Shown in pieces: positions 1 through 64,000 of a stretch of 64,000 nucleotides of DNA. A program made the translations under genes and the position numbers. This stretch comes from a bacterium. Its GTDB lineage: Bacteria; Lindowbacteria; 2-12-FULL-62-27. Under the pieces are notes generated by a model, which was given only the letters and a program-made list of their open reading frames with translations, had not been told where the DNA came from and did no database searches. The first letter of the stretch is position 1. The number at the start of each line of letters is the position of its first letter. The stretch covers positions 30,929 to 94,928 of the forward strand of contig JACQOF010000097.1 in the NCBI GenBank assembly GCA_016202645.1. Direction: 5' to 3'.

Positions 1-684
1 ATGGTTCGAACATTGGGAATGTCCGTATTTGACTGCCTGGTCTATATGAAAACCCATCCGGAATTATACAGCCCTAAAATTCGCTCCGTCCTGGACAGTT
101 TTGTGAATCAAACGCAGAACGACCTCTATGAAACATTGGAACAGGCGGAGTCCCGTCTTCTGACGCCGGAGATCATCAACCGGTACATCGGCGGCGAAAT
201 GGGGATCAACGAGCTTTTGGTCCACAAGGCCTGTCTCTATCTGGAACTCGACGACCTCGCGGATCTTCTTCGGAAATCCGTCCGGAGCATTCTGGAGGAA
301 GCCGGGCTCTATACGCCTCCCGTGGCGGAATACCTGGGTCAGCTGATTCGATTTTTGGTCCATCGAAAAAAGAACATCACGAATACCCGGCACAGGATCG
401 CTGACCGGTTCACGTACGATTTTGAGGCCTTCAGTCAGCTCGATTACCGGGTTGACCCCAACCGGATTGCCCCTGGAAACGAAATCGAATACGTTTTTTT
501 TCATGATGACAAACAGCAAAAACATATCCAGACCCAGTACACCCTGTATTCGGATACGCCCATGGGGTTGGGCCGTTTTATTCAGAGATGTAATTTCAAG
601 AAAATGTACAGACGCTTTCGCCCACAATCCATCGAGTCCCGGTCGGCGCCGGATCCGGCGGTCCTGGCGTCCCAGACCGCCTGA
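1..684 (+). CDS. B12-type radical SAM protein, C-terminal fragment
   Basis: The frame is open from the first base, so this is probably the 3' part of a longer gene cut by the window edge; the first ATG may be internal. No CxxxCxxC motif is present. The last third (about residues 140-200, FTYDFEAF ... FFHDDKQQKHIQ ... DTPMGLGRFIQR) aligns by eye with the C-terminal tail of the complete B12-binding radical SAM protein at 16018-18165 (FQYDILGW ... LFSHTETQQTIL ... SSPIGLGIILSR). I infer a paralogue of that protein. The next gene begins about 16 bases downstream on the same strand, so the two are likely co-transcribed. The function of the C-terminal domain is unknown to me. Confidence 0.7.
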   Translation: MVRTLGMSVFDCLVYMKTHPELYSPKIRSVLDSFVNQTQNDLYETLEQAESRLLTPEIINRYIGGEMGINELLVHKACLYLELDDLADLLRKSVRSILEEAGLYTPPVAEYLGQLIRFLVHRKKNITNTRHRIADRFTYDFEAFSQLDYRVDPNRIAPGNEIEYVFFHDDKQQKHIQTQYTLYSDTPMGLGRFIQRCNFKKMYRRFRPQSIESRSAPDPAVLASQTA

Positions 685-700
685 AGACATCCCCACCCTT

Positions 701-1924
701 TTGGACTTGAAACCCGCCGCGGCGCTCTCCTTTCCGGATCGGATTCTGCTTGCTCTGCTTAAATTCTCCTTCAGACTGCTCCAATCCGTGGTGGATATTC
801 GTGTCGGAATGCTCACCGCGGAGAGACTGGGGCATCTGGTCCTCGATGCGGAAGACTGGATGCGCAGCTCGATCAACTCATCCCGGGGCATTCCTCAAAT
901 CTCCCTGTTTTTTTGCGGGCGGTCCTGCAACCCGCGGCTTCTGGGCATGCTGAAACGCCAAATGTCCATCTGGAGCGGCCTCCCGGCGCTCCGGCTGTAC
1001 GAATTGTTGACGACAAGGGTTCTTCCCGCGGCTTCACGGATTGAATTCAAAAAACATCAGGAAGCCGACTGGGAAATGTGGACACATGGACGGCCGAATC
1101 TGACGTTTACGACTGCCGAAAAGAGGGAAGGGGAAGCGTTATTAAGATCCATGGGGATTCCGGAGGGATCACCGTTTGTCTGCATCCACACCCGGGATTC
1201 CGCCTATTTGGAGGATGGCAGATCGGTCCGGTCGAGAATGGGGGATTGGCGGTACCATGACTACCGCGATGGCCAAATCGAAAATTATCTGCCGGCGGCC
1301 GAGTGGCTCGCCGATCAGGGCTTTTTTGTGCTGAGAATGGGCGCGGTGGTCGAGCGCCCGATTCCGAGTCGTCATCCACGGGTGATCGACTATGCCTCCC
1401 GCCATCGGACGGATTTAGGCGACGTCTATCTCATGGCGAATTGCCGTTTTTATATCGGCAGCACCTCCGGCCTTCTGGTCCTGGCCATGGCCTTCAACAT
1501 TCCCTACGTCATGATCAATACGGTGCCGTTGATGTTAAAAGCCTCCAGCGCCCGGGATCTGTTCATTCTCAAAAAATACCGAAGCATCCGGGAGAACCGC
1601 ATCCTGACCTTTCCGGAAATTTTTTCCAGCGGCGGTCACCGCTGGATGACGACGGCAAGCTTCGAGCGCGCGGAGATTGAACTCGTCGAAAATTCAGCGG
1701 AGGAAATTCTTGCCGTCACGCGGGAAATGAAGGCCCGCCTGGACGGGACTTGGGTATCGACTCCGGAGGATGAGCTCTTACAAGCCCGGTTTGACGCCCT
1801 TTTCCCGCCGGCCAGTCCCTATGCCGGACATCCTTCAAGAATTGGCGCCGAATTTCTGCGCCGGAATGCGGACCTCCTGGAGGCCGGAATACCGGCGGGT
1901 GCGCGCAAGGCGGTTGCCGGATGA
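701..1924 (+). CDS. TIGR04372-like glycosyltransferase (paralogue 1)
   Basis: About 407 residues. It carries the block pattern of the family labelled TIGR04372 putative glycosyltransferases: RDSAYL, WRYHDYRDGQIENYLPA, VLRMGAVVE, RVIDYASRHRTD, GDVYLMANCRFYIGSTSGL. It is clearly paralogous to the minus-strand gene at 24001-25194 over its whole length. The N terminus is uncertain: the frame stays open back into the preceding gene without a matching homologous segment. I place the start at TTG 701 by comparison with the paralogue; TTG 707 and an internal ATG near 811 are alternatives. The stop overlaps the next ATG by 4 bases (ATGA), so translation is coupled. The acceptor and donor are unknown; I infer assembly of the surface glycan of this island. 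Confidence 0.85.
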   Translation: MDLKPAAALSFPDRILLALLKFSFRLLQSVVDIRVGMLTAERLGHLVLDAEDWMRSSINSSRGIPQISLFFCGRSCNPRLLGMLKRQMSIWSGLPALRLYELLTTRVLPAASRIEFKKHQEADWEMWTHGRPNLTFTTAEKREGEALLRSMGIPEGSPFVCIHTRDSAYLEDGRSVRSRMGDWRYHDYRDGQIENYLPAAEWLADQGFFVLRMGAVVERPIPSRHPRVIDYASRHRTDLGDVYLMANCRFYIGSTSGLLVLAMAFNIPYVMINTVPLMLKASSARDLFILKKYRSIRENRILTFPEIFSSGGHRWMTTASFERAEIELVENSAEEILAVTREMKARLDGTWVSTPEDELLQARFDALFPPASPYAGHPSRIGAEFLRRNADLLEAGIPAGARKAVAG

Positions 1925-3096
1925 ACTGCAGTCTTTGCGGACGGCCCGAACTGGATGCGATCCACGTTCCGCATCCATTTTTCCGGCACATGGATTTTGA
2001 GATGATACGACCCTCGGCCTGCTTGTACCGCTGCCGTCTCTGCCGTCTTCTTCAGACGGAGCACGGAAAAAATGAGGCGGCGGCGTTGGATCGGATGTAC
2101 CGGGGAAAACGATATGCCCGAAGCCGTCAGACTGAACAGACCGTTCAAGTCCCGGAATATCGCGGGCCCGTCACGCGATCGTTTTTGCAGGCGGACATTC
2201 TTGCCAATGGGATGGACCGGGAGCCGGCGTCGATCCTGGACATCGGCTGTTTTGACGGCCGGCTTTTGAATGAGTTTGTATCCAGGTTTCCCTCGGCCCA
2301 ACTTCATGGGTTTGACGTCAACGAACCGGTCCGGCGGCTTTTCCCTTCCGGAAAAAGATTTCAATTCTGGACAGGGTCTTTGGAAAACGTAACCGGGGTG
2401 TTTGATCTGGTGTGCCTGTCTCACTCCCTGATCTGTATTCCGGACATCGGAACCGCTCTTCGACGGATTTTGGATCTCCTGGCGCCCTCCGGCCGCGTTT
2501 TCATCCAATTGCCGGATATTTCGAAAAATCCCTACGCGATTCTGTTTGCCGATCAATACACCTATTTTACGAATACCATCCTGTCCAACGCACTTTCCGT
2601 GGCTGGATTTGATTGGTCGCCCATTCTGTCTTCATGGTTTCCGCGGGAAATCCTTGGGATCGCCCGGCCGCGCGGGGCGGCCCTTCCGGCGCCTGTCTGC
2701 GAAGATACCACCATATACGGGACACTTGCCTATCTGAATTCCGCCGCCGATCAAATGAAACGTGTCTCCGATGCCCATCGGACAGGGATGTCCAGTCCCC
2801 GAAGCTCCAGACTCAGGAAATCCCAGGACGGGATTTCCTTCAATCTGCGAAGGGGGCGGACGGGCGTTCTGGGAACGACCCTGAATGCGGCGTGGGCGGA
2901 TCAGCTGTGTCCGACGATGCAATTTTTTGTCGACGAAAATCCGGCGAAGATTGGCCGAAGATTTCGCGGGAAGCCTGTGATCCATCCGGAATCGCTGAAA
3001 CCGGACGACCAAATCCTTCTGCCGTACGGTCTCAGCGGAGCGGCCTTGCGGGAGAAATTTGAAAAGTCATATTCCGGAAATTTCGTGAACTTTTAA
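1921..3096 (+). CDS. Zinc-ribbon SAM-dependent methyltransferase (C-methyltransferase type)
   Basis: 391 residues. The N terminus has paired cysteines (CSLC ... CRLC, residues 3-42) like the zinc-binding domain of sugar C-methyltransferases. A class I SAM-binding core follows (ILDIGCFDGRLL, about residues 105-116), then a C-terminal Rossmann-like domain ending in FFVDENPAKIGRRFRGKPVIHPESL. Residues about 287-313 (HRTGMSS ... LRRGR) are the translation of a 79-bp palindromic element at 2779-2857, inserted just before that C-terminal domain. The gene is coupled by ATGA to the upstream glycosyltransferase and is followed 18 bases later by a sugar aminotransferase. This suggests modification of a nucleotide sugar; the exact substrate cannot be read from sequence. 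Confidence 0.85.
   Translation: MNCSLCGRPELDAIHVPHPFFRHMDFEMIRPSACLYRCRLCRLLQTEHGKNEAAALDRMYRGKRYARSRQTEQTVQVPEYRGPVTRSFLQADILANGMDREPASILDIGCFDGRLLNEFVSRFPSAQLHGFDVNEPVRRLFPSGKRFQFWTGSLENVTGVFDLVCLSHSLICIPDIGTALRRILDLLAPSGRVFIQLPDISKNPYAILFADQYTYFTNTILSNALSVAGFDWSPILSSWFPREILGIARPRGAALPAPVCEDTTIYGTLAYLNSAADQMKRVSDAHRTGMSSPRSSRLRKSQDGISFNLRRGRTGVLGTTLNAAWADQLCPTMQFFVDENPAKIGRRFRGKPVIHPESLKPDDQILLPYGLSGAALREKFEKSYSGNFVNF
2779..2857 (+). repeat. 79-bp palindromic element, copy A, inside a coding gene
   Basis: This segment matches the reverse complement of 41037-41115 at 77 of 79 positions; the differences are at 2839 and 2842. It contains a hairpin GGACA-GGGA-TGTCC (2780-2793) and a perfect 9-bp stem GGAAATCCC/GGGATTTCC around the loop AGGAC (2816-2838). 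It lies wholly inside the methyltransferase gene and is read without a stop, so it adds about 26 residues. The other copy is read in a different frame inside ribF. Confidence 0.9.
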
Positions 3097-3114
3097 ATGA
3101 GTTCCTTATAACCC

Positions 3115-4284
3115 ATGCCCGGATATGATTTGTTTGACCGGCGGGAGATGGAAAGCCTGCAACGCTTGTTTGAGGAGGGGGGCTTGCTCAATCGATATGC
3201 GGCCCAACTGCGCGGGCGGTCTTATGTGGAATCCTTCGAGGCGGCCATCCGGCAGACCTATTCATTCCGGCAGACCCTGGCCGTCAGCTCCGGCACGGCG
3301 GCTTTAAAATGCGCTCTCAAGGCCTACCGCGTGGGTCCGGGAGACGAAGTGATCCTTCCGGCTTTCGGATATATCGCCGCCGCCCTGGCGGTCCTGGACG
3401 TGGGCGCTGTTCCCAGGTTTGTTCCAATGCGGGACCCGTATACCATGGACTCTCGGGCTCTCCCTCGACTTTTGTCCGGAAAAACAAAAGCGGCCTGTTT
3501 GATTCACATGCTCGGCGTGTTTCATGCGCCGCCGGACGTCGTGGATTTTTTTGCCGGGCGGGACATTCCGCTGATCCATGACATGGCCCAATGTTTCGGC
3601 TCGGAAATTCCTCCAATCTGGGCCGCCGACCGGCTGCATGCGTTTGTTTTCAGTTTCGATTTCAATAAAACGATCACCACCGGAGAAGGCGGGATGCTGG
3701 CCGTGGCCGACCCGGATCTTTTTCAAACGGCCCACGCCTACAGCAACATGGGTCATGAAAACCGGCCGGGCCTCCCGAAATACCTCGATCCGCCGCTCAT
3801 GCCCGGAATTAATTTCCGGATGGGCGAGATGGAGGGATGCCTGGGCCTGGTGCAATTGGAGAAATTTTTGAGACTCAGGTCTCCCCGGCAAAAGTTTGTG
3901 ACCGAGCTGGAGATCCTGCTCTCGCATGCGGGCGCCTCCATTCCTCGTCCGGCGCTCGCCGCCGTCAACGGCGATTACGCGACGTTGGAGATGGCCTCTG
4001 CGGAGGAAGCGGAATCGGCGCGCCGGCATTTGGTTTCAGAGGGCGTCGAGGTCCGAACCCTCCCCAATGGACTTCAGTGGAACTGGTGCGGCAACTGGGG
4101 CCATTTGGGGCCGGATGTTCTTTTATCGTCCTATCCGAAAGCGGACCGGGATTCCGACCGCGCTCTGCTGGAACGCTGCATTGCCGTCTGCGTGCATTTT
4201 GGAAAGGAGGAATCCTGCCGGCAGATTCTTGAGCGCTGGCGCCGCGCTAGGACGGAAGGGCGCAGTTTGAATAAAACTGTCTGA
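3115..4284 (+). CDS. DegT/DnrJ/EryC1/StrS-family aminotransferase
   Basis: 389 residues, the normal length for this PLP-dependent sugar aminotransferase family. SSGTAALKCAL (58-68) is the phosphate-binding segment, HDMAQCFGS (155-163) supplies the Asp that pairs with the PLP nitrogen (D156), and FDFNKTITTGEGG (181-193) carries the Schiff-base lysine (K185). The family transfers an amino group to keto-sugar nucleotides, for example in pseudaminic or legionaminic acid precursor synthesis. It is more divergent than the neighbouring DegT protein, having FDFNK where SFHPLK is usual. Its 3' end overlaps the convergent gene at 4247-5416 by 38 bases. Confidence 0.9.
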   Translation: MPGYDLFDRREMESLQRLFEEGGLLNRYAAQLRGRSYVESFEAAIRQTYSFRQTLAVSSGTAALKCALKAYRVGPGDEVILPAFGYIAAALAVLDVGAVPRFVPMRDPYTMDSRALPRLLSGKTKAACLIHMLGVFHAPPDVVDFFAGRDIPLIHDMAQCFGSEIPPIWAADRLHAFVFSFDFNKTITTGEGGMLAVADPDLFQTAHAYSNMGHENRPGLPKYLDPPLMPGINFRMGEMEGCLGLVQLEKFLRLRSPRQKFVTELEILLSHAGASIPRPALAAVNGDYATLEMASAEEAESARRHLVSEGVEVRTLPNGLQWNWCGNWGHLGPDVLLSSYPKADRDSDRALLERCIAVCVHFGKEESCRQILERWRRARTEGRSLNKTV

Positions 4285-5416
4285 TCTGATCCGCCACGTA
4301 GCGAATCTCATCTTCCTCCAGATATTGATGAATGGGCAACGACAGGATCGCGCCCGCCTGCCGCTCAGATACCGGGAAATCCCCGCGGCGATAGCCCAGA
4401 TGCCGTGCCGCCTCCTGCAAATGAATCGGGATCGGATAATGAACTTTGGTCTCAACGCCCCGGTCTGACAGGAACGGAATGAGGGTCTCCCTGAATTTCA
4501 CCTGAAGGACATAAGTGTGGAAAACCTGCCGGACATCCTCGCGTCTTGGGGGAATCGTGACGAAGGGCTGCAAGTCCGAAAGGAGGTGGTCATACAGCGC
4601 CGCGTTCCGGATTCGTTTTTCGGTGACGTCATCCATGTTTTCGGCCAACTTGAGGAGGAGCGCGGCCTGAATCGAGTCGAGCCGGGAGTTCAAGGCAAAA
4701 AAAGCGCATTCATCCCGGTTGACGAGGCCGTGATTTCTCCACAATCTCAGCTGCTCCGCGATCTCCTCCGAGTTCGTGGTAACCGCGCCGCCGTCTCCCC
4801 ATCCATTGAGGTTTTTGAGGGGATGGAAGCTGAAGGCCGCCGCGACTCCCAGAGATCCCGACGGGCGGCCCCGGTAGACGGCATCGATCGCCTGTGACGC
4901 GTCCTCGATAACGTGAAGCCGATGCCGGTTTGCGATATCCAGAATCGGATCCATATCCGCCGGCAGGCCGGTCAGATGAACCGGGATAATCGCCCGTGTC
5001 CTGGGCGTGATGCGGCCAACGATTTGCGCCGGATCGATGGTGTAATCTTCCCGCACATCCACGAACACCGGCCTGGCACGGGTTTGCGCGATGGCGCCGG
5101 CGGTGGCGATGAAGCTGTTCGGCGCGGTGATGACCTCGTCGCCATCTCCGATCCCGCAGGCCCGCATCGCCAAAATGAGGGCGTCCGTTCCGGAGGCCAC
5201 GCCGACGGCAAACCGCGCGCCGCACCGGGCCGCCAGAAACGCCTCGAATCGCTCAACCTCTTTTCCGAGCGTAAACTGGCCGGACTTCACCACGCTCTCG
5301 ACACCCTCGAACAACGTTCGCAACGCCGCCGGCCCGGCAAACTGCCGGTCCAGATAGGAATAGCGAACGATTTTCCGTGTTTCGGTTGGGATTCCCCTCG
5401 ATTGAAGTCTGGTCAT
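4247..5416 (-). CDS. DegT/DnrJ/EryC1/StrS-family aminotransferase (canonical)
   Basis: 389 residues with canonical motifs: GVASGTDALILA (72-83), EDASQAIDA (171-179, D172) and SFHPLKNLNGWGDGGAV (196-212) with PLP lysine K201. It is a probable sugar-nucleotide aminotransferase making an amino sugar for the glycan of this island. The homologous core begins near YLDRQFAGP (residue 21), so a shorter N terminus is possible. It diverges from the gene at 5524, with a roughly 107-base intergenic space that must hold both promoters; no clear -35/-10 pair stands out there. Confidence 0.92.
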   Translation of the reverse strand: MTRLQSRGIPTETRKIVRYSYLDRQFAGPAALRTLFEGVESVVKSGQFTLGKEVERFEAFLAARCGARFAVGVASGTDALILAMRACGIGDGDEVITAPNSFIATAGAIAQTRARPVFVDVREDYTIDPAQIVGRITPRTRAIIPVHLTGLPADMDPILDIANRHRLHVIEDASQAIDAVYRGRPSGSLGVAAAFSFHPLKNLNGWGDGGAVTTNSEEIAEQLRLWRNHGLVNRDECAFFALNSRLDSIQAALLLKLAENMDDVTEKRIRNAALYDHLLSDLQPFVTIPPRREDVRQVFHTYVLQVKFRETLIPFLSDRGVETKVHYPIPIHLQEAARHLGYRRGDFPVSERQAGAILSLPIHQYLEEDEIRYVADQIRQFYSNCALPS

Positions 5417-5523
5417 AAAATCGCCGCCACGCTAACTTGGCGTCCCGGTCAAGTCAAACCTCCCTCTGACCTCCCTCCTCCCTCGACATTCCGTCTTGAC
5501 AACCATGAGGCTGGGACGTACAG

Positions 5524-7260
5524 ATGTGTCTTGAAATGACTGTGTCGGCCGGGCTGATCATCCCTGTGTTTGATTTGAAATGGTTCGAAACAATTGGTGA
5601 AGAGCACCGGTTTTTGGCCGCCGTTCGGAATGCGCAGAGGTGCGCTGAAATCCGATCCATTTTTGCGGCTGTCACACCGCGGACGCGAAAGACCTGCGAA
5701 ATCGAAATTCAAAAATTTGGACTGCCGGTTACGCTTTTGGAAATGGGTGATTCCATTCCCAGACAGACGGCGTTGCTGTTGAAGTTCTTTCAAGCCGCTT
5801 TCGAATCTGGAGAAACGGAGTGGCTGGTCGGCCTGGCAGCGCCCTATTCCAGCTTTTTTGACAGGCAGGCGTTTACATTTGGTCTGCAGATGGCCGTCCG
5901 GGCCAATTCCACATCCGCGGTCTGTGGAGCCATTCCCGACTGGTCGATGTTGTTTTTACACCGGTCGGTCATTCCCGGATTGAACAATTTGATCCATCTC
6001 GCCGAATCCTGCGACGGCGAAAATTTACATTCGGTGCTTCAGACGCTGAATGACCGGTATTCGGTTTTGATCCACGCTTACCGGGCGGAAATTTCCAAGT
6101 CGCTGGGCAAAGCGTTTAACGCCGGCTTGTTTAGGAGCTGTTTTGTCTCCTATTCCGGCAAGACAATCGATCATTACCGAAAAATAACCGAACGGTTGGG
6201 TTGCCCGCTTTCCGAATTGCGAATGGACAGGATTCATGGCCTTCTGGAAACGGGTGATTTCTTAAACGTGGGTCGACCGAATTCCCTGTGGGTTGAAATT
6301 TCCGCGGTCAACGATGTTCCTCCCATCTACTCACCGTTAAATCATTGGAAAATCCCGAAAGAGTATCCCCCCTATATGCCCTTCCCCGTATTCTCCAGGC
6401 TGTGGAGCCTGGTGACCTGGGATATCGCTTCCTGCCCTGCCATACATCTGGGCGGATTGGGAGAACCGCTGCAGCATCCGGATTTCATGGAATTTTTGGA
6501 GCTGATCCATCATACGCAGGAGGGAGGGGCATTAATTCCCAATGTTCACTGCTACACGGATGGCCGATGCCTGACCGAAGACATCGCGCGGAAACTCGTT
6601 CTGGGTGTCATCCAATCCGTCATGATTTCACTGGATGCCGTGGAAGAATCCTATTACCGGAAGGTCCGGCCGAACGGTGATTTTCAGGCGGTGAAGAGGA
6701 ATCTGGATCAACTGCTGGAATTGAAGAGGCAAAAGCAGGCGCAGGGGAAGGGTTCGGGAGTGCTGCCGGGCGTGGCCCTCGCGACCACGATGATATCCGA
6801 GCTGGTAGATCATCTGGATGCCTTCATGACGTCCCATATGACGCTCCACCGCTTTGGCTTGAAACTCGGTAAGAATCCCTTGCTTGAAGCCAAGCGGGCC
6901 AGTGCGGCTCAATATTTTAAAGAGGGGCACGTCGTCGAGCATCTGGTCATTCAGGGCGCATCGACCTTTGCCGGCCAAAATCCGGACCGGCGGCTTGCCA
7001 TCTACACCCCACTCAAACGCTTCGCCTGCCGCCGGTTGTCCCAGACGCTTTTTGTCAAGACGGACGGGAGCATCGTTTTATGTGACCGGGTCTTTTCCCC
7101 GGACGCATCAACCCGGATCGGAAATGTGATGGAGGTCGACACGTTGCAGGAACTCTGGGATCGCCTGGATTCGAAACGGCGGATGCACAGCGATGGAAAA
7201 TATACGGAAGCGTATGAAAGATGTGGTTCTTGCGAAGACTGGTTTATACCGGTCGACTAG
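5524..7260 (+). CDS. SPASM-domain protein with degenerate radical SAM core
   Basis: 578 residues in three parts. Residues 1-210 look like a worn nucleotidyltransferase-like domain. Residues about 255-460 have the radical SAM layout (LHLGGLGEPLQHPDF as the GGEP strand, SVMISLDAVEESYYRKVRP). The C terminus is a SPASM-like cluster domain (FACRRL ... DGSIVLCDRVF ... IGNV ... AYERCGSCEDWF). Where the first radical SAM strand should carry CxxxCxxC, the sequence reads WVEISAVNDVPPIYSP, without cysteines. The architecture resembles the spirochaete spiro-SPASM proteins. Without the cluster, classical SAM cleavage is unlikely, so a binding or scaffold role is an inference. ATG 5536 is an alternative start. 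Confidence 0.75.
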   Translation: MCLEMTVSAGLIIPVFDLKWFETIGEEHRFLAAVRNAQRCAEIRSIFAAVTPRTRKTCEIEIQKFGLPVTLLEMGDSIPRQTALLLKFFQAAFESGETEWLVGLAAPYSSFFDRQAFTFGLQMAVRANSTSAVCGAIPDWSMLFLHRSVIPGLNNLIHLAESCDGENLHSVLQTLNDRYSVLIHAYRAEISKSLGKAFNAGLFRSCFVSYSGKTIDHYRKITERLGCPLSELRMDRIHGLLETGDFLNVGRPNSLWVEISAVNDVPPIYSPLNHWKIPKEYPPYMPFPVFSRLWSLVTWDIASCPAIHLGGLGEPLQHPDFMEFLELIHHTQEGGALIPNVHCYTDGRCLTEDIARKLVLGVIQSVMISLDAVEESYYRKVRPNGDFQAVKRNLDQLLELKRQKQAQGKGSGVLPGVALATTMISELVDHLDAFMTSHMTLHRFGLKLGKNPLLEAKRASAAQYFKEGHVVEHLVIQGASTFAGQNPDRRLAIYTPLKRFACRRLSQTLFVKTDGSIVLCDRVFSPDASTRIGNVMEVDTLQELWDRLDSKRRMHSDGKYTEAYERCGSCEDWFIPVD

Positions 7261-8062
7261 TGGGGACAAGATAGTTTCTCTGACGGAAGTGGAGCGTATC
7301 CTGCGCGCTGCCGCGGACATCGTCCATTGCATTTACAGGCAGGGGACGGATTCTTCCAGAAAGGCCGACGGCTCCTATCTGACCCGCGCCGATACCGAGG
7401 CAAATCAATTCCTGCAGCAGGAACTCCTCAGGATCCTTCCGGCCGCGGCGTGGATATCCGAAGAAAGCGCGGCTGACGCGGACCGTCTGAAAAAGGACTG
7501 GGCCTGGGTGGTTGATCCGCTGGATGGAACGAAGGAATTTGTGCGCCGCGTCCCGGAATTCGCCATTTCGGTTGGGCTGGTTTTCCGACAGCAGGTCCGG
7601 CTGGGGGGGATTGTGAATCCCGTGACGGGAGAAGGCGCCGTGGCCGAAGTCGGCGGCGAGTCCCGTTTTTGGAATCTCCCCACGCCCCGCGCGCCGGCGG
7701 CGGCGCTTGCGGAGGCATATGCTTGTGTGAGCCGGACGGAAACGGAGAAGGGTCTTCTCAAGCCGTATCTGAACATGGTGGGGTTCACACAGCCGGTGGG
7801 AAGTATCGCCTACAAGTTGTTGCGGGTGGCGGCCGGCGTGGATCATCTGACATTTTCCGTCGAGCCGAAATCCGAATGGGACATCTGTGGGGGTGTTGCG
7901 TTGCTCACCGCGGTCGGGAAGACGTATCGCCGTCTGGACGGCCGCCCATTGCGGTTCGGACAGCCGGATCTTCGGATTCCCTGCGGAGCCGCCGCCGGCC
8001 CTGAAACCCTGGTATCGGCGTTTGTGTCGTCCTGGGAACGCTTATTTTCCGGCGTCCGCTGA
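7214..8062 (+). CDS. cysQ: CysQ-like 3'(2'),5'-bisphosphate nucleotidase
   Basis: About 280 residues of the inositol-monophosphatase fold. The metal-binding motif WVVDPLDGTKEF is the form typical of CysQ, with SEES upstream and EWDICGG near the C terminus supplying the remaining ligands. CysQ removes the 3'-phosphate of PAP, the inhibitory by-product of PAPS-dependent sulfotransferases. It sits directly upstream of a sulfotransferase (stop and start share one base, TGATG) and a few kb from sat and cysC, which supports that role. The start is uncertain: ATG 7193 and ATG 7214 both fall inside the end of the preceding gene, and later alternative codons exist. Some family members act on inositol phosphates instead. 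Confidence 0.82.
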   Translation: MKDVVLAKTGLYRSTSGDKIVSLTEVERILRAAADIVHCIYRQGTDSSRKADGSYLTRADTEANQFLQQELLRILPAAAWISEESAADADRLKKDWAWVVDPLDGTKEFVRRVPEFAISVGLVFRQQVRLGGIVNPVTGEGAVAEVGGESRFWNLPTPRAPAAALAEAYACVSRTETEKGLLKPYLNMVGFTQPVGSIAYKLLRVAAGVDHLTFSVEPKSEWDICGGVALLTAVGKTYRRLDGRPLRFGQPDLRIPCGAAAGPETLVSAFVSSWERLFSGVR

Positions 8063-9246
8063 TGGATGACGCGCCGGTCGCGATGCCGACCCGGGTCGTG
8101 GCGATCCTGACCTATACGCGCGCCGGCAGCGGATTGATGGCAAGCCTGCTGGATTCCCATCCAAACATTCTCAGTACGCCGGACTGTCTGCTCATGGATT
8201 TTTATGAATTTTGGGAGGAATACGGTTCTGAGAGCGCCGATCAGATCATCCCGGCGTTCATGGACCACTATGCCGTCATTTTTGACGCCCGGGCGGAAAT
8301 CCGGTCGTCACGGATCCCCCCGGGCGAAGGAGACTATTTGAATCTGACACGTCTGGGAGAGAGCCGCTCGGAATGTCTGCATGTCGATCAAGCCCTCTTT
8401 CGACGGCATCTGTCTCAACTGCTGGGCGCTTCGCGCGTTTCGCGAAGATTGTTTTTTCAAGGGATTCACACAGCCTACACTCGCGCGCTCGGCCGCACGG
8501 TGACGCGGCCCCTCATTCAATTCAGTCTTCACATTCCGAAACCGGCCTCCGTTCGGAAATTGCTCGAAGATTTCCCCGACACCTATTTTTTACAAATGGT
8601 CCGCCATCCCCTGCGGGGGATGGCTTCCCACTTCAGGCTGGCGTGTCGTTTCAACATCCACACGGAACCCCGCCGCGCGCTCAAGATTATCCATGCCGCG
8701 TTCCAGGGCGGGGTGCCCGTTCCCGCGGAATTTCGGGATCGCTGGCGGGCTGTCCGGCTGGAGGACGTGCATACCCGTCCCCGCGAAACCCTGGAGAAAA
8801 TATGCGAATGGCTTGATCTCCCGTGGAATGACATTCTTCTCAAAAGCACTGTAAACGGAAAACTCTGGTGGAATGAAAAAAACACGGTTCAGGTCAGCGG
8901 ATTCAGCCAGGCCATCCTCTCGCAGAAATTTGAGGAATACCTGCCGGCATTTGACCGGATTCGATTCCAGATCATTTTTGCGCGGAAATGCGCGGCATGG
9001 AATTATCCGGCGCCGGCGTGGAGCCGGAATTTTTTTGTAAAGATGCTTCTTTTTCCGCTGGCGCTGGTTGTCCCGTTTAAAATGGAAAGAATCTGTTTGA
9101 TGGCGAGTCTGGATGCCCCGCCGCCGCGGGCCTTTTGGAAACGGATGTGGTCCGTCTTCCACGCCCTGTATCTTGGGCGAAGATTCGTATTTCGAGCCTG
9201 GATCCCGTCTGTTCGGCCCTCTCCGGAGGAGGTTTCTCTGATCTGA
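8062..9246 (+). CDS. PAPS-dependent sulfotransferase (paralogue 1)
   Basis: 394 residues. The 5'-phosphosulfate-binding loop is YTRAGSGLMASLLDSHP (residues 18-34) and the 3'-phosphate-binding segment is FLQMVRHPLRGMASH (around 177-191), as in the sulfotransferase superfamily. The late block GKLWWNEKNTVQVSGF is shared with a second sulfotransferase at 22561-24027 (GKLWWGDATNRTPVNGY), so the two are paralogues. A hydrophobic stretch near residues 325-345 (FVKMLLFPLALVVPF) may associate with the membrane. Coupling to the CysQ-like gene and closeness to sat/cysC point to sulfation of an envelope glycan; the acceptor is unknown. Confidence 0.85.
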   Translation: MDDAPVAMPTRVVAILTYTRAGSGLMASLLDSHPNILSTPDCLLMDFYEFWEEYGSESADQIIPAFMDHYAVIFDARAEIRSSRIPPGEGDYLNLTRLGESRSECLHVDQALFRRHLSQLLGASRVSRRLFFQGIHTAYTRALGRTVTRPLIQFSLHIPKPASVRKLLEDFPDTYFLQMVRHPLRGMASHFRLACRFNIHTEPRRALKIIHAAFQGGVPVPAEFRDRWRAVRLEDVHTRPRETLEKICEWLDLPWNDILLKSTVNGKLWWNEKNTVQVSGFSQAILSQKFEEYLPAFDRIRFQIIFARKCAAWNYPAPAWSRNFFVKMLLFPLALVVPFKMERICLMASLDAPPPRAFWKRMWSVFHALYLGRRFVFRAWIPSVRPSPEEVSLI

Positions 9247-9251
9247 ACCGA

Positions 9252-10301
9252 TCAGCCCGGCGTACCGGGCAAATCAATGCTCTCCACCCGCCTGCTGTTC
9301 TCAACCGCGGGGAAGAGGCGCGCCTGGGCGGCGTCGATGATGCGCCGCATGTGCATGACACTCTCCAGCGGATATCTTCCCACCGCCGTCTCTCCGGAAA
9401 GCATGATGGCGCCTGCGCCGTCCAGCACCGCCGTCGTGACGTCCGTCACCTCGGCGATGGTCGGGAACGGCTTTTTGATCATGGAGTGCAGCGTTTCCGT
9501 CGCGATGATGACCGATTTCGAAAGCCGCCGGGCTTCCACCAGCACATCTTTCTGGACCAGCGCAATGGCGGCCAGCCGGGTTTCGGCGGACAGGTCGCCG
9601 CGATCGAGCATCAGCATGTCCGAGGCCTCCATGATTTCTTGAAGGCGTTCGAGCGCGCCGCGGGTCTCTATTTTTGAGACGATCCGCGCGCCGGACTTTC
9701 CAATCAGCCGGCGGACACTTTCCACATCGCGCGAATGTTCGACATAACTCAGGCCCAGGTAATCGACCGGGGACTCGGCGGCGAAGGCGATCAGCCGCCG
9801 GTCCTGATCCGAGAGGAACTCCAGCCGCGGCGTCAAATGAGGAATATGCACGCCCTTCCGGCTTCGTAATTTCCCGCCCACCCGGACCCGGCAGTAGATG
9901 TCCCTGTCGCGGATTTCTTCGACAGACATCTGGATCGTGCCGTCCGTCGCGAAGATGGGTTCTCCCGGTTTCACAAACAAGTGCAGATCTTCAAACGTCA
10001 CCGAGACCTTGACGCGGCCGTCATGGCCCGGTTCAGACGTCAGCACAATCGCGTCTCCGGGCGCCAGATCCGGTTCATGCGCAAGCTGACCTGTCCGGAT
10101 TTTCTTTCCCGGAACGTCGAACAGAATGAGTACGTCCGGCGCGATCCTTCTTAACCGGCGGATGACACGGGCATGCCAGTTCAAATCGGCTTGCGAACCG
10201 TTCAGCCGGGCGATATTCATCCCATTCTGGGAGAGAAGCCGCAGGGCCGTCGGAGACTGGGTGCGCGGTCCAATCGTGGCGACAATTTGAACGGGAGTCA
10301 T
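9252..10301 (-). CDS. Pyruvate-kinase-like protein without C-terminal domain
   Basis: 349 residues, against about 470 for ordinary pyruvate kinase; the allosteric C-terminal domain is absent. The catalytic barrel is recognisable: KIVATLGP-like VQIVATIGP at the N terminus, GMNIARLNGS (catalytic Arg, Asn), VSKIETRGALE (catalytic Lys, metal-binding Glu), MLDRGDLSAE (metal-binding Asp), ATETLHSMI (catalytic Thr) and AIMLSGETAVGRYP. The segment normally DTKGPEIR reads DVPGKKIRTG. The start overlaps the sat stop by 4 bases (ATGA), so it belongs to a cysC-sat-pyk-like operon. A role in local ATP supply or PEP handling for sulfate activation is inference. It is probably not the housekeeping enzyme. 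Confidence 0.8.
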   Translation of the reverse strand: MTPVQIVATIGPRTQSPTALRLLSQNGMNIARLNGSQADLNWHARVIRRLRRIAPDVLILFDVPGKKIRTGQLAHEPDLAPGDAIVLTSEPGHDGRVKVSVTFEDLHLFVKPGEPIFATDGTIQMSVEEIRDRDIYCRVRVGGKLRSRKGVHIPHLTPRLEFLSDQDRRLIAFAAESPVDYLGLSYVEHSRDVESVRRLIGKSGARIVSKIETRGALERLQEIMEASDMLMLDRGDLSAETRLAAIALVQKDVLVEARRLSKSVIIATETLHSMIKKPFPTIAEVTDVTTAVLDGAGAIMLSGETAVGRYPLESVMHMRRIIDAAQARLFPAVENSRRVESIDLPGTPG

Positions 10302-11383
10302 TCTTCCTGGGTGATAAACAGATCAAAATCCCGGATGCTCGCCAGAACTTCCGGCCGCATGATTTCCGGCGGGATCTGACGGCCGTTTGAAAGGATGGCG
10401 CGCAGATCGGTGCCGCTGATGTCCTGGATCGTTCCGGAATTCAGGCCGGCATGCGGGCACGTCCGTTCCGTGGCGATGCCATCGCATCGGGAGCAATAGA
10501 AGGGACCGGCGAATCGAAAGATGCGGATGCCGAGTTCCGGCTCAAAATGTTTTGTCAGTTCATGGGCGTCGTATTTGCCGTAATAGGAACCAACCCCGGC
10601 ATGATCCCGTCCGACAATAAAATGGGTGCAGCCGTAATTTTTACGAATGATGGCGTGAAAGACCGCCTCCCGGGGGCCCGCATAGCGCATGAATGTCGAG
10701 AGGACGCCGAGAAGGACCCGCTGGGCCGGAAGAAACTGATCGACCAGGGTACGGTAGGCCGCCAAAATGGCGTGGGGGGCAAAATCCCCGCGTTTTTTCT
10801 GGCCGACCAGGGGCTGGATGAACAATCCGTCAACTTGTTCCAGGGCGAGGCGCTGCAGATATTCGTGCGCCCGGTGGGGAATGTTTCTGGTTTGGAAACC
10901 GGCCACCGTTTTCCATCCCAGTTCCCGGAATCGCGCCCGCGTTTCCTCGGGCGTCAGTTCATATTCAGAAAATTCAAACTCCACCCGTTCAAGGAGCCGC
11001 GCCTTTCCCCCGACAAAGAAGTTTCCGGCGGACATAAACGCCGCCACCCCTGGATGCCGGACGTCCGTTGTGCCGAAGACCCGTTCGGCGACGTCTAATT
11101 TATCGCACCTGTACACGCTTTCCGTATGGACCTCCCCAACCGGCCGGTTCTGGAAGACGAGCCGGATCATGCCGGCCCGGCGGGCTTCGGCGGCCTGTTC
11201 TTCCGCGAGATCGAGAACGATTGGCAGGGGGAAAGGCTGCCCGTCGGGCAGACGCATCTCATTGACGACGGAATGAAATTCCCGCTCGGTCATGAATCCG
11301 CTCACGGGCGCAAACGCGCCGAAGGATATTTTTTCGAGTTCCAGGTACTGGTTCCGGTTGATGGGAATCGTCGCGGTCGTCAT
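10298..11383 (-). CDS. sat: Sulfate adenylyltransferase (ATP sulfurylase)
   Basis: 361 residues of the single-chain Sat family. QTRNIPHRAHE (164-174) and GRDHAGVGSYYG (258-269) are the nucleotide- and sulfate-binding signatures. It forms APS from ATP and sulfate. A cysteine group near residues 298-312 (YCSRCDGIATERTCPH) looks like the metal site seen in some bacterial Sat proteins. It is coupled by 4-base overlaps to cysC upstream and to the pyruvate-kinase-like gene downstream. There is no APS or PAPS reductase in the window, so the operon looks devoted to making PAPS for sulfotransferases rather than to cysteine synthesis. Confidence 0.95.
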   Translation of the reverse strand: MTTATIPINRNQYLELEKISFGAFAPVSGFMTEREFHSVVNEMRLPDGQPFPLPIVLDLAEEQAAEARRAGMIRLVFQNRPVGEVHTESVYRCDKLDVAERVFGTTDVRHPGVAAFMSAGNFFVGGKARLLERVEFEFSEYELTPEETRARFRELGWKTVAGFQTRNIPHRAHEYLQRLALEQVDGLFIQPLVGQKKRGDFAPHAILAAYRTLVDQFLPAQRVLLGVLSTFMRYAGPREAVFHAIIRKNYGCTHFIVGRDHAGVGSYYGKYDAHELTKHFEPELGIRIFRFAGPFYCSRCDGIATERTCPHAGLNSGTIQDISGTDLRAILSNGRQIPPEIMRPEVLASIRDFDLFITQEE

Positions 11384-11907
11384 ACCGGCGGGAGGACCCG
11401 GGCAAATCGGGGAATGGTCATCGCCACGCGTCCGGCCAGATCGTCCGGCGGCTCAAGCTCGTCCATCCGGAGGGTCAAATCGGCCCTGGCCGGCGGGTGC
11501 CAGGGGATGTCGATGCCGACGACGTCCCGGATTTCTCCGGCCTGGGCCCGGGCATAGAGGCCTTTGGAATCCCGCTGTTTGAGCGCGTCAAGGGAGGATT
11601 GGAGATAGATCTCAAAGTATTCGTGGAGGTGTTCCCGATTCCAGCGGAGGAGATCCGGATGGGAATAGACAACGGCGACCAGGACGATCAGACCCTGGTC
11701 CGAAAGCATCTTCGCGAATCTCTGGACCCGTTTGATCTGAATGGTTCGATCCGCTTCTGTATGACTCAGATCGTTTCCGAAAACCTCGCGGATTCCGTCT
11801 CCATCCAGAAGCACGATTTCCGGAAATTCAGGTTTCAGGAGCCGGCCCAAGGCCCGGCACAGAGTGGTCTTGCCGGCGCCCGAGAGGCCCGTCACCCAGA
11901 TCACCAT
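11380..11907 (-). CDS. cysC: Adenylylsulfate kinase (APS kinase)
   Basis: 175 residues. The P-loop is TGLSGAGKTTLCRAL (6-20). LLDGDGIREVFGNDLSH is the APS kinase signature for substrate binding, and RDSKGLYARAQAGEI is the lid segment. It phosphorylates APS to PAPS. It is the first gene of the minus-strand cysC-sat-pyk-like operon, and its stop overlaps the sat start. The 142-base space to the divergent methyltransferase gene (11908-12049) includes an AT-rich tract near 11985-12000 and probably carries the promoters of both units; I cannot assign exact boxes. Confidence 0.95.
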   Translation of the reverse strand: MVIWVTGLSGAGKTTLCRALGRLLKPEFPEIVLLDGDGIREVFGNDLSHTEADRTIQIKRVQRFAKMLSDQGLIVLVAVVYSHPDLLRWNREHLHEYFEIYLQSSLDALKQRDSKGLYARAQAGEIRDVVGIDIPWHPPARADLTLRMDELEPPDDLAGRVAMTIPRFARVLPPV

Positions 11908-12049
11908 GTCAACATCCGCCGAGCATGACGAATACCTTCACCCGCATCCCCCCACCCACCGAATTACAAGCCCGCCCTTGTACCATATATTTTTTATAGC
12001 GTGCAAGAACGGCTTGTTTGGGCGGGTGGCTTCTAGATAGTCTGGCCTG

Positions 12050-13195
12050 ATGAATCCTTCACCCAAGTGGGTCAGATCGGCGCCGCTGTCGCAGACCGAT
12101 GGAACGGACTCTGAAGAAATCTGGACATCGACGGATCCTGCGTCCGGAGATTCCTGCGTTCATCCTCTGCGGGTGCGTCTTGGAAAACCGCTGAATGTTC
12201 TGGAACTGAAATCCGATGTTCTGGCCCAGTATGGCGCGGCGGTCGAAAAACACCGCCGACGGTGCGAGGAACTTTTTTCCGGAGAACTGGAACGCGTCAT
12301 TTCGTGTCCGATTTGCGGAGAATCCACGGAAAAGAGCGAACGTCGATTGAGCGTCTATCGCGCGGACTATCATGAATGCGCCGCCTGCCGCCATCATTTT
12401 GTCATTCGCCGGCCTTCCCGCGACGCCCTGGACGCTTTTTACTCGCGGGGCGAGGCCCTCTCACCGGTGTATGTGGATGATAAATCGTTGACTCGCCGGC
12501 TGGATGAAGTTTCCCGGCCGAAGGCGGAATGGATGCTGGATGCGTTTCGCCGCCGGCATGGCCGGCTGCCGCGCCGGGTGGTGGATGTCGGCGCCGGAGG
12601 GGGGCATTTCGTTCAGGTTTGCCGGGAGAAAGGCATCGAGGCGGAGGGGGTCGAGCTCAGCGGGCGAAACCTGGAATTTTGCCGGGACCGGTTTGGTTTC
12701 GATTTGATTCAGGCTGATTTTGTAAAGGAATGGACAAGGTGGGCCGGCGCGGAGATCATCACGTTCTGGGGCGTGCTGGAGCACACGCCCGATCCCATGT
12801 CTTTTCTGGCCGCCGCGGGCCGGGCCTTGAGCCGGGACGCGGGGGTTGTGGTGGCTGCCGTTCCCCGATGGGAGTGTATGGGGACCGCTGTACAATCCAT
12901 TTTTACAGATTCGATCGTCCGTCATCTTGATCCGAGCGGCCACCTGCACGTTTTCTCGGACGACTCTCTGGCAACGGCCCTTGTGATGAACCGTTTGACC
13001 CCCATCGCCGCCTGGTATTACGGCATGGACGCCTACGAGCTCGTCAGCCAACTGGCGCATCGATTTCGAAACGGAGATGCCATTCAGGCCCTGGGGAGGC
13101 AGATTGGGGAATGGCAGTCACGGATGGACCGCGCGCATTTTTCGGATGAAATCGCGGTGGCGGCTATATTCACCGGGGATGATGTCCGGCCTTGA
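12050..13195 (+). CDS. Zinc-ribbon class I SAM methyltransferase
   Basis: 381 residues. An extended N terminus leads to a zinc-ribbon pair, CPICGES and CAACRHH (about residues 86-117). A class I methyltransferase core follows with motif I VVDVGAGGGHFVQ, an acidic VELS strand and FWGVLEHTPDPMSFL (post-motif region). The architecture matches methyltransferases found in surface-polysaccharide clusters that modify sugars or lipid-linked glycans. It stands alone on the plus strand between two minus-strand units, and its stop is only 7 bases from the end of the convergent CMP-sugar synthetase gene. The substrate is unknown. Confidence 0.85.
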   Translation: MNPSPKWVRSAPLSQTDGTDSEEIWTSTDPASGDSCVHPLRVRLGKPLNVLELKSDVLAQYGAAVEKHRRRCEELFSGELERVISCPICGESTEKSERRLSVYRADYHECAACRHHFVIRRPSRDALDAFYSRGEALSPVYVDDKSLTRRLDEVSRPKAEWMLDAFRRRHGRLPRRVVDVGAGGGHFVQVCREKGIEAEGVELSGRNLEFCRDRFGFDLIQADFVKEWTRWAGAEIITFWGVLEHTPDPMSFLAAAGRALSRDAGVVVAAVPRWECMGTAVQSIFTDSIVRHLDPSGHLHVFSDDSLATALVMNRLTPIAAWYYGMDAYELVSQLAHRFRNGDAIQALGRQIGEWQSRMDRAHFSDEIAVAAIFTGDDVRP

Positions 13196-13202
13196 AATCC
13201 GG

Positions 13203-14924
13203 TCAGGCAACGGCCGCGGCTGCCTGCTCGCTTCTGAGGATGATGTCGACGATGCGTTCCACGCCGCGGCCGTCGTAGAGGAGGCGGCCGTTTCGGCTCA
13301 TTTTTTTTCTCCGCGATGAATCAGCCGCCAGCCGGCGCAGGGCCGACCGGATGTCTTCGACCGAGACGTCCGATTCATTCCCGAGGTATTCGATGGTCCC
13401 CAGTTCCATGAATTTTTGCACCCGCTGGGCCTCCCGATCGTTCTGAGAAATGACGACAGCCGGGATGCCGAAACAGGCAAGCTCGTGGAGCGTCAATCCG
13501 CCGCCGCAGACGGCCACATCCGCTCCCGACATGGTTGCGCCCATGTCTTTCATCTGCCGCAGGATTTCAAACGGCCGGGATATCCGCCCGAGCAGGGATT
13601 CAAGGCCCTGCTCATGGGCGAACGCCGGGCCCAGCACGATCTTCACGTCCACGGCCGCGCCCAACTCCGCCGCGGCCTCCACGGCTTTGAGGGTCAGTCC
13701 GTTTGGATCGCTTCCGCCGAACGTGATCAGGAGCTGCCGGACGTTTTTCCGAAACCCCCGGGTCCGGCCTCCGGCCCGTTCGGCGAATTCCCGGCCCAGG
13801 GCCGCGAAAGACGGGCCTGAATAACAGGGCACCGGCGGGTCGACGTTCGATTTCAGATAACTGACGATAACGTCGGTGAGCGTGTCTGTCAGGTCCATTG
13901 GAATGTCGTCAAGACTGTCGACCACGTTCACAGTAAAGACATTGAAGGCTTTTAATTGCGCCAGATAGTCTTCATCCAGTATGGGCAAATCGTTCACGAC
14001 CACGTTCGGTGAAAATTTGATGATTTCATCCATCACGGCCGAGCCGTCCTTTTCCGGGCAGACGGCCAGATCGTAGCCCCGGCTTTGAATTTCCGCGGCG
14101 GCGGGAGTGTCGGCCTGAGTGATGAGAAATCGCATGATCGCGGAAGACCGCCGTTTGATTTCATCGGCGATTCTCAACGAGCTGACCACATGGCCCATCC
14201 CCATCTGGGCCGACCCATCCGTCTTGAACATGATTCTCGGCCCCTGGAGCATCTGTTCGGCCATCCAAAAATCATTCAGGCTGTGGACGCTGACGGCGGC
14301 TTGCCGGGGCAGAAGATGCATGCCAAGCCGTCCGGCGTATCTCTGCCGCCGGTCGGCGTTTTTACGGGTGTAGATATAAATGGCGCCATTCTCCAAATAA
14401 ATGGGCCGGCGACGCTCGCGTTCAATTCTCGGGAGGTTCCGGTATTCCACATCGTGGAGCGGCCGCGGCACGCCGCCCTCTTCCGTCCACAAAAAACCGT
14501 CCTCTTCGGTCACGCTGAACAAGGCGTCCAGCCGGTCCTCCCGGAATTTCTCCCACGCATCCTCAATGTGCCGCGCGGTGCGAAAGGGCGTGCTGCACGG
14601 CAGGAGCACCACAACGTCATAGGCGACACGGTCCATCGATTCGGCCACCTCCAGGGCATGGCGGACGACGTCGTCCAGGGACCGGTTGGTCTGCGAGAGT
14701 TCCCTGGGACGCAGGACCGGCACGGAGGCGCCGTAGGACTGGCTGATGGCGCGGATGCGGGAGTCATCGGTCGACACAAAAATGCGGTGAATGAAATCGC
14801 ACTCCCGCGCCGCGCGGATCGTGTAGGCCAGAAGCGGAATGCCGTTCAGAGGTTTGATGTTCAGGTATGGAATCTTGTCATTCCCGGCGCGCGCGGGAAT
14901 GACCGCGAGGACTTTCGGCGTCAC
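13203..14924 (-). CDS. Fused NeuA/PseF-like cytidylyltransferase and PseG-like protein
   Basis: 573 residues in two domains. Residues 1-225 are a CMP-nonulosonate synthetase type cytidylyltransferase (VIPARAGNDKIPYLNIKPLNG, FVSTDD, LLPCSTPFR). Residues 231-573 resemble PseG/SpsG, the UDP-sugar hydrolase of pseudaminic acid synthesis and its relatives (KTDGSAQMGMGHVVSSLRIA, LLITFGGSDPNG, MSGADVAVCGGGLTLHE). In other bacteria these activities are usually separate genes. It lies 22 bases downstream of the NeuB-family synthase, so the two probably form an operon making and activating a nonulosonic acid. Which sugar it is cannot be decided from this window. Confidence 0.88.
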   Translation of the reverse strand: MTPKVLAVIPARAGNDKIPYLNIKPLNGIPLLAYTIRAARECDFIHRIFVSTDDSRIRAISQSYGASVPVLRPRELSQTNRSLDDVVRHALEVAESMDRVAYDVVVLLPCSTPFRTARHIEDAWEKFREDRLDALFSVTEEDGFLWTEEGGVPRPLHDVEYRNLPRIERERRRPIYLENGAIYIYTRKNADRRQRYAGRLGMHLLPRQAAVSVHSLNDFWMAEQMLQGPRIMFKTDGSAQMGMGHVVSSLRIADEIKRRSSAIMRFLITQADTPAAAEIQSRGYDLAVCPEKDGSAVMDEIIKFSPNVVVNDLPILDEDYLAQLKAFNVFTVNVVDSLDDIPMDLTDTLTDVIVSYLKSNVDPPVPCYSGPSFAALGREFAERAGGRTRGFRKNVRQLLITFGGSDPNGLTLKAVEAAAELGAAVDVKIVLGPAFAHEQGLESLLGRISRPFEILRQMKDMGATMSGADVAVCGGGLTLHELACFGIPAVVISQNDREAQRVQKFMELGTIEYLGNESDVSVEDIRSALRRLAADSSRRKKMSRNGRLLYDGRGVERIVDIILRSEQAAAAVA

Positions 14925-14946
14925 AATCGTCTTCCCCCTGTGCCGA

Positions 14947-16008
14947 TCACGCGCTCAGCATGTCCCAGGACAGAACGTCGCCGCGGGCGATGTCCCGCCG
15001 CGCAATTTTTCCCAGGATCTGTTCCAAGTCCTTCGGCGCAATGCCCGTCCCGGGGCGCTTGATCCCGACCGCATCCGCGGAAATTTCCCGGCCCGCGGGG
15101 ATGTTCCGGACCGCGACGACGCTTCGCCTGGCCAGGCGCCGGGATTCCGCTTCCGAGTCGGCGGGGCATTTCACGGCTGATCCTGCCGCAGTCCTGATGT
15201 TTTCGGCCATTCGCCGGAGTTCCCGGAGTTGATCCGGAGTCATGGAAAAATGCTGATCCGGGCCGGGAAGGGCGCGGTCGATGGTGAAATGTTTTTCGAT
15301 GGCGCAGGCGCCCATCGCGATGGCCGCCAGAGAAATTTCGATGCCGTCCGTGTGGTCGGAAAATCCAACCGGGCAGCGAAATTGGCGGAGGGCCTCCATC
15401 TTGCGCAGATGCGCGTCCCGGGGCTGTGTTGGATAATTGTTCACGCAGTGCAGAAGCACCCGTTGGCGGTTTCCCTCGGACTCAATGACCTCCACGGCCT
15501 CTTCCACTTCATCCAGCGTCGACATGCCGGTGGACAGAATGATGGCCTTTCCGGTCCGGGCGGTTTTTCGGAGCAGCTGAACATAGGTGAGATCGCCGGA
15601 GGCAATCTTGTAGCAGTCGACATTCATGGATTCGAGGAAATCCACCTTGTCCTCGCTGAAGACGGACGCGAAGAACAGAACTCCCAGCCGGTCCGACAGG
15701 GACTTCAAGTCCCTCCATGCCTGGTCGGACAATTCCATCCTGCGAAAGAGGTCCATCTGTGTACCTTCAGCTTTTACGGCATAAACCCCCGCCTTTTCGA
15801 CGACCAGCGACTCCGCGGAAAAACACTGGAACTTGACGGCGCTGGCCCCCGCCAGAAACGCCTCCCGGATCATTCGTTCCGCCAGACGCGGATCGCCATT
15901 GTGATTGATGCCGATTTCAGCGATGAGAAACACAGGCTGATCCGGGCCGACTTGATGGGACCCGATGGAAACGCCCGCCCCGGCGCCGGTCATGGTTTCC
16001 GCCGACAT
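14947..16008 (-). CDS. NeuB-family nonulosonic acid synthase
   Basis: 353 residues. The TIM-barrel synthase carries AEIGINHNGD, AVKFQCF, YKIASGDL, GFSDHTDG and AIEKHFTIDRALPGPDQHFS, then a C-terminal SAF/antifreeze-like domain from about residue 285 (SVVAVRNIPAGREI ... GIKRPGTGI). The family condenses PEP with an amino sugar to give N-acetylneuraminic, pseudaminic or legionaminic acid. The sequence pattern suits the PseI/LegI/SpsE side of the family, but I cannot separate these by eye. It lies 9 bases downstream of the B12 radical SAM gene and upstream of the CMP-transferase fusion, so all three may be co-transcribed. Confidence 0.92.
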   Translation of the reverse strand: MSAETMTGAGAGVSIGSHQVGPDQPVFLIAEIGINHNGDPRLAERMIREAFLAGASAVKFQCFSAESLVVEKAGVYAVKAEGTQMDLFRRMELSDQAWRDLKSLSDRLGVLFFASVFSEDKVDFLESMNVDCYKIASGDLTYVQLLRKTARTGKAIILSTGMSTLDEVEEAVEVIESEGNRQRVLLHCVNNYPTQPRDAHLRKMEALRQFRCPVGFSDHTDGIEISLAAIAMGACAIEKHFTIDRALPGPDQHFSMTPDQLRELRRMAENIRTAAGSAVKCPADSEAESRRLARRSVVAVRNIPAGREISADAVGIKRPGTGIAPKDLEQILGKIARRDIARGDVLSWDMLSA

Positions 16009-16017
16009 GATGCCCCC

Positions 16018-18165
16018 CTATGCGGAGGGGGAGGATCCCATCAGGCCTGAAGCCACGAGGGGGGCCGCGGCGGCGTCCTCCGCCGGCCCGGCGATTCGCA
16101 GTGCGTTCCTGAAGAATTCACGGACGGTGACGACGCGGGACAAAATAATTCCCAATCCGATCGGGGACGATCCATATCGGCGGATGGCGTTTTTCAATAT
16201 CGTTTGCTGGGTTTCCGTATGAGAGAAAAGATACCTGACGGCGCTGCCGCCGGGTCGGTGATAGTCCTCCAGCGGCCGTGCATGCCGTTCTTCCTTCCAG
16301 CCCAAAATATCATATTGAAATTCCACTTCCCGGCGCTCCAACTGACTTGCGATTTCAAAAAGATTCGACAGTTTATGCCAGATAAACGTTCGAATATCCG
16401 CCAGTTCGGCCCGGCACATCGCCCGATCCTCTTCGGTGGAATATTTTGCGGCCAGGAGCTTCAAAGCCGTCGAAATGCCGTAGTCCAGAAAATCCTCAAA
16501 TGCGTAGACAAATATCTTCCCGCAAGTGTTGAAGAGCAGATTTCCGCCGCTTTCGCCGTTCGTCAGTTTCCGATAGTTTTCGGGTTTTTGATAAAAGGCG
16601 TTGATCTCCTCAGGACTGTCCCAGACTTCCTCCTTTGTGGCCTTGATAAAATCCGCGAGGGTCTGCCGCAGCCCCGATGGGGCGGAATGGTCAATCTGGC
16701 TGTACATTTCAGTCAGCCAATCAAAAGGCGATATTTCTTTTTGGGTTAAATATTCCAGGAGTTCGACGAAATAATCATCGTTGTAATAACAGGCCGCCAT
16801 CAAGTGAAATCCCCGCAGATACAGGTAATCCTCAAAGCGCAGCGTATTCGTTTCCGTGCACACTTCCTCGATTTCAATCGCCTGTATTCCGTGATAGGTC
16901 CCGAAATCGCGCGGGATAATTCGGAATTTCCCCTTCATTCCATATCGCGCGCGGCTTGCCGGCGAGTTCAATTCCGTTCCGTCGAGCATCATCAGCGTGT
17001 GCATCCGGATGTTTTTGACGCCGGTATGGATGAGCGCCTTCATGCCCCGCAGGTAGCTCTCCCGCGATTCGCCCGGCAAACCGAGAATGACCTCCGCATA
17101 GGAATGCCGCCCGCGGCTTTTTAAATCGTCGTGAATTTTCATGTAGGTGTCCAGCTTGATATTGGACCGGCGGATATTTTTCAAAACGTTTTCGTCCATC
17201 GATTGTACCGACATGCTCATGGTGATCCCGCTGCCGATGGTTTCGATGGCCTCCACAATGCGCTCATGCTTGTTTTTCCCGGTCGTCACGGAAATATTGG
17301 TTGGCCATCCCGTTTTTTCCCTCACCTGGCGGATGGTCCGGCAAATTTCAAAATCCTGCGGATACATCGCGAAATTCGAATCGGCCACCTGCAATGTCTT
17401 CACCAGGGAGTCGCGCATTCTCTCCCCGATATAGGCGAGTTCTTCCTTGATTCGTTCCGGGCTGAAGATATGGACCTTGTTGAAATAGTCCGCGCCCTCG
17501 TGACAGAAGGAACAGGTGAAGGGACACCCGCGGTTGGATTGGATCATGGGTGTGAGGCGGCCGTCAAAAAAGGCGTCCAGAGCGCCGGATAAATAGGGAG
17601 ACGGGATTTCATCCAAATTTTTAATCCGGTCCGGCAGGCCCCCCCGGACCAGAAGCCGGCTTTCGGCGGAATAAAAATGGCAGCCAAGGATCGGGGACTG
17701 TTTCATTTTTTGGATGTCCCCGCCGCAGTTCATGAACCGTTCGATTAATTTGCTGAAAGAGATCTCCCCCTCCAGGTGAACGTAGAAATCGACAAAGGGC
17801 CTCTTTTTTAAATAGGTGTCCTGGTCTTTCTCATTCGCCGGATATCCCGATCCGCCCCAAACCGTCACCGGCGCCGGCCGGCGGCTTTCCTTCCCGAATT
17901 TCAATATCGCCTCGGAAAGCGCGCTGCACCAGGGATAATTGCTGAGGCCGAGAATGTGGGGGGTTTCCTCCTTGAGCGCTGAAATGAGATCATCCGGGTA
18001 TTTGAACAAACGGATGTCCACTTCGTCCCGGAATATTTTTCGAGCGTAGGTTGATACGAAACCGATGTTCAACGGAAAGATATCGGAGGCGATCGATACA
18101 GATGTATGCGAAAGATCCCCCAGATATATTTTTATTCCGGCGATGGCCCTGTCCCCCCTCCCCAT
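16018..18165 (-). CDS. B12-binding-type radical SAM protein
   Basis: 715 residues. The N terminus (about 10-150) has the layout of a cobalamin-binding domain (KIYLGDLSHTSVSIASD, VWGGSGYPA), then the radical SAM cluster motif SNRGCPFTCSFCHEG with C214, C218 and C221. ISVTTGKNKHERIVEAIE and EVILGLPGESRESYLRG belong to the core. The C-terminal 300 residues contain a family-specific region shared with the fragment at 1-684. Homologues of this type sit in glycan or lipid islands. The ATG is only about 15 bases from a plausible -10 box, so either the mRNA is nearly leaderless or translation begins elsewhere. The reaction is unknown. Confidence 0.87.
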   Translation of the reverse strand: MGRGDRAIAGIKIYLGDLSHTSVSIASDIFPLNIGFVSTYARKIFRDEVDIRLFKYPDDLISALKEETPHILGLSNYPWCSALSEAILKFGKESRRPAPVTVWGGSGYPANEKDQDTYLKKRPFVDFYVHLEGEISFSKLIERFMNCGGDIQKMKQSPILGCHFYSAESRLLVRGGLPDRIKNLDEIPSPYLSGALDAFFDGRLTPMIQSNRGCPFTCSFCHEGADYFNKVHIFSPERIKEELAYIGERMRDSLVKTLQVADSNFAMYPQDFEICRTIRQVREKTGWPTNISVTTGKNKHERIVEAIETIGSGITMSMSVQSMDENVLKNIRRSNIKLDTYMKIHDDLKSRGRHSYAEVILGLPGESRESYLRGMKALIHTGVKNIRMHTLMMLDGTELNSPASRARYGMKGKFRIIPRDFGTYHGIQAIEIEEVCTETNTLRFEDYLYLRGFHLMAACYYNDDYFVELLEYLTQKEISPFDWLTEMYSQIDHSAPSGLRQTLADFIKATKEEVWDSPEEINAFYQKPENYRKLTNGESGGNLLFNTCGKIFVYAFEDFLDYGISTALKLLAAKYSTEEDRAMCRAELADIRTFIWHKLSNLFEIASQLERREVEFQYDILGWKEERHARPLEDYHRPGGSAVRYLFSHTETQQTILKNAIRRYGSSPIGLGIILSRVVTVREFFRNALRIAGPAEDAAAAPLVASGLMGSSPSA

Positions 18166-18179
18166 GACATTTCCGCCAA

Positions 18180-18242
18180 GATATAAATGTTTTTGATTGT
18201 CGTGTCAAGCTTCTTGACACGCGCGCCCGGGAATCATAATCT
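18180..18242. promoter_or_regulatory. Divergent promoter pair on an inverted repeat
   Basis: GTGTCAAG-CTT-CTTGACAC (18202-18220) is a perfect inverted repeat that contains a TTGACA box on each strand. On the minus strand TTGACA (18203-18208) is followed after 17 bases by TATATC (18180-18185), facing the B12 radical SAM gene. On the plus strand TTGACA (18214-18219) is followed by CATAAT after 15 bases (18235-18240) or TAATCT after 17, facing the gene at 18294. The sequence fits two sigma70-type promoters back to back. The palindrome could also be an operator; that is inference. Confidence 0.55.
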
Positions 18243-18293
18243 TCCGGAGATGAGGGGATTGGGCCATTTCAATTCAGGCATCAGAGGGTGACC

Positions 18294-19175
18294 GTGCGGA
18301 TTTCCCGAATGGAGGAGCGTCTCCGGGGATGGGTGGATTTCTACGCCAACCGGTACGTCGGAATGATCGAGAGATTCGAAAATTACGTGAGAACGAGGGA
18401 TATGAAGTTCACCGTGCTCACCCTGGAAGAGGCGCGGCGGAGAAAAAAGAGTGACACGATTTTTTTGCTGGGAAGCGGCCCTTCGATCAACCAAATGACC
18501 GAAAGCGCGTGGCGGGAAGTGGCGCGCCACGACTCGCTCGCGATCAATTTGTTTATCCTGCACCCCTTTGTTCCGACGTTTTATCACACCGAGGTCAGCA
18601 AAAACCCCCGGATCCGGGGATTTTTCATGGAGGTTGTCCGGCGAAGGCGGAAGGACTACTCAAATACGGTTGTTTTGGTCCACCCCAAAAGCCGAAGGTA
18701 CGGCATGCACCCGAGATTTTGTCCGGGATTGTTTCCGGAAAGGCCGATTGTCTGTTTTCCAAAATTTCCGAAAATCATCCAAGTCCCCGCCTCACGACCC
18801 TTTGCCGCGGCGGACTTCAAAGAGAGCATGATCTACCGCGGAACCATGAACAACGCCATCTACTTGGCCTGTGAATTGGGATTTCAGAACATTGTTCTTC
18901 TCGGGGTGGACCTGAAAACCAATGAATACTTTTACGATGATTTTGAATCTGTTCAGTGGATGAAGGAAATAAAGGGCGCCCCGGTCGAAGAACGTAAAAA
19001 GCACCCCTACGGCATGGATCATATTCCGGAAATCGGAAAATCCAAACACAGCTATCCAAACCTCTACTATGCGTTGAGGGATTTTGTACTGAACCCCAGG
19101 GGCATCCGCCTGTCCGTGGGTTCCACGGAGAGTCTGCTCCATCCTAAAATACCGTTGTATCCGTGGCCGGCCTGA
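18294..19175 (+). CDS. GT42/DUF115-like protein, candidate nonulosonate transferase
   Basis: About 293 residues. IFLLGSGPSINQM (about 55-67) resembles the N-terminal nucleotide-binding loop of CMP-sialic acid transferases of family GT42 and of DUF115/Maf-like proteins. YRGTMNNAIYLACELGFQ followed by NIVLLGVDLKTNEYFYDD resembles their later core (small-residue helix, then a strand ending in G-x-D). I chose GTG 18294 because AGAGGG lies about 5 bases upstream; GTG 18288 and ATG 18309 are alternatives. It sits opposite the nonulosonate synthesis genes, so transfer of a CMP-nonulosonate to a glycan or protein is a reasonable inference, not proof. Confidence 0.6.
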   Translation: MRISRMEERLRGWVDFYANRYVGMIERFENYVRTRDMKFTVLTLEEARRRKKSDTIFLLGSGPSINQMTESAWREVARHDSLAINLFILHPFVPTFYHTEVSKNPRIRGFFMEVVRRRRKDYSNTVVLVHPKSRRYGMHPRFCPGLFPERPIVCFPKFPKIIQVPASRPFAAADFKESMIYRGTMNNAIYLACELGFQNIVLLGVDLKTNEYFYDDFESVQWMKEIKGAPVEERKKHPYGMDHIPEIGKSKHSYPNLYYALRDFVLNPRGIRLSVGSTESLLHPKIPLYPWPA

Positions 19176-19179
19176 CTCT

Positions 19180-20457
19180 TCACTCCTCCCGCAGGAGACC
19201 CGCCGTCCGCAGTTCGGCCGAAACGGAAATCAGGGTTTTTAAGGGCTGACCTGAACGTTCGGCGATGTGCATCAGATCGTTGGCGCCATCGGCGAGATTT
19301 AACACCCAAAATTTCGCCCGGTCTCTGTCCTGCTTGCCTTGCGGGGTCCCATTGGTGATATAGAGTCCCCGGCGTCCCATTTGGGGTTCTCCATCCAGGA
19401 CCGTGCCGCGCCAGCGGACATTGTTTTCAAGCGCGCAAACCATGCCGAAATAAGCGTCAATGCTGCCGGTCATCGCTTCAAAACTGATGAAGTCTTTGTT
19501 GTCCAGGGAGGTGTGATACTCCGGATACCGCATATACCTCGTGCGCATGAGCGACCCGAACGGCAGATCGAATCCGGGCGAACAATACTGTCGTTCGTCA
19601 CTACCGAGAGGATCAAACGGAATGATCTCATGCGGGCCCATATCTCTGAGGACCAGACGCGCCGCGCGGTCCGCGAGGGTATCGCCCCGCCTGGAGAGCT
19701 TATAGGTGAAATGCCCGCGATCTCCGATGCACGTCATTTGAAAGCCGGCGTCCATCCGTTGTTTCAAGTGATCCCCGCGTACGCTCAGGTAACAGACGGC
19801 TCCAATGGTTTCCGGAGCAACGACAAACCGATACGAAAACCGGCGATTCGGAAGCGAGGCAATCCGGTCATACAGAAAAGCCATGACCAGGGGACCCGAC
19901 AATTCATTGTTGGCCAGGGAGGGATGGCAGAGATTCGTTGAGAAGAAAATTTCCCGGTCGGTTGATCCCGGAAGGACAGCCTCGCCAACCTCAACATGCC
20001 CGTCTGTCAATTCCGTATCCACAACGACCTGGTAGTCGCCCTCCGGAAGAGATTGGAGTTCCCGATGCGTCATGCAAAGTCCCCACGCTTCAGTGTAGTA
20101 GGATATGACATAGGGAATGGCATCCGGTTGGGCCGGTATGGAATGAAGGTGAGGCCGCAAATCCGAAAGGTTCAGCGTACCGTTAAACGGAATGGAATAC
20201 CCGACGAGATGAAGATTGTTCGACTTGAAATCCGCCCGTTTGACGCCATTGGGATCGATCAGATAGGCGTCCCGCGCAATCCATTCCTTCGGAACGATCC
20301 AGTCCAGGACCCTTCGGCCGCTTTCAAATTTGAGCCGCTCCATCGGCATGACTTCAGACAAAATATCGAGAGACCGGCGATAGCCTTCGCCCGTAAGACT
20401 GCGGCAGAGCGGCCACAGCCGGTCAAAATATGTTTCCAGGCTGTTTTTCAAATCCAT
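19180..20457 (-). CDS. DUF4910 aminopeptidase-like protein
   Basis: 425 residues, full length for DUF4910 proteins, which have an aminopeptidase-like zinc domain. STNLCHPSLANNELSGP (173-189), VVAPETIGAV and EYHTSLDN hold the His, Asp and Glu residues expected for metal binding. The C-terminal about 80 residues resemble a small winged-helix-like tail. The family often occurs in polysaccharide and secondary-metabolite clusters; its substrate is not established to my knowledge. It lies 7 bases downstream of a methyltransferase gene on the same strand, so they are probably one operon, and it converges on the GT42-like gene with a 4-base gap. Confidence 0.82.
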   Translation of the reverse strand: MDLKNSLETYFDRLWPLCRSLTGEGYRRSLDILSEVMPMERLKFESGRRVLDWIVPKEWIARDAYLIDPNGVKRADFKSNNLHLVGYSIPFNGTLNLSDLRPHLHSIPAQPDAIPYVISYYTEAWGLCMTHRELQSLPEGDYQVVVDTELTDGHVEVGEAVLPGSTDREIFFSTNLCHPSLANNELSGPLVMAFLYDRIASLPNRRFSYRFVVAPETIGAVCYLSVRGDHLKQRMDAGFQMTCIGDRGHFTYKLSRRGDTLADRAARLVLRDMGPHEIIPFDPLGSDERQYCSPGFDLPFGSLMRTRYMRYPEYHTSLDNKDFISFEAMTGSIDAYFGMVCALENNVRWRGTVLDGEPQMGRRGLYITNGTPQGKQDRDRAKFWVLNLADGANDLMHIAERSGQPLKTLISVSAELRTAGLLREE

Positions 20458-20464
20458 GGAGGCC

Positions 20465-21364
20465 TTATGATTTCACCGCCTCGACGACAAAAGCCGAGCA
20501 GAGGAACAAGCCCCGCCAATCCGAGGACTCCTGTTCGAGTCGAAATCCCTCCTGGCGGAACAGACCAGGATCCACGGTTTCCAAAAAAGGCATTGCCGGA
20601 TGATAGTGATACCAAAGCAGGCGAATATCCCGAAACCCCGTTTTTTTAAAGAGATTCTGAACTTCAAAGGGATTATGAAATCGGGACAGGATGGCGTCGT
20701 ATCCCGGCGCATCCGGCCGGCGGCTCTCCTCCACGCGACTGCGCACGGGCGGCTGATCCATCCGCAATTTCGGTTCAATTTCCGCGCGGACCAACTCTTT
20801 CATCCTCGGATCCACATCCCGCAGGAGGTCATCCAGAATAAACGAGAGTGTCAGGCGGTTAAAGGTGAAAAGCGAAAAAAATTTGTTTCGGAATTCGACC
20901 AGGATGGTTCCGCCGGGCTTGAGGCAGACGGCCATATTTTTCAATACCTCTTCGTCATGCTCGACATGGGGCATCACCCCCAGAGCCATGAGACCGTCAA
21001 AAAGGCCCCCGCGCAGGCAGTACGCATACGAAACGGGATCCTGTATATCCGCCCGAAAAATATGCCCTGGATCCAGACCCTCTTTTCGCATGTTTTCCTT
21101 CGCCCGTTCGACCATCTCGTGGGAAATATCAAATCCCCATCCTTCAATCCCGGTTTTCGCCAAAGTGACCAGAGGAGTCCCCTCTCCCACACCGACATCC
21201 AGAACTCTTCCGACATTTTTTGAAATAAAAGAGTTCACCACCAACCGCAGACGGAAATAGTTGGCGGGATAAAACCCCAAAGTTTTTAGATTTTGCTTTT
21301 CGTATTGCTCGTGGTATTTGTCGGAAATCGCGTCGTAATGATTTTCGATATCTTTTTTTCCCAT
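20465..21364 (-). CDS. Class I SAM-dependent methyltransferase
   Basis: About 299 residues from ATG 21364 (MGKKDIENHYDAISDKYHEQ). Motif I is VLDVGVGEGTPLV, with GFDISHEMVERA next and LMALGVMPHVEHDEEVL and LKPGGTILVEFRN later. The frame stays open upstream through a 27-bp-arm inverted repeat, but translating that (SRESGNP ... WIPAFAGM) gives only repeat sequence, so the longer start is rejected. It is a likely sugar or lipid methyltransferase of the glycan island, co-transcribed with the DUF4910 gene. Confidence 0.87.
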   Translation of the reverse strand: MGKKDIENHYDAISDKYHEQYEKQNLKTLGFYPANYFRLRLVVNSFISKNVGRVLDVGVGEGTPLVTLAKTGIEGWGFDISHEMVERAKENMRKEGLDPGHIFRADIQDPVSYAYCLRGGLFDGLMALGVMPHVEHDEEVLKNMAVCLKPGGTILVEFRNKFFSLFTFNRLTLSFILDDLLRDVDPRMKELVRAEIEPKLRMDQPPVRSRVEESRRPDAPGYDAILSRFHNPFEVQNLFKKTGFRDIRLLWYHYHPAMPFLETVDPGLFRQEGFRLEQESSDWRGLFLCSAFVVEAVKS

Positions 21365-21401
21365 GATAGAACCCCGCTCCTCATTATTCCGCCGCCAGGT
21401 C

Positions 21402-21471
21402 GTCATTCCCGCGAAAGCGGGAATCCAGATTATCGCAGTGCGGACTGGATTCCCGCTTTCGCGGGAATGAC
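21402..21471. repeat. Paired inverted repeat (GTCATTCCCGC family), perfect copy
   Basis: Two 27-bp arms (21402-21428 and 21445-21471) are exact reverse complements, separated by 16 bases. Each arm also forms its own hairpin (ATTCCCGC-gaaa-GCGGGAAT). This is a REP/BIME-like arrangement. Related pairs occur at 37965-38027, 57046-57130 and 63282-63355, with a decayed one at 42692-42737, always between genes. Confidence 0.9.
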
Positions 21472-21613
21472 GGAGAGGGCTGAATAGCAACCGACATTTA
21501 ACATTTGAAGTCATATGAATTCAAGCTTTCAACTCTTGCATCTTTTATGGTGGAATATTAGTCTCCGCGGACTGCCTGAATATATTGGCGGTGAAAGATG
21601 GAGGGGGTTGAGA

Positions 21614-22564
21614 ATGTCTGACGTCAAAGAGCGCAGAAACATGAATACGGGAACCATTTTACTCGACTTATATTCAATCGAAGACCAGGGGGAGGCAGTA
21701 GAACAGGCGTCCCGCCTGTCCCTCACACCCCGGACCGCCGTCCCCGAAAAAGTGTTGTTCCGCCGGATCGAGGGGAGGGATGCGTACGACACCTGGATCC
21801 TGCAGGAGTTTTTCAAAGAGATCCTGATCTACAAGCGTCTTCTTTCCGGGGGGAGATTTCCCCTGTCCAAAATACCGCGGAATGAGAAAAATCTGCTGGT
21901 GTATCTTCTTTTGGCGGTCACCAGCCCCGGCGCGGCGATTTTGGAGCTGGGGTCGTCTCTGAATGAGCTGATCGACGGCTTGGAGGTCGTGGACCGTTAT
22001 TTTGTCGACCGGGAATCTTCGGTCCGCTGCCCGGACATCCCGAAACGGCGGTTTGGAGGCATCGAGATTTCCGAGTTTTTGTCGTTTGCGGGCCGGGTGC
22101 TTCATCCCGGGTATGACATTCGGATATATCCCCACGCCGGAAAAGTCGACCAACCGTATGGAATCCTCTATGATCGAAACGTCAGTTCGGACGCGTTCAC
22201 AACGTCGGAAGAACTGGCCGCGTTCATCCGGCGCGCCGACGCGGCGATCCTCAATATCTTTGTCTCCCGGGACGAGACATTTCAGACACCGCGCCTCGGC
22301 CGGGCCATTACCTATTTTCATCTGAACTCGCTTTTGGACGGCCTTGACAAACCGTTGTTTCACCTCTTCGGCAGGAAATCCCCCGGCGGCCCGGTCAACT
22401 TTGATCTCAGCCAGGGGAGAGACGTGGTGGAGGGATTTTTCCTGTATGGGAGCGAGGAGACCGCGCGCCGGTGGCACGCGGCTGCGCAGGTGGATGCAGA
22501 GGTAAGGGCTTATTTTCAGCGGAAGAATATTTCCCTGAAGCCCGCACAGGCGCTGTTTGAATGA
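21614..22564 (+). CDS. Uncharacterised protein of the glycan island
   Basis: About 316 residues from ATG 21614, chosen because GGAGGGGG lies about 8 bases upstream; an open frame begins earlier at 21515. I do not recognise a family. AAILELGSSLNELIDGLEVVDRYFVD looks loosely like a SAM-binding loop, but the rest does not confirm a methyltransferase. No signal peptide or membrane segment is evident. Its stop overlaps the ATG of the second sulfotransferase by 4 bases (ATGA), so the two proteins are translationally coupled and probably act on the same glycan. Confidence 0.7.
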   Translation: MSDVKERRNMNTGTILLDLYSIEDQGEAVEQASRLSLTPRTAVPEKVLFRRIEGRDAYDTWILQEFFKEILIYKRLLSGGRFPLSKIPRNEKNLLVYLLLAVTSPGAAILELGSSLNELIDGLEVVDRYFVDRESSVRCPDIPKRRFGGIEISEFLSFAGRVLHPGYDIRIYPHAGKVDQPYGILYDRNVSSDAFTTSEELAAFIRRADAAILNIFVSRDETFQTPRLGRAITYFHLNSLLDGLDKPLFHLFGRKSPGGPVNFDLSQGRDVVEGFFLYGSEETARRWHAAAQVDAEVRAYFQRKNISLKPAQALFE

Positions 22565-24027
22565 AGACCGCGATTTCGCGCACGCCTCAACACCGGTCGG
22601 ATCCGCGCGCCGGGTTTCTCAAAATGGCGGCGCTGACCTGTGTCGGACGCGCCGGAACGAAACTCGTCCAAAGCTATCTGGACGGCCACCCGAATCTTCG
22701 GATGATCCCGGGATACCCCCTGATGTATCTCTATCCCCACTGGGAGACATGGCGGCGGGAATACGGGAATCGGCTGACTTGGCACAGGGTGATCGACCTG
22801 TTTTGCGAAAAACACGCCTCCGTCATCGACACCCGCAGGCTCAATGACCTCCTTGGGTTGGACCGCCTGGGGCCAACCCGGCAGGATTTTCTGGCCATCA
22901 ACGAGTCCGGATTTCGAAAGCGGTTGCTTGAAATTCTGTCCGGCAGCCCGATTTGCCGAAAAACATTTCTGCTGGCCGTCCATGAAGCTTACGCCGAATC
23001 AGCCGGCGCGCCGTGCGACCGGCATACCGTTGTGCTCTATCATATCCATGAGCCGGACTTCGTCCGGGATCTGGTTGATGATTTTCCGGAGATGAAACTC
23101 ATCGTGATGGTCCGTGAGCCCAAGGCATCTTTCGCGTCGACCAAGGTCGCGGAGGATTTTGTGGACCAAGCCAAGCTCAATCCAACGGATTGCATGATCC
23201 TTTCCGGCAAGAACGTCGTTCAGGCATGTTACTACCAGCAGAAGGTCATGGAGTCGCTCGGCGACATTGTCCGGGACCATCCCGGGGTCGATCTACTGGC
23301 AGTTCGCCACGATGACCTGCACCTGCGCCGCGACCAGACCCTCACTGCTATTTTGCGGTGGCTTGGGATCCCCGAACACCCGGCCATGCGCGTAAGCACC
23401 TTCGGAGGGAAACTCTGGTGGGGCGATGCGACCAACCGGACGCCGGTGAACGGGTACAACGCGGATGCCCTGTCAGACAAGTGGCGCAAGACACTGAGTT
23501 GCGGCGACGGGTTTCTGATCGAAGGTTTACAATATGAACTCTGCCGGGCGGCCGGATATGAGCCGGCGTACTATCGGAAGGATGACCGTCATAACCGGAT
23601 CCGCCTGATCCTGAGGGTCCTGCTTCCCATGCGGGAGGAATGGAGGCTGTTGGGCCGGGCACTCGACCCACGACAGCATATGGCCTTTATTTGGCATGCA
23701 TGGGCGGAATCGGCGTCGAGCCGCATCGATTATTCGTGGAGCGCGACGTACCGTTACAAACGGGCCTATCAAAGATGGGGTCTGTGGCGGCGCCGATGGG
23801 AGGAAGGGTTGCTTTCGGCAAGCCCCAAACGGCCGGCTCGAATCGTCTTCGTTATCGTCCGTTATCTGAGGTTTCTGGGCGCTGCCCTGCGGGCGCCGCT
23901 ATGGGTTCTTCACAGATACCGGATGAATCTGGGGACACTGCGCTACCGTTTGACAGGCAAATCCTATTGTCCTTTGGTGCTGCGGCCGGAGACGGTGGAA
24001 TCAGTCGAGCAAGTGCCGATATTTTAG
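22561..24027 (+). CDS. PAPS-dependent sulfotransferase (paralogue 2)
   Basis: 488 residues. The 5'-phosphosulfate loop is CVGRAGTKLVQSYLDGHP (27-44) and the 3'-phosphate segment is LIVMVREPKASFASTK (about 180-195). GKLWWGDATNRTPVNGY is shared with the sulfotransferase at 8062-9246. It has an extra C-terminal region of about 100 basic, aromatic residues (RIDYSWSATYRYKRAYQRWG ...) that the other copy lacks. It is coupled by ATGA to the uncharacterised gene upstream and overlaps the convergent TIGR04372-like gene by 27 bases. It probably sulfates a sugar of the surface glycan. Confidence 0.82.
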   Translation: MKTAISRTPQHRSDPRAGFLKMAALTCVGRAGTKLVQSYLDGHPNLRMIPGYPLMYLYPHWETWRREYGNRLTWHRVIDLFCEKHASVIDTRRLNDLLGLDRLGPTRQDFLAINESGFRKRLLEILSGSPICRKTFLLAVHEAYAESAGAPCDRHTVVLYHIHEPDFVRDLVDDFPEMKLIVMVREPKASFASTKVAEDFVDQAKLNPTDCMILSGKNVVQACYYQQKVMESLGDIVRDHPGVDLLAVRHDDLHLRRDQTLTAILRWLGIPEHPAMRVSTFGGKLWWGDATNRTPVNGYNADALSDKWRKTLSCGDGFLIEGLQYELCRAAGYEPAYYRKDDRHNRIRLILRVLLPMREEWRLLGRALDPRQHMAFIWHAWAESASSRIDYSWSATYRYKRAYQRWGLWRRRWEEGLLSASPKRPARIVFVIVRYLRFLGAALRAPLWVLHRYRMNLGTLRYRLTGKSYCPLVLRPETVESVEQVPIF

Positions 24028-25194
24028 GAGAAAGGCCGTGGCGACGCGTGAGGGATGGCGTCGGATCGGGTGCGTTTCAGGAAAGAGGCGGCGGTACTTT
24101 TCCTGCAGAAGTTCGTCCTCGGCCCGGTCTGCCCAGGCGCCGTCCACGCGGCTGATTAATTCGACGGAGGCATCCAGAATTTCATCCGGGCCATTCTCGA
24201 TCACCTCGATCCCGGCGCGGTTGTACGAATCAGAATCGGTCCACTGGTGCATCCCACATGCGATCACCTCCCCAAACCGGAGAATCCGGCCCCCACGCAT
24301 ATCCCGGTAAAGTTTCGGTATAAACAGGCTGTGGCGATGCGCCGCGGCGATCGCCAATGGCGTCTGATTGGCCAGAAGATAGGGAACATTGAAGACTGCG
24401 GCAAGGTTGAGGAGGCCGGCGGTATTGCCGATGAAGCATTTGCAATGGGCGACCAGGTAAATGTCGCCGAAATCCGAACGGTGACGCGTGGCGTAGTCAA
24501 TAACACGGGGATGAATGGCGCCGATCTCTGTTTCAACCATCGACCCCATGCGCAGCGCCCATACGCCCGATTCAGCAGCCCACAGGGCCGCCGGAATATA
24601 GTTTTCGATTGTGCAGTCCCGGAAGTCATGGTACCGCCACCCGCCGATGCGCCCGGAGGGCAGCGCCGCGTCCAAGTACGCGCGGTCGCGTGCATGAAAA
24701 CAGACGAAGGGCGCGCCGTCCGGGACACCCATTTCCGCCAGCAGGGCCCGACCGCGGCGATGTTCCGCCGGAGTGAACGTGAGAGAAGGATGTTGGGTAT
24801 TCCAGACAGACCAATCCTGCCAGCCGGAAGGTTTGAGGTCGATCCAGATGTCGTCCTCACTCAGCCATGACCGGAGGGCATGATAGATCCGCAGGGCGAT
24901 GCGGCCCTGAAAGACACGGATCCGTCGTTTGATCATACGGAGAACCTGCCGGTTGGTCGCTGAGCCGCAGAAGAAGATCTCAACACCGGCCGAATGGGAC
25001 TCAGGCTGACTCCGTTTTTTCCTCAGGAAATACTCCGTGTTGGCGATCAGGTGTCCGAAGCGCTCGGAATTGATGCGTCCGAAGCGGATGAGGTTTTGTT
25101 TGGGAAGGAGATGAACGAGAAGCCAAACCGGCCAGATCAATAAAAATTCCAGCGCCCTTTGGGCGCGCCCCCCCTTGAAACTACAGGCGGCCAA
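24001..25194 (-). CDS. TIGR04372-like glycosyltransferase (paralogue 2)
   Basis: About 397 residues, aligning along its length with the gene at 701-1924: RDRAYLDAALPSGRIGGW, WRYHDFRDCTIENYIPAA, LRMGSMVETEIG, HPRVIDYATRHRSDFGDIYL, CKCFIGNTAGLLNLA. The start is uncertain. The longest reading begins at TTG 25194 inside the end of the upstream permease gene; TTG 25140 is an alternative. It is the last gene before the permease and radical SAM/SPASM genes on the same strand. I infer a second sugar-transfer step in the same glycan pathway. Confidence 0.85.
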   Translation of the reverse strand: MAACSFKGGRAQRALEFLLIWPVWLLVHLLPKQNLIRFGRINSERFGHLIANTEYFLRKKRSQPESHSAGVEIFFCGSATNRQVLRMIKRRIRVFQGRIALRIYHALRSWLSEDDIWIDLKPSGWQDWSVWNTQHPSLTFTPAEHRRGRALLAEMGVPDGAPFVCFHARDRAYLDAALPSGRIGGWRYHDFRDCTIENYIPAALWAAESGVWALRMGSMVETEIGAIHPRVIDYATRHRSDFGDIYLVAHCKCFIGNTAGLLNLAAVFNVPYLLANQTPLAIAAAHRHSLFIPKLYRDMRGGRILRFGEVIACGMHQWTDSDSYNRAGIEVIENGPDEILDASVELISRVDGAWADRAEDELLQEKYRRLFPETHPIRRHPSRVATAFLLKYRHLLD

Positions 25195-26812
25195 GAAGCC
25201 TCACAGAAAGTTGCCGCCAGACCAGGTAGACCAGTCCGTGCAAGCCAAAATAAATTCCGGACAGAACGAGAATGGGTTTCAAGTACACGGCGGAAAGCGG
25301 GACCGTCAGCATTTGTTTGTAGATCGGGGCGGAGAAGTACGCGATGGTGCCCGCGATGTAGAGGGAGCCGAGGATCATGAAGAGAAGGCCGCCCGTCGAT
25401 CCCGCCGCGCGCTCGAGACTGCTCTGGCTCCGCGGGGGCATGACCAGCGCCGCCCAGAGGGCAAGGCCGACGATGGCGAGAGTCTGGACGGCGTTGACGG
25501 CGTGGGAAAACACCGCAAAAAATGTTGAGACTCCGGTCTGGCTGTTGGCGATGAAGAGGAGGGACTGGGAGAGGACGAGCAGGAGCAGGGCGTGGGTCCA
25601 GAATTTCGCGCGGAGGATGACGCGCGGGCGGATGGGGAGCGTCTTCAAAAGATACGCGCTCTCGCCCTCGAGCGAAAAGGTCGGATAGACGAACCGGACC
25701 GACACCGCGACGATGAGAAGGCCTGACACGGTGAGGTTGACGAAGGAGACGAAGTTGATGAGGTAGGCCTGGTCGAGCGGCAGGTCCCGGATGTTGATGA
25801 TGTGGATGAAGATGAGCGTCAGGAGCACCAGCATCTGGGACCATTCGGCGATGTCCCGGTGGAGGAATTTGAAATCCTTGAGGCACAGCGTCAGCGCCGG
25901 GCTGCGGCGGGGCCACGCCGCCGAAAATTTTATCAGCGTGGCAACCTTGACCTGCGCGTCGGCCTGGGACCGCCAGCCCCGTAGAAACAGCGGATAAGAC
26001 AGCGTCATGAGAATCACGAGACCCAAGCTGTTGGCAAGCCACAGGATGCCGAGGTTGAGCCACGCGCCGCCGATATCCCCCCGCGCCATGCACGCGATGG
26101 CCTGGGCCGAAAGCGTGTCCGGCGTATAGGGATGCGTGGGGACTTCGATCGATTTGAGAATCGCGCCCATCTGGAACGTGTCGAACTCCATCGAAAAGAG
26201 GACGCCGATGTCGATCCGGCCCGCGAAGTCGATCGTCACGTAGGAACCGAGGAGCGCGAGCACGAGCGCGAGGGTTTTGAGGCGATGTCTCGGGAGGGTT
26301 GCGTAGGTGGCGCAGAGCAATGTCACGCCGAGCGCCGTCGGCAGAACCGTGAGGCCGAGGAGGGCCAGCACCGCGACGACAATGTAATCCCAGCCGAGAA
26401 TGAAACTGCGGCCCAGGCCGACGGCGATGGGCGTTCCGAAGAGAAACACCATCCAGCCGGTTGCCGCCATGCACTCGATGAACTGGACCGCGAAGAGTTT
26501 CCGGGGCGGGATCGGCAGGGAAAAAAGCAGGTCGGATTCCGGGTTTGAATAGAGGATCAGGGCGCCGGACACCAGACTTGAAAACGTCAGCATGATGCAA
26601 AACGACAGGTGCGCCATCGCCACGACCCGGAACACAAGGGCCGTTCCGATCTCGGGCGTGAGGCGCAGGGTGTCGAAGAGCTGTGTGGAGACCCGGGACG
26701 TGAGGACCACGAAGAACGCAAACAGCGCCACGACCACCATGTTGCGGCGGCCTTCCGGCGACGCTTTGAATGTCAGGAGTCTTTTGAGAAGCCGCCACCG
26801 GAGTTGCCACAT
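25181..26812 (-). CDS. ABC-exporter-like multi-spanning membrane permease
   Basis: 543 residues with about twelve hydrophobic segments in two halves separated by a cytoplasmic stretch (residues about 280-320). The conserved SNPESDLLFSLPIPPRKLFAVQ and its counterpart LEGESAYLLKTLPIRPRVILRAK follow the pattern of putative ABC-2-type exporter permeases of the PF16949 kind. No ATP-binding subunit is next to it, so its partner must lie outside the window if it works as an ABC transporter. It is followed with a short overlap by the TIGR04372-like gene. Export of a glycan or lipid is possible but unproven. Confidence 0.75.
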   Translation of the reverse strand: MWQLRWRLLKRLLTFKASPEGRRNMVVVALFAFFVVLTSRVSTQLFDTLRLTPEIGTALVFRVVAMAHLSFCIMLTFSSLVSGALILYSNPESDLLFSLPIPPRKLFAVQFIECMAATGWMVFLFGTPIAVGLGRSFILGWDYIVVAVLALLGLTVLPTALGVTLLCATYATLPRHRLKTLALVLALLGSYVTIDFAGRIDIGVLFSMEFDTFQMGAILKSIEVPTHPYTPDTLSAQAIACMARGDIGGAWLNLGILWLANSLGLVILMTLSYPLFLRGWRSQADAQVKVATLIKFSAAWPRRSPALTLCLKDFKFLHRDIAEWSQMLVLLTLIFIHIINIRDLPLDQAYLINFVSFVNLTVSGLLIVAVSVRFVYPTFSLEGESAYLLKTLPIRPRVILRAKFWTHALLLLVLSQSLLFIANSQTGVSTFFAVFSHAVNAVQTLAIVGLALWAALVMPPRSQSSLERAAGSTGGLLFMILGSLYIAGTIAYFSAPIYKQMLTVPLSAVYLKPILVLSGIYFGLHGLVYLVWRQLSVRLLGRL

Positions 26813-26825
26813 GCGGTGAGTCTGC

Positions 26826-27782
26826 TTAGAGGGGGGTGTCTATGGCGTTGGCGAAGCGGTTCAATGAAGTCAGGAAGCGTGTTTTCAATGTTCGACCGCC
26901 GTGAGTTGGACCCCGGTAGGACTCGTGGGGGTTGACGATTCGGCGAAATCCCGAATAGTCGCATTTGGCGCATAACGGAATCGCCGCGCGGTCGCCGGCC
27001 AGCAATCTTCGCCGGATCTCCCGGAACCGGTCGCAGAACCAGATGTCCTTGAGACTTTGCGCCCTCACGCTGCCAATTCGTTCGGAGAAATAAAAATCAT
27101 GTTCGCACAGTCCCACGACGCCTTCCGCGCTGATCATGATTTTTTCAAACGGCCTCTGGCAAAACGATTTTAAGGGCCGCGACAGGACGGAACCGTTGGG
27201 ACTGGAGCCGGCGCGATTGTTTAATTGCGCCGTCAGTTTCCGGCGGTTCAGCCGGACCCGGCCGGGAAAGTCCGGCGCCACCACATCCATAAAGCTCCGA
27301 ATATTCGGAAACACCGTATCGGTATCGGAGTAGTTGTTGATTTCCAGAATATCCAGGCCGTTTTCCAGGAGAAGCCGGCCAAGATCATGGGTCAGAGACT
27401 TGCCGTTGGTCATGACATGCAATGAGGCGTTCGAGCAGACCCGCCGGGCCATCGCGACCCAGCGCGGCAGGCGTTTGTCGAGAAGGGGTTCGGTATTGAT
27501 AAAAAAACAGAGCCGTCCTGTGTACTTCAGGCCGCCCAGCTCGTCGATGATTTTTTGAAATATGTCTTCCGGCATGGATACATCGGGTCTGGTGTCGAAC
27601 TGCGCCGCCGCCGCGCAAAAAGAGCACGTCCCATTACACTTCTTGCGAAGTTCCAATTCCACGGTATTGAACAGGGCCGGCCGGTTGGCGTCGAAGTGTG
27701 CCCGGCCGACCGCCAGCGAAAGTTTTTCTTTGATCAGGCGTTTCATGCGCCGTTTGATGGTCTGAAGCATGGGTCTGAGCAT
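26826..27782 (-). CDS. Radical SAM/SPASM-domain protein
   Basis: 318 residues. The cluster motif is RKKCNGTCSFC (C49, C53, C56), with FFINTEPLLDKRL as the GGEP-like strand and TNGKSL later. The SPASM part follows (SFCQRPFEKIMISAEGVVGLCEHDF ... IGSVRAQSLKDIW ... IPLCAKCDYSG). Such proteins modify peptides, cofactors or sugars by radical chemistry. It lies 13 bases upstream of the permease gene on the same strand. No precursor peptide is visible nearby, so a peptide-modification role is not supported here. Confidence 0.88.
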   Translation of the reverse strand: MLRPMLQTIKRRMKRLIKEKLSLAVGRAHFDANRPALFNTVELELRKKCNGTCSFCAAAAQFDTRPDVSMPEDIFQKIIDELGGLKYTGRLCFFINTEPLLDKRLPRWVAMARRVCSNASLHVMTNGKSLTHDLGRLLLENGLDILEINNYSDTDTVFPNIRSFMDVVAPDFPGRVRLNRRKLTAQLNNRAGSSPNGSVLSRPLKSFCQRPFEKIMISAEGVVGLCEHDFYFSERIGSVRAQSLKDIWFCDRFREIRRRLLAGDRAAIPLCAKCDYSGFRRIVNPHESYRGPTHGGRTLKTRFLTSLNRFANAIDTPL

Positions 27783-27873
27783 ATCTTATCAGCGGGATGC
27801 CACAAAGCGGCCCAGGCCGACGGCGCGGGAGTCTGCTTTGCGTTTTGGGGGTAATCAAGGTAACTGTGGGGGG

Positions 27874-28782
27874 ATGAACCGGAAAATTGTGATTTGCCTT
27901 CTGTGCGTAATGTTTTTGGCGGCTTGCAAGTCAGGTCGAGCCCCGGTTACGCAGACTTCTCTTTCGCCGATGCCTTTGAAAACCCGCCTGGCTGTCGTGC
28001 CCGTTCAGGGCGGCGGGCCCCTGCAATCAGGCTTGACGGAACTTCTGACGGCGGAGCTGATCCAAACGGGACGGTTTATCGTGGTGGAGAGGTCGAGTTT
28101 GGCGGAAGTACAGGCGGAACAAGCGCGAGGCAGTGAGCCGGGATTTTGGGCGGAGGGCAAGGTCACGCCTCGGATGATTCCGGCGCATCTTCTGCTCATG
28201 GTCAAGGCGCTCAGTTCCGGCCTGGAGCAGGACGCGCTGGTGGGGACCATCACGGAGGGAAAGGGCGGGGGATTTCGGCTCAAGCGCGCGAAGTCTGTTC
28301 TGGAAGTGCGGCTTCTGGATGTCGGCACCGGGCAGATTCTGGAGAGCCGCGTGGTGGAGGCAAGCGCGACCGGCGGGGATCTGGCGGCCGGCGTCGGCGC
28401 GGAGGGCGTGATGGTGGGCACGGCCGTGTTCAACTCGAGCGCCGCTGGGCGCGCGGCGAAGGACGCGATCAAGAAAGCGGCGCGGGCGCTCATGGAAAAA
28501 TTTCCGAATGAGCGGTGGGAGACGCGCGTCGCGGATGTAGGCGAGGACGGGAAGGTCTACATCGCGGCGGGTCTGGATGACGGACTCCAGGCCGGCCGCC
28601 TGCTGAATTTGCACCGGCCGGGTCGGGCCGTGGTGGATCCGACGACAGGCGTACAGCTCGCCGTCACGGACGTGCAGATTGGCCAGGTGCGGGTGGATCA
28701 AGCGTGGCCGGCGTATTCGACCGGCACGGCGATATCCGATACGGCGCCGCGGCGGGGGGATATACTCCGGCCCCGCTTTTAG
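27874..28782 (+). CDS. CsgG-like outer-membrane lipoprotein
   Basis: 302 residues from ATG 27874. A lipoprotein signal peptide MNRKIVICLLCVMFLAAC ends in the lipobox LAAC. TRLAVVPVQ, LTELLTAELIQTGRFIVVERSSLAEVQAEQ and a later GTAVFNSSAAGRAAKDAIKKAARAL match the CsgG curli-assembly family. The N-terminal frame is open further upstream, but that would bury the signal peptide. No other curli genes are present, so this is more likely one of the many stand-alone CsgG-domain lipoproteins than a curlin secretion channel. Confidence 0.85.
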   Translation: MNRKIVICLLCVMFLAACKSGRAPVTQTSLSPMPLKTRLAVVPVQGGGPLQSGLTELLTAELIQTGRFIVVERSSLAEVQAEQARGSEPGFWAEGKVTPRMIPAHLLLMVKALSSGLEQDALVGTITEGKGGGFRLKRAKSVLEVRLLDVGTGQILESRVVEASATGGDLAAGVGAEGVMVGTAVFNSSAAGRAAKDAIKKAARALMEKFPNERWETRVADVGEDGKVYIAAGLDDGLQAGRLLNLHRPGRAVVDPTTGVQLAVTDVQIGQVRVDQAWPAYSTGTAISDTAPRRGDILRPRF

Positions 28783-28848
28783 AGGATCCTTGCCAAACAG
28801 GGCCCGGCGGGCGACAATAACAACGAGAAATAAAAGAGGAGGCATACG

Positions 28849-29109
28849 ATGAAAGGGTCCAAGGCGCGGAGGCGGGTGAAACAGGCAGCCGGTTACAACC
28901 CCGATCCGAACGACGATAAAATTTTGAGAGAGAAGATGGATGAGCTTTTCAGAAAATATCCGGGACAATATGTCGTCGTTTGTGGTGGAGAGATTTTTGT
29001 CGGGCGCAATGCGGCGGCGCTCGATCGTAAGGCTCGTCGCAAGCATCCGGGAATAACTCCGCACGGTTGTCCAATCCCGCGCCCGCAGGACCTCGTTTGC
29101 GTCCTGTAG
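28849..29109 (+). CDS. Small DUF5678-like protein
   Basis: 86 residues. YPGQYVVVCGGEIFVGRNAAALDRKARRKHP follows the pattern of DUF5678 (a Tyr-Pro-Gly-x-Tyr-Val/Ile segment, then a GxIF/V strand). A good ribosome-binding site, GAGGAGG, lies about 8 bases before the ATG. Its end overlaps the start of the retropepsin-like gene by 43 bases. DUF5678 proteins are frequently encoded beside aspartyl-protease-like proteins; the pairing is known from genome context, not from biochemistry. Confidence 0.8.
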   Translation: MKGSKARRRVKQAAGYNPDPNDDKILREKMDELFRKYPGQYVVVCGGEIFVGRNAAALDRKARRKHPGITPHGCPIPRPQDLVCVL

Positions 29110-29567
29110 TTTTTCCTTACCGTTTATTTGGCGGCGTGCTGTGTCCCTTCATTGAATTTGGCATCAAGGGTGTAAGCGGGGAGTGGGTCAAAGCTGACGC
29201 CTATGTCGATTCCGGAGCTTTCCTTTCAGTTTTTTCAATCAGGGATGCAGAAAGGTTGGGTCTTCGTCTCACTGCGGGTGATCTGATTTACGCAAGTGGT
29301 GTAGACGGCAAATCAATCCCGGTCTACGTCCACCGCATGCCGGTGCAGATCGGGCCACACAAATTTCAGGCGCACATGGGTTTTTCTGAAAAACTCGGTT
29401 CCGGATTCAATCTGCTGGGCCGCGAAGATTTTTTCTCGCGCTTCGACGTTACATTCAGCGACACGAGTCGGCGGCTGATGTTTCAACCGATCAAAGGAAA
29501 ACCGAAGGCGGGCGGCAAAAGTATTGTGGCGCTGATGAAGGCACGTCGAAAGAGAAAAGCGTATTGA
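29067..29567 (+). CDS. Retropepsin-like aspartic protease domain protein
   Basis: 166 residues. VKADAYVDSGAFLSVFS (about 43-59) has the D-S/T-G active-site triad pattern of retropepsin-like aspartyl proteases, followed by GLRL and a YASGVDGKSIPVYVHRMPVQIG strand set and LLGREDFFSRFDVTF near the end, typical for this fold. No signal peptide is seen. It overlaps the DUF5678-like gene, so the two form a two-gene unit of unknown purpose. Whether it cleaves peptides is untested. Confidence 0.8.
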   Translation: MSNPAPAGPRLRPVVFPYRLFGGVLCPFIEFGIKGVSGEWVKADAYVDSGAFLSVFSIRDAERLGLRLTAGDLIYASGVDGKSIPVYVHRMPVQIGPHKFQAHMGFSEKLGSGFNLLGREDFFSRFDVTFSDTSRRLMFQPIKGKPKAGGKSIVALMKARRKRKAY

Positions 29568-29933
29568 AGTCGCCGCCCCTGGGTACGAGATTCGGGGACT
29601 GGTCCACTCGAATTGTGGGGAGGCTGGTAAACATCACCTGGGTGGTGGAGGAAGGGCCTCCCGCTCCATCGCGAGGACAGGGATGTCCGAGTGTCGGCCG
29701 CTCAGGGATGGCCGCTTTTGTCGCGGGTGCGTCCGCCTTTGGCGGACGCCGGGAGCGCGAGCGCTCCCGCGCCCGCGACCCATCCCACGCGCCGCGAGAA
29801 GCGCCGACGGAGTGCGTCTATGACGGTCATAGACGCACGGGTTCAATCGCATTCACGCGCTGTGGCCTGTTGATTTTCTTTTGATGCATTTCTCTCCTTT
29901 TGAAATTATCCGGAACAAATTAGAATAACCCAT
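29568..29933. other. Non-coding stretch with a chain of hairpins
   Basis: No convincing gene lies here. Between 29675 and 29838 there is a series of inverted repeats: GGACA-GGGA-TGTCC (29675-29688), also found in the 79-bp elements; an outer stem GTCGCGGG/CCCGCGAC (29720-29727 with 29772-29779) enclosing GTCCGCC-TTT-GGCGGAC (29731-29747) and GGGAGCGC-GA-GCGCTCCC (29751-29768); and a perfect 13-bp stem GTGCGTCTATGAC with its complement (29812-29838). It could be a structured RNA, a miniature mobile element or a terminator complex. Confidence 0.7.
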
Positions 29934-30773
29934 ATGCTGATTTGGATATTACTCGCGATTGCCTTCGGTATGATTGTTGTTGAACGCATCTATCCCGCGA
30001 TGGATCTGCCCCGTGTCCGTGCGTGGTGGTTACGGGTTATTCTTGTGAATCTGATTCAACTTGGCATCATCGTTCTGGCCGGACACACGTGGGAACTTTG
30101 GTTCTCGTCCGTGTCTCTGTTGCGGCTCCAAGACCATTTCGGCGATATTGCTTCCGGATTTATTGCCTACTTTATTTCAACCTTCGTCTATTATTGGTGG
30201 CACCGCATCCGTCATGAATCCCAATGGTTCTGGCTCCTTTGCCACCAGCTCCACCATTCGCCGCGGCGGATCGAGGTTCTTACTTCTTTTTACAAACATC
30301 CGGTCGAAATCACGCTGAATTCTCTCTTGAGCGCTGCGATCGTATATCTGTTGCTTGGATGCTCCATCACAGCCGGAGCCATCTACACGTTTTTAACCGC
30401 CATCGCCGAATATTTCTATCACTGGAACATCCATACTCCCCAATGGATCGGGTACATTCTCCAGAGGCCGGATTCGCACCGGATTCATCATCAGTACCGG
30501 CACCATACCCAAAATTTTGCTGATCTGCCGGTTTGGGACATGATGTTCAAAACGTTCAAAAATCCGGCCAGATTCGATGCCACCTGCGGATTCGACGACT
30601 GGCGGGAAGACAGATTTGAGGACGTTTTGGCGTTCCGGGACATGCATGCCGAGGGCATTGAAAACATCGCACCGCTTCAGTTTCTGCCAACCTGCATCGG
30701 CTGCGGCAAACGCTGGGCATGCTATGAATCAAAGCGCCGCGATCCGGATGTGAAGGACACCAACGTCCCTTGA
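29934..30773 (+). CDS. Sterol desaturase/fatty acid hydroxylase-family membrane protein
   Basis: 279 residues with about four membrane segments and the histidine clusters of the family: WHRIRHE (H90, H94), HQLHHSP (H104, H107, H108), YHWNIH and HRIHHQYRHH. These bind a diiron centre that hydroxylates or desaturates lipids. The C terminus adds a soluble tail with CIGCGKRWACYE, three cysteines that could bind metal and are not part of the usual family core. It stands alone on the plus strand. The lipid substrate is unknown. Confidence 0.88.
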   Translation: MLIWILLAIAFGMIVVERIYPAMDLPRVRAWWLRVILVNLIQLGIIVLAGHTWELWFSSVSLLRLQDHFGDIASGFIAYFISTFVYYWWHRIRHESQWFWLLCHQLHHSPRRIEVLTSFYKHPVEITLNSLLSAAIVYLLLGCSITAGAIYTFLTAIAEYFYHWNIHTPQWIGYILQRPDSHRIHHQYRHHTQNFADLPVWDMMFKTFKNPARFDATCGFDDWREDRFEDVLAFRDMHAEGIENIAPLQFLPTCIGCGKRWACYESKRRDPDVKDTNVP

Positions 30774-30786
30774 AGGGTTGAATGTT

Positions 30787-32025
30787 TTACGGAAGGAAGC
30801 GACTCCGCACAGAGGGTTCTGGCAGTCGGCAGGCATCGTAGCGCCCAAACCACTTGTAACGATTCCTGGCGACCCACCGATAAACCACATCGCGTATCGC
30901 CTGAGGCACGACCCTCGATCCTGAAACCACGCGCCAAAAGCCGCCGAGATCATCCAGCATTTCAAGAACAGCTTGGGATCGAATCGCAACCGATTCTTCC
31001 GGCGTTCCAAAGCTCCGAACAACTATAATTGTTTGAAGATCCCGCTCGATTCCGGGATGCCGAGCCAGAACTGCCGCGGCTGTTTCGCCTTGTAATGGAG
31101 CGAATTTGAAACTTCCCATCGTGTCCTGGTCCAGGAGAAATTGGACGGTTCTATCACAGAGTCCGCAAACACCGTCAAACAGAACGACCCCTATCCCAGC
31201 CGTCCGAACACGAGGCGGCAGCCACGACGGATCGAAAGTGAATAGATGGATCATCAACATTCCAAAAGTCAGATCGGCAAAATCCACTATCGACAAAATT
31301 CCGAAGTGCATCGCCACCATTGACAGCCATGCCAGGGGCCGCGTTTTCGGATGGAGACAGAGAGGAAGGAACGCTATTTCCATGACCAACGATCCCCATG
31401 TTGCGCACCTCAAGACCCATGTCGGCAACCCCAGAAAAATCTCTCTGACGCATCCGGGTCGGGCAAGCGGATTGCTCGCCACGTGTATGAGCGCCGTTCC
31501 ATCAACCCAACTCGGACTCGATAGTTTCACAATTCCGCTGAATGAGTAACCGGCCGCCATTAACATCCATGCAGTCACAAAAAGACTCGCCGGCATTCTC
31601 CAATCCGCCTTGGTTTTTGCCTGTCGTAGTAAAGCCGGCTCTCCCGGGGGAATAATGGCGGAAAAAAGCAAGAGAAGTCCTACATAAGGAATCGACGGAT
31701 TGCCGATCAAATTATTCCTGTTGTACAGACAGGCCCATCCGAACCATAAGAGGAGCGCACATCCCTGACGGAAAATCCCAAGCGTGTACGCGGCAGAAAT
31801 GAGCAGTAACAAACTCAGAAAGGTGGTCACACTTCCTGGTGAATCCCATCGCTCAAGCGGGTTTGGAAGAATCCCGTGTGTGAAGTTCAGAGTGGAGTCC
31901 GCCACGACGCCTTTATCGCTGAAGAGTTCGGTTCCGTATGGGATCAGGCCGGAAAAATGGACACACAGATACAAACCAAACACGATCCGAAATGCGGCAA
32001 ACTGATATTTTGAAACCGGATTCAT
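30787..32025 (-). CDS. HTTM-like membrane domain fused to a DCC thiol-disulfide oxidoreductase
   Basis: 412 residues from ATG 32025, whose ATGA overlaps the upstream stop; GGAG lies about 8 bases before it. The N-terminal about 270 residues are multi-spanning and resemble HTTM-type membrane proteins (FRIVFGLYLCVHFSGLIPYG, SGIVKLSSPSWVDGTAL). The C-terminal domain (VVLFDGVCGLCDRTVQFLL ... FKFAPLQGE) is a DCC/DUF393 domain with the CxxC-like GVCGLCD motif. The fusion suggests a membrane-tethered redox function, possibly quinone-linked like vitamin-K-dependent carboxylase relatives; this is inference. Confidence 0.8.
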   Translation of the reverse strand: MNPVSKYQFAAFRIVFGLYLCVHFSGLIPYGTELFSDKGVVADSTLNFTHGILPNPLERWDSPGSVTTFLSLLLLISAAYTLGIFRQGCALLLWFGWACLYNRNNLIGNPSIPYVGLLLLFSAIIPPGEPALLRQAKTKADWRMPASLFVTAWMLMAAGYSFSGIVKLSSPSWVDGTALIHVASNPLARPGCVREIFLGLPTWVLRCATWGSLVMEIAFLPLCLHPKTRPLAWLSMVAMHFGILSIVDFADLTFGMLMIHLFTFDPSWLPPRVRTAGIGVVLFDGVCGLCDRTVQFLLDQDTMGSFKFAPLQGETAAAVLARHPGIERDLQTIIVVRSFGTPEESVAIRSQAVLEMLDDLGGFWRVVSGSRVVPQAIRDVVYRWVARNRYKWFGRYDACRLPEPSVRSRFLP

Positions 32026-32531
32026 GGAAAACACTCCGGCCGGAGAAGCCATGTGTCCGATCTCCCCCGCGTCTTTGTCCTGATGACTATGCTCACCCTT
32101 TGGGTATCTTCCGGTAAACCAAACTCTTTTCGCAGAGGGCCCGTGGCTCCGAAACCAGAACAAAAAACCGATTCGAAAAGCCTTTGTGGAATTCGAGGGG
32201 CGTAGGACAGCGCCGCGCCATAGACATTGCGGCGATTATAAGGACCGCCCATGTGTTGATACAATTCAGGAGTAATCGAGATTTCCAGTTGCTGACCTGA
32301 CGAGGTTTCTACACGCATCTCAAAATCGGATGCGAAAGTTTCCAATCCCTCAACGTCGGAAAAAACTTTGGGTAGGGGCGACGCGGCTGTCGCGGCCCCC
32401 ACTCCCCTCAAAATCTTGGACCCTGCGATGTATCCAGCCATTTGAAGAAGACCTACGATTAAAAGAACAACGGCGGCGGCATCACGCCAATCTATTTTGC
32501 GCCGTTGACTTTCTTTGTCGGTCGGAGCCAT
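32022..32531 (-). CDS. Small membrane protein coupled to the HTTM-DCC gene
   Basis: About 169 residues from ATG 32531; a longer frame begins at 32591. One membrane helix is clear (AAAVVLLIVGLLQMAGYIAGS), followed by a soluble part with SDVEGLETFASDFEMRVETSSGQQLEISITPELYQHMGG. The C-terminal part RRNVYGAALSYAPRIPQRLFESV has no motif I recognise. Its stop and the next ATG share four bases, so it is translated together with the HTTM-DCC protein and is probably its accessory subunit. Confidence 0.7.
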   Translation of the reverse strand: MAPTDKESQRRKIDWRDAAAVVLLIVGLLQMAGYIAGSKILRGVGAATAASPLPKVFSDVEGLETFASDFEMRVETSSGQQLEISITPELYQHMGGPYNRRNVYGAALSYAPRIPQRLFESVFCSGFGATGPLRKEFGLPEDTQRVSIVIRTKTRGRSDTWLLRPECFP

Positions 32532-32591
32532 TGCAAAAACATACCATCTCAAATCGCCGAAGGGGAGAACCCCTTTCTCCCCTTCGGGCAT

Positions 32592-32912
32592 CCCCTCTTA
32601 CCCATTTCCCCTCTCGAATTTCAAAATGACTTACGACTTTTTTCCGCTCCGATTTCACTGCCCTTTCACTGCCCTTTTCCCCCCGAAAAAGGGCGCTTTC
32701 GGGCAGTTGGCGCGTCCACGCGCGTGTTGACGAAACACGCGCTAACAGTTTGAATCACAAAAAGTTTTCCGCGCTTGTCGGAATTTTCGGAGTGGTCGGC
32801 GCCGGTCACTCCTAAGGACAAGGTCGGCGAGCGACTGCGCTCGGGATATACGTGCCAAATAGGGTGCATCGGGCGACAAGAAGAACAAGAAAACGCTGAT
32901 GAGGTCAGAACG
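32592..32912. other. Intergenic stretch with hairpins, no gene seen
   Basis: No coding frame here looks real. Visible structures are GCCCTTTT/AAAAGGGC (about 32670-32694), GCGCGTGTT-GACGA-AACACGCGC (32720-32742) and CGAGCG-ACTG-CGCTCG (about 32827-32842). It separates the end of truA from the start of the HTTM operon, both on the minus strand, so it must hold the end of one transcript and the promoter of the next. None of the hairpins has a clear T-run. Confidence 0.6.
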
Positions 32913-33614
32913 TCAATAATAAACCTTCATCAAACATAGTCCAGACGCCGGCGCGGCGTAGAGAGGTTCCCTGCGCGCCGATCCCAGCGCCGTTTCCACG
33001 AGGTAGGCGACCATCCGGCGGACCATGCGGTGGAGGAAGGCGTCGGCGACGAAGCGGATCCGCAGTTCGTCGCGTGTACGCTGGATGACGACGTGTTTCA
33101 AGGTTCGCGTCGTGTTCATTTTCCTCGCCCGGCGAATGGTGAATACGGAAAAATCTTTTGTTCCCCGGAGCGTACCGGCTATTCGGCGCAGATTTTCCGG
33201 CGTGATCCGGGCGGCTTTCGGACAATGCCAGACAAGCGGCGCGCGGAACGGATCCGGAATGGGTGAAACGAGGATCCGGTAGAGGTACTCCCGGGCGCCC
33301 GCGCTGTTTCTGGCGTCAAATTTTTTGGAGACCCGACGGGCTCCGAGAACGGAAATATCCGCCGGGAGGAGGCCGTTCAGGATCCTGGGAAGGTCTCGAA
33401 CGGCGGGCCGGGTTTTTTGAACGTCGAAGTGCGCCACCTGTCCGGCGGCGTGGACGCCCGCGTCCGTTCGGCCTGCGCCGGTGATTTGAATTCTGCGATC
33501 ATAGAGTTTCGACAGCGCATCCTCCACCACAGCCTGGATGCTGACGCCCTTGGATTGCCTCTGCCAGCCGACGTAGCGGGCGCCGACGTAGGCGAGGTCC
33601 AGTCGGACACGCAT
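32913..33614 (-). CDS. truA: tRNA pseudouridine synthase A
   Basis: 233 residues, slightly shorter than the usual 245-270. ITGAGRTDAGVHA (44-56) carries the catalytic aspartate D51. YLYRILV and FLHRMVRRMVAYLVETALG match the conserved later blocks. TruA makes pseudouridine at positions 38-40 of the tRNA anticodon arm. It is the last gene of the long minus-strand block and begins 2 bases after pgpA ends. Confidence 0.95.
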   Translation of the reverse strand: MRVRLDLAYVGARYVGWQRQSKGVSIQAVVEDALSKLYDRRIQITGAGRTDAGVHAAGQVAHFDVQKTRPAVRDLPRILNGLLPADISVLGARRVSKKFDARNSAGAREYLYRILVSPIPDPFRAPLVWHCPKAARITPENLRRIAGTLRGTKDFSVFTIRRARKMNTTRTLKHVVIQRTRDELRIRFVADAFLHRMVRRMVAYLVETALGSARREPLYAAPASGLCLMKVYY

Positions 33615-33616
33615 TG

Positions 33617-34138
33617 TTACCAGGCGAGGAATGGCCCGGTCCCGAGCATCGCCAGACCGCAGAGCAGGCCCACAATCGCAGCCGCGGCCGCGCCGGCCGC
33701 GACGTCGTCGATCACGATGCCGAGGCCGCCCGGCAGGCGCTGGATGCTTCTAATGCCGAGCGGTTTTTGAATATCGAAATACCGGAAAAGCAAAAATGCC
33801 GCGAGGAGGGTGGAGTGCCAGGGATCGGAGAATCGAAAAGCCGCATAGGGCAAATAGGCAATCAGCATGCCCACAACCTCGTCCAGGACGATGACGTGCG
33901 GGTCGATCTCGCCCAGGGCTTTTTCGGCCCGGGTGCAGATTGGAATGGAGACCGCCGTGAGGAGCAGGCAAATACCCAAATAGGGCCAGAAACCGGACAG
34001 GGCTAAAAAGTGGGCGAGGGGCAGGGTGACGAGTGACGCGGCTGTTCCGGGAATTTTGGGAATGCGGCCGATGCCGAAGAGGGTGGCGATGAGTACCGAG
34101 AGAGGACTTGCGTCAGCTCTGTTCGCTGCCGGTGACAA
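33617..34138 (-). CDS. pgpA: Phosphatidylglycerophosphatase A
   Basis: 173 residues. GIGRIPKIPGTAASLVTLPL, DPHVIVLDEVVGMLI and FRYFDIQKPLGIRSIQ match the conserved PgpA blocks (GTxGS-like start, DE..G, FR.FDI.KP). It is an integral membrane phosphatase that turns phosphatidylglycerophosphate into phosphatidylglycerol. Its start overlaps the end of pgsA by 26 bases, and PgsA makes its substrate, so the two steps are genetically linked. Confidence 0.94.
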   Translation of the reverse strand: MSPAANRADASPLSVLIATLFGIGRIPKIPGTAASLVTLPLAHFLALSGFWPYLGICLLLTAVSIPICTRAEKALGEIDPHVIVLDEVVGMLIAYLPYAAFRFSDPWHSTLLAAFLLFRYFDIQKPLGIRSIQRLPGGLGIVIDDVAAGAAAAAIVGLLCGLAMLGTGPFLAW

Positions 34139-34721
34139 GATGTTTGTAGTTTTTGACGAGGTATTCGATGCCGGAATAGACGGTGATGGCGGTGGTGGTG
34201 TAGAGGCAGATGTCGACGCCGAGATGGGCCATTCGCATGTACGGTGCGAGGGCGACGGCCTGTCCGAGCCGGACGGCGTTTTCCGCGAGGGCGACGATGA
34301 GGATGTAATGCAGACTGACCATCTGGACGATGGTTTTGAGTTTCCCGATGGTTTCGGCGCCGACCGTGACGCCGTCGGCGGCGGCCAGAAGACGCAGGCC
34401 CGTCACGGAAAATTCGCGGGCGATGATGAGCGCGACCGGCCATGCCGGGACGCGGACGAAGGGGGAGTCGACGAACACCACGAGCGCGGCCGCGATGAGG
34501 ATTTTGTCGGCGATCGGGTCCATGAAGCGGCCGAGCCGGGTGATGGCGCCGTATTTTCTTGCGAGGTATCCGTCGACGATGTCGGTGACGGACGCGAGGA
34601 TGAAAATCCCGAGTCCGGCGGCCTGCGCCCAGAGACAGCGTTCATAACTTTCCGCGGCGAGAAAGCAGAGCGCGAGGACGATGCGCAGGGCCGTGAGGAT
34701 ATTGGGAAGGCGGTTGATCAT
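34113..34721 (-). CDS. pgsA: CDP-diacylglycerol-glycerol-3-phosphate 3-phosphatidyltransferase
   Basis: 202 residues from ATG 34721 (MINRLPNILTALRI); an open frame extends upstream but reads as low-complexity Pro/Gly/Arg, so it is not used. The CDP-alcohol phosphatidyltransferase signature DIVDGYLARKYGAITRLGRF with MDPIADK supplies the catalytic aspartates. Six membrane segments are likely. It makes phosphatidylglycerophosphate for phosphatidylglycerol synthesis and is followed with overlap by pgpA. Confidence 0.94.
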   Translation of the reverse strand: MINRLPNILTALRIVLALCFLAAESYERCLWAQAAGLGIFILASVTDIVDGYLARKYGAITRLGRFMDPIADKILIAAALVVFVDSPFVRVPAWPVALIIAREFSVTGLRLLAAADGVTVGAETIGKLKTIVQMVSLHYILIVALAENAVRLGQAVALAPYMRMAHLGVDICLYTTTAITVYSGIEYLVKNYKHLVTGSEQS

Positions 34722-34770
34722 CCCGCTCCCACCCGTCCATGGGTTCGCGGGATTCCCTCCATCCGGTCGG

Positions 34771-35574
34771 TCATTGGGTTTCCTCGTCGGGCGATCTGGA
34801 CCGGAACCTCTGCAGGTCCCGGCCCCGGGGCGATTCGGCGGCGAGGACGCCGTCCGCCTGGGCGCTGAATATTCTGTCGTAGACTTTCTCGGTGTGAACG
34901 GGGATATCCTCGCCATCGAGCACGAATTTAAGCCCGTTGGTGTTGCCGATGCGAACGCGCAGACGCTCCGAAAAACTCACGTTCACGACTTCACCCGCAC
35001 TCAGAATTTTTTCCACAGACTGTCCGTCCGCCTCCCAGAACATCCAGACATCCTCCAAAGCGCGAATCTGGGCGGAGTGTCCACCGGCTTCAGCCGGTTT
35101 CTCCGGCGCGGCCGCATCGCCGTCCGTCGTCTGTTTCATTTCGCTTTCCGGCTCCGGCTGGAATATTTCAACCGTTGACCGGAAAAAGCCCACCTTGAAT
35201 AGATACATGCCGCCGGCCACAACCAGAACACCCGCGAGCGCGAGAAGGGCCGAAGAGGGACCGGTTCCGGGCTGCGTCTCGCGCGGTGTCGGCTCCGGTT
35301 CCGCCTCCGCCTGCTCCTGCGGTTTATCTGCCGGGGTCTCGGCGGAATCCTCGAGAAGCGGCATGACCTGGGATTCGTCGATCCGCAGAAAGCGCGCATA
35401 CGTCCGGATAAAATTCCGCGCGTAGATGGGCGCGTCGAACACGGCCAGATCGCCCTCCTCAATAGCCTTCAGAAACGTCATCTTGACCCGCGTGCGGTCG
35501 GCGACGTTCTGGAGGGTGAGCCGGCGGCTCTCGCGGGCGTTCTTGAGGAGCGCTCCGATGGTTTTGCTATCCAC
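34771..35574 (-). CDS. RodZ-like helix-turn-helix membrane protein
   Basis: 267 residues. A cytoplasmic HTH_25 domain at residues 5-75 (IGALLKNARESRRLTLQNVA ... FDAPIYARNFIRTYARFL) is followed by an acidic linker, one membrane helix near 105-129 (SSALLALAGVLVVAGGMYLF) and a C-terminal DUF4115-like domain (WMFWEADGQSVEKILSAGE ... VRIGNTNGLKFVLDGE). This is the layout of the cell-shape protein RodZ. Its ATG overlaps the end of ftsK by 8 bases. Confidence 0.88.
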   Translation of the reverse strand: MDSKTIGALLKNARESRRLTLQNVADRTRVKMTFLKAIEEGDLAVFDAPIYARNFIRTYARFLRIDESQVMPLLEDSAETPADKPQEQAEAEPEPTPRETQPGTGPSSALLALAGVLVVAGGMYLFKVGFFRSTVEIFQPEPESEMKQTTDGDAAAPEKPAEAGGHSAQIRALEDVWMFWEADGQSVEKILSAGEVVNVSFSERLRVRIGNTNGLKFVLDGEDIPVHTEKVYDRIFSAQADGVLAAESPRGRDLQRFRSRSPDEETQ

Positions 35575-37930
35575 GAATTTCTTCCTCCTCGCGCTGTCGG
35601 GCCGGCGCGGCGATCAACACGTCCCGCGGCGTGGGGCCCTTGTTGGGCCCGACCACGCCGTCCTTTTCCAGCATGTCGATGATTTTCGCGGCGCGGTTGA
35701 AACCGACCTTGAACTTTCGCTGAAGCATCGACACGGATCCCTTGCGGATGTCGATGGTGAAGCGTTTCGCCGCCTCGTAGAGCTGGGGGTCGATGTCCTC
35801 TGCGCCGTCCGCGACGGCCTGCGTCGTCGCGGCGTCAAGGCTCGGCATCATGCCTTCCGGAATTTCGTCGAAATCGACGTACGCGGGCTTCATCTGGTTC
35901 CGGATAAAATCGACGGCGCGCCGGATTTCCTCCTCATCAACGTACGCGCCCTGCAGGCGCACGGGTTTCGGGGCGGTCGGAGAAAGAAAGAGCATGTCCC
36001 CGCGGCCCAGCAGGGTCTCGGCACCCTTGGCGTCGAGGATCGTGCGGGCGTCGAACTGGGACGCGACCTGAAACGCGATGCGCGCGGGCATGTTGGCCTT
36101 GATGAGTCCGGTGATGACGTCGACGCTGGGGCGTTGGGTGGCGAGGACGAGATGGATCCCGACGGCGCGGGACATCTGCGACAGGCGCGTGATGGCGCCT
36201 TCGGTTTCTCGCGGCGCGACCAGCATCAGATCGGCCAGTTCGTCGACGACTAGGACGATGTAGGGCATGGGGACCATGCCGAGTTTGACCTGTTCGGCGT
36301 TGTAGCTCTCGAGGTTTTTCGATCCGGAATCCGACAGGATATTGTACCGGCTTTCCATTTCGATCATCAGCCATTTGAAGGCGCGCGCGGCGCCTTTGGC
36401 GTCGAGGATCGGCTGGGAAAGGAGGTGCGGGATTTCGGAGAACATCGAGAGTTCCACCCGTTTGGGGTCGATTAAAATCAGCCGGAGGTTGGCGGGCGTG
36501 AGGCGGAAGAGGAGCGTGAGGAGGAGACTGCCGATGCAGATGGATTTGCCCGATCCGGTCGCGCCGGCGATGAGGATGTGGGGCATTTTCTGAAGATCGA
36601 TGATGACGGGCTTGCCATGAATATTTTTTCCAAGCGCGAACGGCAGAATGAAGGATCCCTCGGTGAACTTTTCAAACGCCAAAAGCTCCCGAAGCTTGAC
36701 GATTTTGGGTTTCGCGGTGGGGACTTCCACCCCGACCACCGATTTCCCGGGTATGGGGGCCTCGATCCGGACCGAATCGGCGGCCAGCGCGAGTTTGAGG
36801 TCGGCTTCCCGCGCGGCGATCCGGCTCACCGAAACGCCCGGCGCCGGGAGAACTTCGTAGAGCGTGACGGTCGGCCCTGGAACAATCTGGACGACCTGGG
36901 CATCGATGCCGAAATTTTTCAACGTGTCCTCGAGAATCTGCCCGGCGTTCTGAAGAGACTTCTGGTCGAGATCGCCGTCCTGGTCCTGGGGCCATTTCAA
37001 AAGTTCGAGCGGCGGAAGACGGTATCGCGCCAGGCCCTCCCGAAACTGGCGTTCTTCGGGGGTTTCGTCCTGCTGGGGTTTCCATTCCCTCACCGGAGAT
37101 TTTTGGGGCTGGATGCTTGCCGGCCCCGAATCGGCGGCCGCGCGCGCCGGCATCGGAAACGGGATGGTTTTCGGAGAGGCCGGCGCGGAATCCGCCAAAG
37201 CCGCCGACGGCCGGGTCAGCGCCTCCGGCGCTCCAAGTGCCGGCGTCTCCGACGCCGGCCGGGGGACTTCGGGCGCCAAAAGCGGCGGTTTTTCTTTTCG
37301 GACGACTTCCGTTCGCAGTCCATCCGCGACCGGAATCGGTTTTTTGAATGCGCCGCGCTCTGTTGTGCTCCCCCACAGGTCACCGATCAGTGCGCTCAGC
37401 CGGCCAGGCAGGCTTCGCAGGAATTTCCAGACGAGGGGCCACCAAGCCGCGGGCAAAATCCCGATGAGCGCGAGGGCGCCAAGGAAGGAGAGGATAAGAG
37501 CGGAACCGGTTTTTCCAAAAACACCGAGCCGGGCGCCCAGCCACATGCCGAGCCGCCCGCCGGCGCGGGAATCATCCGGCCAGAGGAGAAAGAAGACGCC
37601 GCAGGAGAAGGCGAGCAGGAGGCCCGCGGCCGCCGCGGTCCGCCCCGGTTTTTCCTGAAAATTCTCGGGCGGGCGGGATAAGGCCAGGCCCGCGACAGCG
37701 AAAAAGGCGAGCGGGAAGAGCCACGCGGAGACGCCGAAGAGAAAGAATCCCCAGAAGGAAACAAGCGCGCCGAATTTTCCGCAGAGGTTGTGGATGCCGG
37801 GCTTGGAGGACATCGGCCAGTCGCCCTCGGAAAAGCTTCCGAGAGAAAGGGCAAACAAAATGCCCAGCAGAAGAAAAAACAGGCCGCTGACCCGTCTTAC
37901 TGACATGACCCCATTGTTCCCCCCATGCAT
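35567..37930 (-). CDS. ftsK: DNA translocase FtsK/SpoIIIE
   Basis: 787 residues. Four or five N-terminal membrane helices occupy about residues 10-180, then a Pro/Ala-rich linker (180-300). The motor has Walker A GATGSGKSI near residue 455, Walker B IVLVVDELADLM, and IHLVLATQRPSVDVITGLIK. The C-terminal winged-helix gamma domain (SVSMLQRKFKVGFNRAAKIIDMLE) reads KOPS-type polarity sequences. It pumps chromosomal DNA at the division septum. ATG 37906 (MSVRRVSG) is an alternative start. Confidence 0.95.
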   Translation of the reverse strand: MHGGNNGVMSVRRVSGLFFLLLGILFALSLGSFSEGDWPMSSKPGIHNLCGKFGALVSFWGFFLFGVSAWLFPLAFFAVAGLALSRPPENFQEKPGRTAAAAGLLLAFSCGVFFLLWPDDSRAGGRLGMWLGARLGVFGKTGSALILSFLGALALIGILPAAWWPLVWKFLRSLPGRLSALIGDLWGSTTERGAFKKPIPVADGLRTEVVRKEKPPLLAPEVPRPASETPALGAPEALTRPSAALADSAPASPKTIPFPMPARAAADSGPASIQPQKSPVREWKPQQDETPEERQFREGLARYRLPPLELLKWPQDQDGDLDQKSLQNAGQILEDTLKNFGIDAQVVQIVPGPTVTLYEVLPAPGVSVSRIAAREADLKLALAADSVRIEAPIPGKSVVGVEVPTAKPKIVKLRELLAFEKFTEGSFILPFALGKNIHGKPVIIDLQKMPHILIAGATGSGKSICIGSLLLTLLFRLTPANLRLILIDPKRVELSMFSEIPHLLSQPILDAKGAARAFKWLMIEMESRYNILSDSGSKNLESYNAEQVKLGMVPMPYIVLVVDELADLMLVAPRETEGAITRLSQMSRAVGIHLVLATQRPSVDVITGLIKANMPARIAFQVASQFDARTILDAKGAETLLGRGDMLFLSPTAPKPVRLQGAYVDEEEIRRAVDFIRNQMKPAYVDFDEIPEGMMPSLDAATTQAVADGAEDIDPQLYEAAKRFTIDIRKGSVSMLQRKFKVGFNRAAKIIDMLEKDGVVGPNKGPTPRDVLIAAPARQREEEEIRG

Positions 37931-37964
37931 TCCTGCAAGACTTCAACCGCCCGAATCAATTTTC

Positions 37965-38027
37965 GTCACCCCCGCGAATGCGGGGGTCCAGAGTGCGGTT
38001 CTGGATTCCCGCTTTCGCGGGAATGAC
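37965..38027. repeat. Paired inverted repeat (GTCATTCCCGC family), diverged copy
   Basis: The left arm at 37965-37991 reads GTCACCCCCGCGAATGCGGG and on; the right arm at 38001-38027 has the standard CTGGATTCCCGCTTTCGCGG form. Each arm keeps its own hairpin although the two arms no longer match fully: compensating C/G changes preserve the left stem. It lies between the ftsK start and the pnp stop and could act as a transcript 3' end. Confidence 0.85.
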
Positions 38028-38035
38028 AATCAATG

Positions 38036-40354
38036 TCAGACGCTCGATCCCACCGTCGAATCCGAGCCGCCGCCCTGCCGATAGCCGCCGCTGTCTTCGC
38101 GGCGCGGGCCGCGGTCGCCCCGGTCAAATCTTGGCGGGCGGTCGCCCCGGTCCCGCGGGCCGCGGTCGTTTCGGTCGCCCCGGTCGAATCGGCGGGGCGG
38201 CCGGTCGTCCCGGTCTCGCGGGCCGCCGCTGGTGCGGGGTTTGACCGGGAGCGGGGGTTTGCCCTCCATCTCCCGGATGGCCGCGACGCGAGAGAGCCGG
38301 AGCCGCCCGAGATGATCGATCTCGATCAGCTTGACGGGCGTGACGTCGCCTTCCTTGAGCACATCTTCGACGCGCTCGGTCCGTTCCTCCGAGATTTCGG
38401 AAATATGGAGGAGTCCCTCGTGTCCGGGCATGATCTCGCAGAACGCGCCGAAGTCCACCACGCGGACGACCTTGCCCTGGTAGACGCGGCCGAGGTCCGG
38501 TTCGGCGATCATCATGTGGATTTTTTCCTTCGCGACGAGCGCGCTCTTCTCGTCCTCCGAGTAAATCCTCACGGAGCCGTCGTCCTCGATGTCGATCTTG
38601 ACGCCGGTCTCCTCGACGATCGCCCGGATGTTCTTGCCGCCCGGGCCGATGATCGCGCCGATCTTGTCCTTCGGAACCATGAGCAGGAACACCCGCGGAG
38701 CGTAGGGCGAAATGTCCGCGCGCGGCGCCGCGATAGCGGCTTCCATCTTGCCGATAATGTGCAGGCGCGCGGCCTGGGCTTTGGCCAGGGCCTTGCGCAT
38801 GAGGTCCACGGAAATCCCGCCGATCTTGATGTCCATCTGAATGGCGGTCACGCCCTGCCGGGTCCCGGCGACTTTGAAGTCCATGTCGCCGAGATGGTCC
38901 TCGTCACCGAGAATGTCCGTGAGAATCGCCACGCGGTCGCCCTCCTTGACGAGGCCCATCGCGACGCCCGCGACGTGCGAAGCGATCGGAACGCCCGCGT
39001 CCATCATCGCCAGCGATCCGCCGCAGACGGATGCCATGGAGGAAGAACCGTTCGATTCAAGAATGTCGGATACGAGTCGAATGGCGTACGGGAAGGATTC
39101 CTCGGTCGGGATGAGGGACCGGAGCGCCTTTTCGGCGAGCATGCCATGCCCGATTTCCCGGCGGCCCTGCCCGCCGAAGCGGCCGACTTCGCCGACTGAA
39201 AATGGGGGAAAATTATAGTGAAGGTAAAACCGGCGTGACTTGTCGCCCTCGATGTCGTCCGTCCGCTGGACATCGTCTCCCGTGCCGAGGGTCACGACGG
39301 CGAGGGCCTGTGTTTCGCCCCGCGTGAAAACGGCGGATCCGTGGGTCCTGGGAAGAAATCCGAGTTTGATGTCGATCGGCCGGACTTCGTCAAGTCCGCG
39401 GCCGTCGTTGCGTTTGCCCTTTTCAAGAATGTTCGACCGGACGATCTTGGCTTTGATCTCCTCGATCTCGCCCTTGGCCTCCATCTCGATCTTCTCGCGC
39501 TCCAGCCCGAGTTTCCCGGCGGCTTGGCCGATCGCGTCGTCCTCGATCCTGTGAATTTCCGCGTAGCGTTCCATCTTGGTCGGGATGACGAGGGCCTTGG
39601 ACAGGCCGGCGGCCGCGAGCGCGTTCAGCGTCTCGGCGAGTTTCGGAGTTTTGGCGGGCGGCGAGAAAAGCCGTTTGGCCTTGCCGACTTTCCGCGCCAG
39701 TTCCTCCTGGACCTTGCAGATTTTTTGGATTTCCGACTGGGCGATCTGCAGGCCCTCGATCACAACGTCCTCGGAAACCTGCCGGGCGTTGCCTTCGACC
39801 ATCGCAATGTCGGTGGCGGTGCCGGCGACCACCAGTTCCAAATCGGCGTTATCGACTTCCTCCCGGGACGGGTTGACTTTGAACTGGCCGTTGAGCCGGA
39901 TCACGCGCACGGCGCCGACGGCCTTGGTGAAGGGAATGTCCGAGATCAGGAGGGACGTGGCCGCGCCGACGATCGAGAGAACGTCGGGCAGGGCGGTCAG
40001 ATCCGCGGAAATGACGAATGACGCCGCCTGGACTTCGTTGTGGTACCCTTCCGGAAAGAGCGGCCGGAGAGGCCGGTCGGTCATGCGGGCCGAGAGGGTT
40101 TCGCGGTCGCCGGGGCGGGTTTCGCGTTTGATGAATCCACCGGGGATTTTTCCGGCCGAATAGGCTTTTTCCCGGTATTCGATGGTCAAGGGCAGAAAGT
40201 CGACGCCCGCTTCGGCTTTTTCCTCGGCGCACGCGGTGGAGAGCACCATCGTGTCGCCGTATTTCACGAGGACGGAACCGTTCGCCTGTTTGGCGAGTAG
40301 TCCTTGAGTGAGGGTCAGCGGTCGCCCGCCGACGTCAACGGATACTTCGTTCAT
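38036..40354 (-). CDS. pnp: Polyribonucleotide nucleotidyltransferase (PNPase)
   Basis: 772 residues. Two RNase PH domains (GDTMVLSTACAEEKAEAGVD ... GQFKVNPSR; then DGRGLDEVRPIDIKLGFLPR and FTRGETQALAVVTLG) are joined by a helical linker. Then come a KH domain (KDKIGAIIGPGGKNIRAIVE) and an S1 domain (GKVVRVVDFGAFCEIMPGHEGLLHISEI). It degrades RNA 3' to 5' with phosphate. The C terminus adds about 55 residues rich in Arg, Asp and Gly (RFDRGDRNDRGPRDRGDRPP ...) encoded by repeated GGTCGCCCCGGTC-like DNA. It follows rpsO on the same strand. Confidence 0.97.
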   Translation of the reverse strand: MNEVSVDVGGRPLTLTQGLLAKQANGSVLVKYGDTMVLSTACAEEKAEAGVDFLPLTIEYREKAYSAGKIPGGFIKRETRPGDRETLSARMTDRPLRPLFPEGYHNEVQAASFVISADLTALPDVLSIVGAATSLLISDIPFTKAVGAVRVIRLNGQFKVNPSREEVDNADLELVVAGTATDIAMVEGNARQVSEDVVIEGLQIAQSEIQKICKVQEELARKVGKAKRLFSPPAKTPKLAETLNALAAAGLSKALVIPTKMERYAEIHRIEDDAIGQAAGKLGLEREKIEMEAKGEIEEIKAKIVRSNILEKGKRNDGRGLDEVRPIDIKLGFLPRTHGSAVFTRGETQALAVVTLGTGDDVQRTDDIEGDKSRRFYLHYNFPPFSVGEVGRFGGQGRREIGHGMLAEKALRSLIPTEESFPYAIRLVSDILESNGSSSMASVCGGSLAMMDAGVPIASHVAGVAMGLVKEGDRVAILTDILGDEDHLGDMDFKVAGTRQGVTAIQMDIKIGGISVDLMRKALAKAQAARLHIIGKMEAAIAAPRADISPYAPRVFLLMVPKDKIGAIIGPGGKNIRAIVEETGVKIDIEDDGSVRIYSEDEKSALVAKEKIHMMIAEPDLGRVYQGKVVRVVDFGAFCEIMPGHEGLLHISEISEERTERVEDVLKEGDVTPVKLIEIDHLGRLRLSRVAAIREMEGKPPLPVKPRTSGGPRDRDDRPPRRFDRGDRNDRGPRDRGDRPPRFDRGDRGPRREDSGGYRQGGGSDSTVGSSV

Positions 40355-40410
40355 GATTGAGCCGCCTTTTCAAATGGGCGGAGGCGAGAAAACGGGAAAG
40401 ATCCAAAATC

Positions 40411-40482
40411 GGAAACTGCCAACTGTTGATTGTTGAATAGCGAAGCGGTTCGCTCCTCAGCAATCCACAATTGCCAATCTCC
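40411..40482 (-). promoter_or_regulatory. Long hairpin in the pnp leader
   Basis: On the minus-strand transcript this 72-base stretch folds into one hairpin: two arms of 34 bases around a four-base loop at the AGCGAA/TTCGCT tip, with about 30 of 34 positions paired when G-U pairs are counted. It lies between rpsO and pnp, about 55 bases before the pnp start. In E. coli an RNase III-cleaved hairpin at this place mediates pnp autoregulation, so the same is inferred here. Confidence 0.6.
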
Positions 40483-40518
40483 GGCTTTCTTTTCCGTTTC
40501 TCACCCGCGCCGAAAATG

Positions 40519-40538
40519 TCCGCCGATCAGTCGGCGGA
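40519..40538 (-). terminator. Hairpin just after rpsO, possible attenuator
   Basis: TCCGCCGA-TCAG-TCGGCGGA is a perfect 8-bp stem starting 5 bases after the rpsO stop codon on the minus strand. The following bases (CATTTTC) make only a short U-run, so termination would be partial. It could lower read-through into pnp or protect the 3' end of the rpsO message. Confidence 0.45.
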
Positions 40539-40542
40539 GAAT

Positions 40543-40806
40543 TTACTTGCGCAATCCGAGCCGCTTGACCACGCCGCGGTACCGGCCCAGCTCGCTGGTT
40601 CGGAGATGGCTGAGAAGCTGGCGCCGTCGGCCGACCATGATCAAAAGTCCGCGGCGGGACCCGTGATCTTTGGGATGGGTTTTCAGGTGGTCTGTGAGAG
40701 TGCGAATGCGCTCCGTGAGGACCGCCACCTGAACATCCGCGGATCCGGTATCCTGGTCATGAGTCCGGTATTCATCAATGATTTTTCGCTTCATTTCCTT
40801 TTCCAT
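40543..40806 (-). CDS. rpsO: 30S ribosomal protein S15
   Basis: 87 residues, close to the standard 88-89. TGSADVQVAVLTERIRTLTD, HLKTHPKDHGSRRGLL and GRRRQLLSHL are the S15 signature blocks that bind 16S rRNA helices 20-22. Its start overlaps the end of ribF by 16 bases. The order ribF-rpsO-pnp is conserved in many bacteria. Confidence 0.97.
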   Translation of the reverse strand: MEKEMKRKIIDEYRTHDQDTGSADVQVAVLTERIRTLTDHLKTHPKDHGSRRGLLIMVGRRRQLLSHLRTSELGRYRGVVKRLGLRK

Positions 40807-41777
40807 TTCAATATCCTTTTCGCCCGGGCAACGTCGGTTTGGATCGCCGCTTTCAACCGGGCTAAATTCGAAAATTTCCGTTCCGGCCTCAAAAACCGGA
40901 CCACATCAACCGCCACCACCGCCGCTGGCCGGATTGAAACGCGTTTCCCGTCCAGCACGTGTACTTCCAAAATCGCCCGGCGCGATGCCCGCAAAGTCGG
41001 CGCGACGCCGAAATTCATGACGGCGGGGCGGCACCGGCCCCCTTCGCAGATGGAGGGAAATCCCGTCCTGGGATTTCCTGAGTCTGGAGCTTCGGGGACT
41101 GGACATCCCTGTCCGCCCGCGGTTTTCAGCCAACCGGCGTAGACGCCGAATTTCGGCTGAAGCTCGTTCGCTACATGGATGTTGACGGTCCGCGCGCCGG
41201 TTTTACCGCCAAGTCCCGCGCCGGTTTCCACCCGGCCGACCAGTTCCAAGGGCCGACCGAGAAGTTTCGCCGCGGATTCAACCCGTCCGGCGGATACCAT
41301 GCGTCGAACTCGCGTACTCTGGATCGCAGTCCCTCCGGACAGAACCGGCTTGACCGCAAGAGCAAACGCCCCGCGGTCTCGAAGAAGCCGGTCCAGATCC
41401 CGGACCGTGCCGGCGCGCCGATGGCCGAACCGGAATCCCCGGCCGACCACGACGCCCTTTACATTCCAGTGTCGAAAGAGCACCCGCTCCACAAATTGAG
41501 CGGGGGACAGTCTAGCCAGTGATTTCGTAAAATGCAAGGGATATATCCGGCGGATGCCCAAGCTGCGGATGGAATCGCAACGCTGGGAAAACGTCTGAAC
41601 AAGCGGGACGGGATGTCCCGGCGCCAGGATCCGGCTGGGATGGATGGAAAAGGTCAGCGCGACAGGCAGAGCGCCGAGCGCGCTCGCGCGCCGGAGCGTT
41701 GTCCGCAAAATGGCCTGATGGCCGAGGTGGACGCCGTCGAAAATTCCGATCGCAACGACAGCCGCTGGTTTAGACAA
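40791..41777 (-). CDS. ribF: Bifunctional riboflavin kinase/FAD synthetase with element insert
   Basis: 328 residues. The N-terminal FAD synthetase domain has GIFDGVHLGHQ (11-21) and VVVGRGFRFGHRRAGTV; STRVRRMVSAGRVESAAKLLGRP leads into the riboflavin kinase domain with GKTGARTVNIHV and PAVMNFGVAPTLR. Between the strand FGVYAGW and PAVMNFGVAPT, where the family has only a short loop, residues about 221-247 (GGQGCPVPEAPDSGNPRTGF ...) are the translation of the 79-bp palindromic element. The frame and the flanking motifs are intact, so the enzyme may tolerate the loop. RibF makes FMN and FAD. Confidence 0.93.
   Translation of the reverse strand: MSKPAAVVAIGIFDGVHLGHQAILRTTLRRASALGALPVALTFSIHPSRILAPGHPVPLVQTFSQRCDSIRSLGIRRIYPLHFTKSLARLSPAQFVERVLFRHWNVKGVVVGRGFRFGHRRAGTVRDLDRLLRDRGAFALAVKPVLSGGTAIQSTRVRRMVSAGRVESAAKLLGRPLELVGRVETGAGLGGKTGARTVNIHVANELQPKFGVYAGWLKTAGGQGCPVPEAPDSGNPRTGFPSICEGGRCRPAVMNFGVAPTLRASRRAILEVHVLDGKRVSIRPAAVVAVDVVRFLRPERKFSNLARLKAAIQTDVARAKRILKWKRK
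41037..41115 (-). repeat. 79-bp palindromic element, copy B, inside ribF
   Basis: The minus strand here matches 2779-2857 at 77 of 79 bases, including both hairpins (GGACA/TGTCC and GGAAATCCC/GGGATTTCC). It lies in the same orientation relative to transcription as copy A but is read in another frame, giving a Pro/Gly-rich peptide instead of the Ser/Arg-rich one in copy A. Neither reading contains a stop. Confidence 0.9.
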
Positions 41778-42639
41778 ACGATCCCTTCGGATAGATCTTC
41801 CCGCCGCGGACTTCGCCGAAACCGCAGAGGCCGCTGCGGCCGACGCCGAAGATCATCTGGCCGCTGTCGACGGAGGGGCGGTCGAATAGGACGGAGAGGG
41901 AGATCGGGTGGCCCGCGACGAAACCGGCTTCAAGTTCGCCGAGGGGAAGCTTGGGCCAGCTTGATAGAAGCTGGTCGGGCGCGAGAAGAACAGGCTGTTC
42001 GGGGAGTTCCTTCGGGCCGGCGGCCCGGTCGAGCGTGAGGTCGCCGATCTGAACCCGCGTGAGGGCGTCGACCGTGGCCCCGCACCCGAGTTCCTGCCCG
42101 AGGTCGTGGACCAGGCTCCGCACGTACATCCCGGGGCCGCAGAGGACGTCAAAAGAAAAAAAAGGCGGCTGGATGTCGCCGGGGACGATTTCATAAATTT
42201 TGATCCGGCGCGCCGGCAGGTCCAGTTTCACGCCCTGCCGGGCCAGTTCGTAGAGGGGTTTGCCCTGGTATTTGATGGCCGAGAACATCGGCGGCACCTG
42301 GTCGTGCTCGCCGACGAACGCCATGAGCGCGTCGCGAATTTTGGGTCCGACTTCCGGCCCGACCGGATTTTGCGCGACGATCTGGCCGGTCCGGTCGTAG
42401 GTGTCGGTCACGACTCCGAGTTTCGCCGTCACGCTGTATCGTTTGGGAAGGTCGGCCAGAAAGGGCGCGAGTTTGGTCGCGGGCCCGACGCAGAGCAGGA
42501 GCAGTCCCGTTCCGAACGGATCTATCGTGCCGGAATGTCCGACCTTTTTGTACTTGTACCGCTTCCGCACAAACGCCACCACGTCATGCGACGTCCAGTC
42601 GACGGGCTTGTTCACCGGTAAAATTCCAACAGGTCTCAT
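41770..42639 (-). CDS. truB: tRNA pseudouridine(55) synthase
   Basis: About 289 residues from ATG 42639 (MRPVGILPVNKP); seven further codons are possible upstream. GHSGTIDPFGTGLL (35-48) carries catalytic D40; most relatives read GHTGTLDPLATG. GPGMYVRSLVHDLG and a C-terminal PUA-like tail are present. It makes pseudouridine 55 in the tRNA T loop. The 3' end overlaps ribF by 8 bases, the conserved truB-ribF order. Confidence 0.95.
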   Translation of the reverse strand: MRPVGILPVNKPVDWTSHDVVAFVRKRYKYKKVGHSGTIDPFGTGLLLLCVGPATKLAPFLADLPKRYSVTAKLGVVTDTYDRTGQIVAQNPVGPEVGPKIRDALMAFVGEHDQVPPMFSAIKYQGKPLYELARQGVKLDLPARRIKIYEIVPGDIQPPFFSFDVLCGPGMYVRSLVHDLGQELGCGATVDALTRVQIGDLTLDRAAGPKELPEQPVLLAPDQLLSSWPKLPLGELEAGFVAGHPISLSVLFDRPSVDSGQMIFGVGRSGLCGFGEVRGGKIYPKGSFV

Positions 42640-42691
42640 GGGTAAGAGGTATACCTCCACATCTCATCACATGCAATCAGCCGGCGGAAAA

Positions 42692-42737
42692 CCTGCGGGG
42701 AATCCAGAACAACTGTACTGGATTTCGCGGGAATGAC
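42692..42737. repeat. Decayed copy of the paired inverted repeat
   Basis: Partial arms remain: GCGGGGAATCCAG on the left (to 42707) and CTGGATTTCGCGGGAATGAC on the right (42718-42737), which lacks the CCCGCT needed for its own hairpin. It lies between nrnA and truB. Confidence 0.7.
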
Positions 42738-42766
42738 ACATCGGACATTCTTTTTTGAGCGATTTC

Positions 42767-43744
42767 CTAAAGAACCGCCTTTTCGAGTTCCCCCAGGACT
42801 TTTTTCCGGACTTCCGAGATTTCACCAGGGACGGTGCATCCCGCGGCGAGGCGGTGGCCGCCGCCGCCGAAGAGTTTGCAGATTTTGAGGACGTCGACGC
42901 CCGGTTTGGATCGGAGGTTGACTTTGATCTGGCCCGGGGCCGTTTCCCTGAAGAAGACGACGGCGCGGACGGTCCCGACGCTTTTGCCGAAGTCGATGAG
43001 GCCTTCGAGGTCGTCGTCGGTGGCGCAGAGGTCGGTGAGGAGTTTGCGCGGGATTTCGGACCAGAGGATTTTCCCGCCGGCGGCTTCCCGCGCTTCGCCG
43101 AAAATCCGGGACATGAGCCTGATTTTCTGGATGCGGTTGCGTTCGAAGATGGAACTGTATACCGCGTGCGGCGACACGCCGTGTTTTTCGACTATGGACG
43201 CCGCGAGGTTCAGGGCCTCGGAGCTGGTGTTGGCCTGTTTGAAGTTTCCGGTGTCGGTGACGAGGGTTGTGTAGACAGCCGTGGCGATGTCTTTGGTGAC
43301 CGGCCAGCCCGCCCATTCAAGAAACCGGTGGATGACCATGCCGGTCGAGGCGGCGTTGACGTCGATGAGGCGGTAGGGCGTTTTGATTTCATTTCCGAGA
43401 TGATGGTCGACGGACACAAGGTACGGCGCGGACTTGAGCGCGGGCTGAAGCGCCGGCGCGACGCGGGTGAGGTCGCTGGCGTCGCAGTAAAAGACGGCGC
43501 GGACCGGCCACGGCGGCGGCTCGACGGTGACGTGCTCGATGCCCGGCAGAAAATCGTATTCGGGCGTCACCGGGAATCCGTTCGCGGCCCAGACGCGTTT
43601 GCCGAGGGCTTTGAACGCGTGGAAGAGCGCAAGTTCCGACCCGGTGACGTCGCCGTCCGGGCGTTCGTGTCCGGTGAGGAGAAACCCGTCCTCTTTGAGG
43701 ATGAGGTCCTTGACGGTCTTGCAGTCTTCAGCGCGAAGCGGCAT
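42767..43744 (-). CDS. nrnA: DHH/DHHA1 phosphoesterase, NrnA-like
   Basis: 325 residues. TGHERPDGDVTGS (24-36), YCDASD, SVDHHLGN (DHH motif near 117), TTLVTDTGNFK and C-terminal KLFGGGGHRLAAGC (DHHA1) are all present. NrnA degrades nano-RNAs and in Firmicutes also dephosphorylates pAp. That second activity would add to the CysQ-like enzyme in handling sulfotransferase by-product, but its presence here is inferred. Its start overlaps rbfA by 17 bases. Confidence 0.92.
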   Translation of the reverse strand: MPLRAEDCKTVKDLILKEDGFLLTGHERPDGDVTGSELALFHAFKALGKRVWAANGFPVTPEYDFLPGIEHVTVEPPPWPVRAVFYCDASDLTRVAPALQPALKSAPYLVSVDHHLGNEIKTPYRLIDVNAASTGMVIHRFLEWAGWPVTKDIATAVYTTLVTDTGNFKQANTSSEALNLAASIVEKHGVSPHAVYSSIFERNRIQKIRLMSRIFGEAREAAGGKILWSEIPRKLLTDLCATDDDLEGLIDFGKSVGTVRAVVFFRETAPGQIKVNLRSKPGVDVLKICKLFGGGGHRLAAGCTVPGEISEVRKKVLGELEKAVL

Positions 43745-44120
43745 CGTTGTCCGGCGCCGGGTCCGCGGTTTCCGTGCGGCTTAAGCCCTCGATCTTCCGG
43801 ATGAGTTCGAACCCACGTTTGAGGGAATCGTCCTCGACAAACGAGACAGTAGGGATTTTCCTCCAGGAGAGGCGATGCATCAGCTGTTCGCGGACATCCC
43901 ACGCGCGCGCGTTCAGGGCGGTGACCGCCGGGCCCGTCTCGCCGTCCTTGAGATGGCTGACGTAGACTTTCGCGGTCGACTGGTCCGGCGAAAGTTTCAC
44001 GTGGGTGACGGAGAGGAGCTTAAAGGACTCCGGGAGTTTCAGATCGTTGCGGATGATGTCGGAAAAATCCCGGATCAGCTGTTTGCTCATCCGTTCCATC
44101 CGGGTTTCCTTCGACCTCAC
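43728..44120 (-). CDS. rbfA: Ribosome-binding factor A
   Basis: 130 residues starting at GTG 44120, whose GTGA overlaps the ylxP stop. MSKQLIRDFSDIIRNDLK, SVTHVKLSPDQSTAKVYVSH and LMHRLSWRKIPTVSFVEDDSLKRG follow the KH-like RbfA fold and motif order. It helps mature the 30S subunit. A longer upstream frame exists but reads as Arg/Pro/Gly noise. Its position between ylxP and nrnA is standard. Confidence 0.93.
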   Translation of the reverse strand: MRSKETRMERMSKQLIRDFSDIIRNDLKLPESFKLLSVTHVKLSPDQSTAKVYVSHLKDGETGPAVTALNARAWDVREQLMHRLSWRKIPTVSFVEDDSLKRGFELIRKIEGLSRTETADPAPDNDAASR

Positions 44121-44422
44121 GGCCGCGCCTCCCCTCCGAGTTCGATTTCCTCGACGCCGAGCACATCGGTTTCCCCGCCGTGGTCCAGGGCCTCGAGGAT
44201 CAGGTCGACCCGGGTTCGGATTTCCGATTCCGTCCGGCCGACCGCCGCGAGGCCGATTTCGGCGTAGTTGGATTTCAAGGGGTCGGACAGATCCGCGGCT
44301 GAAAATCCGTGGCGGCGTTTGGCTCTCTGGATCAGGCTCTGGACCCGCATGCGGCGGTCCTTGAGGGTCCGGCATTCCGGAAAGCGAAGGCGAATTCTGA
44401 ATCCCATGAATCGTCCGGCCAA
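44117..44422 (-). CDS. ylxP: YlxP-like DUF503 protein
   Basis: About 101 residues. MGFRIRLRFPECRTLKDRRM is the typical DUF503 start (LPES-x-SLKDKR in relatives), followed by AEIGLAAVGRTESEIRTRVD. The domain is small and ferredoxin-like and occurs between infB and rbfA in many bacteria, where it is linked to ribosome biogenesis. ATG 44407 is an alternative start. Confidence 0.9.
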   Translation of the reverse strand: MAGRFMGFRIRLRFPECRTLKDRRMRVQSLIQRAKRRHGFSAADLSDPLKSNYAEIGLAAVGRTESEIRTRVDLILEALDHGGETDVLGVEEIELGGEARP

Positions 44423-44426
44423 CGCG

Positions 44427-46559
44427 CTAGAGGGTGGCGGCCATTTCTTCGACGACGAAGATTTCGAAGATGTCTCCGACTTTTACGTCGTTGTAATTTT
44501 CGACCAGTATCCCGCACTCGTATCCTTTTTCCACTTCCCGGGCGTCGTCCTTGAACCGCTTCAACGAGGCGATTTTGCCCTCGTACCCGGAGACCCCGTC
44601 CCGGACGACCCGGACTTTTCCGCGTCGCTCGACCTTGCCCTCCTTCACGAAACACCCGGCGACGGTGCCAAACTTGGAAATCTTGAAAACGTTCCGGACT
44701 TCCGCCGTGCCGATCACCCGCTCGCTGATGCGCGGGGCCATCCGGCCGGTCACGGCTTTTTTGACGTCATTCAAAAGATCATAGATGATCCGGTAACAGC
44801 GGATGCTGACGCCTTCGTGATCGGCCGTGTGCGTGGCGCGGTCGTCCGGCCGGACGTTGAATCCGAGGATGGCGGCGCGGGACGCGGCGGCGAGGAGGAC
44901 GTCGCTTTCGGTGATGCCGCCGAGGGCGGCGTGGAGGACCTGGATGGGGACTTCGTCGTTGCGAAGCCGCTCGAGCGCGTCGCGGATGGCTTCGAGAGAT
45001 CCCTGGACGTCCGCTTTCAGGAGCAGGGGCACCACGGGCTTTTCGCCTTCCCGGAGATTTTCCGTCATCGCCTCGATCGTGAGCGGCGCCTGCTGGCGGT
45101 TTCGGGCGAGGTCCTTGCGCTGAAGGTTCCGGGTTTCAGCCGCGTCTTTCGCGGTTTTTTCGTCGGACACGACATGGAACCGGTCGCCCGCCTGGGGCGC
45201 CTGGATGAACCCGAGGACTTCCACGGGCGTCGAGGGGCCGACCGCCGGAAGGCGTTTGCCGAATTCGTCGACGAGGGCTTTGACTTTGCCGGACGTCGCG
45301 CCGCAGACAAAGACGTCGCCAACCCGGAGTGTTCCGTTCTGAACGAGGACGGTGGCGGTGGGCCCGCGTCCGCGTTCCAGCCGGGACTCGATGATGGTTC
45401 CGGACCCGGGCCGGTCGGGATTGGCCTTGAGGTCGAGCATCTCCGCCCGAAGTTCGATCATTTCGAGGAGGGACGGCATGCCGGTGCCCTTCAAAGCCGA
45501 AATCTCGACGACGACGGTGTCACCTCCCCAGGCTTCCGGCACAAGTCCCTGGTCGGAAACACTCTTGAGGACCCGCTGTTTGTCGCCTTCGACTTTGTCG
45601 ATTTTATTGAGCGCGACGATGATCGGCACGTTCGCGGCGCGGGCGTGGCTGATGGCTTCAACCGTCTGGGGCATCACGCCGTCGTCCGCGGCGACGACAA
45701 GGACGGCGATGTCCGTGACGTTCGCGCCGCGCGCGCGCATGGCGGTGAATGCCTCGTGGCCGGGCGTGTCGAGGAACGTGATGGTTTTGCCTTTGCCGAC
45801 GTCGACCCGGTAGGCGCCGATGTGCTGGGTGATGCCGCCGAACTCGCCCTCGGCAACGCGGGTTTTCCGGATGGCGTCGAGAAGCGAGGTTTTCCCGTGG
45901 TCGACGTGGCCCATGACCACAACGACGGGCGGTCGGGGCTTGAGATTTTTTGGATCGTCAATTTCCTCCACCGCCGCCTCGGCCACCGGAGCTTCCTCGG
46001 TCTCTTCCTGGAGTTCAAGTTCAAATCCGTATTCCTGCGCGATGAGAATCGCGGCGTCCTTGTCGAGGGGCGCGTTGGCGGAAACCATCATGCCAAGACC
46101 CATCAGTTTCCCGACCACTTCGGCGACGCTCTTGTCGGCGGCCCGGGCCAGATCGACGACCCGAAGGGGAAACGGCAGGGATAATTTTTTAAGCGGCTGG
46201 ACCGGTTTGGGCGCGGGCGCAGGTACCGGCGCCGGCGGCGACTGCGGCTTAGGCGCGGCCGCGACGGGCGCTGCTTTTGCGGGCTCGGGTTTCTTGACGG
46301 GCGCCGGCGGCTGTGGCGCGGGTTTGGGCGGCGGCGCGGGCGCCTGGGCCTGCGGTTTCACCGGCGGTTTTTGGGGTTCAACCGGTGTGGGAGGCTGCAC
46401 GGGCGCCGGCGCAAGCGCTTTCGCGGGAACGAGCATTTTTTCCAGTTCCGGAGGAACGGCGACCATGTGATTTTTGAGCAGGATGCCGTGTTTGGCGGCC
46501 GTGTCGATGATCTCCTTCGACGGAATGCCGATCACCTTCGCGAGTTCGAATACTCTCAT
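44427..46559 (-). CDS. infB: Translation initiation factor IF-2
   Basis: 710 residues. An N-terminal IF2_N segment ([20 protein letters not shown]) is followed by a Pro/Ala/Lys-rich linker (about 65-120), a second IF2_N-like segment, then the GTPase domain with [14 protein letters not shown] near residue 220, DTPGHEAF and NKIDK. Domains II, III and C2 complete the protein. It places initiator tRNA on the ribosome. The order nusA-infB is conserved; 3 bases separate it from nusA. Confidence 0.97.
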
Positions 46560-46562
46560 GGT

Positions 46563-48170
46563 TTAGGCCCCATCCCTGTCTTTTTCCGCGGCGGTTTTCT
46601 CAGTGGAAGTTTTTGATTCACCCAGTCGTTTGGAAAAGAGTTTGAGGGCCTCCTCAAACGTCATGGGCGGGTGTTTTTCGACGATTTCTTTTTCGTGGGA
46701 TTCCGCTTCATGTTCCTCGTCGGTCTTCGTGGCCTTCCCGCGCTTGACTTTGACCTTGTCGGCCTTCACCTTCTCCTTCGTGTCTTCGTCCACGGCCTTC
46801 TCCCCATCCGCCCCTTTGTCCTCCTGCGCCTTCGCCGCGCGTTCGGCCAGAACTTTTTTGTAGGCCTCCTTCGCGCCCTCGATCAGCTTCTCGGCTTTCT
46901 TTGCGCCGATCCCCTCCACGTCCACCAGCTCCTCCGGTTTGGCCTCCTGCAGACGCTGAAGAGAAAATCCGGCTTCGGTAAGGGCCTTCGCGGCTTTCGG
47001 GCCGACGCCCGGGATGGTCTGAAGGTCCTTCTGGAGGTCCTCGGCGGTGGCGAAGAGTTTCGCGGCGGCCTCTTTGGCGGCTTTGGAGGCGATCTCGGCG
47101 TAGGACGTTTCGCTGTAGATGTCGATTCGCTTCTGCGTGAGGCGCGCCGCCAGCCTCGCGTTCTGGCCCTGCTTGCCGATGGCCAGGGAAAGCTGGTTGT
47201 CGGGCACGACGACATGGACCGTGTGGCCGTCCATCTGGAGGACGACTTTGGTGACCTGGGCGGGGGAGAGGGCGTTTTTGCAGAAGACGGAAATTTCCTC
47301 GTGCCAGGGAACGATGTCGATTTTTTCCCCGGGGACCTCTTTCAAGATCATCCGGATCCGGCTGCCGCGGACGCCCACGCACGCGCCGATCGGATCGACG
47401 TTCGGATCGTTGCTCTTGACGCCGATTTTGGTCCGCACGCCCGCTTCGCGGACGATGGCCTTGATTTCGATGAGGCCGTCGAAAACTTCGGGGATTTCCA
47501 TCTTGAAAAGTTTCTCCACCAGCCTCGGGTGCGTCCGCGACACGATGATGAGCGGCCCCCGGAGACCCTTGCGGACCCGGACGACGTAGACTTTGAGGCG
47601 GTCGCCGACGCTGTAGATTTCCCGGTTGATCTGTTCCTTGAGCGGCATGATCGCCTCGACTTTGTCGAGGTTCAAGATGACCTTGTCGCCGATGATCTTC
47701 TGGACGATCACGGTGACGACTTCGCCCTCCCGCGTCCGGTATTCCTCGTAGAGAAGGTCCCGTTCGGCCTCGCGGATGCGCTGGACGAGGACCTGCCGGG
47801 CGGTCTGCGCGGCGATGCGGCCGAATTCCTCGACGTCGAAAACAAGTTTCTCGCCGGGCAGTCGCGCGCCGATCTCGGCGTCCTTGCGGCGCTTTTTGGC
47901 ATCTTCAAGCGATACCTGCAGTTCCGGATCCTCGACGGTTTCGACGACGTCGTAATAGCGCGAAAACGTGATCTCGGCGTTTTTGCGGTCGACGCGGGTT
48001 TCGACGTTAAAGAGAACCCCATGATTCTTCCGGTAGGCCGACACGAGCGAGGCTTCCACCGCCTGGAACATGATCTCCCGGTCGATGCCCTTTTCCTTTT
48101 CGATCTCGTCGATGGCCTGCAGAAGCGCCTCGCGATTGACGGCGGAGGAAGGTTTGCGTTTGGTGGCCAT
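46563..48170 (-). CDS. nusA: Transcription termination/antitermination protein NusA
   Basis: 535 residues. The N-terminal RNA polymerase-binding domain is followed by an S1 domain (EGEVVTVIVQKIIGDKVILN), two KH domains (GACVGVRGSRIRMILKE; LSLAIGKQGQNARLAARLT) and helix-hairpin-helix repeats (IPGVGPKAAKALTEAGF; VEGIGAKKAEKLI). The last 80 residues are Lys/Glu-rich. It pauses RNA polymerase and supports antitermination. It begins 2 bases after the rimP stop. Confidence 0.97.
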   Translation of the reverse strand: MATKRKPSSAVNREALLQAIDEIEKEKGIDREIMFQAVEASLVSAYRKNHGVLFNVETRVDRKNAEITFSRYYDVVETVEDPELQVSLEDAKKRRKDAEIGARLPGEKLVFDVEEFGRIAAQTARQVLVQRIREAERDLLYEEYRTREGEVVTVIVQKIIGDKVILNLDKVEAIMPLKEQINREIYSVGDRLKVYVVRVRKGLRGPLIIVSRTHPRLVEKLFKMEIPEVFDGLIEIKAIVREAGVRTKIGVKSNDPNVDPIGACVGVRGSRIRMILKEVPGEKIDIVPWHEEISVFCKNALSPAQVTKVVLQMDGHTVHVVVPDNQLSLAIGKQGQNARLAARLTQKRIDIYSETSYAEIASKAAKEAAAKLFATAEDLQKDLQTIPGVGPKAAKALTEAGFSLQRLQEAKPEELVDVEGIGAKKAEKLIEGAKEAYKKVLAERAAKAQEDKGADGEKAVDEDTKEKVKADKVKVKRGKATKTDEEHEAESHEKEIVEKHPPMTFEEALKLFSKRLGESKTSTEKTAAEKDRDGA

Positions 48171-48172
48171 GC

Positions 48173-48652
48173 CTAGATTGCGACCTCGGTCTGGAGCTTG
48201 GCGCGGAGGATATCGCTGAAGGGAAGAAAGGGGAGCGCGTCGGATTCGAGCGTGATGCCGTCGTCGGACACGGCAAGGAGTTTCGCGCGGACGGTCTGCT
48301 TGACCCCGCCGGTCCTGGCGGTCACTTCGACCGGCTGTCCCACAGCCGATTCGAAGTGGTCCTTGCGGCGGAGCCGCCGGAAAATCCCGGGCGAGGAAAC
48401 TTCAACACGGCCCTCCCTGGGAAAAAGGCCCTGCAGAGTCAGGAATGGGATCAAGACTTTGGCAAACGCATCGATTTCACCGATCGACACCCCCGCCCGT
48501 TCAGGCTGAGCCTCCCCGGTTGACGGGCATTTTTCGACAAAGACCCGGAGAAGCGGCCGGCCAAGGCTCACGAATTCAATATCGTAGACCGCCAGGCCAT
48601 ACCTCCCGGCCATCGGCGCGATCTCAGTTTCAATGGTCCCGACTTCCGTCAT
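48173..48652 (-). CDS. rimP: Ribosome maturation factor RimP
   Basis: About 159 residues from ATG 48652 (MTEVGTIETEIAPMAGRYGL); the frame is open 25 codons further up. LAVYDIEFVSLGRPLLRVFV, VSSPGIFRRLRRKDHFE and GQPVEV follow the RimP order (YDVEF, EVSSPG-x-RPL). It is the first gene of the nusA operon. AAGGGA lies about 9 bases before the chosen ATG. Confidence 0.92.
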   Translation of the reverse strand: MTEVGTIETEIAPMAGRYGLAVYDIEFVSLGRPLLRVFVEKCPSTGEAQPERAGVSIGEIDAFAKVLIPFLTLQGLFPREGRVEVSSPGIFRRLRRKDHFESAVGQPVEVTARTGGVKQTVRAKLLAVSDDGITLESDALPFLPFSDILRAKLQTEVAI

Positions 48653-48703
48653 GCGGCATTCCCTTCCATACTCCTTTTTGCCAACCCCCCGCCAACAATA
48701 CAA

Positions 48704-48728
48704 AATGCGTGGGGATTGCCCACGCATT
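48704..48728 (-). terminator. Rho-independent-type terminator
   Basis: AATGCGTGGG (48704-48713) pairs perfectly with CCCACGCATT (48719-48728) around a 5-base loop. On the minus strand the stem is followed by TTGTATTGTT. It lies after the gene at 48781-49242 and before rimP, so it would end the former transcript and insulate the nusA operon. Confidence 0.7.
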
Positions 48729-48780
48729 CGGCAGGAGAAAGGATCAGTCTATGTCAGCTGGCCCCAAAAAGCAAGCTTTT

Positions 48781-49242
48781 TTAGAACAGCGCCGGGGTCA
48801 GGAGGTTTCGGTAGAGGAAGATGAGGGCGAGGATCGCCAGGCCGGCGCCGGTCAGGCGGGCATCCAGGATGGAACGCCTGATGGAGGTCCTTAGAGATCC
48901 GGATTTGTGCCGGGAGAAACGGTTGGCGTAGGGGAAGGCCATGAAGATGACGCCGCAAACGACGAGGGCAAGAGGCATCGCCCAGCGGAAGACTGTGTAG
49001 CCGCCCAGGAGCGCGGCGAGGAATGCGGCCGTGACCAGGGCCACCTGCGAGAGAAACCACCCTTTCACGTGACGGGCATACCGGCGATAGTATTGGCTCG
49101 CCGAGGCCTGACATGCCTCGCCGCAGGCGGGGAACCGGCGTGCGACTTTCTGAAAGGGATCCCCGAATCCTTCCGGTATCCCGGCCTCGAACTCCGGTAA
49201 ATTCTCGCCATCCTTTCCGCACCACTCGCATTTGGGGTTCAT
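48781..49242 (-). CDS. Zinc-ribbon protein with membrane helices
   Basis: About 153 residues from ATG 49242, with GGAGAG close upstream; a longer frame starts at 49275. The N terminus has CEWCGKDG and a later CGEAC (four cysteines that could bind zinc). Two or three membrane helices follow (VALVTAAFLAALLGGYTVF, MPLALVVCGVIFMAFPY and a C-terminal LTGAGLAILALIFLY). The family is unknown to me. It is a single-gene unit ended by the terminator at 48704-48728. Confidence 0.75.
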   Translation of the reverse strand: MNPKCEWCGKDGENLPEFEAGIPEGFGDPFQKVARRFPACGEACQASASQYYRRYARHVKGWFLSQVALVTAAFLAALLGGYTVFRWAMPLALVVCGVIFMAFPYANRFSRHKSGSLRTSIRRSILDARLTGAGLAILALIFLYRNLLTPALF

Positions 49243-49326
49243 CTCTCCATATATATATAGTATGCGGGAGCCCAATTGTTCAATGGCCTTTCTGTTGACA
49301 CGGGGGGTTCTTTCGCTAATCCGCTT

Positions 49327-50184
49327 ATGTCTGGTAGTCTCTCTGATATGAGTGAGCCATCGTCAGACAAATCGGGTGGTTTGGATCGGACAGATCATTT
49401 CAAAAAACTGCGCCCAAGCGGAGGTTATCGGACCCTCCGGAGCTTCCAGGTTACAACGGTCATCTACGATGCGACCGTGTCGTTCTGCGCGCGTTTCATG
49501 GACAAGCGCTCGCGCACGGTGGATCAGATGGTGCAGGCGGCGCGCAGCGGGCGGCAGAACATTGCCGAGGGTAGTCGGGCTTCGGCCACTTCCAGCCAAA
49601 CCGAATTGCGCCTGGTCAATGTCGCTCGGGCCAGCCTTGACGAGCTGTTGCTCGACTACGAGGACTTCCTGCGACAGCGCGGTAAACGACAGTGGGGCAA
49701 GGACGACCCGGAAGCCCGGGCGGTGCGGGAAGTGAGGATTGGGGAAAAAAAGGATCCGACGAATCCGTCCGATGCGTCTGATTGGAATCTTTACGCCCCA
49801 TGGCTCACGCACGCCGACCCCACCGTGGTGGCCAATTCGCTCATCTGTCTCATCCACCAGGCCAACTATCTGCTGGATCGGCAAATATCCGGTCTGGAAC
49901 GTGATTTCATTCACGAGGGTGGCTACAGCGAACGCCTGGCGGCGGCGCGAATCGCCGAACGCCAAAGGAAAGCGCAGACGGATCAGTCTGATCAGGAATT
50001 TCCCGTCTGTCCGAGTTGCGGCAAGATCATGGTCCTGCGGACCGCCCGCAAGGGAAAACACGCCGGTTCACAATTCTGGGGGTGTACCGCTTATCCTGAC
50101 TGCAAAGGAACCCGCCCGGCCGATGGATCGGATCTATCAGGCCGATCAGACCTATCCGACCCATCAAAAAAAGAGGGACCATGA
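49327..50184 (+). CDS. Four-helix-bundle protein with C4 zinc finger
   Basis: About 285 residues; ATG 49348 is an alternative start. GGYRTLRSFQVTTVIYDATV, RFMDKRSRTVDQMVQAARSG and NIAEGSRASATSSQTELRLV belong to the four-helix-bundle group related to 23S rRNA intervening-sequence proteins. The C terminus has a topoisomerase-type C4 zinc finger (CPSCGKIMVLRTARKGKHAG ... FWGCTAYPDCKG). Three in-frame tracts of a degenerate 9-bp DNA repeat (49753-49785, 49978-49996, 50125-50165) encode DPTNPSDASD, DQSDQ and GSDLSGRSDLSD. Its stop overlaps the next ATG by 4 bases. The function is unknown; a nucleic-acid-binding role is plausible. Confidence 0.82.
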   Translation: MSGSLSDMSEPSSDKSGGLDRTDHFKKLRPSGGYRTLRSFQVTTVIYDATVSFCARFMDKRSRTVDQMVQAARSGRQNIAEGSRASATSSQTELRLVNVARASLDELLLDYEDFLRQRGKRQWGKDDPEARAVREVRIGEKKDPTNPSDASDWNLYAPWLTHADPTVVANSLICLIHQANYLLDRQISGLERDFIHEGGYSERLAAARIAERQRKAQTDQSDQEFPVCPSCGKIMVLRTARKGKHAGSQFWGCTAYPDCKGTRPADGSDLSGRSDLSDPSKKEGP

Positions 50185-51182
50185 ATGTCCTTCTGGTGAA
50201 ACTGGGGGCTCTCGGGGATGTTCTGCGGACGACGTGCCTCATTCCGGGCATCCGGCGAAAGTGGCCTTCCGCGAAGATTACATTTCTTTCTCGCCCGGCG
50301 TCTCTGCCGCTTCTATGCCGCATCCCGGACTTGGGTGAAACAGTGACGGCAACGGACGGGCAATGTCGTTCGGCCGTCCGGGACAGGGCGTTCGATGTGC
50401 TGGTGAACCTGGACGAAGACCGCGAGGCGACCGATCTGGCGGAGACCGGCCGGTTCGGGACGATGTACGGGATCGGGCGGGAACCTGGCGGGAAACTCCG
50501 GGCGCTTGCGCCGGAATCGGAACGGCTGGTCCGGCTGACGTGGGATGACAGGTTGAAGTTCCACGAGAACCAGAGGTCATACCCCGCGCTCATCTACGAA
50601 GCGATCGGCGCTGTCTGGGAAGGGGATCCCTACCGGTACGTCCCGCCGCCGGACGCCGAGTTGCGACGGGCGCGGCTCCTGTCGAATGTTCCCGGCCCGC
50701 GCCGAGTCGGACTTTTTGTCGGCGCCTCAGAGCGATACGCGAACAAATTCTGGTCGGAGGCGGAAATTCTTGAATTTTGCCGCGCTCCCGTGCCGGGTCT
50801 TTTTTTGCTGGGCGGCCCCTCTGAGAACGCCCGCATGGCGCGTCTCGGTGAACACATCGACGGATCACGCGTTCCGAGCGTTCGAGTCGACCATCTGGAT
50901 GATCTGGCGGCGGTGATCGGCGGCTGTTCCGCGCTCATTTCGGGGGACACGCTGGCGATGCATCTGGCGACAGCGCTGGGCATACCGTCTGTGACACTGT
51001 TCGGCCCGACATCCTCCTCCGAGATTTTCCTGTACGGCCGCGGCCGGAAAATCATATCGCCTTATGCCTGCGGTCCGTGTTATCTCCGGACATGCGACAT
51101 TCGGCCCAGCTGTATGAGCGCGATAAGCGCAGACCGGGTGCGGTCCGCGGTTCGGGACGTTACGGGCGGGTTGCGAGACTGA
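50181..51182 (+). CDS. GT9-family (heptosyltransferase-like) glycosyltransferase
   Basis: 333 residues. LLVKLGALGDVLRTTCLIPG (4-23), VLVNLDED, GLFVGASERYANKFW and the C-terminal SGDTLAMHLATALGIPSVTLFGPTSS are the GT9 blocks, the last being the sugar-nucleotide-binding D-T-x-x-x-H pattern. Cysteines in YACGPCYLRTCDIRPSCM near the C terminus are common in this branch. It is likely to add heptose or a related sugar to lipopolysaccharide core or another envelope glycan. It is coupled by ATGA to the four-helix-bundle gene. Confidence 0.88.
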   Translation: MNVLLVKLGALGDVLRTTCLIPGIRRKWPSAKITFLSRPASLPLLCRIPDLGETVTATDGQCRSAVRDRAFDVLVNLDEDREATDLAETGRFGTMYGIGREPGGKLRALAPESERLVRLTWDDRLKFHENQRSYPALIYEAIGAVWEGDPYRYVPPPDAELRRARLLSNVPGPRRVGLFVGASERYANKFWSEAEILEFCRAPVPGLFLLGGPSENARMARLGEHIDGSRVPSVRVDHLDDLAAVIGGCSALISGDTLAMHLATALGIPSVTLFGPTSSSEIFLYGRGRKIISPYACGPCYLRTCDIRPSCMSAISADRVRSAVRDVTGGLRD

Positions 51183-51870
51183 TTCGAATTTCGGGGCCGG
51201 TTTCCGCCAGGTATTTGAAAATCAGGCGCCGAAGTTCAGCCCTCAGCGATGGGTGCCGCTCCTCGGCAATTTGAATTTCAATATCCTCTCCCTGGAAGGC
51301 GATTGATCCGCCGCTCCGCTCGGTCAAGTCAAGCAGGTCCCGCTTGAACAGGGATATGTCGGAAATTCTGGCGACGAGGCCGGCTCGCGCCGCCGGGGCC
51401 GGTGACACGACGGGAACTTCCAGAGTCAACGGGACGGCGACGACTGGAGGCGGTGAGGGAATAGAGGGAATCGGTCTGGATGTCTCCGCGGTCGGCTCTT
51501 CGGCGGCGATGACTTTGGTCGGGATCCTCTCCGCTGTCTCCGCGGGCGGGACGGGCGCCGCCCGCTCCGGCCGCTTTGCCTGCCGCGGCGCTTCGGGTTC
51601 CGGTTCTTTTTTCAGAGGCGACAGAATCTGAACGGACCGCGTCAGCTGAGGCGGCGGCGCCTCGGGCGCTGCCTGAAGCTGGGGCAATTCCGGCGTGACT
51701 ATTTCTTCCGTCGGAATCGTCATGGGAATCTGTACCGGGGTTTGGTTGAAGACTTGCGGCGCGGACGTCTCCGACACCGGAGGCCGCGCCAGAACCGTGG
51801 AGATGCCCGCCCCGATGAGGATCGAAAGAGCCGCAGTCAGGTCCCGGGCAAACATCTTGCGGGGCGTCAT
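51160..51870 (-). CDS. Proline-rich single-pass membrane protein
   Basis: 236 residues. One N-terminal membrane helix (DLTAALSILIGAGISTVLA) is followed by about 140 residues rich in Pro, Glu and Ala, then a folded C terminus (RISDISLFKRDLLDLTERSG ... RAELRRLIFKYLAETGPEIR). The general layout recalls TonB or other periplasm-spanning linkers, but no TonB box-binding motif is clear. It is coupled by a 4-base overlap to the M48 peptidase upstream and overlaps the convergent GT9 gene by 23 bases. Confidence 0.75.
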   Translation of the reverse strand: MTPRKMFARDLTAALSILIGAGISTVLARPPVSETSAPQVFNQTPVQIPMTIPTEEIVTPELPQLQAAPEAPPPQLTRSVQILSPLKKEPEPEAPRQAKRPERAAPVPPAETAERIPTKVIAAEEPTAETSRPIPSIPSPPPVVAVPLTLEVPVVSPAPAARAGLVARISDISLFKRDLLDLTERSGGSIAFQGEDIEIQIAEERHPSLRAELRRLIFKYLAETGPEIRISLATRP

Positions 51871-53366
51871 GGGGCCAGCTTGAAGTGAAAGGAAACGCGC
51901 TCCTCGATTTTTTTCCGGGTCTTGGCGTCCCGCCGGACTTCCTCGTCCAGGGGGCGGACGACACAGGAAAAATCGAGGGCATCCGGGCGGCGGTCGAGCT
52001 CTTTCCGGGCGATTACCAGGATCTTAATCTGAACGTAGCTTCGCTGGGGAATCACCGCCTTGGAGGGATCGATCTCGAGTTTGACGTCGGGTAAATCGGC
52101 CGCGGCGTACTTGACCTCGAAATCGGACACGATGACGGGCGTATCGGATTCGTTGACCAGCGAGGCGTAGAGCGCCGGCACGGCGCGTTCCTTGAACCAC
52201 CCGACCACCCGCGGGCGCTGGAATTTGAGCCGCATGGAGAGCGTGTCGGTCCGGACCCATTCGTTGAAAATGAGGGTCTCATCGAAGGCCTTGATCCGGT
52301 CCGTTTCGTCCGGATGGGTCTGCAAAATGGCCGGACGTTCCGGCCGGTCCCGGGAGAGGTCGTCCAGTTTGAGCAGGACGCGCCGCATGGCGCTGGTGTC
52401 CTGGCCGAGAGTCGCCAGAATCCATTTCGCGCCGGCGTCGGCCTCGAGCTCAAATTGCCGGGAAAATCCGTTCATGACGAGGTGGACGGCATAGTCCTGG
52501 AGAACCTGGAAAATACCGCCGAAGCTGGCGCTCTTGTTGAGGATGGCGGACGCGAGGGCCGTGATGAGGGTCAGTTTCTGGCTGAGTTTGAAGTCCTGCA
52601 AAACGTGCCGGAACTCCGCGTGCATGATTTCGTGGGCCAGCACCGCCGCCACCTCGTCGTCGTCCTCCAGAATATCGAGGAGTCCGGTGGTGAAGTAGAT
52701 GTTGCCGTTTCCGGCGGAGATCGCGTTTTTTTCGAGGCTGGACCTGAGCGGCGTGAAAAAGAATTCGAGGTGCTTGCGGTCAAGGATCGGAATCATGGGC
52801 CGGCCGAGACGGTCGAGCCGTCCGGCGATCTTATCGTCATTGAGTTTCCGGTACCGGAACTCGACGATGCCGGAAACTTGATTGGCGATGGCTTCCTCCA
52901 GTTCGAAATCCTCCTCCGTGATGGCCTCCTGAAAGCAGATGGGGCAGGGATCAAAGCGGGGGCTCAGAGAGTCCGTGTCGGCCGACACGGTCACATTTTT
53001 TTCGGCCTCGCGCGGGGCGTGCCCGAACGTGCGCTTGTGATAGAAACAGCCGCCGGCCCTGGCCGAGTAGGGGCGGGTGTCTTGGGGTTCGGTGTCAGTT
53101 CCGGTTGTGTCAATCGAGGGTGTGTCGCCGGCCGGTTCCGGAGGGACGCCCATCGCCAGGAGGGTGGGCTGAGAGTCGGGCGCTAAGCCGGGTGTGTCCG
53201 CGATCGGACGGGTGTCCACAGTGACGGTGGCCGCCGGTTTGGGCTGGGCTTTGTGTTTTTTCTTGACGCGCACCCGCGCCGCCGCGTCGGCCGCGTCGGC
53301 GGTCAGGAGAAGCGCGGCGAGACACATCCCAAGAACGAGGGCGGGCGCGGCGGGCGCGCGGGTCAC
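51867..53366 (-). CDS. M48-family zinc metallopeptidase, secreted
   Basis: 499 residues. The N terminus looks like a signal peptide (ALVLGMCLAALLLTADAADA). A cysteine region, GGCFYHKRTFGHAP ... DPCPICF, about 90 residues later resembles Ada-type metal-binding segments. The peptidase core has VAAVLAHEIMHAEFRHVL (HExxH) and QFELEADAGA (third ligand Glu). The C-terminal about 130 residues form an added domain. Relatives such as BepA/YfgC act on outer-membrane protein assembly; the same role here is inferred. It overlaps tpiA upstream by 4 bases. Confidence 0.87.
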   Translation of the reverse strand: MTRAPAAPALVLGMCLAALLLTADAADAAARVRVKKKHKAQPKPAATVTVDTRPIADTPGLAPDSQPTLLAMGVPPEPAGDTPSIDTTGTDTEPQDTRPYSARAGGCFYHKRTFGHAPREAEKNVTVSADTDSLSPRFDPCPICFQEAITEEDFELEEAIANQVSGIVEFRYRKLNDDKIAGRLDRLGRPMIPILDRKHLEFFFTPLRSSLEKNAISAGNGNIYFTTGLLDILEDDDEVAAVLAHEIMHAEFRHVLQDFKLSQKLTLITALASAILNKSASFGGIFQVLQDYAVHLVMNGFSRQFELEADAGAKWILATLGQDTSAMRRVLLKLDDLSRDRPERPAILQTHPDETDRIKAFDETLIFNEWVRTDTLSMRLKFQRPRVVGWFKERAVPALYASLVNESDTPVIVSDFEVKYAAADLPDVKLEIDPSKAVIPQRSYVQIKILVIARKELDRRPDALDFSCVVRPLDEEVRRDAKTRKKIEERVSFHFKLAP

Positions 53367-54127
53367 GAGACGGGGACGCGAAAGCGGACGATGCGCGAAA
53401 ACGACTCCGCGGTGAGGGACGCGCCGCCGACCAGGGCGCCGTCAATGTCGATCTCGCTCATCAGATCATCGATATTTTCGGGTTTGACGCTGCCCCCGTA
53501 CAAAATCCGAATTCGCTCGGCGGCCGGGCCGAACTTATCGATGAGCCGCCTGCGAATCAGGGCGTGGACTTCCTGCGCCTGCTGGGGCGTTGCGGTGTGG
53601 CCGGTGCCGATGGCCCAGACCGGCTCGTAGGCGACGACGAGCATTTCTCCCTGGTCCTTTGAAATCCGGCCGAGTCCGCCGTCCAGTTGACCAAGGACCA
53701 CGTCGTGGGTCCGGCCGGCCTGCCGTTCCTCGATTTTTTCTCCGACGCAGAAGATCGGGGTAAGCCCGGCCGCGAGCGCGGCGGGAACTTTCCGGGATAT
53801 TCCCTCGTCCTTTTCGCCGAAGATATGCCGACGCTCGCTGTGCCCGAGGATCACGTGGCGGACGCCGAGGTCGGCGAGCATGCCGGGCGATATTTCTCCG
53901 GTGAAGGCGCCCTCTTTTTCGGAGTGCATATTCTGGGCGCCGAGGATCAGATGACTGTCGGAGAGCATTTCGGAAACGGATTTGAGCGCTGTAAAGGGCG
54001 GACAGAGCACGACCTCGCGGTCACGGACCTGGCCGATCGAGACTTTGAGTTTTCGCACCAGAGCGAGGGCTTCGCCCACGGTCTTGAACATCTTCCAGTT
54101 TCCGGCCAGAAGGGGTTTTCGGCCCAT
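53363..54127 (-). CDS. tpiA: Triosephosphate isomerase
   Basis: 254 residues. GNWKMFKT carries the N-terminal active-site Asn and Lys, VILGHSERRH the catalytic His, and VVAYEPVWAIGTGHTATPQQ the catalytic Glu and flexible loop; ILYGGSVKPEN binds phosphate. It interconverts the two triose phosphates. It follows pgk after 3 bases and overlaps the M48 peptidase gene, where many bacteria have secG instead. Confidence 0.97.
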   Translation of the reverse strand: MGRKPLLAGNWKMFKTVGEALALVRKLKVSIGQVRDREVVLCPPFTALKSVSEMLSDSHLILGAQNMHSEKEGAFTGEISPGMLADLGVRHVILGHSERRHIFGEKDEGISRKVPAALAAGLTPIFCVGEKIEERQAGRTHDVVLGQLDGGLGRISKDQGEMLVVAYEPVWAIGTGHTATPQQAQEVHALIRRRLIDKFGPAAERIRILYGGSVKPENIDDLMSEIDIDGALVGGASLTAESFSRIVRFRVPVS

Positions 54128-54130
54128 GGA

Positions 54131-55351
54131 TCAGTTGCCGGCGGTGCGGTCGTCCAGGACCGCGATGCCCGGGAGGACTTTGCCTTCGATGAATTCCATC
54201 GACGCGCCGCCGCCGGTCGACACGTGGTCCATCCGGTCCGCCACGCCGGCGACGTGGACGGCCGCGACGGAATCGCCGCCGCCGACGATTTTGACGGCGC
54301 GGCACTGGGCGAGGGTCCGCGCGAAAGCGAAGGTGCCTTCGGCGTAAGCGGGGGTTTCGAAGATTCCGAGCGGCCCGTTCCAAAAAACGGTTTTCGCGTC
54401 GGCCAGGGCTTCGGAAAAAATCTGAAGGGTCCGCGGGCCGACGTCGACGCCCTCGAGGTCCGACGGGATCCGGTCGGTCGGGACGACGGCGATTGTGCCG
54501 GGCTGATCGGGACTGCGCACGGCCCGGGTGTCGACAGGCAGAATGATCCGGACGCCGCGGCGCTCCGCTTCATCCAGAATTTTCCGCGCTTCGTCGAACA
54601 GCTCGACTTCGCAGAGAGACTTGCCGACGGCCCCGCCTTGCGCGGCGACGAACGTATAGGCCATCGCGCCGCCGATGAGAAGGCGGTCGACCTTGGACAG
54701 CAGGGAAATCAGGGCGGAGAGTTTGGAGGATACTTTCGCGCCGCCGAAGACCGCGACAAAGGGGCGCTCCGGGTTGGACATCACGCCGCCGAGATATTCG
54801 ATCTCTTTTTTCATGAGGTACCCCGCCAACCTCGGCTTGAGATGGGCGGCGACGCCGGCGGTTGAGGCGTGCGCGCGATGGGCGGAACCGAAGGCGTCGT
54901 TGACGTAGACAGAACCGAGTTTCGCCAGGGCGTGGGAAAATTCCGGATCGTTTTTTTCCTCTTCAGGATGAAACCGCAGGTTCTCCAGGAGAGCGACGGC
55001 GCCCGGCGCGAGTTTCGACACGGCTGATTCGATGTCGGGGCCGATCGAGTCCCTCAGCGCGAGGACGGGTTTGCCGATGAGATCGGACAGCCGGCGGGCC
55101 GCCGGCGCCAACCTCAGGCCCTCGGAAATTTTGCCTTTGGGCCGGCCGAGGTGCGACATCAGGACGGCGGATCCGCCGTCTTTGAGAATTTTGCGGATGG
55201 TGGGAAGACTTTCGCGGATTCGCGTGTCGTCCGTAACGGCGCCGGACTTGTCGAGGGGCACATTAAAGTCGACGCGGACCAGCGCGCGCCTTCCGGAAAA
55301 ATTCAGGTCGTCGACGGTTTTCTTTTCGAATACCGCGCCGGCGGTCGGCAT
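54131..55351 (-). CDS. pgk: Phosphoglycerate kinase
   Basis: About 406 residues from ATG 55351 (MPTAGAVFEKKTVDDL). RALVRVDFNVPLDKSGAVTD, LMSHLGRPKG, LLENLRFHPEEEKNDPEF and KIVGGGDSVAAV with STGGGASMEFIEGKVLPGI are the conserved blocks. No clear ribosome-binding site precedes this ATG; it lies 8 bases after the gap stop, so coupling may suffice. It makes ATP in glycolysis. Confidence 0.96.
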   Translation of the reverse strand: MPTAGAVFEKKTVDDLNFSGRRALVRVDFNVPLDKSGAVTDDTRIRESLPTIRKILKDGGSAVLMSHLGRPKGKISEGLRLAPAARRLSDLIGKPVLALRDSIGPDIESAVSKLAPGAVALLENLRFHPEEEKNDPEFSHALAKLGSVYVNDAFGSAHRAHASTAGVAAHLKPRLAGYLMKKEIEYLGGVMSNPERPFVAVFGGAKVSSKLSALISLLSKVDRLLIGGAMAYTFVAAQGGAVGKSLCEVELFDEARKILDEAERRGVRIILPVDTRAVRSPDQPGTIAVVPTDRIPSDLEGVDVGPRTLQIFSEALADAKTVFWNGPLGIFETPAYAEGTFAFARTLAQCRAVKIVGGGDSVAAVHVAGVADRMDHVSTGGGASMEFIEGKVLPGIAVLDDRTAGN

Positions 55352-55359
55352 CTGAAGTC

Positions 55360-56355
55360 TTAAAGCAGACTCGCCGTCAGTTCCGCGACCCGGCTCGAGT
55401 ATCCCCACTCGTTGTCGTACCACCCGAACACTTTGACGAGGCTGTCCTGGGCGTCGGTGAGGGAACTGTCGAAGATGCAGGACGCGGGGTTGCCGTTGAA
55501 GTCCCTGGAAACGAGAGGCTCGGCGCAGTACTGGAGGTAAGGCTTGAGCCGCGAGGATTCGGCGGCCTTTTTGAAGGCCGCATTAATTTCATCCTTCGTG
55601 ACGGGCCGGGACAGCACGGCCGCGAGGTCCACCATGGAAACGTTGGGCGTCGGCACGCGGATCGCGCAGCCGTTGAGCTTGCCCTTCATGTCCGGAATCA
55701 CCAGCCCGATCGCCTTGGCGGCTCCGGTTGTGGTGGGGATCATGGACAGTCCCGCGGCCCGGGCGCGGCGAAGGTCCTTGTGCGGAAAATCCAGGATGAC
55801 CTGGTCGTTGGTGTAGGAATGGATGGTCGTCATGAGACCGTGCTGGATTTTGAAATTATCGTGGAGGACTTTGACGAGCGGCGCCAGGCAGTTGGTGGTG
55901 CAGGACGCGTTGGAAATGATGTGGTGTTTGGCCGGATCGTAGGCGGTCTCGTTGATGCCCATGCAGATGGTGATGTCCTCGCCTTTGGCCGGCGCGGAAA
56001 TCACGACCTTGCGTGCGCCCGCCTCAAGATGGGCCTTGGCCTTTTCGGCGGCCGTGAATCGTCCCGTCGACTCGATCACAATGTCGATCTTCAGGTCCTT
56101 CCACGGAAGTTTCGCCGGATCCTTCTCCGCGACAACCTTGATCTCGCGGTCCCCGATCACCAGGGCGCCTTCCTTGGCGGACACCGGCTGGGACTGAATG
56201 CCGAAAGTCGAATCGTACTTGTACAAATGCGCCAGGGTCCTGGCGTCGGTCAGGTCGTTGACCGCCACAAAATCAAGCTTGGGATTGTTCCATCCGGCCT
56301 TGAGGACCAGACGGCCGATCCGGCCAAAGCCGTTGATCGCGACACGAATGCTCAT
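55360..56355 (-). CDS. gap: Glyceraldehyde-3-phosphate dehydrogenase, type I
   Basis: 331 residues from ATG 56355, with GAGGAGG 8 bases upstream, which decides the start against the GTG three codons earlier. [14 protein letters not shown] binds [16 protein letters not shown] holds the catalytic cysteine, and [15 protein letters not shown] is the C-terminal signature. It is the first gene of gap-pgk-tpiA. A leucine/asparagine residue pattern near [10 protein letters not shown] suggests NAD preference. Confidence 0.97.
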
Positions 56356-56397
56356 GAACAGCACCTCCTCTGAGTGACAGACAAACTTGGTTCTAGC

Positions 56398-57000
56398 CTA
56401 TCGCCCGGAAGGCGTCAACCGGCGGTCGGCCTCGCGCATGACCTGGCGCGCCTCGTCGAGCATCCGGCGCATTTCGGATTCGAGGCGCTGGTTGATGAGG
56501 CCTCGGACGAAAAGGCCGAAAAAACGCAGAAGAGGGTTTTCGACGTCGATGTAGACGTAGAAATTTCCAAGAGACCGGCCTTCGGGAAGTTCCCGGTAGG
56601 TGAACTTCATGGCGTATCGGCCGCGAAATCCGCCGCCGGTACGCTCGAAAACGCCCTCGCCGACGGCTTCGAAGTGTCCGCCGGACGGCTGGAGGTCCAA
56701 GCGCACAGTCCGGATTTGCGCGGTGAGTCCGCGCGGGGTTGTGAGCACGTACGCATTCGTATCGGCGGCGTCCAGCCGGTAATCAAGACCGGTGACGGAT
56801 TTGGCCAGGCGCACGGCGGCGGGCATGTCGGTGAGCAATGCCGCGAGCGCCGCAGGCCGAGCTGGAAGGGTCTCGCCCTCTAGGACCCACTCGGCGAGGG
56901 CGTGCCGGGCGAATTCGTCGACGGGGGATGAGAGCGCAGCGTCGGGGAAGGCCGGCTGGGCCGGGAGGAAAAACAGGGCCAGGATACAAAAACTCAACAA
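56398..57000 (-). CDS. Secreted protein of unknown function
   Basis: About 200 residues with an unclear start: TTG 57000 would give a signal-peptide-like LSFCILALFFLPAQPAFPDA. The frame is open upstream to 57192, but that part translates a GTCATTCCCGC-type repeat and is discarded. Later segments (EAVGEGVFERTGGGFRGRYA, KFTYRELPEGRSLGNFYVYI, INQRLESEMRRMLDEARQVM) look like a beta-rich lipid/ligand-binding-type domain plus a C-terminal helix. I recognise no named family. It is probably periplasmic and precedes gap on the same strand. Confidence 0.6.
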   Translation of the reverse strand: MLSFCILALFFLPAQPAFPDAALSSPVDEFARHALAEWVLEGETLPARPAALAALLTDMPAAVRLAKSVTGLDYRLDAADTNAYVLTTPRGLTAQIRTVRLDLQPSGGHFEAVGEGVFERTGGGFRGRYAMKFTYRELPEGRSLGNFYVYIDVENPLLRFFGLFVRGLINQRLESEMRRMLDEARQVMREADRRLTPSGR

Positions 57001-57045
57001 AGGCGAGATTGGAGAAGGCTCAGGTCTCAAGTTTTGGGAATTGTC

Positions 57046-57130
57046 GTCATTCCCGCGAAAGCGGGAATCCAGTCCATGACCGGCTCCCGTTGGAATTCCG
57101 AACCTGGATCCCCGCTTTCGCGGGGATGAC
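57046..57130. repeat. Paired inverted repeat (GTCATTCCCGC family)
   Basis: The left arm 57046-57072 is identical to the left arm at 21402. The right arm 57104-57130 reads CTGGATCCCCGCTTTCGCGG and on, with a compensated change that keeps its own stem. The spacer is 31 bases. It lies between the aldehyde-oxidoreductase-like FAD subunit and the secreted protein. Confidence 0.88.
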
Positions 57131-57145
57131 GAAAAGGACGGACAG

Positions 57146-58156
57146 TCAGTCGGGTTTCCAGCTGAGTTTGTCATAGGTGACTTCCAGCGCACGCCGCACG
57201 AGATTTTTCACGATGGACATTTTGTATCCGTTTTCCGGCAGAGGCGCCGCGACGTCGGCGGCGTGACTGGCCGCCGCGGCCAGAAGACTCCGGTCCAGTT
57301 TCTGGTGTGACAGGGTCTTGACGACGGCTTCAGGCGTATAGGCCCGCGGCGCCACGCCGCCGAGAAAGAGCTGGATATTTTTAAACCGCCCGTGAAAATT
57401 ATTATAGACGACGGCGACGGAAGCGAGCGCGAAATCGAACGCGCCGCGTTCCGTGATTTTCAGGAAGGTTCCCGTATAGCGGTTGGAAAGGCCGGCCAGC
57501 CGGATCTCCCGGTTGATCTCGCCGGGCTGAAGGGTGTGGAATTTCAGAGGGTCTTTTTTTGGATCCGGATATAGATCCCGGACCGGCATTTCGCGTTCTT
57601 TGCCGTCGGGGTTCAGAATGATCAACTGGGCGTTCAGGGCGTGGAGGGCGAGCCCAAGATCGGAATGATAGACCGACCAGCACGGGCCGCCGTCGAAAAT
57701 CGCGTGATAGCGGTGATCCCCGGTGACGGCCGGACAATCGGAACCGTCGCTCCGATGGCAGGAAAATCCGCCGCGAAGGTACCAACAGCGCGGCCTCTGC
57801 AGGAGATTGCCGGCGAGCGTGCCCTGCGCGCGGATCTGGGGAGATCCGACGGCCGCGGCCGCCTCGGAAAGAGGCCAGGCCAGCCTCCGCACGGCGTCGC
57901 TCTCGGCGATCTCCGCGATGGTGAGGGCCGCGCCGAGACGGAGCTGGTCGCCGCGGGAGTGGATGTAGGACGTGTCGGGAATCTGCCCGATCGGAATCAA
58001 AATGTCCGGACGGGTCGACCCCGCCGTCGGCGAGTCGACCTCGTCAAGAATCTCCAGCCCGCCGCCGATGACGGCGGCTTTGCCCGGGCTGTCCGCGATC
58101 CTTCGGGACGCGTCCTGCAGAGTCCGGACTTTTTCCAGAAGGAATGGATAACTCAT
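57146..58156 (-). CDS. Molybdenum hydroxylase FAD subunit, PaoB-like
   Basis: 336 residues. AAVIGGGLEIL near residue 30 and GSPQIRAQGTLAGNLLQ (about 103-119) are FAD-binding blocks of the CoxM/XdhB family. The segment QRPRCWYLRGGFSCHRSDGS with CPAV and GGPCWSV holds four cysteines spaced as in E. coli PaoB, which carries an extra [4Fe-4S] cluster. It passes electrons from the 2Fe-2S subunit to an acceptor. Its ATG overlaps the end of the molybdenum subunit gene by 4 bases. Confidence 0.88.
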   Translation of the reverse strand: MSYPFLLEKVRTLQDASRRIADSPGKAAVIGGGLEILDEVDSPTAGSTRPDILIPIGQIPDTSYIHSRGDQLRLGAALTIAEIAESDAVRRLAWPLSEAAAAVGSPQIRAQGTLAGNLLQRPRCWYLRGGFSCHRSDGSDCPAVTGDHRYHAIFDGGPCWSVYHSDLGLALHALNAQLIILNPDGKEREMPVRDLYPDPKKDPLKFHTLQPGEINREIRLAGLSNRYTGTFLKITERGAFDFALASVAVVYNNFHGRFKNIQLFLGGVAPRAYTPEAVVKTLSHQKLDRSLLAAAASHAADVAAPLPENGYKMSIVKNLVRRALEVTYDKLSWKPD

Positions 58157-60444
58157 TTTTTTGCCTGCTCTTTCATCAGACTGTCGATCAGGCGTTTTCG
58201 AGAAATGGGCAGGCGCTCGATCCGGGCGCCGACGGCGTCGAACACGGCGTTCGCGACGGCAGGCGCGGTCGGAATGACCGGTGGCTCGCCAAGCCCTTTG
58301 GCGCCGATCGAATTGGCGTCGTACGGGACTTCGACCCGGTCCAGTTTGAATTCGCGCGGCTGGTCGAATATGGTCGGAAGTTTGTAATCGGCGAGATTCG
58401 CGTTCAGAAGTTTTCCGGAGGCGGGATCGTAGGACCGCTCCTCGAGGAAAGCCATGCCGAGGCCCATGGTGGCGCCGCCGATGAGCTGGCTGTCGAAGGC
58501 CATCCGGTTGATGACGCGGCCGCTGTCGTTCACGGCGACGAGTTCGTCGACGCGGACTTCGCCCGATTCGGGATCGACCGTGACGGCGACGAACTGGACG
58601 CCGTAGGCTTTCAGGGCGAGTTTGGGGTTCGGTCCGCGCTCGCCGTTACCGACGATTTCCCGGGCGGGCGACTGCGAGATTAATTTGGCGATGGGCGTGA
58701 TCCACTCGGGCTGTTCTTCCGTCGCGGCGCGGACGGCGTATCCGTCAACCAGCGCGATCTGGTCTTCGGTGGTTTGCAGAGCCTGGGCGGCCAGCGAGAT
58801 GATCTGCGTCCGGCAGTCGTGCGCGGCCTGGCGGACGGCGGGTCCTGAAGACGCCAACGTGAGACTGCCGTAGCTGGGGAGCGTGTAAGAGGTCAGATCT
58901 GTGTCGGCGTTGGTGACTCGGATCCGCTCGACCGCGATGCCGAGTTCCTCGGCCGCGATCTGGGCCAGAGCGGTGCGGATGCCGGTGCCGATGTCGGCGG
59001 CGCCGGTGAACAGATCGGCGGTGGCGTCGGCGTGCACCCGCAGGAGCGCCGCGGCCGGCGGTCCGCCGCCTCCACCCCAGATGGTGGCGGCGACGCCAAT
59101 ACCTGTCTTGCTGCCATCCTCATGGGTCTTTCGATCCCGTTTGCGTTTTTCCCAGTTGAAATTTTTGGCGCCCGCCGCGAGGCACTCCCTCAGACCGTGG
59201 CGGCCTTTCGGGGAGGCGAAAGGGCGTTTCGAATCGGGATCGCGGTCGGGAATGTTTTTCAGCCGGAACTCGACGGGATCCATTCCGAGGGCCGCCGCGA
59301 TTTCGTCCATCATCTGTTCCAGGGCGAACGCGCCCTGCGCGTAACCCGGCGCGCGCATGGCGCAGGGCGGGGGAACGTTGGTGAGGGCGGCGATTGATTC
59401 GGCATGGACGTTCGGGCATTCGTATATTTCGGTCAGCAAGTCTTCGGCGTGCCCCCACTCGGCGCCGAATTCGTAGGGTCCGATGGCGTGGATGCCCTTT
59501 TGTTCGATCGCGACCAGTTTTCCGGCGGTGTTCACGCCGACTTTCAGAGTCTGGACGGAGGCGGGGCGGCCGTAGGGAGAAACAAACTCCTCATTTCTGT
59601 CCTGAACGAATCGAACGGGCCGGGCGAATTTTTTGGAAAAATAGGCCGCGCCAAACGTATATTTTCCGGCCGAAACTTTTCCGCCGAATCCCCCGCCCGG
59701 ATACGTCCCGATGACGCGGATGTCGTTGATGGAAGCGCCGAGCATTTCGGCGAGGCTTTCGCGGACCGCGAAAACACCCTGCGTCGATTCCCATACGGTC
59801 CAGCGGCCGTTTTCGAAACTTGCAACGGCGGCGTGCGGCTCGATGGAACAGTGAGTCATCGGGGCCGTGCGGTAGGTCCGCTCGAAAATGCGGACGGACC
59901 GGCCTCCGGAAGTCAGCGCGCGCCGGGCGTCACCCCGCTGGTACACGGCCGGCTCGCCCAGCCGGGTCTTGCGCCATCCGCCGCCGACAAATTGTCCGGC
60001 TTGGTGGGCCTCCTCCGGGTCGATCACGTGCGGAAGATCGTCATACACGACGCGGATTTTTGCCGCGGCTTCCCGCGCGGCGTCTTCGGTCTCGGCGCAG
60101 ACGGCGACAATTTCTTCGCCGGCATATTTTGGCTCGTCGGCGAGGATCGGTATGCCGCGCCCCAGATTGTCCTTCAAGAGGACGTCCTTCCACTCGTCGG
60201 GTTTCACGATGGCCAGAACGCCCGGAACGGCTGACGCCGCGGCCGTGTCGATCGAAACAATTTTTGCGTGAGTGCGCTCGCTTCGGAGGAACCGCGCGTG
60301 GGCCATGTTGGGAAGCTGGACGTCCGCGGTGTAGACTGCGTCGCCGCGGACTTTCTGCCGGGCGTCGATCCTCGGAACCGGCCTGCCTACGACGCGGGTG
60401 GCGGACCAGGCCGGAAGGGATGTTGTCTTATCGGGTTTGCCCAT
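58153..60444 (-). CDS. Molybdenum hydroxylase large subunit, PaoC-like
   Basis: 763 residues of the xanthine dehydrogenase family. VVGRPVPRIDARQKVRGDAV opens the conserved fold; YRTAPMTHCSIEPHAAVASF, GGGFGGKVSAGKYTFGAAYF and APGYAQGAFALEQMMDEIA bind the molybdopterin cofactor. SIGAKGLGEPPVIPTAPAVA near the C terminus contains the catalytic glutamate. With its partners it would oxidise an aldehyde or N-heterocycle in the periplasm. It is preceded by the 2Fe-2S subunit 4 bases upstream. No maturation gene (PaoD/XdhC type) is in the window. Confidence 0.92.
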   Translation of the reverse strand: MGKPDKTTSLPAWSATRVVGRPVPRIDARQKVRGDAVYTADVQLPNMAHARFLRSERTHAKIVSIDTAAASAVPGVLAIVKPDEWKDVLLKDNLGRGIPILADEPKYAGEEIVAVCAETEDAAREAAAKIRVVYDDLPHVIDPEEAHQAGQFVGGGWRKTRLGEPAVYQRGDARRALTSGGRSVRIFERTYRTAPMTHCSIEPHAAVASFENGRWTVWESTQGVFAVRESLAEMLGASINDIRVIGTYPGGGFGGKVSAGKYTFGAAYFSKKFARPVRFVQDRNEEFVSPYGRPASVQTLKVGVNTAGKLVAIEQKGIHAIGPYEFGAEWGHAEDLLTEIYECPNVHAESIAALTNVPPPCAMRAPGYAQGAFALEQMMDEIAAALGMDPVEFRLKNIPDRDPDSKRPFASPKGRHGLRECLAAGAKNFNWEKRKRDRKTHEDGSKTGIGVAATIWGGGGGPPAAALLRVHADATADLFTGAADIGTGIRTALAQIAAEELGIAVERIRVTNADTDLTSYTLPSYGSLTLASSGPAVRQAAHDCRTQIISLAAQALQTTEDQIALVDGYAVRAATEEQPEWITPIAKLISQSPAREIVGNGERGPNPKLALKAYGVQFVAVTVDPESGEVRVDELVAVNDSGRVINRMAFDSQLIGGATMGLGMAFLEERSYDPASGKLLNANLADYKLPTIFDQPREFKLDRVEVPYDANSIGAKGLGEPPVIPTAPAVANAVFDAVGARIERLPISRKRLIDSLMKEQAKK

Positions 60445-60448
60445 GCCG

Positions 60449-61132
60449 TTATCTCCCCACGGCCGCCCGGACGGCTTTCAAGATATTGTCATACGCGCCG
60501 CACCGGCAGATATTTCCCGCAAGTCCCGCGCGGATCTGGTCGTCGTCCGGGCGGGGATTCCGGATAAACAGAGCCTTGGCCGCGCAGATCATTCCGGGCG
60601 TGCAGTACCCGCACTGCAGGGCGTCGGCTTCGATGAAGGATTTCTGGATCGGGTGGAGGTTGCCGCCCTCGCTGACGCCGGAAATACCTTCGATGGTTTC
60701 CACGAGGGCGCCGTCGGCAAGCGCCGCCAGCGTTCGACAGCTGTAGACGGGGCGGCCATTGACGAGGACGGTGCAGGATCCGCACTCGGCGGCGTTGCAT
60801 CCGATCTTGACGCCGGTGAGATGCAGGTCTTCACGAAGGACCTCCGAGAGGAGCTTTCCGGCCGACACGGTCATCCGTTTGGGCACGCCATTGACGGTCA
60901 TCCGGATCTCCACGGTCTTCAGGGGTTCGGCTGCCTTGGCCGTCTTGCGGTCTGTCGCGGATCCCTTCTTTTTTTTGCGTTCGGCGGCAAAACTGTTCAA
61001 AGTCTGTCCCGCTACGGCGGCGATCGCGGCAAGCCCGCCGCCGAGAATGAATTTTCGGCGAGAAACCGTCCTCCTCCCCCCTTGAGGGGGAGGTTGGGAG
61101 GGGGGTACCTTTCTGTTTTTTCTCATGCCCAT
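60449..61132 (-). CDS. Molybdenum hydroxylase 2Fe-2S subunit with Tat signal, PaoA-like
   Basis: 227 residues. A twin-arginine signal VSRRKFILGGGLAAIAAVAG exports the folded complex. The two iron-sulfur sites are GCNAAECGSCTVLVNG with YSC, and LQCGYCTPGMIC with GNICRCGAYDNI. The n-region before the Tat motif (VPPSQPPPQGGRR) is the translation of a CCTCCCCC/GGGGGAGG palindrome, and only the first two ATG codons can start the protein, so this repeat is part of the gene. The start overlaps proS by 10 bases. E. coli PaoA has the same Tat layout. Confidence 0.9.
   Translation of the reverse strand: MGMRKNRKVPPSQPPPQGGRRTVSRRKFILGGGLAAIAAVAGQTLNSFAAERKKKKGSATDRKTAKAAEPLKTVEIRMTVNGVPKRMTVSAGKLLSEVLREDLHLTGVKIGCNAAECGSCTVLVNGRPVYSCRTLAALADGALVETIEGISGVSEGGNLHPIQKSFIEADALQCGYCTPGMICAAKALFIRNPRPDDDQIRAGLAGNICRCGAYDNILKAVRAAVGR
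61073..61093. repeat. CCTCCCCC-CTTGA-GGGGGAGG palindrome within the Tat signal region
   Basis: A perfect 8-bp stem with a 5-base loop, flanked by further GGGAGGGGGG bases, lies in the first 25 codons of the Fe-S subunit gene. It reads as a Pro/Gln/Gly run. It looks like a small intergenic palindrome captured by the coding region. Confidence 0.65.
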
Positions 61133-62382
61133 ATCTTGCGGATTTCCTCTACGGCGCTCTCGAGCGGAACCTCCCGGGATTTTTGTCCCGCTCGCTCCTG
61201 AATTTCCGCCAGTCCCTTCGACACGCCCCGGCCGAGGACAACGCGGACCGGGACGCCGACGAGATCCGCGTCGTTGATTTTGACGCCCGCGCGGGCCGGC
61301 CGGTCGTCCAGCAGGACGTCGCCGGGCGCGGCCAGGTCGAGGTCTCGGTACAGTCGTTCGGCCGCCTCGATCACGTCGGGTTTGTCCATCAGGATCGGAA
61401 CCACAACCGCGCGGTAAGGGGCGCAGGACTTCGGCCAGACGATGCCCTTCTCGTCATGCCGCGCCTCGACGACGGCGGAGACGAGCCGCGAGACCCCGAT
61501 GCCGTAACAGCCCATCTCGATCGGTTTGCGGGTTCCGTCCGCGTCGAGAAACTCGGCATGCATTTTCGAGCTGTACTTGGTGCCGAGAAAAAAGATGTGC
61601 CCGATTTCCATCCCCGTCATTTTTTTCCGGTCCTTGCCGCAGGCCGGGCACGCCGCGGCTTCGGGCGACCCGTCCGGCCGCATCGCGGAGACGGCCGCGT
61701 CACAGGACTCGCACCGAAGGACGGTGTCCTCGCCGCTCTCGGACGGCATGATGAACTCGTGGGAGAGGCTTCCGCCGATCAGCCCGGGATCGGCCTGAAC
61801 CGGAAAAAACGGGATGCCGACGCGGGTGAATATGGTTTCGTAGGCGCGCTTCATCACGGCATAGGATTTCTCGGCGCCCTCGCGGGTCGCGTCGAAACTG
61901 TAACAGTCCTTCATTAAAAATTCCTTGCACCTGAGCAGGCCGTGGCGGGGCCGGGGCTCGTCCCGGAACTTGACCTGGATCTGGTACAGCATTTTCGGGA
62001 GATCCGCGTGGGACTGGACTTCCTGCGCCATCAGATTCGTGATGACTTCCTCATGCGTCGGCCCAAGACCAAAATCCCGCCCGGTCCGGTCCTTCACCTT
62101 CATCATGTCGTCCCCGTACGTCGTCCAGCGCCCGGTGACTTCCCAGAGTTCACGCGGATGAAGGGCCGGAAGGAGCAGTTCCTGGGCGCCGGCGCGGTTC
62201 ATCTCCTCCCGCACGATCCCCTCGATCTTCCGGAGCACCCGAAGACCCATCGGCAGGAACTGGTAGACGCCGGCCGAAAGCGCCCGGATGAATCCGCCGC
62301 GGAGCAGAAGCCGGTGGCTTGCGGCCTCGGCCTCACGCGGGACTTCCTTCAAGGTCGGCGCGAGGAGAACGGAAAGTTTCAT
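61123..62382 (-). CDS. proS: Prolyl-tRNA synthetase, short form without editing domain
   Basis: 419 residues, against about 570 for the common bacterial enzyme. Class II motifs are present: RALSAGVYQFLPMGLRVLRK (motif 1), FRDEPRPRHGLLRCKEFLMK (motif 2) and IEMGCYGIGVSRLVSAVVEA (motif 3). Where the INS editing domain of about 180 residues usually sits, only a short stretch with CESCD ... CPACGKDRKKM remains, possibly a zinc knuckle. The C-terminal anticodon domain is present (YRAVVVPILMDKP ... DDRPARAGVKINDADLVGVP). Alphaproteobacteria also have short ProRS and rely on free-standing editing proteins. Confidence 0.95.
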   Translation of the reverse strand: MKLSVLLAPTLKEVPREAEAASHRLLLRGGFIRALSAGVYQFLPMGLRVLRKIEGIVREEMNRAGAQELLLPALHPRELWEVTGRWTTYGDDMMKVKDRTGRDFGLGPTHEEVITNLMAQEVQSHADLPKMLYQIQVKFRDEPRPRHGLLRCKEFLMKDCYSFDATREGAEKSYAVMKRAYETIFTRVGIPFFPVQADPGLIGGSLSHEFIMPSESGEDTVLRCESCDAAVSAMRPDGSPEAAACPACGKDRKKMTGMEIGHIFFLGTKYSSKMHAEFLDADGTRKPIEMGCYGIGVSRLVSAVVEARHDEKGIVWPKSCAPYRAVVVPILMDKPDVIEAAERLYRDLDLAAPGDVLLDDRPARAGVKINDADLVGVPVRVVLGRGVSKGLAEIQERAGQKSREVPLESAVEEIRKIWA

Positions 62383-62672
62383 GGAGCCTCTTTACGAGTT
62401 CGTTCCAGGCAAGGGCGACAGAAAGAGCCTCAAACCGCGATTTTGTCGATCAGTGTGCCTTTGGGCGGCCACCCACCCACGGCAATCATATCCTGTGTCC
62501 ATCCCCATCATACGTGTACCAGTATACCTGATATTTTCCTGGGAGCAATTATGACTGCACGGTTCTCCGATGTAATAACCTCTTCCCCCTTATCGCCATC
62601 CGACCCCCAAATCCCACTCGACAATCACCTGATGTCTGTGGGATACTCAAAAAAACAAGGAGGAGCGGAGCC
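62383..62672. other. Intergenic region between proS and the DUF2442 gene
   Basis: About 290 bases between divergent units. The half nearer DUF2442 is less GC-rich (for example the stretch around 62480-62560 with CATACGTGTACCAGTATACC) and likely holds promoters, but I see no convincing box pair. No gene or RNA was recognised. Confidence 0.5.
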
Positions 62673-62957
62673 ATGCGGCATGTCTCCAAGGTTCAAGTAT
62701 TACAGGATTATCGGCTGGAATTGACGTTTGACGATGGAGTGCGCGGCGTGGTGGACCTTTCCAACCTGCTAGGGAAAGGTGTTTTCGCATCGTGGCGGGA
62801 CTATCATTTTTTCGATCAGGTTCAGATTGGATCATCCGGCGAACTTGTCTGGGGCAGTCAAATCGATCTCTGTCCGGACTCTTTGTACCTGAAAGCCACC
62901 GGCAAGAAGCCTGAAGATATTTTCCCCGCGTTTCGCCATGAACCTTCCCATGCCTGA
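62673..62957 (+). CDS. DUF2442 protein
   Basis: 94 residues. VSKVQVLQDYRLELTFDDGV, RGVVDLSNLLGKGVF and WGSQIDLCPDSLYLKATG follow the DUF2442 pattern (strand, DL..L..G.F, then LCPD). A strong ribosome-binding site, GGAGGAG, precedes the ATG by about 7 bases. It overlaps the DUF4160 gene by 20 bases. Such pairs are widespread and are often listed as putative toxin-antitoxin modules; that function is not proven. Confidence 0.88.
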   Translation: MRHVSKVQVLQDYRLELTFDDGVRGVVDLSNLLGKGVFASWRDYHFFDQVQIGSSGELVWGSQIDLCPDSLYLKATGKKPEDIFPAFRHEPSHA

Positions 62958-63210
62958 AATCAGCCGTTTCTTCGGTATTGTCATCAAGATGTTTTTTGAC
63001 GATCACAACCCGCCGCACTTCCATGCGGAATACGGCGGCGATATCGCTCTGATTGACATTCGCAACCTATCCGTCTTCTCCGGTCGCCTGCCGCCTCGCG
63101 TGATGGGACTTGTGATAGAGTGGGCAACACTTCACCGGAACGATCTCCTCGTCGATTGGGAGAGAGCGCAGTCTCAGCAGGAATTGCAAAACATAGCCCC
63201 TCTTGAATAA
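62938..63210 (+). CDS. DUF4160 protein
   Basis: About 90 residues; ATG 62950 (MPEISRFFG) fits the family start better than ATG 62938. FFGIVIKMFFDDHNPPHFHA and EYGGDIALIDIRNLSVFSGR are the DUF4160 signature. LIEWATLHRNDLLVDWERA-like helix (VIEWATLHRNDLLVDWERAQ) closes it. The HNPPHFHAEY cluster of histidines could bind metal. It pairs with the DUF2442 gene and was probably acquired with it, since proS and rseP are usually adjacent. Confidence 0.88.
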   Translation: MNLPMPEISRFFGIVIKMFFDDHNPPHFHAEYGGDIALIDIRNLSVFSGRLPPRVMGLVIEWATLHRNDLLVDWERAQSQQELQNIAPLE

Positions 63211-63281
63211 ATGAATGAAATGATTCAAAGAATCAACCCGCACAAAAATATCCTTGAAAGAACAGCCATTTCTCATGATTT

Positions 63282-63355
63282 GTCATGCCCGCGCAAGCGG
63301 GCATCCAGCCGTTTCTCGTACAAGGATTCTGGATTCCCGCTTTTGCGGGAATGAC
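63282..63355. repeat. Paired inverted repeat (GTCATTCCCGC family)
   Basis: The left arm 63282-63308 reads GTCATGCCCGCGCAAGCGGG and on; the right arm 63329-63355 reads CTGGATTCCCGCTTTTGCGG and on. Each arm keeps an internal hairpin by paired changes. It lies between the convergent ends of the DUF4160 and rseP genes. Confidence 0.87.
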
Positions 63356-63408
63356 GAATAGGACACCCGGCGTCTACTGGCCCTTTACCTGAAGCGCAAC
63401 CATGCGGA

Positions 63409-64000
63409 TTAAAAAATATCTTTCAGGGTGTCGAATCCCCGCGAGAGTTTTTCGCCCAGCCGCAGGCGGATCATGAGGTCGTTGTAGGTGGCCATCACGA
63501 GAAGGGTGAGGACCATGGCCCAGCCGAGGATGTTCCAGCGTTCGAGGCTTTTGACCGACATTTTCCGGCGTCGGACGGCTTCAATCAGGAACAGGAAAAT
63601 GAGGCCGCCGTCGGTGATGAGAAAAAGCGGGATGAGGTTCACGAATCCAAGGTTGGCGTTGATCATGCCGAGAAATTCCAGGAAGGGATATCCGACCTGT
63701 TTGAGGCTGTCCCCCGCGAACTGGGCGATGCCGACCGGTCCGGCAAGCATTTTGACGGAGAGGGCGCCGGAGACGAGCTGCCAGAGCACCGTGAGGAATT
63801 TCAGGACGAATTCGTAGAGCATCACGCAGGCGATCTTGAGGCTTTCCGTGAACGCGACCCGCTGCGATTCGGTCTTCACGCCGCTCTGGATGCCGATCCG
63901 CCCGACGGTCTCCAGTTCACCCTGCGCGTTCTGGACCTGGTGGGCCTCCGGGATCAGCGTGAGGGTCACAGGACCGCTCTCGCGGACGACGCCCAAGATC
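63409..64000 (-). CDS. rseP: Site-2 protease RseP, C-terminal part
   Basis: The frame is open to the right window edge, so the N terminus with HExxH lies outside. The visible about 197 residues hold the end of a PDZ domain (GPVTLTLIPEAHQVQNAQGE ... GRIGIQ), then membrane segments with KMLAGPVGIAQFAG and FLGMINANLGFVNLIPLFLI followed by TDGG. In most RseP proteins that last motif is NLLPIPVLDGGH; here it is NLIPLFLITDGGL, one residue longer and without the Leu and His. RseP cleaves anti-sigma factors in the membrane. It normally lies upstream of proS, as it does here. Confidence 0.9.
   Translation of the reverse strand, partial: ILGVVRESGPVTLTLIPEAHQVQNAQGELETVGRIGIQSGVKTESQRVAFTESLKIACVMLYEFVLKFLTVLWQLVSGALSVKMLAGPVGIAQFAGDSLKQVGYPFLEFLGMINANLGFVNLIPLFLITDGGLIFLFLIEAVRRRKMSVKSLERWNILGWAMVLTLLVMATYNDLMIRLRLGEKLSRGFDTLKDIF

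Follow-up and report, generated by a model that had tools for sequence, protein, structure and literature searches.

A palindromic, apparently mobile element family found within protein-coding genes of a Lindowbacteria lineage

Introduction

As summarised in two reports from earlier work (Ogata 2000, 2002), the RPEs of Rickettsia are palindromic repeats inserted in frame into many unrelated genes, where they add tens of residues to the encoded protein (PMC10969869, PMC3733652). PMC10969869 gives their size, as first reported, as about 150 bp, PMC3733652 has RPE-4 and RPE-6 ending in CGTC, and neither of the two names a mobilising enzyme. REPs of the GTAG/CGTC class are also found within ORFs, adding 20-30 amino acids; many of these are located in genes for DNA repair and some in those for tRNA synthetases, with examples from Opitutus terrae, Thauera and Rickettsia conorii (PMC3733652). 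In Coxiella, the small non-autonomous repeats QMITE1/2 are in some cases fused to ORFs, at gene 3' ends (PMC5896051).

The stretch of Lindowbacteria DNA analysed here (64,000 nucleotides, hereafter the window) contains two copies of an 80-nt repeat, which we hold with high confidence to belong to a non-autonomous mobile palindromic family of this lineage, folded into hairpins and tolerated within genes as loops. The best reading of the available sequences is that the family is new by sequence while its lifestyle is known from RPEs and intragenic REPs, and Rickettsia, where this strategy is best known, appears to be matched here by an independent case. Both movement and translation of the element are inferred from sequence, with no transcript, protein or population data behind them.

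Copy number and distribution of the element

Copy A occupies positions 2779-2858 on the forward strand and copy B positions 41036-41115 on the reverse strand, both being of type A (see below) and 80 nt long; in copy A, the net insert amounts to 78 nt and has a CG(GAC) direct repeat on either side. The preliminary description had recognised part of this pair as a 79-bp match, in which 2779-2857 and the reverse complement of 41037-41115 agree at 77 of 79 bases, had placed the copies in a methyltransferase ORF and in ribF, and had assigned to each copy two hairpins, the same orientation to transcription, a different reading frame and no stop codon. All of these statements hold (the frames being phase 0 and phase 2), and an outer stem and the further copies of the element had been overlooked.

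In the draft genome to which the window belongs (G000; 2.9 Mb in 146 contigs, 82% complete), about 40 copies were recovered by blastn, and a covariance model built from 36 copies yielded 56 matches. The model gave 8 further matches in G001 and none in G002, two genomes of the same family. The copies of G001 are the identical set to those of MFPR01 (Candidatus Lindowbacteria bacterium RIFCSPLOWO2_12_FULL_62_27), the sole genome matched when the left-end pattern was scanned against 84,980 species genomes, a collection from which the window's own genome was perhaps left out. When 60 genomes of relatives were searched, the element matched only G001 besides its own genome. A phage, plasmid or virus origin was rejected for lack of any match in viral contigs, phages and plasmids, and a structured RNA of a known family was rejected because Rfam gave no match in the window at gathering score.

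The left end of the element reads CGGACAGGGATGTCC and the right end GCGTTGGGGGCG, and four subtypes were distinguished. Subtype A comprises about 30 near-identical copies in G000, subtype B is older and present in both G000 and G001, subtype C consists of two copies, and the divergent subtype D (81-83 nt) is found mostly in G001. In G000, the copies of 79 and 82 nt lie between genes. Six type A copies are 100% identical across 80 nt and lie at unrelated sites with unrelated flanks, which would indicate that the element has been recently active and has spread.

Unit length, junctions and fold

For most copies, the left flank and the downstream sequence share a direct repeat of at least 4 bases at a spacing of 78, and no such flanking repeat was found at spacings of 75-77 or 79-81, implying a net gain of 78 nt with a CG core on both sides. 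The element is thereby shown by sequence to be a discrete unit of 78 nt with short CG-centred direct repeats at its borders, present in copies at about 56 loci whose flanks are unrelated. The core at both junctions usually reads GGCGG or CGGAC, and in the flanks C C G G is preferred ahead of the element and G, A/G, C/T behind it. The favoured insertion context, CCGG-CG-GRC, resembles the joined element ends GGGGG-CG-GACAGG. This target preference is weak, and the junction model therefore rests on the 2-nt core and a G-rich context. The direct repeats at the junctions are 2-5 nt long and CG-centred, and without exact empty sites a target site duplication cannot be distinguished from a shared recombination core. 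A trade-off in junction homology between left and right flanks was set aside as too weak (r = -0.16, p = 0.12). At locus L038 (2495-2600), near 1490 of locus L135 and at 1490-1510 of locus L017, incomplete copies follow one another in tandem across the CG junction (GTTGGGGGCGGACAGGG); they are consistent with insertion at the end of an existing copy or with a circular or tandem intermediate.

RNAalifold predicts two hairpins, the 5' one and a long one that has an inner stem of 9-10 bp. In copy A, the 5' hairpin (GGACA-GGGA-TGTCC) lies at 2780-2793 on the forward strand, and its stem covaries from GGACA/TGTCC to ATACA/TGTAT. The outer stem of the long hairpin spans 2797-2856 on the same strand (2797-2805 pairing with 2847-2856); it is interrupted and weak in type A, whereas in most copies of types B and D it pairs perfectly and covaries. 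The inner hairpin, AGGAAATCCC-AGGAC-GGGATTTCCT, is located at 2815-2839 on the forward strand in copy A and at 41055-41079 on the reverse strand in copy B, and a search with the 9-bp hairpin pattern gave three matches against 0.11 expected by chance. Across 30 mainly non-A copies, 94.8% of the stem cells are paired and ten pairs show two-sided changes, amounting to 66 compensatory cells compared with 18.5 in shuffled controls and at most 16 in slid registers. A further example of such changes runs from CCCCAACGC/GCGTTGGGG through CCCCAATGC/GCATTGGGG to CCCTGTTGC/GCAACAGGG. By these comparisons, the 5' hairpin and the long hairpin are shown to make up the fold, and compensatory changes preserve their stems. 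One-sided, wobble-type cells are rare in the stems, which suggests selection on DNA pairing rather than on RNA and points, as an inference, to a hairpin maintained at the DNA level. DNA folding of the element gave z-scores of -3 to -7. A hypothetical circular 78-nt form would fold with the same stems into a dumbbell.

Relation to known elements and possible mobilisation

In behaviour, the Lindowbacteria element comes nearest to the RPEs (PMC10969869): like them, it is inserted in frame into otherwise conserved genes and is missing from their orthologues (see below). It differs from RPEs in size (78 nt net and 80 nt conserved, against the roughly 150 bp cited above), in its phylum, in having five usable frames and in its CG-centred junction, and from RPE-4 and RPE-6 in lacking CGTC at either end. 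The scan of species genomes described above matched Lindowbacteria only, although it relied on the left-end pattern alone and involved no alignment to RPE sequences. Compared with Coxiella QMITE1/2, it is likewise a small non-autonomous repeat with some copies fused to ORFs, but it shows no TA duplication and occupies the interior of functional genes rather than 3' ends. Unlike a MITE, it has no terminal inverted repeats, its left end CGGACAGGG contrasting with CGCCCCC, the reverse complement of the right end. With the ends of IS200/IS605 (Y1, HUH) it shares hairpins near the ends, and the candidate enzyme class is present in G000; it differs in that no element end lies at a Y1 gene and in that both target flanks, not one side, are biased.

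We also considered whether the element might simply be a REP/REPIN-type member of the known GTAG/CGTC class moved by a RAYT. Size and palindromic character are similar, REPs too occur in ORFs and repair genes (PMC3733652), and the intragenic hosts overlap in kind, including here RecF, RecG, SMC, an AddA/UvrD-like helicase, LeuRS and ValRS. In addition, G000 holds ten Y1 genes, one of which (L145) has a CGTC palindrome nearby. The element ends, CGGACAGG and GGGGGCG, nevertheless carry neither a GTAG nor a CGTC tag tetranucleotide, the hairpin architecture has two domains and three stems, and the majority of copies are in genes, whereas REPs are mostly intergenic (PMC3733652). Nor was the linkage expected of a REP/RAYT system seen: none of the ten Y1 genes of G000 has the element as its ends, no Y1 gene inspected in the three genomes is flanked by it, and a Y1/RAYT gene so flanked was rejected as its source. 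The sole copy near a Y1 gene (L142) lies about 1.1 kb from the Y1 ORF, inside another gene, and the repeats that accompany several Y1 genes are different ones, among them GGGGTCAGACC and a CGTC palindrome. Membership of the known REP class thus appears improbable. As the tests of tag, size and transposase linkage all failed, we file the element as a separate family sharing its lifestyle with RPEs and intragenic REPs.

No transposase, integrase or full-length parent carrying the element ends was found. A parent sharing only the ends was also rejected, as end-motif searches returned nothing beyond copies already known, matches due to chance and a single short remnant of a deletion. We infer that this separate family may move as single-stranded DNA folded into hairpins, on which an enzyme acts in trans, with insertion favouring a CG step in a context like that of the joined ends. 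The mobiliser would most likely be an unlinked Y1 (HUH) tyrosine transposase of the RAYT or TIRYT kind, an assignment that is our leading guess and remains tentative. More doubtful still, though conceivable, is that the element represents a new class of protein-inserting mobile DNA, in which some enzyme with no established link to elements of this sort joins a folded single strand at a CG core. In this reading, residence in essential genes would have shaped the architecture, with its net length divisible by three, its five open frames and its loop-forming peptide. A host function for the element would not be required, and nothing seen here suggests an intracellular lifestyle of the host bacterium. 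A literature search for the AGGGATG loop motif yielded nothing relevant.

Host genes and reading frames

Copy A lies in a SAM-dependent methyltransferase ORF of 391 aa (1921-3096, forward strand), in which it encodes RTGMSSPRSSRLRKSQDGISFNLRRGR (aa 287-313); the Pfam methyltransferase domain lies upstream of this segment. Copy B lies in ribF (FAD synthetase/riboflavin kinase, 328 aa; 40791-41777, reverse strand) and encodes GGQGCPVPEAPDSGNPRTGFPSICEGGR (aa 221-248) within the riboflavin kinase domain. Across G000, about 38 copies were assigned to genes, 34 of them interior and in frame and four near the C-terminus; the remaining copies lie between genes, at gene starts or at a contig end (one copy), or are unclear. 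Codon usage, ORF continuity and Pfam served to call hosts and frames, and for some hosts codon usage alone decided the frame. In addition to the repair and chromosome proteins SMC, RecG, RecF, an AddA/UvrD-like helicase and an OGG-like glycosylase, the hosts include the enzymes LeuRS, ValRS, transketolase, E2 acyltransferase, RibF, spermine synthase, PP2C and glutaredoxin-TrxB, four two-component proteins (histidine kinases among them), ribosomal protein S2 (in its C-terminal tail) and what looks like an NAD-glutamate dehydrogenase. Three genes, on contigs C13, C125 and C146, carry two insertions each; the doubly inserted genes at loci L018, L027 and L036 are an AddA/UvrD-like helicase, a spermine-synthase ORF and an S1-domain protein.

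The 38 coding copies are distributed over three forward phases (12, 11 and 5 copies) and two reverse phases (9 and 1), and the closed reverse frame is used by none of them (chance about 0.001). All five stop-free frames being used and the closed one never, these data suggest that the host gene is read through the element. Since five frames, on both strands, serve to read the same DNA, a shared protein domain was rejected in favour of a DNA repeat. Within genes, the element occurs as the full form and as two deletion forms, with net lengths of 78, 45 and 27 nt, every one a multiple of three. The 47-nt short form (net 45) follows a signal peptide in frame. A 29-nt remnant with both type A ends (net 27) lies in frame at about 575-603 of locus L158, in reverse orientation to its host gene (107-1201), which looks like an NAD synthetase.

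Could the insert be removed from the message as a mini-intron, or skipped during translation, leaving the host protein unchanged? Translational bypassing is what the byp elements of Magnusiomyces mitochondria undergo, and the stable hairpins within essential genes, together with a precise unit whose short terminal direct repeats could act as take-off and landing sites, would suit such a process. It would require neither an open frame nor a length divisible by three, yet the coding copies all keep the frame, avoid the closed frame, have in-gene deletion forms of the lengths given above and occur in both orientations to transcription, making this explanation very unlikely.

We infer instead that a tolerated element survives in genes because its net length is a multiple of three, because it is open in three forward and two reverse frames, and because the peptide it encodes, which is mostly polar, can be accommodated as a loop, insertions at other protein sites having been purged. 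The coding share of the copies is about 69%, compared with about 92% coding sequence in the window (a rough heuristic), that is, below the expectation for random insertion, suggesting that many coding insertions have probably been lost.

Host genes without the insert

Orthologues of 15 host genes, located in G001 and G002 with a concatenated flank query, all lack the insert (15 of 15), and the alignment gap is 25-26 aa in the best-aligned hosts (LeuRS, radical SAM, a YgfZ-like protein, E2 acyltransferase, a histidine kinase and RibF). In the radical-SAM gene, the filled site reads CTG AAG/GCG...GCG/GGC CGC TGT CCC and the orthologue CTG AAG GGC GGC GCC TGC CCA. Alignments to solved homologues break at the element as well, at query 500/535 (chain 757/769) for T. 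thermophilus LeuRS and at 101/127 (chain 465/467) for E2. For the G001 insertion in locus L042, no clear orthologue was found in G000 or G002, so that no reciprocal empty site is available. These comparisons show an element residing inside genes that relatives possess without it, with the frame kept and only the five stop-free frames used.

In an AlphaFold model of RibF, the insert (residues 221-247) has pLDDT below 50 and no secondary structure and lies between strands 211-219 and 249-258, while most of the protein outside the insert folds; the insert is thus predicted to form a disordered loop between two riboflavin kinase strands. The model was built from a three-sequence alignment and, with a mean pLDDT of 71, its quality is moderate. 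The loop at the insert site varies in length in the alignment to solved RibF chains.

The preliminary description had proposed that an apparently unrelated sequence behaves here like an RPE, and had regarded this as refuted if relatives carried the same peptide segments at these places without a shared DNA element, or if the element appeared nowhere else and the match was due to assembly error. Neither is the case: the relatives lack the segments, and the searches it called for revealed the element at 56 places in its own genome, in both coding and intergenic positions, and insert-free versions of the host genes in two same-family genomes and among the solved homologues of LeuRS and E2. The proposal is supported to this extent, a mobilising enzyme and a functional protein product remaining unproven.

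The absence of the element from orthologues also bears on whether it has been domesticated, as an RNA or peptide with a selected role in its hosts such as regulation or a protein-binding loop. The compensatory changes in the stems could be read in this way, as could the predominance of forward over reverse orientation relative to transcription (28 versus 10, p about 0.005). This bias is, however, largely explained by three forward versus two reverse frames being open (p 0.10 against the 3:2 expected from them), and the rarity of wobble pairs runs contrary to RNA-level selection. Furthermore, the hosts are functionally unrelated and the peptide differs across the five frames, indicating that no common peptide is selected, and the near-identical copies point to recent spread. 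We give domestication very little credence. An assembly, binning or contamination artefact, which a draft genome of this many contigs with a copy at a contig end might raise, can be dismissed for practical purposes, as copies lie in unique flanks with subtype-specific sequence, a related family is present in a second, independently assembled genus, and the six identical copies with unrelated flanks exclude assembly error.

That an uncultured phylum holds an unrelated family whose copies are for the most part in genes, many of them essential, suggests that the in-gene strategy evolves repeatedly. Natural 26-residue insertions in LeuRS, ValRS, RibF, RecF, E2 and other proteins constitute a resource on which protein sites tolerate insertion, and the series of closely related copies may help to find the mobilising enzyme.

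Other repeats in and around the window

Palindromes containing CGTCATTCCCGCGAAAGCGGGAATCCAG occur as inverted pairs at 21399-21483, 37962-38039, 57041-57142 and 63279-63367 of the window; they fit the CGTC-tagged REP class (PMC3733652), and the Y1 gene at L145 has one in its vicinity. Another palindrome family, which shares the GGACAGGGATGTCC hairpin (GAGGACAGGGATGTCCGAG...CGGCCGCTCAGGGATGGCCGC), is found at 29674-29735 of the window and on the reverse strand near 629 of locus L119. Further two-hairpin elements with AGGGAT-like loops were seen in G002 (loci L111 and L123), and these loops together with the shared hairpin raise the possibility of a wider superfamily. Finally, a stretch of about 140 nt containing GGGGACAGGGATGTCCCC (near 568 of locus L118, 233 of L120 and 235 of L121) is near-identical between G000 and two contig ends of G001, although the two genomes belong to different genera.
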